In this document: positions 1 through 31,052 of the stretch, one piece after another
How the letters are laid out: each line of letters opens with the position of its first letter
How positions within the stretch are numbered: position 1 is the first letter of the stretch
Virus record (IMG/VR): IMGVR_UViG_3300020454_000045
Coordinates: 1 to 31,052 of that record
Source: a virus
Direction: 5' to 3' (one strand)
DNA length: 31,052 bases
Notes under the pieces: model-generated
Databases searched by the model: none
Told to the model about the DNA's origin: nothing
Seen by the model: the letters and a program-made list of their open reading frames with translations, nothing else
Made by a program: the position numbers and the translations under genes

Positions 1-767
1 AGAAAGTTACTGTGACTGCGAAGTCCAGAGCACTCAAAGCTGAGTACAGTTTAGAACTAGCACAAGACTTGAAAGCCGTTCACGGTCTTGACGCTGAGTC
101 AGAACTAGCAAACATCCTCTCAACAGAGGTTCTTGCTGAAATCAACAGAGAAGTTGTTAGAACAGTATACAGAGTCGCAAGACCTGGTGCTCAGAACAAC
201 ACTGCATCTGCTGGTGTTTTTGACTTAGACGTTGACTCAAACGGAAGATGGTCTGTTGAGAAGTTCAAAGGTCTTCTATTCCAGATAGAAAGAGATATGA
301 ACGCTATCGGGCACGAGACAAGACGTGGAAAGGGCAACATCTTAATTTGCTCTGCTGACGTTGCATCTGCTCTATCAATGGCTGGTGTACTTGACTACAC
401 TCCTGCTCTTGCTGGAAACTCAAACTTACTTCCTGATGACAATAGTTCTACACTTGCTGGAACATTAAACGGAAGAATCAAAGTTTATGTTGACCCATAT
501 TCTGCAAACGTAAGTGACAGACACTTCTACGTTGCTGGATACAAAGGTAGTTCTGCATATGATGCAGGATTATTCTACTGCCCTTACGTGCCTCTACAAA
601 TGGTTAGAGCCGTTGGTCAGGACACCTTCCAACCAAAAATTGGATTTAAGACAAGATACGGTCTTGTTTCAAACCCATTTGCTGAAGGTACTGATCAAGG
701 TGGTGGAGACCTTGACCCTAATAAGAACCGCTACTACAGAAGAGTTCTTGTTGACAACCTTATGTAA
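1..767 (+). CDS. gp23: Major capsid protein gp23 (5'-truncated)
   Basis: C-terminal part of the T4-family major capsid protein, which assembles into the hexamers of the prohead shell. The frame is open from base 3 to the stop, so the gene starts upstream; the GTG at 12 is an internal valine codon. The C-terminus has the recognisable gp23 pattern DTFQPKIGFKTRYG, then NPFAEG and YYRRVLVDNLM. The stretch EINREVVRTVYRVARPG near the visible N-terminus is also typical of cyanophage gp23. A strong terminator follows 22 bases after the stop, fitting a highly expressed late gene that ends its own transcript. Family call is confident; only about 255 residues are visible. Confidence 0.96.
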   Translation, partial: KVTVTAKSRALKAEYSLELAQDLKAVHGLDAESELANILSTEVLAEINREVVRTVYRVARPGAQNNTASAGVFDLDVDSNGRWSVEKFKGLLFQIERDMNAIGHETRRGKGNILICSADVASALSMAGVLDYTPALAGNSNLLPDDNSSTLAGTLNGRIKVYVDPYSANVSDRHFYVAGYKGSSAYDAGLFYCPYVPLQMVRAVGQDTFQPKIGFKTRYGLVSNPFAEGTDQGGGDLDPNKNRYYRRVLVDNLM

Positions 768-789
768 GCGAGTCGCTTATATATTACAG

Positions 790-815
790 AGAGACCCTAT
801 TGGGTCTCTTTTTTT
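790..815 (+). terminator. Rho-independent terminator after gp23
   Basis: An 8-bp perfect stem, AGAGACCC / GGGTCTCT, closes a 4-base loop (TATT) and is followed by a run of seven T. It sits 22 bases after the capsid stop. Nearly the same stem recurs at 26053-26070. Confidence 0.92.
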
Positions 816-819
816 ATGC

Positions 820-827
820 CTAAATAA
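820..827 (+). promoter_or_regulatory. T4-type late promoter upstream of gp3
   Basis: CTAAATAA lies just after the gp23 terminator and 26 bases before the gp3 start. T4 late promoters have TATAAATA at -10 and no -35; cyanophage versions commonly read CTAAATA. The position between a terminator and a late structural gene supports the call. It would be read by host polymerase with gp55, encoded at 3906. Confidence 0.65.
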
Positions 828-853
828 TAATACGGAGAACACTAATATAGTCA

Positions 854-1414
854 ATGTCTTTCGCTTCACAAATTAGCAATAGGAATTTCCTTTCACCAGG
901 TGGTTTCCGTTTTACCATTGGTAAATTTCCAAAAGTGCCTTACTTAGCACAACAGGCAAATATACCACAGATCAATATGGGTCTTGTTCAACAAGATACT
1001 CCATTCCGTCCTGCATTTGTTGACGGTATATTGGAGTATGGATCTTTTACTTTACAGTTTCTTGTAGATGAAGATCTAGAAAACTATCTAATCATTCATA
1101 ACTGGATGAGAGGACTTGGTGTCCCTGATAGTTTTAAAGACAGACAGGACTTTGAAACAGGCATAGAAACTAACTTACCAGCAAAAGAAATTGGTGATTT
1201 GTTATTTGCAGATGGAACTCTTACTGTATTGAATAGTAATTTTCAACCTAACTTCAACGTAGTCTTTAAAGATCTGAAACCAACATCCCTCAGTACACTT
1301 GAGTTTGACGCAACTCTTGATGCTCAAGAATTCTTCCAAGCGGTTGTAACATTTGATTATCTTAGTTACGAAATTCAAGGATTAACAGGTACGAGGAAAA
1401 CTAATCTGAAATAA
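854..1414 (+). CDS. gp3: gp3-like tail completion / sheath stabiliser protein
   Basis: 186 residues, close to T4 gp3 (about 176), a protein that caps the tail tube and stabilises the sheath. The segment from residue about 15 to 90 reads like a phage tail terminator or completion fold: FRFTIGKFP, then IPQINMG, DTPFRP, LEYGSFTLQFLVDEDLENY and NWMRGLG. The assignment also rests on position: in T4-like cyanophages gp3 follows gp23 and precedes uvsY and uvsW, exactly as here. It is preceded by a late-type promoter and separated from uvsY by only 3 bases. The exact T4 equivalent is less certain than the tail-protein class. Confidence 0.72.
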   Translation: MSFASQISNRNFLSPGGFRFTIGKFPKVPYLAQQANIPQINMGLVQQDTPFRPAFVDGILEYGSFTLQFLVDEDLENYLIIHNWMRGLGVPDSFKDRQDFETGIETNLPAKEIGDLLFADGTLTVLNSNFQPNFNVVFKDLKPTSLSTLEFDATLDAQEFFQAVVTFDYLSYEIQGLTGTRKTNLK

Positions 1415-1417
1415 ACT

Positions 1418-1840
1418 ATGGCACTCCTTGAAGATCTTCAGGAGCAGTGGTCAAAAGATTGTATATTTGATGAGTTAGATCTAGGATCTGAATCATTAAA
1501 GGTACCTTCACTGCATCAGAAGTATCACGTATACTACAACAAATACAAATTAGTAATAGAGGATGAGAAATGTAAACTCAAGACTCTATGGAAATCTAAG
1601 TGGATGTATTACAATGGCAAAGGTCCTGATATCAATGGGGAATACTTTGACCACAAGATTTTAAAAGGTGATATCAATACCTTTCTTGAATCAGATAAAG
1701 ATATACAACGACAACAACTCAAGATAACATACTTTGAAACTTGCATAAATTATATTGAGGCAATACTCAAAATGATTAATAGCAGAGGTTTTCAAGTGAA
1801 AAACGCTATTGATGCCAAGCGTTTTGAGTTCCCTGTATAA
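1418..1840 (+). CDS. uvsY: UvsY recombination mediator
   Basis: 140 residues (T4 UvsY 137). UvsY loads the UvsX recombinase onto single-stranded DNA coated with gp32. Visible family features are the N-terminal LLEDLQEQWSKD, the central WMYYNGKG (T4 LDYYSGRG), the SDKDI segment, and the C-terminal INSRGFQVKNAIDAKRFE, which matches T4 IKSRGFAIKHIQDMRAFE. The stop overlaps the next start (TAATG), so translation is probably coupled to uvsW. Its partner UvsX is at 29325. Confidence 0.93.
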   Translation: MALLEDLQEQWSKDCIFDELDLGSESLKVPSLHQKYHVYYNKYKLVIEDEKCKLKTLWKSKWMYYNGKGPDINGEYFDHKILKGDINTFLESDKDIQRQQLKITYFETCINYIEAILKMINSRGFQVKNAIDAKRFEFPV

Positions 1841-3330
1841 TGGTTTCTATTGAAAAGAAAAATGAGATCTACCTTCGGGTAGGTGCAGAGATGCACATCC
1901 ATCACGAGTTGAGTGAGTACTTTAGTTTTGAAGTTCCTGAAGCAAAGTATTTACAGAAACGTAAAAGATATCGTAGATGGGATGGAAAGATTCGTTTGTA
2001 TTCACCAGGTACAGGAGAATTATATGTAGGTTTGTATCCATATCTAATAGAGTGGTTGCAAAAAATGGGATATGATTATAAGATCGAGGATAGTGAATAC
2101 GGAGACCCCGATGAATTTGACGCAAGCATATCACAAGAGACAGTTAAGAGTTTTGTTAGATCTTTGGGTTTGCCTTTCAAGGCAAGAGATTACCAACTCG
2201 GAGCAATTTATTCAGCACTTCGCAATCACCGCAGACTATTACTCTCTCCCACAGGATCAGGAAAGTCACTTATAATATATGTTTTAGTACGTTGGTATCT
2301 TAAAAGAGAGAAACAGATACTAATTGTAGTACCAAGTATTTCTTTAGTAGAGCAGTTATATAAAGACTTTAAAACCTATAGATGGTATTCAAAACAAGTA
2401 GGAAAAATATATGGTGGTATGGGTGGTAGAGATCAATGGCAAGAATATCCAGTAATAATATCTACGTGGCAATCAATATACAAAGAAGATCCACAGTTCT
2501 TTAAAAGGTTTGATGTTATAATAGGAGATGAAGCACACCAATATAAAAGTAAGTCACTGACTGGAATTTTAAATAAATGTTATGATGCTAAGTATCGTTT
2601 TGGTTTGACAGGAACGTTAGATGGTTTGCAGTGTCATCAATTAATGTTAGAAGGTATGTTCGGTTCAGTAGAAAGAACAGTACGTACATCCGAACTACAG
2701 AAGGATGGTTATCTATCTGATCTTAAAATAAATATTTTACTGTGTAGACACGATACTATTTTCTTCGAGGACTATCAAGAAGAGATAAACAAGATAATAG
2801 AACACCGTAGAAGGAATAAAATTATCTGTAAACTATCCCTTGATATCGCTAACAATACACTGATCCTGTTCAATTTTGTAGAGAAACACGGAGAACCACT
2901 TTGGGAATTGCTAAATAGTATTAACAAACTGAAACATACTGATACACAAAAGCAGTTGTTTTTTATTCACGGTGGCGTTGCTGCCGAAGAACGTGAAAAG
3001 GTGAGGGAACTTTGCGAACACAATAGCAATGCAATCATCCTCGCATCTTATGGTACCTTTAGCACTGGTATCAACATTAAGAACCTGCATAACATTATAT
3101 TCGCATCACCTATGAAGAGTAGAGTGCGAAATTTACAATCTATAGGAAGGGCACTACGTACACACGATAGTAAAGCACAGGCTACCTTATATGATTTTGC
3201 TGATGATTTTAGTAATGAACATTACAGGAACATTACTCTGAATCATTTGAAAGAGAGAATCAAGATTTATAAACAAGAAAGATTCAATTATTCAATTACA
3301 GAAATCAAACTAGGAGACACGGATGGGTAA
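1840..3330 (+). CDS. uvsW: UvsW RNA-DNA / DNA helicase
   Basis: 496 residues (T4 UvsW 503). Superfamily 2 helicase that unwinds R-loops and branched DNA, switching the phage from origin-dependent to recombination-dependent replication. Visible in order: a Q-like RDYQL at 116-120, Walker A SPTGSGKS at 136-143, DEAH box at 230-233, motif III TGT at 257-259, and motif VI QSIGRALR at 433-440. The N-terminal 100 residues correspond to the UvsW DNA-binding domain. The ATG overlaps the uvsY stop. The 3' end overlaps the next gene by 8 bases. Confidence 0.95.
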   Translation: MVSIEKKNEIYLRVGAEMHIHHELSEYFSFEVPEAKYLQKRKRYRRWDGKIRLYSPGTGELYVGLYPYLIEWLQKMGYDYKIEDSEYGDPDEFDASISQETVKSFVRSLGLPFKARDYQLGAIYSALRNHRRLLLSPTGSGKSLIIYVLVRWYLKREKQILIVVPSISLVEQLYKDFKTYRWYSKQVGKIYGGMGGRDQWQEYPVIISTWQSIYKEDPQFFKRFDVIIGDEAHQYKSKSLTGILNKCYDAKYRFGLTGTLDGLQCHQLMLEGMFGSVERTVRTSELQKDGYLSDLKINILLCRHDTIFFEDYQEEINKIIEHRRRNKIICKLSLDIANNTLILFNFVEKHGEPLWELLNSINKLKHTDTQKQLFFIHGGVAAEEREKVRELCEHNSNAIILASYGTFSTGINIKNLHNIIFASPMKSRVRNLQSIGRALRTHDSKAQATLYDFADDFSNEHYRNITLNHLKERIKIYKQERFNYSITEIKLGDTDG

Positions 3331-3778
3331 CTCACTCAATTATATAAAGACCGATGAAGAGTTCTATGGAATTCTTAAACTGGTTAGTGGCGAGGAAGTC
3401 ATTGGTCGTATAATTGTAACAGATGAGAATGGAACTACACTTGCTTTCATTCAAGACCCTGCTCTAGTTCATTCCTATGACACTGCTGCTCAAGGAAAAC
3501 CAGCAGTAGCAGTTGGTTTGAAGAGATGGATGGTATTCTCTGATGAAGATTTCTATATTGTTGCTGAAGATAAAATTTTGACCGTCGCCCCGCTATCGAC
3601 TGAAGCAACTATAATGTATCAGTTCTTTGTCAAACAGGAACTAGGACCTGCTAAGAAGAAAACAAATCCTATGGCACCAGATGTAATATCAGAACCTAGT
3701 GAATTGAATTATAAACAAGGATATATTGGAACTGTTGAAGAAGCAAGAAAGAAACTAGAAGATTTATTTAAGAGCTAA
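3323..3778 (+). CDS. Conserved small beta-rich (Sm-like?) phage protein, paralogue 1
   Basis: 151 residues, no catalytic motif. The N-terminal half reads FYGILKLVSGEEVIGRI, then a DPALV turn and a short beta-rich segment, VAEDKILTVAP. The same order of elements recurs in two other small genes here, at 26275 (VRMLNGEDVIAEV, then LTNPYQI) and 26606 (LILRNQMYLMGEV, then ITNCYQV). I infer a shared small beta-barrel fold, possibly Sm-like; the function is not known to me. The C-terminus is charged and ends KKLEDLFKS. It overlaps uvsW by 8 bases and is the last gene before the gp55 promoter gap. Confidence 0.85.
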   Translation: MGNSLNYIKTDEEFYGILKLVSGEEVIGRIIVTDENGTTLAFIQDPALVHSYDTAAQGKPAVAVGLKRWMVFSDEDFYIVAEDKILTVAPLSTEATIMYQFFVKQELGPAKKKTNPMAPDVISEPSELNYKQGYIGTVEEARKKLEDLFKS

Positions 3779-3801
3779 TATCCTTTGAGCAACCCTACAG
3801 T

Positions 3802-3835
3802 GTTGATTGTACATATAATTTTATATGTTGTCAAC
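3802..3835 (+). repeat. Imperfect palindrome in the gap before gp55
   Basis: ACATATAA and TTATATGT form an 8-bp inner arm around TT. GTTGA and TCAAC form an outer 5-bp arm with unequal internal bulges. There is no T-run after it, so it is not a standard terminator. It lies 15 bases upstream of the -35 of the gp55 promoter and could be an operator or an mRNA 3' end. Confidence 0.5.
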
Positions 3836-3850
3836 CCCTGTTATTATTCC

Positions 3851-3879
3851 TTGACATAGTACGGTATATCAACTATACT
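3851..3879 (+). promoter_or_regulatory. sigma70-type promoter for gp55
   Basis: TTGACA (3851-3856), a 17-base spacer, then TATACT (3874-3879). This is one mismatch from the bacterial consensus with optimal spacing. It sits 26 bases before the gp55 start, in one of the few real gaps in the window. Early transcription by unmodified host polymerase would be expected. Confidence 0.8.
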
Positions 3880-3905
3880 AAACTCATTGGAATAACTAAT
3901 ATCCT

Positions 3906-4397
3906 ATGCCCACCGCAATGGCACCTAGACGTAACACAAAAAATCAACACTATGTCGATAACCAAAAGTTCCTCAAGGCAATAATTGAGTATCGTAATAA
4001 GGTAGAGAGTGCCAAAATTAGGGAGAGAAAGAAACCTAGGATACCAGAATACGTAGGAGATTGTTTTTTAAAAATAGCAACACACCTATCATATAGACCT
4101 AACTTCATAAACTATATGTATAAAGAGGATATGATATCCGACGGTGTAGAAAATTGTGTACAGTATATTGATAACTTCGATCCATCTAAATCTAAAAATC
4201 CATTTGCATATTTTACACAGATAGTGTATTATGCTTTTCTAAGACGTATTGCAAAAGAAAAAAGACAGATGGATATTAAGGATAAGATTATAGAGAAGTC
4301 AGGATTCGATCAGATATTTCATACAGATGATAAAACTAATTCAGCAGAACTTAATAGTATAAAGACTAGAATTGAAATGAATTCTAAAAGTAAATGA
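3906..4397 (+). CDS. gp55: gp55 late-transcription sigma factor
   Basis: 163 residues (T4 gp55 185). Highly diverged sigma factor that directs host RNA polymerase to late promoters of the TATAAATA type, with the sliding clamp gp45 as activator. The key stretch is a region-2-like core at about residues 70-125: MYKEDMISDGVENCVQYIDN, then FDPSKSKNPFAYFTQIVYYAFLRRIAKEKRQ. A second ATG at 3918 could also serve as the start. It is preceded by its own sigma70-type promoter. The stop overlaps the next start (ATGA). Confidence 0.93.
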   Translation: MPTAMAPRRNTKNQHYVDNQKFLKAIIEYRNKVESAKIRERKKPRIPEYVGDCFLKIATHLSYRPNFINYMYKEDMISDGVENCVQYIDNFDPSKSKNPFAYFTQIVYYAFLRRIAKEKRQMDIKDKIIEKSGFDQIFHTDDKTNSAELNSIKTRIEMNSKSK

Positions 4398-4591
4398 CAC
4401 TTCCAACATCAAGAACAGAGAATGGTATTGTACTACCATTAGAGGAAGAAGAATTAGAATGTATAAGAGTATGTTTATGTAATGCACCCATACCTTATGA
4501 TATTGCTAAGAAAGAAATTCCTAAAAAACTTTTAGATAGAATTGGTTATCCAAAAGAACCAGAAAATATAATGGGTGAGGGACTACAATGA
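4394..4591 (+). CDS. Small hypothetical protein
   Basis: 65 residues, not recognised. The middle is acidic (LEEEELECIRVCLCNAPIPYD) and the C-terminus is rich in lysine and proline. Two cysteines are spaced CLC. The start overlaps the gp55 stop and the stop overlaps the next start, both as ATGA, so it is part of the gp55-gp47 operon. This tight stitching is the main evidence that it is real. Confidence 0.75.
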   Translation: MTLPTSRTENGIVLPLEEEELECIRVCLCNAPIPYDIAKKEIPKKLLDRIGYPKEPENIMGEGLQ

Positions 4592-4869
4592 TATTCTGGA
4601 TTGGATTTACTATTATGTTCTTCAATGAAGGATTTGTTATGATGCGACACGTCTCTCCTTTATTTGCTAGACTTAGAGATAAGGTTATAAAAAAACTTGG
4701 CGAGAATATCTGGTATCGATTACACGGTACATTAGATTATACTTGGATAGGACTTGTAACTTTAGGACTGATAGTCAATTCTAATAGATTGATGCACATA
4801 TCAGTACTCTCAATCTTTTGGATTGGATCTTTCTTAATTTTTTATTTACCGAGGTGGAAGAACAGATGA
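4588..4869 (+). CDS. Small membrane protein
   Basis: 93 residues with about three hydrophobic segments: residues 1-20 (IFWIGFTIMFF), 50-64 (YTWIGLVTLGLIVN) and 70-88 (ISVLSIFWIGSFLIFYL). It ends in a positive tail, RWKNR. A basic stretch (RLRDKVIKKLG) links the first and second segments. No family recognised. It overlaps both neighbours by ATGA. Confidence 0.78.
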   Translation: MIFWIGFTIMFFNEGFVMMRHVSPLFARLRDKVIKKLGENIWYRLHGTLDYTWIGLVTLGLIVNSNRLMHISVLSIFWIGSFLIFYLPRWKNR

Positions 4870-5090
4870 AACTAACACAAGAAATGATTGATAAGATACA
4901 GGAGTTAATGCTACATACCAAAAAAGATGGTACAATTAATTGGGTAGATGGTGATGACATCAAGATCAGTATAGCAGGGACATTTGCTGCTGATAGATTT
5001 ATTGTTATTGCAAACGAATCTAAGAAACCTTGGGTTCCTGCTCAACCTCATCCTAGATTTGATTACGAAAAAAAAGAATTTATTAAATGA
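4866..5090 (+). CDS. Small hypothetical protein upstream of gp47
   Basis: 74 residues from the ATG at 4866, which overlaps the upstream TGA. An in-frame ATG at 4818 exists but lies inside the previous gene. GAGGTGGAAG just upstream could act as ribosome binding site. The protein starts KLTQEMIDKIQELMLHTKK, an amphipathic helix, and then has a beta-rich part (INWVDGDDIKISIAGTFA). Function unknown. The stop overlaps the gp47 start. Confidence 0.78.
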   Translation: MKLTQEMIDKIQELMLHTKKDGTINWVDGDDIKISIAGTFAADRFIVIANESKKPWVPAQPHPRFDYEKKEFIK

Positions 5091-6133
5091 AGATCCTTCT
5101 TATTACAGATCAGCACTTTGGTGTGCGTAATGATAATCAAGTTTTTATAGAAAAGTATCAAGAATTTTATAATGAAACTGTTCTACCATTTATTGATAAG
5201 AATAAAATTGAACATATTATATGTCTTGGTGATGTATTTGATAAAAGAAAAAGTATAAACTTCTTATCTCTAGATGCTGCACGTAAAATGTGGTTCGATC
5301 CTTTGAGAGATAGAGGTATTACTATGGATACTTTGATCGGTAATCACGATATCTATTATAAGAATACTTTAAAAGTAAATGCTCTTGATCACTTACTAGG
5401 TGAGTATGACAATATTAATATTATTAATGATGCACAACACTTAGAATATGATGGACTTAAAATTTTAATGCTTCCTTGGATATGTGATGACAATAAAAAA
5501 GAGATTGATAACATTGTTGAAAACACAGATGCCCCAGTGTGTTTCGGACATTTAGAACTATCAGGATTTGAAGCAGTACCTGGTAGAGTTATGGAACACG
5601 GAGAAGATCCTACACGTTATGAAAAATTTGATTTAGTATGTAGTGGTCACTACCATATGAAATCTAGAATAGGAAATGTAAACTATCTCGGTAATCCTTA
5701 TCAACTCTACTGGAACGATTACGGTCAGAAGAGAGGTTTCCACGTCCTAAATACTAACAATAAGAAATTAACATTCTACACAAACCCACATCATATATTC
5801 AATAAACTTTGGTACGATGATGTTAGTAACGACTATACAGAAATACCAGACTTTACAAAACTGAAAGGATCATACGTTAAACTGATTGTATTAAAAAGAG
5901 AAAATCAGTTATGGTTTGATAGGATGGTAAAATCATTACATAATGCTGATGTTGCAGATTTAAAAATCATAGAAGACATCACTGTTGAACTAGATGAAGC
6001 AGATGAATCACTAGAGTCAGAAGATACTATGACAATACTTGAAAGATATGTTGATGACCTAGAAGAAACAGTAGATAAAACATCTGTTGTAAAAATTTTA
6101 AAGACCCTTTACCTAGAAGCAATAGACCTATAA
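5087..6133 (+). CDS. gp47: gp47 recombination nuclease subunit (Mre11-like)
   Basis: 348 residues (T4 gp47 339). Metallophosphoesterase nuclease that pairs with gp46 to resect DNA ends for recombination-dependent replication. All phosphoesterase motifs are visible: D8-x-H10, GDVFD at 48-52, GNHD at 85-88, GH at 154-155, and GHYH at 187-190. The C-terminal third is the acidic capping and gp46-binding region. It is separated from gp46 by two tiny genes with overlapping ends. Confidence 0.96.
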   Translation: MKILLITDQHFGVRNDNQVFIEKYQEFYNETVLPFIDKNKIEHIICLGDVFDKRKSINFLSLDAARKMWFDPLRDRGITMDTLIGNHDIYYKNTLKVNALDHLLGEYDNINIINDAQHLEYDGLKILMLPWICDDNKKEIDNIVENTDAPVCFGHLELSGFEAVPGRVMEHGEDPTRYEKFDLVCSGHYHMKSRIGNVNYLGNPYQLYWNDYGQKRGFHVLNTNNKKLTFYTNPHHIFNKLWYDDVSNDYTEIPDFTKLKGSYVKLIVLKRENQLWFDRMVKSLHNADVADLKIIEDITVELDEADESLESEDTMTILERYVDDLEETVDKTSVVKILKTLYLEAIDL

Positions 6134-6384
6134 TGTACATACTCTGCGATAAAAGAACTAGAGGAGTATACGCTGTCGAAGACGAACTCAAAAATAAAGT
6201 TGTGCAAATTTTTGTTGACAAAGATGACGCTTTACGCTATTATGGATTATTGGAAGCTAATGATTATAAACGTGACTTAATGATTACGGACATCGATGAA
6301 GAATCAGTAATCGCAAACTGTGAAGCTCACAATTATAGGTATGCTTTTATTGAACCAGATGAACTTGTAGTCCCACCTTTATGA
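6133..6384 (+). CDS. Small conserved hypothetical protein between gp47 and gp46
   Basis: 83 residues starting MYILCDKRTRGVYAVED, then KVVQIFVDKDDALRYYGLLEAND. It looks like a small alpha/beta protein. No catalytic signature seen. It overlaps gp47 by TAATG and the next tiny gene by ATGA. Position within the nuclease operon suggests an accessory role, but that is inference only. Confidence 0.8.
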   Translation: MYILCDKRTRGVYAVEDELKNKVVQIFVDKDDALRYYGLLEANDYKRDLMITDIDEESVIANCEAHNYRYAFIEPDELVVPPL

Positions 6385-6458
6385 TTGCTCTCGTTGTTGT
6401 CGTAGTGGTTATAGCAGCCACTGCATTACTAATTCGTTATTACGACCCACATAATTAA
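6381..6458 (+). CDS. 25-residue single-span membrane peptide
   Basis: A very short gene. After MIAL come six consecutive valines, then an alanine/leucine stretch and a polar tail RYYDPHN. Nearly the whole length is one hydrophobic span. Its start overlaps the previous TGA (ATGA) and its TAA overlaps the gp46 ATG (TAATG). It therefore fits exactly between two genes with no spare base, which argues for translation. Confidence 0.6.
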   Translation: MIALVVVVVVIAATALLIRYYDPHN

Positions 6459-8176
6459 TGATTGTTTTTGAAAGGATTCGTTGGAAGAACTTTCTGAGTA
6501 CAGGTAATCAATTTACCGAAATCAATTTTCTTGAAACTCCATCCACTTTAATTATTGGAAACAATGGTGCTGGAAAAAGTACTATGTTAGATGCTTTGTG
6601 CTTTGGATTATTTAATAAACCATTTCGTAAAGTAACTAAATCACAATTAGTTAATAGTATTAATGAAAGAGAAACAAGAGTTGAGATAGAATTTAGTATA
6701 GGATCAGTAGAATATAAAGTTATACGTGGTATGAAACCAGGTCTATTTGAGTTATATCGTAATGATAATCTCATAGATCAAGATGCTGCTAACAGAGATT
6801 ACCAAAAATATCTAGAACAAAGTATACTCAAATTAAATTTCAAGTCATTTACACAAGTGGTAATACTTGGGAGTAGTACATTTGTTCCCTTTATGCAATT
6901 ATCAGCACCTCATAGAAGAGAAGTTATTGAGGATATACTTGACATTCAAGTCTTTAGTCATATGAATATGTTACTAAAAGATAGAGTCAAGGATAATAAT
7001 GAAGCACTAAAAGATTGTGAACACGAGTTAGAGATGGCAAAGCAAGCAATCACATCTCAACAGAAGACTCTTGATAAGTTAACTGAGTTTACTGATAAAC
7101 AAAAATTAGAATTACAAATACAGATTGATAATAATGAAGAACGTATGTCACAGATTCACAATGAGGTTGAGGTTTTACAATCAGAAATAGATAGTGGAAA
7201 AACTATTGATAAAGATTTAAAAAAGATACAGGCATCTTATAATCAGACTATTAAAATTATGACTTCTATTGATACGAAGAATAAAAAGATCCAGAAAGAT
7301 ATAAAATTTTTCACTACAAATACTGCCTGTCCTACTTGTGCACAGACTATTTCTCCAGAACATAGAGATGAAAAGGTTGAAGCATTTTCTAATAAAGGAA
7401 AAGAATTGTCAGACGCATCAGTACAATTAGCAGAACAATTAAAATCAATAGAAGAAAGAACTAAAGGTATAAAAGAAAAACAAAGTATTCTAACTGAAAC
7501 ACAATTTGAGATACGTCGTTTATATAATGAAGAGACAAGACTCTTAAAACAAAATAGTAATAACAGAAAAATATTAGAAATAGAAAATGATAATCAAGAT
7601 ATTAAAAAAGAAGATAATCTTTTACAAGAATTGACATCTAATTTTGAAGATAAAGAAGAAGCTTGTGCTAGTGTTAATAAGGATGCACAAGATTATAAAT
7701 TAGTTGCTACACTATTAAAAGATGGTGGAATAAAATCTAAGATTATATCTAAGTATATTCCTATTATCAATCAAAGAATTAATAAGTATCTATCTTCTAT
7801 GGATACCTATATTAATTTTACTCTTGATGATCAGTTTAGAGAAATTATTAAATCTAGACATAGAGATAAATTTTCTTACTCATCATTCTCAGAAGGTGAA
7901 AAACAAAAGATTGACTTGTCTTTACTATTCACTTGGAGACATATTGCTAAGATAAAGAACTCTATCACTACAAATCTATTGATTCTTGATGAGGTATTTG
8001 ATTCTAGTCTTGATACAAGTGCGACAGAGGAACTTTTAAAGATCCTTAAGGAACTACAAGACACAACTAATATGTTTATTATATCTCACAAAGGTGATAT
8101 ACTATTAGATAAGTTTGATAGAACTATCAAATTCGATAAATCATCTGAATTTTCTAAGTGTATCAACTATGTTTGA
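6458..8176 (+). CDS. gp46: gp46 recombination nuclease subunit (Rad50-like ATPase)
   Basis: 572 residues (T4 gp46 560). SMC-type ATPase that works with gp47. Walker A GNNGAGKS at 34-41. A long coiled coil interrupted by the zinc hook CPTC at 291-294. ABC signature SFSEGEKQ at 476-483, and Walker B LLILDE at about 507-512, followed by the D-loop SSLD. The ATG overlaps the stop of the 25-residue gene. The 3' end overlaps the next gene by 8 bases. Confidence 0.96.
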   Translation: MIVFERIRWKNFLSTGNQFTEINFLETPSTLIIGNNGAGKSTMLDALCFGLFNKPFRKVTKSQLVNSINERETRVEIEFSIGSVEYKVIRGMKPGLFELYRNDNLIDQDAANRDYQKYLEQSILKLNFKSFTQVVILGSSTFVPFMQLSAPHRREVIEDILDIQVFSHMNMLLKDRVKDNNEALKDCEHELEMAKQAITSQQKTLDKLTEFTDKQKLELQIQIDNNEERMSQIHNEVEVLQSEIDSGKTIDKDLKKIQASYNQTIKIMTSIDTKNKKIQKDIKFFTTNTACPTCAQTISPEHRDEKVEAFSNKGKELSDASVQLAEQLKSIEERTKGIKEKQSILTETQFEIRRLYNEETRLLKQNSNNRKILEIENDNQDIKKEDNLLQELTSNFEDKEEACASVNKDAQDYKLVATLLKDGGIKSKIISKYIPIINQRINKYLSSMDTYINFTLDDQFREIIKSRHRDKFSYSSFSEGEKQKIDLSLLFTWRHIAKIKNSITTNLLILDEVFDSSLDTSATEELLKILKELQDTTNMFIISHKGDILLDKFDRTIKFDKSSEFSKCINYV

Positions 8177-8747
8177 CATTCCCTTTTACACTTCTAATGG
8201 TGAATTTGAATACCATAGAGATTTAAAAGAAAAATTAAAAAATCGTAGAGATGAATTTACTACAGATCTGTGTAGATTCTATGGTACTGGATATTCAACT
8301 ATCCATACCAATTCTAATATACATATAGAAAATACTGAGTTTAAAGATTTTCTCTTATCAAAACAAGAGTTATTTGATCCAGACCTTGAGGTCACACATT
8401 GTTGGGTAAACATCAATCCAAAAGGTGCTTACCAAATGCGTCATAATCACGCAGAGTGTGATGTAGCAGGAACATATTATTTACACGTACCTGTAGGAGA
8501 TACAGGTGATTTGTATATGTATCATCCCGCCCCTGCTGTAGAAACAATGGGTAGAATAAAACCATACTGGCCAGCAACCCACTGCCAGATACCACGTGAA
8601 GGTGATTTATATTTCTGGCCAGGTTATCAAGACCACGAAGTACGTACTAACCACGAGAACCAAGAACGATGGAGTATCAGTTTTATGATGTCAATCCCTT
8701 CCGAGATCCGACATACAAGATTTCCAAGTCTACCCCGCCCCCTATAA
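8169..8747 (+). CDS. Putative 2OG-Fe(II) oxygenase (1 of 6)
   Basis: 192 residues from the ATG at 8169, which overlaps the end of gp46; the frame is open further upstream but only inside gp46. Iron ligands appear as RHNH (H92, H94) and a distal H156 in YQDHEV, with R167 (ERWSISF) to bind the 2-oxoglutarate carboxylate. The pattern GDLYFWPGYQDHEV matches the putative 2OG-Fe(II) oxygenase family common in cyanophages. Substrate unknown. The stop overlaps the next oxygenase gene (TAATG). Confidence 0.85.
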   Translation: MFDIPFYTSNGEFEYHRDLKEKLKNRRDEFTTDLCRFYGTGYSTIHTNSNIHIENTEFKDFLLSKQELFDPDLEVTHCWVNINPKGAYQMRHNHAECDVAGTYYLHVPVGDTGDLYMYHPAPAVETMGRIKPYWPATHCQIPREGDLYFWPGYQDHEVRTNHENQERWSISFMMSIPSEIRHTRFPSLPRPL

Positions 8748-9292
8748 TGGAAGAAGTAAATCTTTTCCCTACTACTATCAACGTGTTTCATCACAACGAT
8801 AATGCTATCGATAGTGAAGTTGAGGGTATACCTGATGACCCTGATATATTATCTCACATCTCTCGTAATGCAAGGGCAGATATAAAAACAGGTTCACATA
8901 ATGGTATGAAAAATCTAAAGATGTTTGAGAAGTATGAACTTCCACATCTAGAAGATTTCTTTAATGAATGTTTATGGGAACTAGATGCTAGACTTAGTAT
9001 AGAGCAATCTTGGATCAATAAAGGTCCTAAGGACAGTCATCAAATCGCACACACACATTCTGGATTTAAAGTTTCTGGTGTATACTGGCATAATATAACA
9101 CCACAACAAGGAGGTATCGTTTTTATGAATCCAATACCATTCTCTAAAATGGGTCATTGGGGAACTGAAGAAGGAAGACACTTCCCTTGTAAATCTAGAA
9201 CTCTTATCTTATTTCCATCTTGGTTAGAACATAAAACTGTCAAAAATGGTATAGATAGAGATAGAATATCCATAGCATTTAACGCACGATGA
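8747..9292 (+). CDS. Putative 2OG-Fe(II) oxygenase (2 of 6)
   Basis: 181 residues from the ATG overlapping the previous TAA. An earlier ATG at 8669 lies within the upstream gene and is unlikely. Same family as its neighbour: AHTH (H102, H104), distal H162 in LFPSWLEHKTVKN, and R173 in DRISIAFN. The two adjacent genes probably arose by duplication followed by strong divergence. Substrate unknown. Confidence 0.86.
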   Translation: MEEVNLFPTTINVFHHNDNAIDSEVEGIPDDPDILSHISRNARADIKTGSHNGMKNLKMFEKYELPHLEDFFNECLWELDARLSIEQSWINKGPKDSHQIAHTHSGFKVSGVYWHNITPQQGGIVFMNPIPFSKMGHWGTEEGRHFPCKSRTLILFPSWLEHKTVKNGIDRDRISIAFNAR

Positions 9293-9501
9293 ATTGTTGG
9301 CACTGTAACACTGAATTAATTTGGGGATCTGATTTTGATGCCGAAGACTATGGATGTGAAGAGGAATACTCTATCGTAACTAATCTTACTTGCCCTAAAT
9401 GTCAATCATTTGTACAAGTTTATTATCCTAGAGAGGATCAGAGAGATGAAAGTACCGAACTGGCAACACCACTCCAAAAAGGAGAAGAAGCGACATCTTA
9501 A
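9289..9501 (+). CDS. Small zinc-ribbon protein
   Basis: 70 residues with two CxxC knuckles, CWHC at 3-6 and CPKC at about 35-38, separated by an acidic loop. This is the pattern of a single zinc ribbon. The C-terminal third is polar and probably disordered. The start overlaps the upstream oxygenase stop by ATGA. Nucleic-acid or protein binding is plausible but not shown. Confidence 0.8.
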   Translation: MNCWHCNTELIWGSDFDAEDYGCEEEYSIVTNLTCPKCQSFVQVYYPREDQRDESTELATPLQKGEEATS

Positions 9502-9601
9502 ACCACAAGCACTACGTCAAGCACGTGCCAGACGTAGACAGTTGATAAAGTGTCTATTGAACCGTCCTAGTGGCGGTTCTTCTATTATAATGTGTATATA
9601 A
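9446..9601 (+). CDS. Possible small very basic protein
   Basis: 51 residues, very rich in K, R and H in the middle (SKKEKKRHLKPQALRQARARRR). It overlaps the zinc-ribbon gene by 56 bases in another frame. Its 3' third runs through a hairpin and a TATAAT-like element, which is unusual for a coding sequence. The basic body looks protein-like; the tail may be fortuitous. Confidence 0.38.
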   Translation: MKVPNWQHHSKKEKKRHLKPQALRQARARRRQLIKCLLNRPSGGSSIIMCI

Positions 9602-9616
9602 GCGACACACAGAATT
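9541..9616 (+). promoter_or_regulatory. Hairpin plus leader module upstream of the CobT-like gene
   Basis: TTGATAAAGTGTC is followed by a hairpin (GAACCG / CGGTTC, 9559-9579, with inner CC/GG pairs), then TATAATGTGTATATAAG and a GACACACA leader ending at the ATG. The order and much of the sequence recur at 11957-12033 before cobS. The hairpin could end upstream transcripts and the TATAAT-like part could start new ones. There is no good -35 at 17 bases from TATAAT, so the promoter type is unclear. Confidence 0.5.
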
Positions 9617-11953
9617 ATGACAATCAACACAGGAGTCAAAGGTACACTTGCTAAACTACTTGCAACAGAAGATCTAGTTGTAGAGCACAGAAAATGTGAG
9701 ACAGCACAGTTCGATGTAGAAAGACGTGTGTTGACATTACCTGTATGGGACAACGCATCAGAAGATGTATATGATATGCTTGTTTCTCACGAGGTAGGTC
9801 ACGCACTATTCACTCCTAACGAAGATTGGACATCAAAGATCAAGGTTCCTCATTCATTCATCAATGTTATTGAAGATGCTCGTATCGAGAAGTTAATGAA
9901 GAGAAAGTATGCAGGATTACCAAAGACATTCTTCAAAGGATATCAAGAGTTAGATGGAGAAGATTTCTTTCAAGTAAATGACAAAGGTGATCTACGTGAC
10001 ATTCAATTAATTGATCGTATCAATCTTCAGTTCAAAGTTGGTAACTTCACTTACATTCCTTTCCAAGATTCAGAGTATGAGTTTGTTAAAAGAGCAGAAG
10101 AAGTAGAAACATTTGAAGAAGTTATGCAACTCTCTAAAGACATCTTTGATTTTATGAAGCAACAGTGGGAAGAAGAGCAAGCAGAAAAAGCAGAAGAAGA
10201 AGAAGCAGAAAGAATGTTAGAAATGGGTGGTGGTGAAGGTGGACAACAACCAGACTACCTTGAAGAAGGTGAAGATCTATCAGAAGGTAAAGGAAACAAA
10301 GCAGAAGATGCAGAGCAAACACCTGATCAGGAAATCATCAATCCAAATCAACCTTGGGATTCATTAGATACTGAAGCGGGTCAAGCACCTCCAACTCCTG
10401 CAACTGCTCAAGAACCTGCAAAGGCAGATGTAAATACAGAAGCATCAGCACCAACTCCAGAACAGTTCAAACCAGAAGCAGAAACTGACAATACTTTCAT
10501 TCAGAAAGTAAAAGATTATGTCAAGCACGGTGGTTATGAAATTGAGTATGTAGAAATTCCTAGAGTCAATGATCTTAAAGATGTCATCATCAGTGAGAAG
10601 GAGATTCAAGAAGAACTAGATACTTGGTTTACAGATTTCCAACTTACAAGACAGTGCAATTCTTCTTGGTCAAGTGATCAGAATGTTGAGAACGATCAAC
10701 TATCAGAAGCACTATACACTCTTGGTCTTGCAGATAAAGAGTATGAGAAATTCAGAAAGCAATCTCAACCAGAAGTTAACTATCTTGTAAAAGAGTTTGA
10801 GATGAGAAAGTCAGCACAAGCATATGCTAGAGCAGGGGTATCTCGTACAGGAGTTCTTAACACAAAGATTCTTCATCAGTACAAGTACAACGAAGATCTA
10901 TTCAAGAAAGTAACAACTCTACCTGACGGTAAGAACCACGGTATGATCTTTGTATTAGATTGGTCAGGTTCTATGAATCACAATCTTTTAGATACAGTAA
11001 AGCAAGTTTGTTCACTCGCTTGGTTCTGTCGTAAGGTTCAGATTCCATTCAAGGTATATGCTTTCTCTAACTACAGAATGTCTTGGGGAAGAAAGCAAAT
11101 GATTATGCCTGAGAAGATGGGTAATGTAGATTTGAACGAAGGATTCTGTCTTATGGAATTACTAACATCTAATGGTAACAATAAGACATTTGAGCACAAC
11201 ATCAAAAACTTCTTCAGAGTTGGTATGTCAGCAGGAGACTACAGACTAGAAGATTCAAATGACTTACAGGAAAATTACAATAGATTCTCTTACTACCACG
11301 GTAGAAGACTTCCAAATCCTCCTAAGTTTGGTCTTGGTTCTACTCCACTTATGGAAACAGTAACAGTATTACATTCAGTAATCCCTGCATTCAGAAAAGA
11401 AACAGGTGCAGAAAAAATATCTGTAAGTATCTTAAGTGATGGTGAAACTGCTCCTTGCTCATACTACTGCCCCAGAAATTTTATGGGTGATGTCGAAAGA
11501 TACTACAGCAACAGTTTCAATTCTAGATGTCAATTACGTAACCGTAAAACTGGTAGAGTATATCCTCACAGTTATGACATCGAAACAAGTTACAACTCTT
11601 TCCTATCACACCTAAAAGAGTCCTTCCCATATGTCAACCTACTAGGATTCAGAATACTATCTAAAGGTGAGGGTGGTTCTTACTTCAGACAGCAATCTGT
11701 TAGAGGTTACTTCAAAGGTTCTTGGGAGGAAGCATCAGCATCCTACAAAAAGAATAGATTCTTTGAAATGGACAACTCTGGTTTTGATAAGTTATTCATC
11801 TTACCATCAACCAATACAACTGACGATCATTCGATGGAAGAACTTGATGAGGGTGCAACCAAGGCACAGATCAGATCTGCATTCAAAAAGATGTTTAAAG
11901 GTAAAGCATCCAATAAAAGATTGCTCACATCATTCTCTAAGACAGTTGCATAA
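9617..11953 (+). CDS. CobT-like vWA protein with an N-terminal HExxH motif
   Basis: 778 residues. The N-terminal domain has HEVGH at 58-62 and a downstream IEDARIE with E86, the layout of a gluzincin metalloprotease. An acidic low-complexity linker follows (about 180-300, runs of E, then P, A and T). The C-terminal half is a von Willebrand A domain with the MIDAS motif DWSGS at 448-452 and a later GSTPLME. CobT, the vWA partner of CobS in cobaltochelatase, has this vWA plus acidic linker design, and a CobS-like gene follows directly. I infer a MoxR/vWA pair. Whether it is a chelatase subunit or a general remodelling machine cannot be decided here, and no CobN is present in the window. Confidence 0.85.
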   Translation: MTINTGVKGTLAKLLATEDLVVEHRKCETAQFDVERRVLTLPVWDNASEDVYDMLVSHEVGHALFTPNEDWTSKIKVPHSFINVIEDARIEKLMKRKYAGLPKTFFKGYQELDGEDFFQVNDKGDLRDIQLIDRINLQFKVGNFTYIPFQDSEYEFVKRAEEVETFEEVMQLSKDIFDFMKQQWEEEQAEKAEEEEAERMLEMGGGEGGQQPDYLEEGEDLSEGKGNKAEDAEQTPDQEIINPNQPWDSLDTEAGQAPPTPATAQEPAKADVNTEASAPTPEQFKPEAETDNTFIQKVKDYVKHGGYEIEYVEIPRVNDLKDVIISEKEIQEELDTWFTDFQLTRQCNSSWSSDQNVENDQLSEALYTLGLADKEYEKFRKQSQPEVNYLVKEFEMRKSAQAYARAGVSRTGVLNTKILHQYKYNEDLFKKVTTLPDGKNHGMIFVLDWSGSMNHNLLDTVKQVCSLAWFCRKVQIPFKVYAFSNYRMSWGRKQMIMPEKMGNVDLNEGFCLMELLTSNGNNKTFEHNIKNFFRVGMSAGDYRLEDSNDLQENYNRFSYYHGRRLPNPPKFGLGSTPLMETVTVLHSVIPAFRKETGAEKISVSILSDGETAPCSYYCPRNFMGDVERYYSNSFNSRCQLRNRKTGRVYPHSYDIETSYNSFLSHLKESFPYVNLLGFRILSKGEGGSYFRQQSVRGYFKGSWEEASASYKKNRFFEMDNSGFDKLFILPSTNTTDDHSMEELDEGATKAQIRSAFKKMFKGKASNKRLLTSFSKTVA

Positions 11954-11956
11954 CCA

Positions 11957-12033
11957 CTTGACAAAGTGTCCACTAACCCCCTATAAGGGGGTTTTCCTAT
12001 GTCATAATGTATACATAGACAACAGGACACACA
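11957..12033 (+). promoter_or_regulatory. Terminator plus leader module upstream of cobS
   Basis: TTGACAAAGTGTCCACT is followed by the terminator at 11975, then CATAATGTATACATAG and a GACACACA leader ending at the cobS ATG. It parallels the module at 9541-9616. TTGACA (11958-11963) with an 18-base spacer reaches TATAAG inside the hairpin loop, an alternative promoter reading. The module probably separates two transcription units. Confidence 0.5.
11975..11995 (+). terminator. Terminator after the CobT-like gene
   Basis: AACCCCC / GGGGGTT, a 7-bp stem, closes a 5-base loop (TATAA) and is followed by TT then CC. The stem is strong but the T-run is short. It lies 22 bases after the stop. Confidence 0.75.
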
Positions 12034-13122
12034 ATGCCATTCAAAACAGAAATCCCAGTGACAACACAAGACCTTGTTACTTATCTAAAAGATAACTTCG
12101 GAGACGAAGTTGCTGTACCTCAATTAATGAATGCAGCAGATGAATTCAAATGCTCTCTCGCTACAGTTAAGAAGCGTTTGAAGACTTACAAAAAAGGTAT
12201 AGGTAAGTGGAACCTTACAGTACAAGAAGTACGTAAACAACTTGAGAAGACTTATGTTCAAGAACAGAAAGTATCTCTAGTACCACTCAAGGATGAGAAC
12301 TTTGTACCATTCGGTAACTTCAATGCAGTAAAGAAGATACTTAAGTCAGGTGCATTCTACCCAACATTCATTACAGGATTGTCAGGTAACGGTAAAACAT
12401 TCGGTGTAGAACAAGCGTGTGCTCAACTAAATAAAGAGTTAATACGTGTAAACATTACCATTGAAACAGACGAAGATGATCTTATTGGTGGGTTTCGTCT
12501 TGTTAACGGTGACACTGTTTGGCATAATGGACCCGTTATCGAAGCTTTGGAAAGGGGAACTGTCCTCCTTCTAGATGAAGTCGATCTAGCATCTAACAAG
12601 ATACTATGCTTACAAAGTATTCTTGAAGGTAAGGGAGTCTTCCTTAAGAAGATAGGTAGATACGTCCATCCTGCAAAAGGTTTCAACGTAATTGCTACAG
12701 CAAACACAAAGGGTAAAGGTTCTGACGATGGTAGATTCATCGGTACCAATGTTCTTAACGAAGCATTCCTTGAGAGATTTGCTATTACTCTAGAGCAAGA
12801 CTATCCATCACCTCAGACAGAGACAAAGATTCTTAACAAGATTTCTTCCAACAAACAGTTCTGTGAAAGACTTGCAAGTTGGGCAGACATTATCCGTAAG
12901 ACATTCAAGGATGGTGGAGTTGATGAAGTGATCTCTACACGTCGTCTTGTACACGTTGTGAGAGCATTTGATATCTTTGGTTCTAAAGAAACTGCTATCC
13001 AGTACAGCATCAACAGATTCGATGATGAGACAAAGCAAGCATTCCTTGAGTTGTATGACAAGATCGATGCTGATTTCGATGTTGCACCACCAACACCACT
13101 ATCAGATAATCCACAAGGTTGA
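12034..13122 (+). CDS. cobS: CobS-like AAA+ ATPase (MoxR family)
   Basis: 362 residues. AAA+ ATPase with Walker A GLSGNGKT at 115-122, Walker B VLLLDEVD at 177-184, sensor 1 ATANT at 221-225 and an arginine finger at R248 (ERFA). The ITIETDEDDLIGGF segment is typical of the CobS/MoxR clade. CobS is the ATPase of the aerobic cobaltochelatase CobNST, which puts cobalt into the corrin ring, and is a well known auxiliary gene of T4-like cyanophages. The N-terminal 80 residues look like a separate helical domain. The CobT-like vWA partner is immediately upstream. Confidence 0.88.
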   Translation: MPFKTEIPVTTQDLVTYLKDNFGDEVAVPQLMNAADEFKCSLATVKKRLKTYKKGIGKWNLTVQEVRKQLEKTYVQEQKVSLVPLKDENFVPFGNFNAVKKILKSGAFYPTFITGLSGNGKTFGVEQACAQLNKELIRVNITIETDEDDLIGGFRLVNGDTVWHNGPVIEALERGTVLLLDEVDLASNKILCLQSILEGKGVFLKKIGRYVHPAKGFNVIATANTKGKGSDDGRFIGTNVLNEAFLERFAITLEQDYPSPQTETKILNKISSNKQFCERLASWADIIRKTFKDGGVDEVISTRRLVHVVRAFDIFGSKETAIQYSINRFDDETKQAFLELYDKIDADFDVAPPTPLSDNPQG

Positions 13123-13147
13123 CTTCTGATTTAAAAAGAGTTATTAT

Positions 13148-13172
13148 AAGGGGGTTCAAAACCCCCTTTTTT
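13148..13172 (+). terminator. Strong terminator after cobS
   Basis: AAGGGGGTT / AACCCCCTT, a 9-bp perfect stem, closes a 3-base loop (CAA) and ends in a T-run of six. It lies 25 bases after the cobS stop and directly before the GTG at 13173, which argues for the later start of the next gene. Confidence 0.92.
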
Positions 13173-13487
13173 GTGGCATTCAAATATGATGAGGATAAAC
13201 TCCTCAGTGAAGTTGCAGACTACATATCGCAAACTTACCAACAGCATTATTCAAAAGGTAATGTTCAAACACTTGACCTGATAGATTCTGTTGGAGATGC
13301 AGAAGCATTTTGTAGATCGAACATTCTTAAATATGCTTCTCGATATGATCGTAAGGGTTCAGCGAGAAAAGATATTGTAAAAATTGTTCACTATGCTATA
13401 CTGTTATTGCATTTCAATGACAAGAAAGCAACCTCTAATCTAAACATCTCTGGTTCTACAGCATTTACTGTAGATTACGACAAATAA
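13173..13487 (+). CDS. DUF3310-like phage protein
   Basis: 104 residues from the GTG at 13173. The frame is open back to a TTG at 13119, but that start would place the strong terminator inside the gene. The core matches the DUF3310 pattern found in many phages: QHYSKGNVQTLDLI, then FCRSNILKYASRYDRKGS and a helix with KIVHYAILLL. The biochemical function of the family is not established. No clear ribosome binding site precedes either start. It lies just before gp45. Confidence 0.8.
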   Translation: MAFKYDEDKLLSEVADYISQTYQQHYSKGNVQTLDLIDSVGDAEAFCRSNILKYASRYDRKGSARKDIVKIVHYAILLLHFNDKKATSNLNISGSTAFTVDYDK

Positions 13488-13490
13488 ATT

Positions 13491-14174
13491 ATGACAACTG
13501 AGACTATTGTTAAACTTTCCAAGAGAACGCAGAACGTCCTCAAAAACTTCGCAACCATCAACAAGTCTATTATTATTGAGAGTGGTAGCAAAGTTAGGAC
13601 ACTCAGCATCAACAAAAACATCTATGCTTCTGCTAAAGTCACTGAGAAATTCCCAAGAGAAATCCCGATTTATGATCTGGGTGTATTCCTCTCTGGTCTA
13701 TCATTGTTTGAGAATCCAGTATTCGACTTCACGCATACTCAAAAATTAATTACTCGTGATGAAGTAACAAACGCAACTACAACATTTTTCTATGATGAGG
13801 CATCGATTATCAATCCTACCTTACCTACGAAAGATATTGCAATGCCAGAAGTTGATGTTAGTTTCAATCTTAGAGCAGAAACTTTAAACAATATCTTACG
13901 TGCAGCAGCAGTATATAAAGTTGAAGACTTATGTGTTTACAATAAAGGTGAGAAGGTTCATCTTATGGTATGTGACAAGAAGAATGAAACATCAAATACT
14001 TACAGTGTACCAGTTGGTAAGAATGAATTTGATACTGAGTTCTGTTTTTGTTTCAAGGTAGAAAACATAAGAATATTACCTGGTGATTACAACGTTGAAA
14101 TATCTTCTAATAAGATAAGTCGTTTTAAATCTGAAGGTAATGGAGTAGAATACTTTATTGCATTAGAACCATAA
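13491..14174 (+). CDS. gp45: gp45 sliding clamp
   Basis: 227 residues (T4 gp45 228). Trimeric ring that tethers gp43 to DNA and, bound to gp55 polymerase, activates late transcription. The match is by length, the N-terminal KLSKRTQNVLKNFATINKSIII, the middle EIPIYDLGVFLSGLSLF, the C-terminal SRFKSEGNGVEYFIALEP, and its place ahead of the clamp loader. The stop overlaps the next gene (TAATG). Confidence 0.94.
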   Translation: MTTETIVKLSKRTQNVLKNFATINKSIIIESGSKVRTLSINKNIYASAKVTEKFPREIPIYDLGVFLSGLSLFENPVFDFTHTQKLITRDEVTNATTTFFYDEASIINPTLPTKDIAMPEVDVSFNLRAETLNNILRAAAVYKVEDLCVYNKGEKVHLMVCDKKNETSNTYSVPVGKNEFDTEFCFCFKVENIRILPGDYNVEISSNKISRFKSEGNGVEYFIALEP

Positions 14175-14728
14175 TGTTTAGAAGATCTCTTTTTGATGTT
14201 CCAATATTCATAGTCCCAGTAGGAGATTGGCAGAACCAAAAGAGTGCCTTCTTAGATAGAATGGATTGGAGTGATAAGGATTGTCAGTTAGAACATTGTT
14301 GGACAGACTATCATAAGTTTTTCAAAGCAGGAAAGATGCCTGATTACTTTGATCACTTGATGGCAATCCTTGATTTACCGATGCAAATATTTCAAAGAGA
14401 GAATCCTGGTGCCTATGTAAATTCTGCTTGGTGTCAAAGATATTCTAAAAATAGTCAGTACCATCCTGCACATACACACGGTGCTATCGGATGGTCTTCT
14501 GTTTTCTATGCACAACTAGGATATGGACATAAACCAACTGCATTCATTTCACCTATAACTGACCCTTGGTCAGGACATATTGATGAAGCATTCCCAAATG
14601 TTAAAGAAGGTGATATGATATTCTTTCCATCATATTTAATTCATCAATCATTACCACACAATAGTAACGAAGATAAAATTATTTTTAGTATGAACTTTGT
14701 GAAATCTGAAGAAACAATCTATGTCTGA
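14174..14728 (+). CDS. Putative 2OG-Fe(II) oxygenase (3 of 6)
   Basis: 184 residues. Iron ligands are in HPAHTHG (H97, H100 and H102 are candidates) and the distal H157 in FFPSYLIHQSLPHN. The usual arginine near the end is replaced by lysine (EDKIIFSMNF, K168), unlike the other members of its type in this window, so 2-oxoglutarate binding may differ. It is inserted between gp45 and gp44, overlapping gp45 by 1 base and gp44 by 8. Substrate unknown. Confidence 0.84.
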   Translation: MFRRSLFDVPIFIVPVGDWQNQKSAFLDRMDWSDKDCQLEHCWTDYHKFFKAGKMPDYFDHLMAILDLPMQIFQRENPGAYVNSAWCQRYSKNSQYHPAHTHGAIGWSSVFYAQLGYGHKPTAFISPITDPWSGHIDEAFPNVKEGDMIFFPSYLIHQSLPHNSNEDKIIFSMNFVKSEETIYV

Positions 14729-15665
14729 ATCATTTCTCTGGTCTGAACAATACCGTCCTCACAAAATAGATGATTGTATTTTACCTGACCATCTAAAAAA
14801 TATGCTACAAGGATTTGTAGCAAAAGGTGAGATACCTAATTTATTATTATCAGGAACAGCAGGAGTCGGTAAGACTACTGTAGCAAAAGCATTATGTGAA
14901 GAAATAGGAGCAGATTACTATGTTATTAATGGGTCTGATGAGGGTAGATTCTTGGACACTGTACGCAATCAGGCAAAGTCCTTTGCTTCTACTGTTTCTC
15001 TTACATCTGAATCAAAGCATAAAGTTATTATTATTGATGAAGCGGATAATACGACACACGATGTACAACTCCTACTCCGTGCAGCGATTGAGGAATTCCA
15101 GAACAACTGTAGATTTATCTTCACGTGTAACTACAAGAACAAGATACTAGAACCTCTACATTCTAGATGTAGTTGTATTGAATTTAATATTACAGGAAAA
15201 GAAAAACAAACTCTTGCAGCAGAATTTTTTACTCGTGTACGTGAGATATGTAAAGAACAAAAAGTTGAAGCAGAACCACGTGTACTAGCAGCACTTATCA
15301 ATAAACATTTTCCAGACTTTAGAAGATCACTTAATGAGTTACAAAGATATGCTTCACTAGGTAAGATTGATACAGGTGTCTTAGCAGTTGTATCGGATAC
15401 AAAGATAGAAGATTTGATGTCATCATTAAAAGATAGACAATTTACTGCTATGAAAAAATGGGTAGTTCAAAACTTAGATAACGATCCTAAACAAATAATG
15501 CGTAAAATATATGATTCCCTGTATACATATTTAGAACCCGCATCAATCCCTGCTGCTGTCTTGATAATAGGTGAGTATCAGTACAAGTCTGCCTTTGTCG
15601 CTGATCAAGAAATTAATCTAGTAGCATTTCTCACAGAGGTTATGTCGGAGTGTAAATTCAAATAA
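14721..15665 (+). CDS. gp44: gp44 clamp-loader large subunit
   Basis: 314 residues (T4 gp44 319). AAA+ ATPase, four copies of which combine with one gp62 to open gp45 and load it on DNA. Visible: N-terminal EQYRP, Walker A SGTAGVGKT at 44-52, Walker B IIIDEAD at 103-109, and the SRC motif with the arginine finger at 148-150. The C-terminal collar domain follows. Unlike in T4, gp62 is not adjacent; seven genes separate them. Confidence 0.96.
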   Translation: MSESFLWSEQYRPHKIDDCILPDHLKNMLQGFVAKGEIPNLLLSGTAGVGKTTVAKALCEEIGADYYVINGSDEGRFLDTVRNQAKSFASTVSLTSESKHKVIIIDEADNTTHDVQLLLRAAIEEFQNNCRFIFTCNYKNKILEPLHSRCSCIEFNITGKEKQTLAAEFFTRVREICKEQKVEAEPRVLAALINKHFPDFRRSLNELQRYASLGKIDTGVLAVVSDTKIEDLMSSLKDRQFTAMKKWVVQNLDNDPKQIMRKIYDSLYTYLEPASIPAAVLIIGEYQYKSAFVADQEINLVAFLTEVMSECKFK

Positions 15666-15681
15666 CCAAATATTACCTAAT

Positions 15682-16173
15682 ATGGAATATGAAAATCTAA
15701 AAAAACGATGTATATCTTGTAAACAAATACTACCAATAAACAAATTCAGAACAGAGAGGGCACGTGTCAGGGATGGTACAACCAACACCTGTAAACAGTG
15801 TCATAATAAAAACACACTAATAGCAAGAAACTTGAGAATGCAACTCATAGAAAAAGTAGAACGAGGACAAGCAGAGTATCCCAAAGGTTGTCATTGTTGT
15901 GGAAAGATGGTAGACTTTAAACATCTATGTGCAGATCATCGCCACGATACAGGTGAACTACGAGGGTGGTTGTGCCACCATTGCAATAGAGGTATCGGAC
16001 ACCTAGGTGATAACCTAGAAGGTGTTCAGAATGCTATTCACTATCTTGAAGGTAATGTAGCAGTACACTACTGGAAAGATCTGAACTATTCTACTGAGGA
16101 CTTGCTCAAAGAAGGTGAGATTGAACCTTTAGTTGAGAAGAAGACTCACTCATTGGAGGATTTTCTTTATTAA
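15682..16173 (+). CDS. Endonuclease VII-like (HNH/treble-clef) nuclease
   Basis: 163 residues. An N-terminal zinc knuckle (C10-x2-C13 and C37-x2-C40) precedes an endonuclease VII domain: CHCC at 70-73, ADHRHDTGELRG with D85, H86 and H88, then CHHCNRGIGHLGDN with C98 and C101. T4 endonuclease VII (gp49) resolves Holliday junctions; related domains also serve in homing endonucleases. Its position, dropped between gp44 and gp62, fits either role. It starts 16 bases after gp44 and overlaps the next gene (TAATG). Confidence 0.88.
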   Translation: MEYENLKKRCISCKQILPINKFRTERARVRDGTTNTCKQCHNKNTLIARNLRMQLIEKVERGQAEYPKGCHCCGKMVDFKHLCADHRHDTGELRGWLCHHCNRGIGHLGDNLEGVQNAIHYLEGNVAVHYWKDLNYSTEDLLKEGEIEPLVEKKTHSLEDFLY

Positions 16174-16760
16174 TGTATTATAACTTTCGTGATGCTTTGA
16201 CTGATTGTAGGTCTGTTGTACACCTCATAGGTATGCACGGACCTAACTTAATAGGATTAGAACTAGGTGTTGATACAGCACAGAGTCACGTAACTTTATT
16301 ACAGAATTGCCCTAACATAAAAAAATTATATGGTGTAGATAACTGGAAACCTTATACAGATTATTTACGAGAGGATGGAATACACGCACCATCGCAATCA
16401 ACTACTGAACCACAGATGGAGATGAATGAGTTTACTGCAAAACATCATATCAAGTGGTCAGGTGAGCAACATAAATCAGAAATCTGGAAAGGTAATACAG
16501 AGGATTGTGTTAGAACTGCTGACGATGAATCATTTGATTTTATATTTTTAGATGCGTGGTTAAATTATGATCAGGTCAAAAGAGAACTAAAAGATTGGTA
16601 TCCTAAACTTAAACACGGTGGATTGTTTATAGGTCACGATTATAAATCAGATGCAGTTGCAACTGCTGTCTCTCAATTCCGAGAGCAGTATAGTATCAAG
16701 AGTCATATGTCAGTATATGATTCTACATTCGTTTGGAAAAAAGGAGGATCTGAATGGTGA
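16173..16760 (+). CDS. Putative class I SAM-dependent methyltransferase
   Basis: 195 residues. Motif I is seen as LIGLELGVDTAQSH near residues 25-40, an acidic strand end as LYGVDNW, and the later FDFIFLDAWLNYD followed by LKHGGLFIGHD, the pattern of Methyltransferase_24 type proteins often linked to sugar or small-molecule methylation. The substrate cannot be read from the sequence. The 3' end overlaps a 29-residue gene. Confidence 0.78.
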   Translation: MYYNFRDALTDCRSVVHLIGMHGPNLIGLELGVDTAQSHVTLLQNCPNIKKLYGVDNWKPYTDYLREDGIHAPSQSTTEPQMEMNEFTAKHHIKWSGEQHKSEIWKGNTEDCVRTADDESFDFIFLDAWLNYDQVKRELKDWYPKLKHGGLFIGHDYKSDAVATAVSQFREQYSIKSHMSVYDSTFVWKKGGSEW

Positions 16761-16843
16761 ACAATTACGGACTTGAATTAATATTCTGGGTAGTTCTAGG
16801 TGTCTATCTCATCTACCAGTACGAAGAATTTAAAAAGAAATGA
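16754..16843 (+). CDS. 29-residue single-span membrane peptide
   Basis: A very short gene with one hydrophobic span (LELIFWVVLGVYLIY) and a charged tail, QYEEFKKK. A perfect ribosome binding site AAGGAGG at 16741-16747 sits 6 bases before the ATG. The TGA overlaps the next start (ATGA). Good translation signals on both sides make it likely to be real. Function unknown. Confidence 0.68.
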   Translation: MVNNYGLELIFWVVLGVYLIYQYEEFKKK

Positions 16844-17532
16844 ACAAACATCCTATCTTTCCTGTAGAACTTTATACATTTGAGAACACAGATTTGATAG
16901 AACCTACTCTCGATGCGTTAGATCCTATTGAGAGAGGGATGTTTAATATGCCAAATAATGTACAGACTACAGCAGGGAACTTACATCTATTAGATGCTTT
17001 CAAACCTACTACAGATTGGATAGAAAGTTGTCTTGAAGAGATCAGACTAGATCAACAGTATGAAATGTATGGTAAGTTTGAGATCTCTTTGATGTGGGGT
17101 GTTGTCTCTCCAGAAATGAGTGCTGGTTGTCACAATGTTCATAGACACCCTATGTCATACTGGAGTGGGTTATACTGTTTAACTGAAGGTCATCCCACTA
17201 TGTTTCAAGATCCTGTATTGTTCAGATCATATAATCAGATGGAAATTATATCAGCAAAATATGAAAATGCAGTTCCAGCACCTACACATAAACCAGGTAC
17301 TTTGATAGTCTGGCCAAGTTGGTTGCTTCATTTTACTGTACCACATATACAAGATTTTGTACGTGCAGGAATATCATTCAATGCTATGCCTACAGGTGCT
17401 ATCAATCAAGGACCTTTTGGACAGAATATGGTTAACTTAAAATTACTTAAGGATGATAATACAGATAGATCTATTATGTGGGAGTATGATGAAAAAGGAT
17501 ATGGTAAGGATGGTGCGGGGATGGGAGGATGA
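16840..17532 (+). CDS. Putative 2OG-Fe(II) oxygenase (4 of 6)
   Basis: 230 residues, the longest oxygenase here. Iron ligands are in GCHNVHRHPMSYWSG (H98 with H101 or H103) and distal H164 in VWPSWLLHFTVPH, with R175 in VRAGISFN. Same broad family as the genes at 8169, 8747 and 14174. The extra C-terminal 45 residues end in a glycine-rich tail. It overlaps both neighbours by 4 bases. Substrate unknown. Confidence 0.85.
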   Translation: MNKHPIFPVELYTFENTDLIEPTLDALDPIERGMFNMPNNVQTTAGNLHLLDAFKPTTDWIESCLEEIRLDQQYEMYGKFEISLMWGVVSPEMSAGCHNVHRHPMSYWSGLYCLTEGHPTMFQDPVLFRSYNQMEIISAKYENAVPAPTHKPGTLIVWPSWLLHFTVPHIQDFVRAGISFNAMPTGAINQGPFGQNMVNLKLLKDDNTDRSIMWEYDEKGYGKDGAGMGG

Positions 17533-18044
17533 TAGAAGTTATAGACGATCTATTTGACTACAAGTTTGTATGGGATACGTATCAATACTTTGAGAACTAT
17601 CAACACTGGGAAAAATTAGGTGATGCTTTTGGTAGCAAAGTTCCTAGTCTTGGTAGAGTCTTTGACAAAGACTTTGGTGAGTTTGAACCTATTGCAAATG
17701 AGTATGTTAAACTGTTAGATAGGCAAGATTTTAAACGTTGTCTTTATAATGCTTTCACCTTTCAAGATTGTCCAAAACCACACATAGACTCACATTCACC
17801 TGACGGATTTACCTATATGATATATGTAAACCCTGATTGGGATGCTGGTATGGGAGGAGAAACTATCTTTATTGAGGACGGAGAAATCATTAAGTCAGTC
17901 GTACCTAAGTTTGGTAGACTATGTAAATTTACAAGTGAGATCTGGCACGGTGCCAGACCTCCTATGATGGATGCACCTACGAGATACAGTTTAGTATTTC
18001 AAACACATCCAGTAGAACCTGAGACTATCGCAGATTTATTATGA
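17529..18044 (+). CDS. Prolyl 4-hydroxylase-type 2OG-Fe(II) oxygenase (5 of 6)
   Basis: 171 residues of a different oxygenase branch. It has H85-x-D87 (PHIDSHS), GGETIF after a DW turn, distal H140 (IWHGARPP) and R152 (TRYSLVFQ). This is the classic HxD...H...R/K arrangement of prolyl-hydroxylase-like enzymes. In such enzymes the substrate is usually a peptide, but nothing here identifies it. It overlaps its neighbours by 4 bases on each side. Confidence 0.88.
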   Translation: MIEVIDDLFDYKFVWDTYQYFENYQHWEKLGDAFGSKVPSLGRVFDKDFGEFEPIANEYVKLLDRQDFKRCLYNAFTFQDCPKPHIDSHSPDGFTYMIYVNPDWDAGMGGETIFIEDGEIIKSVVPKFGRLCKFTSEIWHGARPPMMDAPTRYSLVFQTHPVEPETIADLL

Positions 18045-18946
18045 AGAACTTGAAAACACCATTACGATATCCTGGTGGTAAATCAAGAGCAGCATCACAA
18101 CTGGTGAGTGCGTTCCCTAACGAAATAAGTGAGTTTAGAGAACCCTTCCTTGGTGGTGGTAGTGTTGCTATTGAGTTTACTAAAAGGAATCCTGATATTC
18201 CTGTATGGGTAAACGACAAGTATTATTATCTAACTACATTCTGGCAACAACTCCAATGTGCAGGAGAACAAATGGCAGAAGAGTTAACAGTATTGAAGAG
18301 AGTATATAACACTGAAGATAAAGCAAAAGAGTTATTTAATAATGCTAAAGATATGATTTCTAAGTTGGAACCATTCCAACAGGCAGTATATTTTTATGTA
18401 ATGAACAAGTGTTCTTTCTCTGGATTAACAGAGAACAGTTCATTTTCTAAACAGGCATCAGTAAGTAACTTTTCTCAAAGAGGTATAGATAAGTTACCAG
18501 ACTATCAAAAGTTAATTAAGAATTGGAGAATCACTAACAAAGATTATCGTGTACTCTTACTAGCAGTAGGTCACGATGCTGATAGTGAACTTGATTATTG
18601 GTTGCCAGAGACACCATTCCCTCATAGTAATTGTTTCGTATTTTTAGATCCTCCATATGATATAAAAGATTTTTTATATGGAAACAAGGGTGGAACATTA
18701 CATAAAGGATTTGATCATATTAACTTTGCAGATAATTGTAAGTTGTCAACTAATAATTTAATGATTACATATAACTCTAATGAAAAGATACAACAACTAT
18801 TCAATGATTTTAATCAGACAGAGTTCGACTTGACATATACTATGAGATCAACTGGTACTTATAATAAAGATCAAGAGAAAAGAAAAGAGTTAATGATTAC
18901 AAATTACAAACGACATTCACTAGAAGAATTTATCCAATATGATTAA
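18041..18946 (+). CDS. Dam-like adenine-N6 DNA methyltransferase
   Basis: 301 residues. D12-class methylase. The N-terminal LRYPGGKSR and FREPFLGGGSV (about 32-42) form the SAM-binding motif, and the catalytic DPPY is at 203-206. Dam-type enzymes methylate adenine in a short site such as GATC; the specificity here is not readable. It could protect phage DNA or mark it. No matching restriction enzyme is seen. It overlaps the peptide deformylase gene by 8 bases. Confidence 0.92.
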   Translation: MKNLKTPLRYPGGKSRAASQLVSAFPNEISEFREPFLGGGSVAIEFTKRNPDIPVWVNDKYYYLTTFWQQLQCAGEQMAEELTVLKRVYNTEDKAKELFNNAKDMISKLEPFQQAVYFYVMNKCSFSGLTENSSFSKQASVSNFSQRGIDKLPDYQKLIKNWRITNKDYRVLLLAVGHDADSELDYWLPETPFPHSNCFVFLDPPYDIKDFLYGNKGGTLHKGFDHINFADNCKLSTNNLMITYNSNEKIQQLFNDFNQTEFDLTYTMRSTGTYNKDQEKRKELMITNYKRHSLEEFIQYD

Positions 18947-19391
18947 AGAATTAATAGAACCAAAAGATCTTTTATTAGCACATAGGATTCAATCCTGTAG
19001 TTACAAGTTAGACCGTAAGAGTTTATCTGAGTTACTTAGAGAGAATATGTTGCACTACAATGGTGTTGGTTTATCTGCAAATCAAATTGGTATCTGGGAA
19101 AGAGCATTTGTGATGATGACTAACATAGAAAAAGAAGAAACAATAACTTGTTTTAATCCTAAGATTATAAAGACATATGCTAAGAAGGAGATAATGGAAG
19201 AAGGATGTTTATCATATCCAAACTTATTCTTAAGAGTTGAAAGACCTTGTAGTATTGTTGCTAAGTGGGAAGATGAAAATGAAGTAATTCATAAAACCAA
19301 ATTCGAGGGATTTAGTGCTAGAATATTTCTACACGAATACGACCATATGGAAGGTATCGATTTCACCCAACGAAAAGTAAATGACTTCTGA
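18939..19391 (+). CDS. def: Peptide deformylase
   Basis: 150 residues. All three motifs are present: GVGLSANQIG at 42-51, EGCLS at 87-91 and HEYDH at 131-135; the cysteine and two histidines bind the metal. The enzyme removes the formyl group from new protein N-termini. The C-terminus ends about 15 residues after HEYDH, without the long helix of bacterial enzymes. Phage-encoded deformylases are known from marine cyanophages and have been linked to turnover of the photosystem II D1 protein. It overlaps a small gene by 11 bases. Confidence 0.96.
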   Translation: MIKELIEPKDLLLAHRIQSCSYKLDRKSLSELLRENMLHYNGVGLSANQIGIWERAFVMMTNIEKEETITCFNPKIIKTYAKKEIMEEGCLSYPNLFLRVERPCSIVAKWEDENEVIHKTKFEGFSARIFLHEYDHMEGIDFTQRKVNDF

Positions 19392-19482
19392 AAAATTATT
19401 AAAGATTTACATCCAAGCAAAACTAAAGAAAATTAAATTCAAACCAACACGCAAACATTACAACGTACATCTCTATGGCTAA
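19381..19482 (+). CDS. Possible 33-residue basic peptide
   Basis: An ATG inside the end of the deformylase gene opens a short frame of 33 residues, rich in lysine (KLLKIYIQAKLKKIKFK). Its stop overlaps the gp62 start by 8 bases. It neatly fills the gap between the two genes, as other tiny genes here do, but no ribosome binding site or family is seen. Confidence 0.5.
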   Translation: MTSEKLLKIYIQAKLKKIKFKPTRKHYNVHLYG

Positions 19483-19855
19483 GGATCAATATCCTTTAGG
19501 TGATTATCTAAAAAGTATCAACGAAACAAAAGAAGACTTGACTCTACGTGACCCTGAGTGGATGAAGAAGTATCCACCCTTCATCATTAACAGGTGTCTT
19601 AGTAGTCATATGGATGCCATTTTGATGGCAAATGAAATGAACTTCCATCATCAATTAGATAAGGATTTACAATATTCCTTTTATCTAAATACTCTTAGAA
19701 AAAGGAAAAGGTTCTCACCGTGGCAACGCAAAGATAAGATCGAAGACCTCGATATTGTCAAGCAATACTATCATTACAATGATGATAAAGCCAAAGATGC
19801 CTTACGAATTCTGACAAAAGATCAAATTGAATTGATCAAATCTAAATTAAAATAG
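19475..19855 (+). CDS. gp62: gp62 clamp-loader small subunit
   Basis: 126 residues, shorter than T4 gp62 (187). The recognisable core is INRCLSSHMDAILMANEMN, then a loop and FYLNTLRKRKRFSPWQRK, which parallels T4 ENALSQFPECMPAVYAMN and FNYLMAAVPRGKRYGKWAK. gp62 holds the gp44 tetramer and lets it load gp45. Its place directly before regA matches the T4 order, though gp44 lies about 4 kb upstream. Confidence 0.85.
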   Translation: MAKDQYPLGDYLKSINETKEDLTLRDPEWMKKYPPFIINRCLSSHMDAILMANEMNFHHQLDKDLQYSFYLNTLRKRKRFSPWQRKDKIEDLDIVKQYYHYNDDKAKDALRILTKDQIELIKSKLK

Positions 19856-19865
19856 GTGGAAAATT

Positions 19866-20288
19866 ATGAGTGGGGAAACCGTTTCTTGGTCGGTTGATAA
19901 TATGGTAGAGGTTGCTCTACGTCAACCAGATGACTTCTTAAAGGTCAGAGAAACATTAACACGCATTGGTGTAGCATCACGTAAGGAGAGAAAACTATTT
20001 CAGTCTTGCCATATCTTACATAAGAAAGGTAAGTATTACATAGTACACTTCAAAGAATTATTTGCATTAGATGGTAAACACGCAAACATTACATCTAATG
20101 ACGTAGAGAGAAGGAATAGAATCACAAAGTTATTATCAGATTGGGGTCTTGTTAACATAGTTATAGAAAACGATCTAGGTATTCTTGCACCATTAAACCA
20201 GATAAAAGTAATCTCCTACAAGGATAAGAAGGAATGGGTGCTTGAGTCTAAGTATAATATTGGAAAGAAGAAAGTTGTAGAGGGGTAA
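19866..20288 (+). CDS. regA: RegA translational repressor
   Basis: 140 residues (T4 RegA 122). RNA-binding protein that blocks translation of many early messages. The match to T4 is strong: RQPDDFLKVRETLTRIGVAS, FQSCHILHKKGKYYIVHFKE, and LLSDWGL followed by KVISYKDKKEW. T4 RegA begins near the methionine at residue 13 here, but the ribosome binding site AGGTGGA at 19854-19860 supports the earlier ATG, giving a 12-residue extension. Confidence 0.95.
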   Translation: MSGETVSWSVDNMVEVALRQPDDFLKVRETLTRIGVASRKERKLFQSCHILHKKGKYYIVHFKELFALDGKHANITSNDVERRNRITKLLSDWGLVNIVIENDLGILAPLNQIKVISYKDKKEWVLESKYNIGKKKVVEG

Positions 20289-20321
20289 TAAAGCCTATAT
20301 AAGTTAGCATAAACACACATT

Positions 20322-20708
20322 ATGGCAGATACTAAAGTAGATAAACCGAAAGGTCCTATGGGTAAACTAAAAGAGTTTACTGAGGACAAAGAGGAACAAC
20401 TTGCTATCCTTAGTACATTTGTACGACTAGGTATTTTGGTCTGGTCTGGTGGGATACTAACATTAAATTATGTTACTATACCAGGTTGGGAACAAGATAA
20501 AATTGATCCAACTTTTATAGCTTCGGTCTTCACAGGAGTCACAGCTACTTTCGGCATTCAAGCGGGAGGTAAGAAGAAGAATGGTGATAGTAGTGGTGGA
20601 GCAAACATATCTAAGAAAGATATGGAGATGCTTATAGAGAAAGCATCACAAGCAGCACCAACACAAACAATTAAGTTAGAGGTTCCAGCAGTTAAAATTA
20701 CTTCTTAG
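20322..20708 (+). CDS. Two-span membrane protein
   Basis: 128 residues. A charged N-terminus (KLKEFTEDKEEQ) precedes two hydrophobic segments at about 32-53 (FVRLGILVWSGGILTLNYV) and 66-85 (FIASVFTGVTATFGIQ). The C-terminal 40 residues are polar with KKK. The size and two-span layout recall a holin, but no holin family is recognised. It opens a run of six small, mostly membrane-anchored genes. The leader TATATAAG...ACACACATTATG resembles those before the CobT-like gene and cobS. Confidence 0.82.
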   Translation: MADTKVDKPKGPMGKLKEFTEDKEEQLAILSTFVRLGILVWSGGILTLNYVTIPGWEQDKIDPTFIASVFTGVTATFGIQAGGKKKNGDSSGGANISKKDMEMLIEKASQAAPTQTIKLEVPAVKITS

Positions 20709-20710
20709 TT

Positions 20711-21358
20711 ATGGATCAGGATGAAGCAATGTTTGGGACAGAACCCAAACCAAAAAAGAAAAAGGTAAATCTCGTGAAGTACTTTGCTATCACAGCAGGA
20801 GCACTATTTGGTTTATCACATATAGGTATGATTGGTATGATGAGTAAAAAAAGTCAAGTACCAACTCCTAATATACCTGTAGGACCTTATACATCTTATG
20901 TTATTTCTGCAAACAAAGATGGATATAAGATCAGTTATACTGCAAACGATCCTAAGACTGCATATGTCACTAAGGATATTAAGACTAAGGGTGGATTCTT
21001 AGGACTTGCTACAGAGACAACTAAGGTTGCAGAAGAATACTTTATGGATGGTCAGACAAACCAAGGAGGACCTGTATCAAATCATAGGTCTTGGATAGAC
21101 TCACCACCTGGTTTAACTCCAAGTCAAGCACAAGAAATAAGTGCTGCTCGAAAAAGCGAAGCCTGTATTAAAGCAATCGGAAGTGCAGAAGGTACAGGTC
21201 GTCTTGTTGGTACAAGCGTTGGTGCGTCTGCTGCTCCTGCTCTGTCTGGTATCCCCTTTGTTGGTTGGGTTGCTGCTGGTTGGGTGGCAATGTTTGGCGG
21301 TAATCAGGGTGCTGAGATAGGTGGCAATATGGCAGAAGACCTAAATAAAAATTGTTAA
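20711..21358 (+). CDS. Membrane-anchored protein with a glycine-rich C-terminus
   Basis: 215 residues. A basic stretch PKPKKKKVN is followed by a membrane anchor at about 24-45 (YFAITAGALFGLSHIGMIGMM). A polar domain with many T and Y follows. Near the C-terminus lies a glycine/alanine-rich hydrophobic hairpin (LVGTSVGASAAPALSGIPFVGWVAAGWVAMFGG) that resembles a glycine zipper. It ends in NKNC. No family recognised. Confidence 0.82.
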   Translation: MDQDEAMFGTEPKPKKKKVNLVKYFAITAGALFGLSHIGMIGMMSKKSQVPTPNIPVGPYTSYVISANKDGYKISYTANDPKTAYVTKDIKTKGGFLGLATETTKVAEEYFMDGQTNQGGPVSNHRSWIDSPPGLTPSQAQEISAARKSEACIKAIGSAEGTGRLVGTSVGASAAPALSGIPFVGWVAAGWVAMFGGNQGAEIGGNMAEDLNKNC

Positions 21359-21371
21359 TGAATTTATTACT

Positions 21372-21638
21372 ATGCAGAAAATTGTAAATGGAATCGCTAT
21401 TGCAAGTGGTATTGTATCTCTCACCGTTGTTGGTGCTTTTGGTTACGTATTCATACGCAAGGATGCAATTATCGAAAACGTCAAAGGCAAAATAATGGAA
21501 TCAGTTATGCCTGACATTGGTGGAGGAGCACTTGAAAGTATAGTGGGTGGAGGATTATCTTTACCATCACCATCTAATCCTGTTGCATCACCAGATGAAC
21601 CTTCATCACCTATGTCACCAATACCATTAGGTTTCTAA
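21372..21638 (+). CDS. Single-span membrane protein with a proline-rich tail
   Basis: 88 residues. A membrane segment at about 5-28 (VNGIAIASGIVSLTVVGAFGYVFI) is followed by a short basic and acidic stretch and a proline/serine-rich tail (LPSPSNPVASPDEPSSPMSP). Such a tail suggests an extended spacer. CTAAATAAA at 21341-21349, in the end of the upstream gene, could be a late promoter. The stop TAA is followed at once by the GTG of the next gene. Confidence 0.78.
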   Translation: MQKIVNGIAIASGIVSLTVVGAFGYVFIRKDAIIENVKGKIMESVMPDIGGGALESIVGGGLSLPSPSNPVASPDEPSSPMSPIPLGF

Positions 21639-21875
21639 GTGGACTTTCAAAAGATCACTAGCACTGGTACCGCTATCGCTGTAGTGGGTACTGGTGCAGT
21701 TGTCGGTGGCAATGCTGTCGTCGATAATGTGACTAATGGTCCTGAGAAACGTGAGGAAAGGCAGATAGAAAAGATACGTCAAGTTGTTGCAGAAGAAATA
21801 TATAAACAGTTAGTGGAAGCCTTTCCAAAATCAACTGGTCAGGTGGACAAAGTTTATGTACCCAAGAAACAATGA
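21639..21875 (+). CDS. Small protein with one hydrophobic segment
   Basis: 78 residues from a GTG placed directly after the upstream TAA. An N-terminal glycine/valine-rich hydrophobic segment (TAIAVVGTGAVVGGNAVV, about 11-28) precedes a charged helix (EKREERQIEKIRQVVAEEIYKQLVE) and a basic end. No family recognised. The stop overlaps the next ATG (ATGA). Confidence 0.75.
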   Translation: MDFQKITSTGTAIAVVGTGAVVGGNAVVDNVTNGPEKREERQIEKIRQVVAEEIYKQLVEAFPKSTGQVDKVYVPKKQ

Positions 21876-22123
21876 CATTTTTAAAAGAACAAGTAAAAAG
21901 ATTTTTCACTACAGGTAAGTGGGCATTGAAGTTAATCTTCCTTGTAGTACTTGTTGAGTTAGGTATAGTTGTTGGTGCTATTGCAACTCAAGAGTTAGAT
22001 GAGAATGACAGTAATAATATCAAACATATATTATCGTTAGTTGCTACAAAGTCATTTGCTTTGTATGCTGCTGAGAAAGGATCAGCACCAGCAGACCCTT
22101 ATAAAAAACTTCGTGAGGAGTAA
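21872..22123 (+). CDS. Single-span membrane protein
   Basis: 83 residues. A basic N-terminus (KEQVKRFFTTGKW) precedes one clear membrane span at about 17-40 (ALKLIFLVVLVELGIVVGAIA). By the positive-inside rule the N-terminus would face the cytoplasm. The rest is polar. The stop TAA is followed immediately by the GTG of the next gene, the same TAAGTGGA junction as at 21636. Confidence 0.77.
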   Translation: MTFLKEQVKRFFTTGKWALKLIFLVVLVELGIVVGAIATQELDENDSNNIKHILSLVATKSFALYAAEKGSAPADPYKKLREE

Positions 22124-22981
22124 GTGGATCCCATTGAAATACCCCAGATTAATCTCAGGGGAACTTATAATATAAACGGACAGATAGTAACTATCCCAGA
22201 CATTAGACAGGTAGACAATAGGTTGTGGATACAAGAGACACCACACGCTATACCTATTGCTGTTCCTATTACTATACAAGTTGGAACTCCTGTTATTGAA
22301 ATGCCTGGTTGTGTCAAGGTAAACAAAGAGAATGCTAAAGAAAGAAATAGAAATAAACAATTAGTAAATGACGATCCAAAAGGTAATGTAGTTCTTTGTG
22401 ATGGAGGTATGCCATACTACGAACCACCCGACTATTCATCGAGTGGTTTAGAGTGGCAAACTGTCTATGGTGAGCCAGAGGAGATAGAAGAGGGTGTAGA
22501 GGTAGAACAACCAGTTCCACCGTCTCCAGAGGTTGAAGCACCTGAGACCCCTACAGGGTCAAAAGAAGAGGTTCCTTGTCCACCAATAAATGCAAGACGT
22601 ATTGGTGACAGGAACCAGAAAGGAGATGAACAAGTTAAAGAATATAAACTAACACCTGATGGATTGATCTGTGAAACGGTATGGGAACCTGTACCAGCAG
22701 TCGAACAATTCGTCCCATCAGCAGGACAAGTATCTACAACCGCAGTCATAGCAACTGTTGCTACGGCATCTGCCCTATTTGCAAAACCTCTAGCTGACCT
22801 GATTCTGAGGGTAGTGAAACCGATTTTGAAGAAGGCAATAGATTCTGGAAAAAAGAAACTAGGGGGTTCTGTTTACCATCCTTCTCAAAAGGAACTGAAG
22901 ACAAATCTTTATCGGAAGAAGAAGGGATTACCTGAGATTGATTATCAGAAGATGAAGAAGAAGAAGGATCAATCCACTTAG
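22124..22981 (+). CDS. Proline/acid-rich protein with a C-terminal membrane segment
   Basis: 285 residues from GTG. The N-terminal 90 residues look beta-rich (INLRGTYNINGQIVTIPD, then AIPIAVPITIQVG). The middle is rich in proline and glutamate (about 120-150). A hydrophobic segment at about 206-225 (TTAVIATVATASALFA) is followed by a strongly basic tail ending KKKK. The last 221 bases lie antisense to the end of the convergent gene on the - strand, and both frames stay open throughout. No family recognised. Confidence 0.8.
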   Translation: MDPIEIPQINLRGTYNINGQIVTIPDIRQVDNRLWIQETPHAIPIAVPITIQVGTPVIEMPGCVKVNKENAKERNRNKQLVNDDPKGNVVLCDGGMPYYEPPDYSSSGLEWQTVYGEPEEIEEGVEVEQPVPPSPEVEAPETPTGSKEEVPCPPINARRIGDRNQKGDEQVKEYKLTPDGLICETVWEPVPAVEQFVPSAGQVSTTAVIATVATASALFAKPLADLILRVVKPILKKAIDSGKKKLGGSVYHPSQKELKTNLYRKKKGLPEIDYQKMKKKKDQST

Positions 22982-24068
22982 GGCTAGGTATGTTATGACT
23001 ATGTGGTTGTAATTGACCACCTGGTGTGGTAACTACAACGTCAGCACACACAGCGAAGTATGGAGACTTTGGATGGAACATTATTCCCGCCTTTTTCAAT
23101 TCACCACAATTTTTTAATCTTGCGATCTCAAAGTCTAATCTCTTGTTGGCAAGGGCTTGTGCTTGCAAATCATTCTGTGCTTGTGCTGCTTCGTGACATT
23201 GCTGTTGTAGTTTCTTGTTAAGTGGTATGGATAGAGTAGCAGATAAACCAGCATTAAATGATTGGTTTGCAGACATATCAGTTCGTACAGGTTTATTCCA
23301 TAGAACATTACCTGGATTATCTGGTCTTCCATCGGGACCATTTACATCTACAGTGATCTCCATATCTTCACCATCAGGAAACCATCTAGTTCCATCTGCC
23401 TTTGTCCTTGTGTCATACCAAGACTCCCAAGGATAGTTTTTAACAGTAACTGTCTGTTGTGTAGTACGACCAGTGAAGTCGGTCATATCATATTGTGGTT
23501 CATTATAAAAATCGACCCAAGGATCTTTCCTTGAGTCTGCAAACTGGATGTATGGTGTAAGGTTGAACGTTGCACCTTGACATTGCACACCACCACCATA
23601 TGTGTTTGTTATATACGGACCTTGTAAAACTTGTATTGCCTGGTTGGTTACTGAGCCTGAAGAATTGGCAATCGGGTTTGCAGTAGCAGATACACCTCCA
23701 ACGTTTTCAGCACGTAAAGGTAAACATTGAACGCTGAGAACCGTTGCTATTACTGGGTAAATGTACTTGTTGTATCTGTGACGCTTCTTATAGTTGTGAC
23801 CCTTTGTATTATTGTCTGGTTGGTCATCCCAGGTCCTTGATAACTTTGAGTAAATTGGAACGGTTCCCCTTGGGTTGTCATAGTGAAGTTGTTCTGTGAA
23901 GAGAAGTCTAAGTTGTCGAACGAACTTGTTACCGACCCTGTTACGCTGACTCCGTTTGTCGAAGTGCTTAACGTTGACGGTGTTACTGTCACTGTTGATG
24001 TATTCACTGGTGGGTTGAGAGGTTGATTGTTGTTGGAAACCCCTGTCCCTGTCACTGCGTATTCCCAT
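22761..24068 (-). CDS. Exported protein with unclear start
   Basis: The frame is open for 435 residues from the only conventional start, ATG at 24068, but the first 95 or so overlap the neighbouring gene and look like shadow sequence. The convincing part begins near 23795 with a signal-like stretch (KKRHRYNK, then YIYPVIATVLSVQCLPLRA), then a polar domain with TYGGGVQCQ, WESWYDTR and WFPDGED, a helix (NDLQAQALANKRLDFEIARL), and a serine-rich tail. No ATG, GTG or TTG lies at the right place; ATT at 23762 or ATA at 23750 are candidates. The function is unknown. The 3' end overlaps the + strand gene by 221 bases. Confidence 0.68.
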   Translation of the reverse strand: MGIRSDRDRGFQQQSTSQPTSEYINSDSNTVNVKHFDKRSQRNRVGNKFVRQLRLLFTEQLHYDNPRGTVPIYSKLSRTWDDQPDNNTKGHNYKKRHRYNKYIYPVIATVLSVQCLPLRAENVGGVSATANPIANSSGSVTNQAIQVLQGPYITNTYGGGVQCQGATFNLTPYIQFADSRKDPWVDFYNEPQYDMTDFTGRTTQQTVTVKNYPWESWYDTRTKADGTRWFPDGEDMEITVDVNGPDGRPDNPGNVLWNKPVRTDMSANQSFNAGLSATLSIPLNKKLQQQCHEAAQAQNDLQAQALANKRLDFEIARLKNCGELKKAGIMFHPKSPYFAVCADVVVTTPGGQLQPHSHNIPSPKWIDPSSSSSSDNQSQVIPSSSDKDLSSVPFEKDGKQNPLVSFFQNLLPSSKSVSLPSESGQLEVLQIGQMP

Positions 24069-24229
24069 CCTGTACGATAATCTATACTGTTTATGGTCTC
24101 CGTCACTGTAGACTCAGTTTCCGTATGGGAAGTCATAGAGCCTTGTTGGAAATTCGGGACCACAGGCACCGCAAGGGTTCTCAATGGTACACCAAAGAAA
24201 CATAATAGTAGGAGTCCTATTCGTTTCAT
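23750..24229 (-). CDS. Secreted Ser/Thr-rich protein
   Basis: 159 residues. A signal peptide of about 20 residues (MKRIGLLLLCFFGVPLRTLA) is followed by a Ser/Thr/Asn-rich body with beta-like repeats (STVTVTPSTLSTSTNGVSVTGSV). No cysteine remains in the mature part. Composition resembles surface or fibre-like exported proteins. It starts 15 bases after the previous - strand gene. Its stop overlaps the likely signal-peptide region of the next gene in another frame. Function unknown. Confidence 0.82.
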   Translation of the reverse strand: MKRIGLLLLCFFGVPLRTLAVPVVPNFQQGSMTSHTETESTVTETINSIDYRTGWEYAVTGTGVSNNNQPLNPPVNTSTVTVTPSTLSTSTNGVSVTGSVTSSFDNLDFSSQNNFTMTTQGEPFQFTQSYQGPGMTNQTIIQRVTTIRSVTDTTSTFTQ

Positions 24230-24244
24230 ATTATATATAGGGGT

Positions 24245-24757
24245 TTAACGTATGGTAACTTCGGTGACAAATTGGCCAGTCGCTGTGGTTCCACTTCCAC
24301 CAGCTGTTAGTGCCATTGCTCCAGCAGTGCTGATTGTACCAGCAAGACTTCCAGCAGTACCAGGTGCTGTAGAAACGGTGTTACTGTAACCGTTTACGTC
24401 ACCTACATCAGCAGCAGTAGTTACAATAGCGTCACCAGTTGTTATGTTCTGTGTGAAGCTGTATGCGTTACCTTGGGTAGTCTGTGCTGTGTCAGGTAGT
24501 GCAAAAGTAGCAACTCCTGCTGTGCTGACTGCTGAGATACCACCTAGATTACTAGCAGCACTACCACCTGTCGGTGTAATAGTTGTGCTCACACCAGATC
24601 CACTGGTACTATATGAGTTCGCTGCTCTCGATACTGAAGTATAGCCTGCGTCAACTTGTAGTTGGACTGAACTTGTCAATTTATGAGTCAAATCGGCACG
24701 TGCTGCCAATGGACTCAACATTCCCAAAATACCAAAAGCGATGAATGCTTTTTTCAT
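24245..24757 (-). CDS. Secreted Gly/Ala/Thr-rich protein
   Basis: 170 residues. A clean signal peptide of 21 residues (KKAF, then a hydrophobic core, then ARA before DLTHK) precedes a body very rich in A, G, S and T (TPTGGSAASNLGGISAVSTAG and similar). No membrane anchor after the signal and no cysteine. Export through the host Sec pathway is likely. It is the first gene of the only - strand operon in the window, divergent from hsp20. Function unknown. Confidence 0.85.
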   Translation of the reverse strand: MKKAFIAFGILGMLSPLAARADLTHKLTSSVQLQVDAGYTSVSRAANSYSTSGSGVSTTITPTGGSAASNLGGISAVSTAGVATFALPDTAQTTQGNAYSFTQNITTGDAIVTTAADVGDVNGYSNTVSTAPGTAGSLAGTISTAGAMALTAGGSGTTATGQFVTEVTIR

Positions 24758-24781
24758 TTTCTTGAGATAATGATCCTATGT

Positions 24782-24789
24782 TATATATA
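24782..24789 (-). promoter_or_regulatory. Possible late-type promoter for the - strand operon
   Basis: TATATATA lies 24 bases before the first - strand gene. It is one base from the T4 late consensus TATAAATA, and it reads the same on both strands. A similar TATATATAATAT also touches the ATG at 24229. Weak evidence. Confidence 0.3.
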
Positions 24790-24840
24790 CCTAATCTTAT
24801 GTTCACGGAGAACCGTACTTGCTATATTGATACCTTTGTA

Positions 24841-24847
24841 CTAAATA
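24841..24847 (+). promoter_or_regulatory. T4-type late promoter upstream of hsp20
   Basis: CTAAATA lies 52 bases before the hsp20 ATG in a 142-base divergent gap. It has the same core as the gp3 promoter (CTAAATA at 820). Confidence 0.55.
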
Positions 24848-24899
24848 TAGGTGAATGCCGAAAGGGTTCACACTAACAACTCGCTTATTAAGGAGAACT

Positions 24900-25340
24900 A
24901 TGACTATTCAAAGATACCAAGCTTCTGACTTACCTGATCTATTTGACAAGATCACAAAGAACAGCATTGGATTCGATAACTTTTTTAATTCTGTTTGGGA
25001 TGTACCAAATCAGACCTATCCACCATACAACATCATCAATCTTAACAATCACGAGTCCAGACTAGAGATTGCTCTTGCAGGATTCAAGAAAGATGAGGTG
25101 AAAGTCTATACAGAGTATGGTCAACTACACGTAGAAGGAACAAAAACTGATAAAGAAGACGTAGAGTATTTCCATAGAGGTCTTGCAGGAAGATCTTTTG
25201 AAAGGGTATGGAAACTTACTGACGATTCTGAAGTCAAGAGTGTAGCGTTTGAGGATGGACTACTAACAGTTGATCTCAAAAAGATAGTACCAGAGTACCA
25301 TCAGAGAAAAAATTACCTAGGTGTTGACAAAGAGTCCTAG
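24900..25340 (+). CDS. hsp20: Small heat-shock protein Hsp20
   Basis: 146 residues from the ATG at 24900, which has an excellent ribosome binding site, AAGGAG at 24890-24895. An in-frame ATG at 24855 lacks one and would add 15 residues. The alpha-crystallin domain is visible: YPPYNIINLNNHESRLEIALAGF, then the beta strands to HRGLAGRSFERVWKL and DGLLTVDLKK. These proteins hold unfolding proteins soluble. hsp20 is a common T4-like cyanophage gene near gp43. No clear C-terminal IxI anchor is seen. Confidence 0.95.
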   Translation: MTIQRYQASDLPDLFDKITKNSIGFDNFFNSVWDVPNQTYPPYNIINLNNHESRLEIALAGFKKDEVKVYTEYGQLHVEGTKTDKEDVEYFHRGLAGRSFERVWKLTDDSEVKSVAFEDGLLTVDLKKIVPEYHQRKNYLGVDKES

Positions 25341-25352
25341 GGTGTGTATAAT
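25324..25352 (+). promoter_or_regulatory. Consensus sigma70 promoter
   Basis: Perfect TTGACA (25324-25329), a 17-base spacer, and perfect TATAAT (25347-25352). The -35 lies in the last codons of hsp20. It would drive the cupin-like gene at 25397 and the small gene at 25879, up to the terminator at 26053. Confidence 0.9.
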
Positions 25353-25358
25353 ATTAGC

Positions 25359-25385
25359 ATCGAACAATTAACGTTAATGTTCGAT
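25359..25385 (+). repeat. Palindrome at the transcription start
   Basis: ATCGAACA and TGTTCGAT are perfect inverted arms. Between them TTAACGTTAA is itself a palindrome, with one extra A, so almost the whole 27 bases is dyad-symmetric. It starts 6 bases after the -10. It could be an operator or a 5' mRNA hairpin. Confidence 0.8.
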
Positions 25386-25396
25386 CCACCAATAGT

Positions 25397-25870
25397 ATGA
25401 GTGATGTGAATTTTAGAAGGCATCGGGTGTTCAGAGAAACACCTGATGTCATTTTCTATGATATATCTGTTGAAGAATCTAATGCACAAGACTTAGTAGT
25501 ACATACTAATGCTGCTGTATCACCTCCAGATGATATGGTAGGTGCAAAACAATTCTACATACATCGCTATCAACAGGATCATAACCGTGTATTATCAGGT
25601 GAAAGAACTTTTGAACTTGTAAACTACAACTGGAAATGCCCATATCATATTGTGCATTTAAACATCTATAGTGGTGCTCTGGTAATACCTAGAGAAACAT
25701 TCCATAGATCAGTATCAGGAGAGACAGGTTCAATAGTAATTAATCAGGCAGAACGTTTTGAAGGATTCAATGCTGATCAAGAATTTATTCCTGTGTCTAC
25801 AGCAGAGAATCCAGAGTTGTATAAAATTCTCAAGCACGAGAAACCAGTTATACATACTTTAGGAGAGTAA
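25397..25870 (+). CDS. Cupin-like hypothetical protein
   Basis: 157 residues. The stretch FYIHRYQQDHNRVLSGERTFELV and the later ALVIPRETFHRSVSGETGSIVINQ look like the two halves of a cupin barrel, with histidines that could bind a metal (H56, H61 and H103 are candidates by eye). The assignment is by pattern, not by a known cyanophage function. It sits directly under the consensus promoter and palindrome. Confidence 0.72.
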   Translation: MSDVNFRRHRVFRETPDVIFYDISVEESNAQDLVVHTNAAVSPPDDMVGAKQFYIHRYQQDHNRVLSGERTFELVNYNWKCPYHIVHLNIYSGALVIPRETFHRSVSGETGSIVINQAERFEGFNADQEFIPVSTAENPELYKILKHEKPVIHTLGE

Positions 25871-25878
25871 CTTCTACT

Positions 25879-26046
25879 ATGAAAACGTATCACATTTACT
25901 TAAAAGATCGTTGTCTATTTAAAAACCTTGACGATGAAGAATTTGAAGTAATATGGGGTCGCATATATCGTTCTTACTGGGATGATATTACGTACTCAGT
26001 GGTAGTAGATCAACCTGATCCACACGATCTTGAACCATCTTATTAA
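25879..26046 (+). CDS. Small acidic hypothetical protein
   Basis: 55 residues starting MKTYHIYLKDRCLF, then NLDDEEFEVIWGRIYRSYWDD and an acidic end (DQPDPHDLEPSY). It begins 8 bases after the cupin-like gene and ends 6 bases before a strong terminator, closing a two-gene operon. No family recognised. Confidence 0.7.
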   Translation: MKTYHIYLKDRCLFKNLDDEEFEVIWGRIYRSYWDDITYSVVVDQPDPHDLEPSY

Positions 26047-26052
26047 AACAGA

Positions 26053-26075
26053 AGAGACCAGAGGGTCTCTTTTTT
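26053..26075 (+). terminator. Terminator before the gp43 operon
   Basis: AGAGACC / GGTCTCT, a 7-bp perfect stem, closes a 4-base loop (AGAG) and is followed by five more T. The stem and tail match the gp23 terminator at 790. Confidence 0.92.
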
Positions 26076-26081
26076 ATTTCT

Positions 26082-26324
26082 ATGAATCATTATTTAAACT
26101 GTACACCGAGAGAGTGTAGAGAATATGAGAGTGTTACTCTTGATGTTCCTACCGAAGCGGTTGACGATATTCTGACTTATGCTCGGATATTGTCAGAAGA
26201 AAAGAACATTACTGCACGTAAAGCAATGACTGACATTGTTCGTGGAGTTTATAACGAATTATTTGAAAAAAATTATGACCGTAAAAATCGTAAGAATGCT
26301 CAACGGAGAGGACGTAATAGCTGA
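26082..26324 (+). CDS. Small hypothetical protein
   Basis: 80 residues. The middle reads VPTEAVDDILTYARILSEEKNITARKAMTDIVRGVYNELF, predicted helical. The end is strongly basic (DRKNRKNAQRRGRNS). It starts 7 bases after the terminator T-run and overlaps the next gene by 50 bases. A small nucleic-acid-binding protein is possible. Not recognised. Confidence 0.65.
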   Translation: MNHYLNCTPRECREYESVTLDVPTEAVDDILTYARILSEEKNITARKAMTDIVRGVYNELFEKNYDRKNRKNAQRRGRNS

Positions 26325-26667
26325 AGTACAGGAAGCATATCCTGACAAAGAACATTACACACCTATAGGTTATATGTTGACAAACCCCTATCAAATTACG
26401 ATAGATTGTACAGCAGAACAAATGTTCGCAGACAAAAACTCTTCAGATCCACAGAAAATAAATGATTTACAATTAGAATTATTTCCTTGGATACCTTTAT
26501 CGTTAAACAATAGAACCTTAGTAGTTCTTAATAACGTATCAACAATTTACACACCACACCCAGAAGTTGAGGGTAAGTGGAATACACTCGTGGAGAACCA
26601 TCACAATGAATCCGTTAAAACTAATAATTCTGAGGAACCAGATGTATCTGATGGGGGAAGTGACTGA
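26275..26667 (+). CDS. Small beta-rich (Sm-like?) protein, paralogue 2
   Basis: 130 residues from the ATG at 26275, chosen because the first strand (VKIVRMLNGEDVIAEV) then aligns with the paralogue at 3323 (ILKLVSGEEVIGRI). LTNPYQITID and LNNRTLVVLNNVSTIY follow in the same order. An earlier ATG at 26236 adds 13 residues inside the upstream gene. The C-terminus is polar. It overlaps the next gene by 62 bases. Fold and function are inferred only. Confidence 0.78.
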   Translation: MTVKIVRMLNGEDVIAEVQEAYPDKEHYTPIGYMLTNPYQITIDCTAEQMFADKNSSDPQKINDLQLELFPWIPLSLNNRTLVVLNNVSTIYTPHPEVEGKWNTLVENHHNESVKTNNSEEPDVSDGGSD

Positions 26668-26854
26668 GTTAGATGAAGAACCATCTTACTTAATTACTAA
26701 CTGCTATCAAGTTACAGGAAAAGACGGTGAACTAATCTTTGAAAAGTATCCTCTTTATTCAGATCAAAGAGATTTGTTCTTGACTTCTGATGTTGTTTTG
26801 ACTATAGTAGATCCATCAGAAGATACTATTAAAAACTACAAGAAGGCACTTTGA
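26606..26854 (+). CDS. Small beta-rich (Sm-like?) protein, paralogue 3
   Basis: 82 residues from the ATG at 26606. LKLIILRNQMYLMGEV, ITNCYQV and FLTSDVVLTIVDPS follow the same plan as the genes at 3323 and 26275, so the three look homologous. An in-frame ATG at 26567 would extend it further into the upstream gene. The stop overlaps the TTG start of gp43. A role close to replication is suggested only by position. Confidence 0.78.
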   Translation: MNPLKLIILRNQMYLMGEVTELDEEPSYLITNCYQVTGKDGELIFEKYPLYSDQRDLFLTSDVVLTIVDPSEDTIKNYKKAL

Positions 26855-29328
26855 GTTCAATCTATACTAATGTGACGTTGTTGGGTGATTCCATCCTTTG
26901 CCGAGGGTATGAGGGTGGAGAACCAGTAACATATAAAGACATAATCAAACCAAGTTTGTTTGTACCATCACCACAAGGTGATTGGAGATCTCTCGATGGT
27001 AAACCAATGGCAGAGGTCAAGCACGATGGTGCTAAAGCAGCAAGAGAATTTTTGAGAAAGTATGAAGGTGTAGATAAGTTTGAGGTTCACGGATATGAAC
27101 GCTTCATATATCAGTGGATCAGCGAGAGATTTCCAAGTGACATCTCTTTCAGTTTAAAAGATATGAAGATCTATACTATTGACATTGAGGTTGAGTGTGA
27201 GAATGGTTTCCCTGATGTAGAAGCAGCAGCAGAAAAGATGCTCTGTATTACTATCAAAGACTATGCCTCTGGTAATTTTATTACTTGGGGAACTCGTGAG
27301 TATAATGGTAATGGCACTAACTATCGCTACTTTGATACAGAGCAGAAGATGTTAGATGATTTTATTCACTGGTGGGTGCAATATACACCTGACATTATTA
27401 CTGGTTGGAACTGTAATTTATATGATATACCTTATCTTTGTAGAAGATTAGATAGGATACTTGGTGAGAAGTTTATGTCTTCTTTGTCACCTTGGAACAA
27501 AGTAAATATGCGTGAGATTTATATTCAAGGTCGTAGGAACCTTGCATATGAATTAGTTGGTATTAGTATTCTTGACTACCTTGATCTTTATCGTAAATTT
27601 ACATACACAAACCAAGAGTCATACAGACTAGAACATATTGCTAATGTAGAACTTGGACAAGGTAAGTTAGATCACACTGAGTATGAGAACTTTAAAGATT
27701 TCTATACTAAAGATTGGGATAAGTTTGTACAATACAACATCCTTGACGTTGAACTTGTTAATAGATTAGAAGAGAAGATGAAACTTCTTGAACTAGCAGT
27801 TACTATGTCTTATGATGCCAAGGTTAATTTTACAGATGTATATTCTCAGGTTCGTATGTGGGATACCCTCATCTATAATTATTTAAAGAAGAAAAAGATA
27901 TGTGTGCCACCTAAAAGAGAAGAGAGTAAGAATGACAAATATGCAGGAGCATATGTAAAAGATCCCAAACCTGGTATGTACGATTGGGTTGCATCATTTG
28001 ATTTGAATAGTCTGTATCCACATCTCATTATGCAATATAATATTTCTCCAGAAACACTTGTAGATGAAAGACATCCTCACGCAACTGTAGATAAGATGTT
28101 AGATAAAGATATACAAGTTGGTAAGTATTGTGTATGTGCTAATGGTGCTCAGTATAGAAAAGATAAGCACGGTTTCTTACCAGAGATGATGAAGAAGATT
28201 TATGATGAACGTGTGATCTATAAGAAAAAAATGATTGCTGCTAAGAAGAAGTATGAAAAGACTAAAGATAAGGCACTACTAGATGACATATCTGCCTTTA
28301 ACAATAACCAGATGGCACGTAAGATTCAACTGAACAGTGCCTATGGTGCTGTCGGAAATCAATACTTCCGATACTATAGTCTTGCCAATGCTGAAGCAAT
28401 CACATTGTCAGGTCAGTTATCTATCCGTTGGATAGAAAACAAAATGAACTCTTACATTAACAAAATTTTAAAAACTAAGGAGATTGATTATGTTATTGCT
28501 TCTGATACCGATTCCATTTATCTTAATTTGGGTCCTCTGGTTGAAACTATATTCGAGGGCAGAGAGAAAAGCGATACGAGCATTCTCAGGTTCCTTGAAA
28601 AGGTGTGTGATGTGGAATTTGAAAAGTATATTACGAATTCTTATGAAGAACTGGCAACCTTTGTAAACGCATACGAACAAAAGATGTTTATGAAGCGAGA
28701 GAACATCGCTAACAAAGGCATCTGGACTGCTAAGAAGAGATACATCCTCAATGTGTGGAATAGTGAGGGTGTTCAATACGATGAACCTAAACTAAAGATG
28801 ATGGGTATCGAAGCAGTTAAATCATCGACCCCTGCTGCCTGTCGTGTTGCTATTAAAGAAGCATTACAGGTAACTATGAACGGTAATGAGTCTGATTTAC
28901 AAGATTACATTGCTAATTTCAGATCAAAATTTGAATTGTTACCACCCGAAGACATTGCATTTCCTCGTGGTTGTAATAATATTGCAAAGTTTAAAGGAAC
29001 TGCTACAGTATTTGTAAAGGGTACTCCAATACACGTGCGTGGTGCTCTCCTATATAATTTCCACGTCAATCAAAAGAAACTCCACCATAAGTATCCTATA
29101 ATAAAGGACGGAGAGAAGGTTAAGTTCTTATACTTACGTACTCCTAACAGAATTGGTGAGAATGTAGTATCATTTTTTCAAACACTCCCATCAGAGTTCG
29201 GACTTGACAAGTCTATAGATTATGACCTACAATTCCAAAAGAGTTTCCTTGACCCACTGCAAGTCATCCTTGATACTATTCAATGGCAAGCAGAAAAAGT
29301 CGCATCCTTAGAAGAATTTTTTGTATGA
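26851..29328 (+). CDS. gp43: DNA polymerase gp43
   Basis: 825 residues (T4 gp43 898). Family B replicative polymerase with proofreading. Exo I DIE at 111-113, Exo II TGWNCNLYDIPY, Exo III YNILDVELV. Polymerase motif A SFDLNSLYP with D384, motif B KIQLNSAYGAVGNQ, and motif C SDTDS with D552 and D554. Translation starts at TTG: AGAAGG at 26841-26846 is 4 bases upstream, the TTGA overlaps the previous stop, and SSIYTNVTLLG fits the expected first beta strand. It overlaps uvsX by ATGA. Confidence 0.96.
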   Translation: MSSIYTNVTLLGDSILCRGYEGGEPVTYKDIIKPSLFVPSPQGDWRSLDGKPMAEVKHDGAKAAREFLRKYEGVDKFEVHGYERFIYQWISERFPSDISFSLKDMKIYTIDIEVECENGFPDVEAAAEKMLCITIKDYASGNFITWGTREYNGNGTNYRYFDTEQKMLDDFIHWWVQYTPDIITGWNCNLYDIPYLCRRLDRILGEKFMSSLSPWNKVNMREIYIQGRRNLAYELVGISILDYLDLYRKFTYTNQESYRLEHIANVELGQGKLDHTEYENFKDFYTKDWDKFVQYNILDVELVNRLEEKMKLLELAVTMSYDAKVNFTDVYSQVRMWDTLIYNYLKKKKICVPPKREESKNDKYAGAYVKDPKPGMYDWVASFDLNSLYPHLIMQYNISPETLVDERHPHATVDKMLDKDIQVGKYCVCANGAQYRKDKHGFLPEMMKKIYDERVIYKKKMIAAKKKYEKTKDKALLDDISAFNNNQMARKIQLNSAYGAVGNQYFRYYSLANAEAITLSGQLSIRWIENKMNSYINKILKTKEIDYVIASDTDSIYLNLGPLVETIFEGREKSDTSILRFLEKVCDVEFEKYITNSYEELATFVNAYEQKMFMKRENIANKGIWTAKKRYILNVWNSEGVQYDEPKLKMMGIEAVKSSTPAACRVAIKEALQVTMNGNESDLQDYIANFRSKFELLPPEDIAFPRGCNNIAKFKGTATVFVKGTPIHVRGALLYNFHVNQKKLHHKYPIIKDGEKVKFLYLRTPNRIGENVVSFFQTLPSEFGLDKSIDYDLQFQKSFLDPLQVILDTIQWQAEKVASLEEFFV

Positions 29329-30344
29329 CATCATCATTTTTTACAGACGTAATCAAGACAATAGATAATGAGTATGCCTCACTAGCAGACGATGGAATCT
29401 CTGCGGGTGATGTATCTTCCTTTATTGATACAGGTAGTTACATATTCAATGGTCTATTAAGTGGTAGTATCTATGGAGGTCTACCATCAAATAAAATTAC
29501 AGCATTAGCAGGAGAATCTAGTACAGGTAAAACATTCTTTACCTTAAGTATTATTAAGAATTTCTTAGAAACAAATAAAGACGCAGGAGTATTCTATTTT
29601 GAATCAGAGTCAGCAGTATCTAAACAGATGTTTGCTGAAAGAGGTATTGATACAAAACGAGTAATGATTATACCTGTTGCAACAGTACAACAGTTCAGAC
29701 AACAATCACTTGTAGTGCTCGATAACTATCTAAAACTAGATGAGAAAGATCGCAAACCTATGATGTTTGTTCTTGATAGTCTTGGTATGCTTTCTACTAC
29801 AAAAGAGATTGAAGACTCAGAAGCAGGGAAAGAGACTAGAGATATGACAAGAGCACAAGTTGTGAAAGCAATCTTCAGAGTTTTGACATTGAAACTAGGT
29901 AAGGCAGATGTACCATTAATTGTTACTAACCATACCTATGATGTAGTTGGTGCTTATATGCCTACTAAAGAAATGGGTGGAGGTAGTGGTCTTAAGTATG
30001 CTGCATCTACTATCGTGTATCTATCTAAAGCAAAAGAAAAAGATGGTACAGATGTTGTAGGTAACTTAATTAGATGTGAAACTAAGAAGTCTAGATTTAC
30101 AAGAGAGAACAAAAAGATTTCTACTAGATTGTTTTATGATGAAAGAGGACTTGATAAGTATTATGGTATGATTGAACTAGGTTTAGAACACGGTGTGTTT
30201 GAAAAAACTGGTAATCGTATTAAGGTCGGTGAGAGTTCAGTTTATCCTAAAGCAATGTTAAAAGAACCAGAAAAGTATTTCACACCAGAAATTATGAAAG
30301 CATTGGACGCTGCTGCTAAACAAGAATTTAGTTATGGATCATAA
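29325..30344 (+). CDS. uvsX: UvsX recombinase (RecA-like)
   Basis: 339 residues from the ATG overlapping the gp43 stop; an in-frame ATG at 29283 lies inside gp43. T4 UvsX is about 390 residues. Strand-exchange protein that forms filaments on single-stranded DNA. Walker A GESSTGKT at 63-70, Walker B MMFVLDSLG at about 145-155, and the DNA-binding loop region EMGGGSGLKYAAS. It partners with UvsY at 1418. Confidence 0.95.
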   Translation: MTSSFFTDVIKTIDNEYASLADDGISAGDVSSFIDTGSYIFNGLLSGSIYGGLPSNKITALAGESSTGKTFFTLSIIKNFLETNKDAGVFYFESESAVSKQMFAERGIDTKRVMIIPVATVQQFRQQSLVVLDNYLKLDEKDRKPMMFVLDSLGMLSTTKEIEDSEAGKETRDMTRAQVVKAIFRVLTLKLGKADVPLIVTNHTYDVVGAYMPTKEMGGGSGLKYAASTIVYLSKAKEKDGTDVVGNLIRCETKKSRFTRENKKISTRLFYDERGLDKYYGMIELGLEHGVFEKTGNRIKVGESSVYPKAMLKEPEKYFTPEIMKALDAAAKQEFSYGS

Positions 30345-30888
30345 TTATATCAGAGTCTTTGATAACGCTATACCCAAAAGTGTTTGTAAAGTTGCTATTG
30401 ATTTATTTGAAAAAGAAAAAGATTTAGAAGAGTGGGACAGGCAAGGTCGTCCACAATTTCAGCAATACAATATAACTTCTCACTTAGAGAAAGGACATAA
30501 TGATTGGGATCAAATTCAAAATGCCCTTATAGAATCTGCTCATCACTATGGTAAAAAGTATATGGATGAGTGTGATTGTTCAGAGTTCTTTCCTGCACAG
30601 AGTTCACTAGAAGAATTTAGAATGAAAAAGTATCGTAAAGGTACTGATGATAGATTTGATCGTCACGTTGATGTTGGAGATCATTCTAGTGCTAAAAGAT
30701 TTCTTGCTTTGTTTTGGTATTTGAATACTGTTACAGACGGTGGAGAAACTGTCTTTGGAGACTTGAAATACTCTGCAATCGAATGTAGACTATTAATGTT
30801 CCCACCACTATGGACTTTTCCTCACGCAGGACTTCCTGCTATCAGTGACGACAAGTACATCGTGGGTACATATTGTCATTATCTATGA
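30334..30888 (+). CDS. Prolyl 4-hydroxylase-type 2OG-Fe(II) oxygenase (6 of 6)
   Basis: 184 residues. H111-x-D113 (RHVDVGD), GGETVF at about 137-141, distal H164 (FPHAGLP) and K174 in the 2-oxoglutarate-binding position. True prolyl 4-hydroxylases also use lysine there. Same branch as the gene at 17529. It overlaps uvsX by 11 bases and the next gene by 4. Substrate unknown. Confidence 0.88.
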   Translation: MDHNYIRVFDNAIPKSVCKVAIDLFEKEKDLEEWDRQGRPQFQQYNITSHLEKGHNDWDQIQNALIESAHHYGKKYMDECDCSEFFPAQSSLEEFRMKKYRKGTDDRFDRHVDVGDHSSAKRFLALFWYLNTVTDGGETVFGDLKYSAIECRLLMFPPLWTFPHAGLPAISDDKYIVGTYCHYL

Positions 30889-31052
30889 ATATTTTTGTTA
30901 CAGATCCTGACCCTGTAAAGTCAGCACAAGTATTACCTGACAAACACATTGTCAAGATGCCACTAGAAACTTGTCAAATGCTTTCTATTGTTGCATCAGA
31001 TAAGTGGGGTCACGGTTATGGTGTTCTACCTAAACTAGACGGTGAACCATAC
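30885..31052 (+). CDS. Conserved phage protein (3'-truncated)
   Basis: The first 56 residues are visible; the frame is still open at the window end. It starts MNIFVTDPDPVKSAQVLPD, then KHIVKMPLETCQMLSIV. This KHxVKM...ETCQML pattern recurs in many phage proteins of unknown function. The ATG overlaps the upstream TGA. No function is claimed. Confidence 0.82.
   Translation, partial: MNIFVTDPDPVKSAQVLPDKHIVKMPLETCQMLSIVASDKWGHGYGVLPKLDGEPY

Follow-up and report, generated by a model that had tools for sequence, protein, structure and literature searches.

The DNA analysed here (referred to below as the window) is an IMG/VR record of 31,052 bases from a marine cyanophage of the T4-like group. 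Between regA and hsp20 it carries nine consecutive genes, none of which matches a known enzyme family. The question raised by this locus is what such a block does for the phage. A first-pass annotation, made from the letters alone, had proposed that the nine genes jointly form a structure spanning or decorating the host envelope, and had offered superinfection exclusion, lysis or a surface fibre as possible roles. Marine cyanophages rank with the most numerous viruses, and by lysing Prochlorococcus and Synechococcus they supply the carbon cycle of the ocean. To our knowledge, neither the holin nor the outer-membrane lysis proteins of marine cyanophages have been identified.

Composition of the gene block

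All nine open reading frames between regA and hsp20 were found again, and a match of each to a phage protein family shows that these are real genes rather than reading frames open by chance (Table 1). In PHROGs, all of them belong to families of unknown function, one of which bears the label 'plasmid stability', and the only Pfam matches in the block are DUF6450 and DUF6322; an NCBIfam search of the nine genes gave nothing beyond these two resources. The earlier impression that no enzyme motif is present was borne out, as none of the nine genes matched an enzyme family in Pfam, PHROGs or NCBIfam. The T4-GC numbers used here, which are the gene clusters of Sullivan 2010, were given to the window genes via annotated relatives. 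The resulting order is 218, 219-like, 414, phrog_22018, phrog_3189 and 234, followed on the opposite strand by 235, 236 and 237.

Table 1. Features of the block in the window
Feature	Coordinates	Strand	Description
T4-GC 218, DUF6450 (phrog_2714)	20322..20708	+	Core gene; Pfam match (2.3e-34) and PHROG match
T4-GC 219-like (phrog_605)	20711..21358	+	Accessory; N-terminal span, Gly-rich hydrophobic C-terminus
T4-GC 414 (phrog_568)	21372..21638	+	Labelled 'plasmid stability'; N-terminal span, Pro-rich tail
phrog_22018	21639..21875	+	Accessory; small, N-terminal Gly-rich span, GTG start
phrog_3189	21872..22123	+	Accessory; small, one strong span
T4-GC 234 (phrog_570)	22124..22981	+	Core gene; alignment of 41 sequences, T7-like counterparts
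T4-GC 235 (phrog_848)	22761..24068	-	Core gene; ATG at 24068 inside neighbour 236
T4-GC 236 (DUF6322, phrog_650)	23750..24229	-	Core gene; signal peptide, Ser/Thr-rich beta protein
T4-GC 237 (phrog_564)	24245..24757	-	Signal peptide, Ser/Thr/Gly-rich; in T4-like block
Dual-coding stretch	23750..24068	-	3' part of 236 (frame 0) and start of 235 (frame -1)
234/235 convergent 3' overlap	22761..22981		221 bases, antisense; varies among relatives

Six of the nine products are predicted membrane proteins, and the other three are of the Sec-secreted type. Hydropathy analysis found at least one membrane segment in each of the six + strand genes, as had been claimed, that of 234 being weak and located near the C-terminus, ahead of a basic tail. 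The small 218 protein is predicted to span the membrane twice and ends in a charged C-terminus; its homologue P-SSP7_043 carries the GenBank note '2 transmembrane regions'. The 414 gene is conserved within the T4-like block, and the 'plasmid stability' label found on its relatives has no Pfam support. In the alignment of 234, the N-terminal part is rich in Pro and has four conserved Cys, the C-terminal span and a Lys-rich tail come after it, and the predicted topology is N-out/C-in.

Among the secreted proteins, hydropathy agrees with the first-pass annotation on cleavable-type N-termini for 236 and 237. The signal peptide of 235 is, contrary to that annotation, internal. A basic leader of approximately 100 residues (24068 to ~23769) precedes this signal peptide (~23768-23709) and a mature part (~23708-22761) with four invariant Cys. 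The signal peptide of 235, which ends in AxA followed by EGVGG or ENVGG, coincides with the 3' end of 236, and there is usually no start codon close to it. The 236 and 237 genes are paralogues, the 237 profile also matching 236 in nearly every locus. No lipobox was found in 235, 236 or 237, whose signal peptides end in AxA-type sites, and the exported proteins are therefore not lipoproteins.

Conservation and mobility in T4-like cyanophages

Among T4-like cyanophages (243 sequences, comprising the window and the loci compared with it), the arrangement in which 218-414-(accessory)-234 points towards 235-236-237 is found repeatedly. Six core genes (218, 414, 234, 235, 236 and 237) are complete and lie within 6 kb in all 17 loci with full flanks, while 219, phrog_22018 and phrog_3189 are variably present; the variation between related phages that would speak against a unit is thus confined to the accessory genes. 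The block also stays together away from regA and hsp20 in P-HM2, Bellamy, S-SSM7, Sf-FR1 and S-CAM9. In P-SSM2, 218/219 are separated from the rest by some kilobases. Relatives of 235 occur in 406 phage records, compared with 506 for the neighbouring hsp20, approximately 470 of the latter being cyanophage or marine. A genome scan found no host homologue, all 10 of its matches carrying the phage module.

Sullivan 2010 (PMC3037559, Fig. S9) had already described T4-GC 218, 219, 234, 235 and 237, the same genes as in the window block, as hypothetical genes forming a mobile cassette, which is present in 15 of 16 T4-like cyanophages, absent from S-PM2 and often accompanied by a plasmid stability gene, and had suggested functional reasons for the clustering. 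The grouping noticed in the first-pass annotation is therefore real and not new. However, that account (PMC3037559), in which the 'plasmid stability' gene is interpreted as a mobility factor, comes without a function, the gene overlap, the signal peptides or a link to podoviruses.

Dual coding of the 235/236 overlap

What is new here is that 235 starts inside 236 in the -1 frame, so that the shared stretch is dual-coding, providing 235 with its leader and with the front half of its signal peptide. The frame of 235 relative to 236 is -1 in 216 of 217 intact T4-like pairs; in the exceptional locus L084, and in the similar L081, 235 has its own ATG after 236. Across 72 T4-like representatives (<88% nucleotide identity), the -1 frame of the last 54 codons of 236 contains no stops against 156.8 expected from synonymous shuffling in fixed windows, counts that come from sequences sharing descent and are not independent events. 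The corresponding controls gave 269 stops against 248 expected in the +1 frame, 65 against 62 in the upstream part of 236, and 191 against 192 in the paralogue 237.

The tract without stops opens, in each of the two T4-like clades, at an in-frame ATG located at a Trp codon of 236, approximately 105 codons before the end of 236 in clade 1 (which includes the window) and 54-58 codons before it in clade 2, and just upstream of this ATG the stops of the -1 frame return. A GGAG/GGTG-like ribosome site precedes the ATG in many of the clade 2 sequences examined. Over the 54 codons the -1 peptide has a charge of +7.7 versus +3.3 in shuffles, and over the last 15 codons, which form the start of the signal peptide, +4.2 versus +0.8 (72 of 72 representatives). 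Variation at fourfold sites is 0.43-0.54 in the overlap versus 0.53 upstream in clade 1, and 0.50 versus 0.62 in clade 2; this somewhat lower variation, taken alone, is weak evidence of dual coding. Because the hidden -1 frame encodes a positively charged start of a signal peptide, the overlap is, as judged from these reading-frame patterns, dual-coding. The leader varies in length, so it is probably not a conserved domain in itself.

Two other explanations for the arrangement were considered. The first, a programmed -1 frameshift leading from 236 to 235, was set aside, given that the tract opens at an in-frame ATG and stops return upstream of it. The second, a non-canonical start of 235 close to its signal peptide, was rejected on two grounds: there is no codon in common at that site, and the frame stays open further upstream.

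A counterpart in T7-like cyanopodoviruses

A tblastn search with DUF6450 reached T7-like podoviruses. In their loci, most of which are placed between the tail fibre and the small terminase, DUF6450 is accompanied by a 234-like gene, a 235-like gene and a single gene of the 236/237 type. The -1 overlap is present in all 59 intact T7-like pairs, and in 22 T7-like representatives the -1 frame of the last 36 codons has no stops against 29.4 expected (+1 control, 98 against 79.8). In P-SSP7 (AY939843), genes 042-045 constitute this core (phrog_9426, DUF6450, phrog_650 and phrog_1755/848); they are homologous to the core of the window and show the same -1 overlap, but all of them lie on one strand and the 234 counterpart is shorter. 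P-SCSP1u and P-RSP2 have the 234-like gene convergent to 235, as in the window, and differ from the other loci in how the block lies relative to tail fibre and small terminase. Counterparts of 219 and 414 were not found in T7-like loci, nor was one of 237 as a separate gene.

The GenBank gene starts in SS120-1, S-TIP37 and P-SSP7 omit the leader and the signal peptide, and the transmembrane and SignalP notes of the P-SSP7 record concern hliP, psbA and 042-044 only. The conserved -1 overlap corrects gene starts in several such database records.

Also new, on the evidence of these homologies, is that a four-gene core (DUF6450, the overlapping secreted pair and a Pro-rich protein with one transmembrane segment) is common to T4-like and T7-like cyanophages, which are unrelated families. 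Of the envelope structure first proposed, what survives is an envelope-directed unit whose core is kept, which moves as a block and which recurs in T7-like cyanophages; a joint structure of all nine genes is not supported: the core across families has four genes, and the presence of 219, phrog_22018 and phrog_3189 varies.

A possible role in lysis

In phage T7, the holin gene 17.5 lies directly before the small terminase gene and Rz/Rz1 directly after it, an interval comparable to that of the T7-like block. Kongari 2018 (PMC6139136) found no spanin in P-SSP7 and also lists as spanin-less P-HM1, P-HM2, P-RSM4, P-SSM2, P-SSM4, P-SSM7, Syn1, Syn9, Syn19, Syn33, S-ShM2, S-SM1, S-SM2, S-SSM5 and S-SSM7; the module is present in P-SSP7 and, per Sullivan's count, in all 15 of these T4-like phages. 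The missing spanins were explained in that study by a fragile host outer membrane, with a warning that overlapping genes get miscalled, and an N-out/C-in protein with a C-terminal transmembrane segment, or an outer-membrane protein partner, was named as a possible spanin (PMC6139136). S-PM2, which is without the module, is likewise termed spanin-less.

The motif TAAATA, which we take to be a T4-type late motif, occurs upstream of 237 in 39 of 63 sequences versus 10 expected and upstream of 218 in 25 of 50 versus 8.2 expected; the window itself has none in the 110 bases preceding 237, which speaks against the lysis reading. Together, the core kept as a unit in both groups, the T7-like position, the layout of DUF6450, the overlapping secreted pair (an arrangement typical of spanins), the spanin-less listings, the suggested N-out/C-in spanin and the TAAATA enrichment favour, among the roles first offered, a cyanophage cassette for holin function and outer-membrane disruption, which would be analogous to Rz/Rz1 without being a member of that group. 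We regard this reading as evenly poised between right and wrong; for a surface fibre there is no evidence.

According to this proposal, the block would be expressed late and would form a lysis cassette common to T4-like and T7-like marine cyanophages. The DUF6450 protein would insert in the inner membrane and act as a holin, Sec would export 236/237 and 235 to the periplasm, and 234, anchored in the inner membrane through the C-terminal span, would expose its Pro-rich, Cys-bearing part on the outer side and connect with the exported proteins. Once the holin fires and an endolysin coded elsewhere cuts the wall, the 234-235-236 assembly might open or fuse the outer membrane, the job of the Rz/Rz1 spanin, and the start of 235 inside 236 may serve to tie both genes together. 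We infer every functional step of this scheme; the conservation of the unit, the -1 dual coding, the secretion and membrane signals, and the T7-like core with its position are what the analysis shows.

Two-component spanins (lambda Rz/Rz1, T7 18.5/18.7) resemble the module in that they are a membrane-directed pair with overlapping genes, aimed at a Gram-negative envelope, and the module lies near the position of the T7 lysis genes. The embedded, overlapped or adjacent genes of a spanin pair are found in 235/236, in the T4-like and T7-like pairs counted above. However, 235, 236 and 237 have signal-peptidase-I-type AxA sites in place of the lipobox of an o-spanin, and 234, with its C-terminal span and Pro-rich N-terminal part, differs from a type II i-spanin with an N-terminal span and a periplasmic coiled coil; no sequence similarity of the module to two-component spanins was found. 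Since lipobox and topology differ, membership of the spanins is not claimed.

DUF6450 is similar to small phage holins with two transmembrane segments in size, spans, charged C-terminus and T7-like genome position, and in an alignment of 10 proteins it fits the holin layout of a short membrane protein with 1-3 spans and a hydrophilic charged C-terminus, so that it may be considered an inner-membrane holin candidate. Holin membership is not claimed because no holin family was matched, the hits being DUF6450 in Pfam and PHROGs of unknown function. Likewise, no protein of the module matched a holin or spanin family in PHROGs or Pfam. Proof of the holin by elimination is weakened because P-SSP7_020A, outside the module, is a lipobox-like protein that could be an o-spanin.

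The module is absent from S-PM2 and Syn5, and from the parts examined of S-CREM2 and S-SZBM1, all of which lyse their hosts. In the same interval Syn5 has gp47, a transmembrane protein with a possible coiled coil, which fits the replacement of one lysis system by another and proves nothing. Structure prediction and remote-homology search, suggested in the first-pass annotation, were of little help: the AlphaFold models were poor (pLDDT 58.8 and 57.7) and gave nothing significant in Foldseek, where the resemblance of 236 to beta-barrel pores (E ~2) was too weak to be used, and the PDB sequence matches were weak or artefactual, those of 236 being designed repetitive proteins.

Alternative explanations

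The main rival to the lysis reading is superinfection exclusion or envelope remodelling, whereby the proteins would block entry or DNA injection by competitors or stabilise the envelope until lysis. The membrane and periplasmic composition suits this explanation, and the cassette is mobile and not universal, like many exclusion genes, and common to phages that compete for the same hosts. We nevertheless consider it rather unlikely: no Imm, Sp or other exclusion or defence family was matched in PHROGs or Pfam, the late-type motif upstream of both operons suits lysis better, and exclusion would explain neither the T7-like position nor why two families retain the core so strongly.

The signal-peptide-like starts might instead be misleading and the proteins be part of the virion, for instance as minor proteins of the tail or of the injection apparatus, considering that the T7-like module comes after tail-fibre genes and that in S-SSM7 the block adjoins gp9 and a tail-fibre-like gene. 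This is improbable in our view, as Sec export would take the proteins out of the cytoplasm, the site of virion assembly, and, in the text of Sullivan 2010 (PMC3037559), the five cluster genes are kept hypothetical after S-SM1 virion proteomics. For the class of 12 genes that occur in 15 genomes, to which the cluster genes appear to belong, Table 2 of that study gives a single virion protein, and the text implies that at most one of the five is in the virion (PMC3037559). Finally, a periplasmic or outer-membrane assembly with a metabolic task in the infected cell (for instance taking up nutrients or protecting membranes), comparable to phage-coded PstS, would accord with the pstS, phoA, DUF680 or photosystem genes that flank some copies. 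These neighbours vary between phages whereas the block is constant, the block is present in 38-kb podoviruses with few metabolic genes, and no transport or binding family was matched in PHROGs or Pfam, which makes such a role very improbable.

Significance

Among the candidates to date for the machinery with which cyanophages break the outer envelope of their hosts, the block is the best. It is possible, at somewhat less than even chances, that at least two cyanophage families breach the outer membrane independently of spanins, by means of a holin of a new family and a Cys-bearing secreted complex, with 235 started inside 236, in replacement of Rz/Rz1. The module thus represents a specific and testable alternative to the explanation by a fragile host membrane (PMC6139136), and a genetic system already exists for S-TIP37 and Syn9 (PMC8776855). 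If the proposal is true, the complex would stand in for Rz/Rz1 across much of the marine cyanophage virosphere.

Arrangement of the module

In the window, the 3' ends of T4-GC 234 (the proline-rich protein) and 235 overlap in antisense by 221 bases (22761-22981) because of a C-terminal extension of 235 that only some relatives carry. At one related locus (L078), the 237-236 pair is duplicated, with the second copy (12305-13313) several kilobases away from the first on one contig. In L255-L257, the DUF6450 gene is placed immediately ahead of 237-236-235. In SS120-1, the DUF6450 homologue is unannotated and occupies two overlapping frames (5998-6314), reflecting either a real break or a sequencing error. 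Ten module-bearing contigs of cyanophage type (L248-L257) are filed in the GTDB set under unrelated genomes, such as Nonlabens, Formosa, Lewinella, and Chloroflexota, which is probably due to binning error or contamination.

The name "plasmid stability" is now widespread in cyanophage records for T4-GC 414 (phrog_568, window 21372-21638 and relatives), and it has been taken as indicating cassette mobility or plasmid-like behaviour. The protein itself, however, consists of a TM segment followed by a proline-rich tail and lacks any Pfam match.

Small proteins and genes outside the module

The gene following hsp20 has no Pfam match. Syn5 lacks the module; its gp47 is similar to an 84-residue protein of S-TIP37 (6941-7195) that is located before the small terminase gene. 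PSSP7_020A of P-SSP7 may be an o-spanin or another small lipoprotein.

Genes located outside the module
Gene	Genome	Coordinates	Features
PSSP7_020A	P-SSP7	14426-14653	annotated within nrdJ; 75-residue lipobox-like protein
gp47	Syn5	36392-36652	between tail fibre and small terminase; N-terminal span, possible coiled coil
next after hsp20	window	25397-25870	phrog_9052 match (1.5e-83), labelled hemagglutinin
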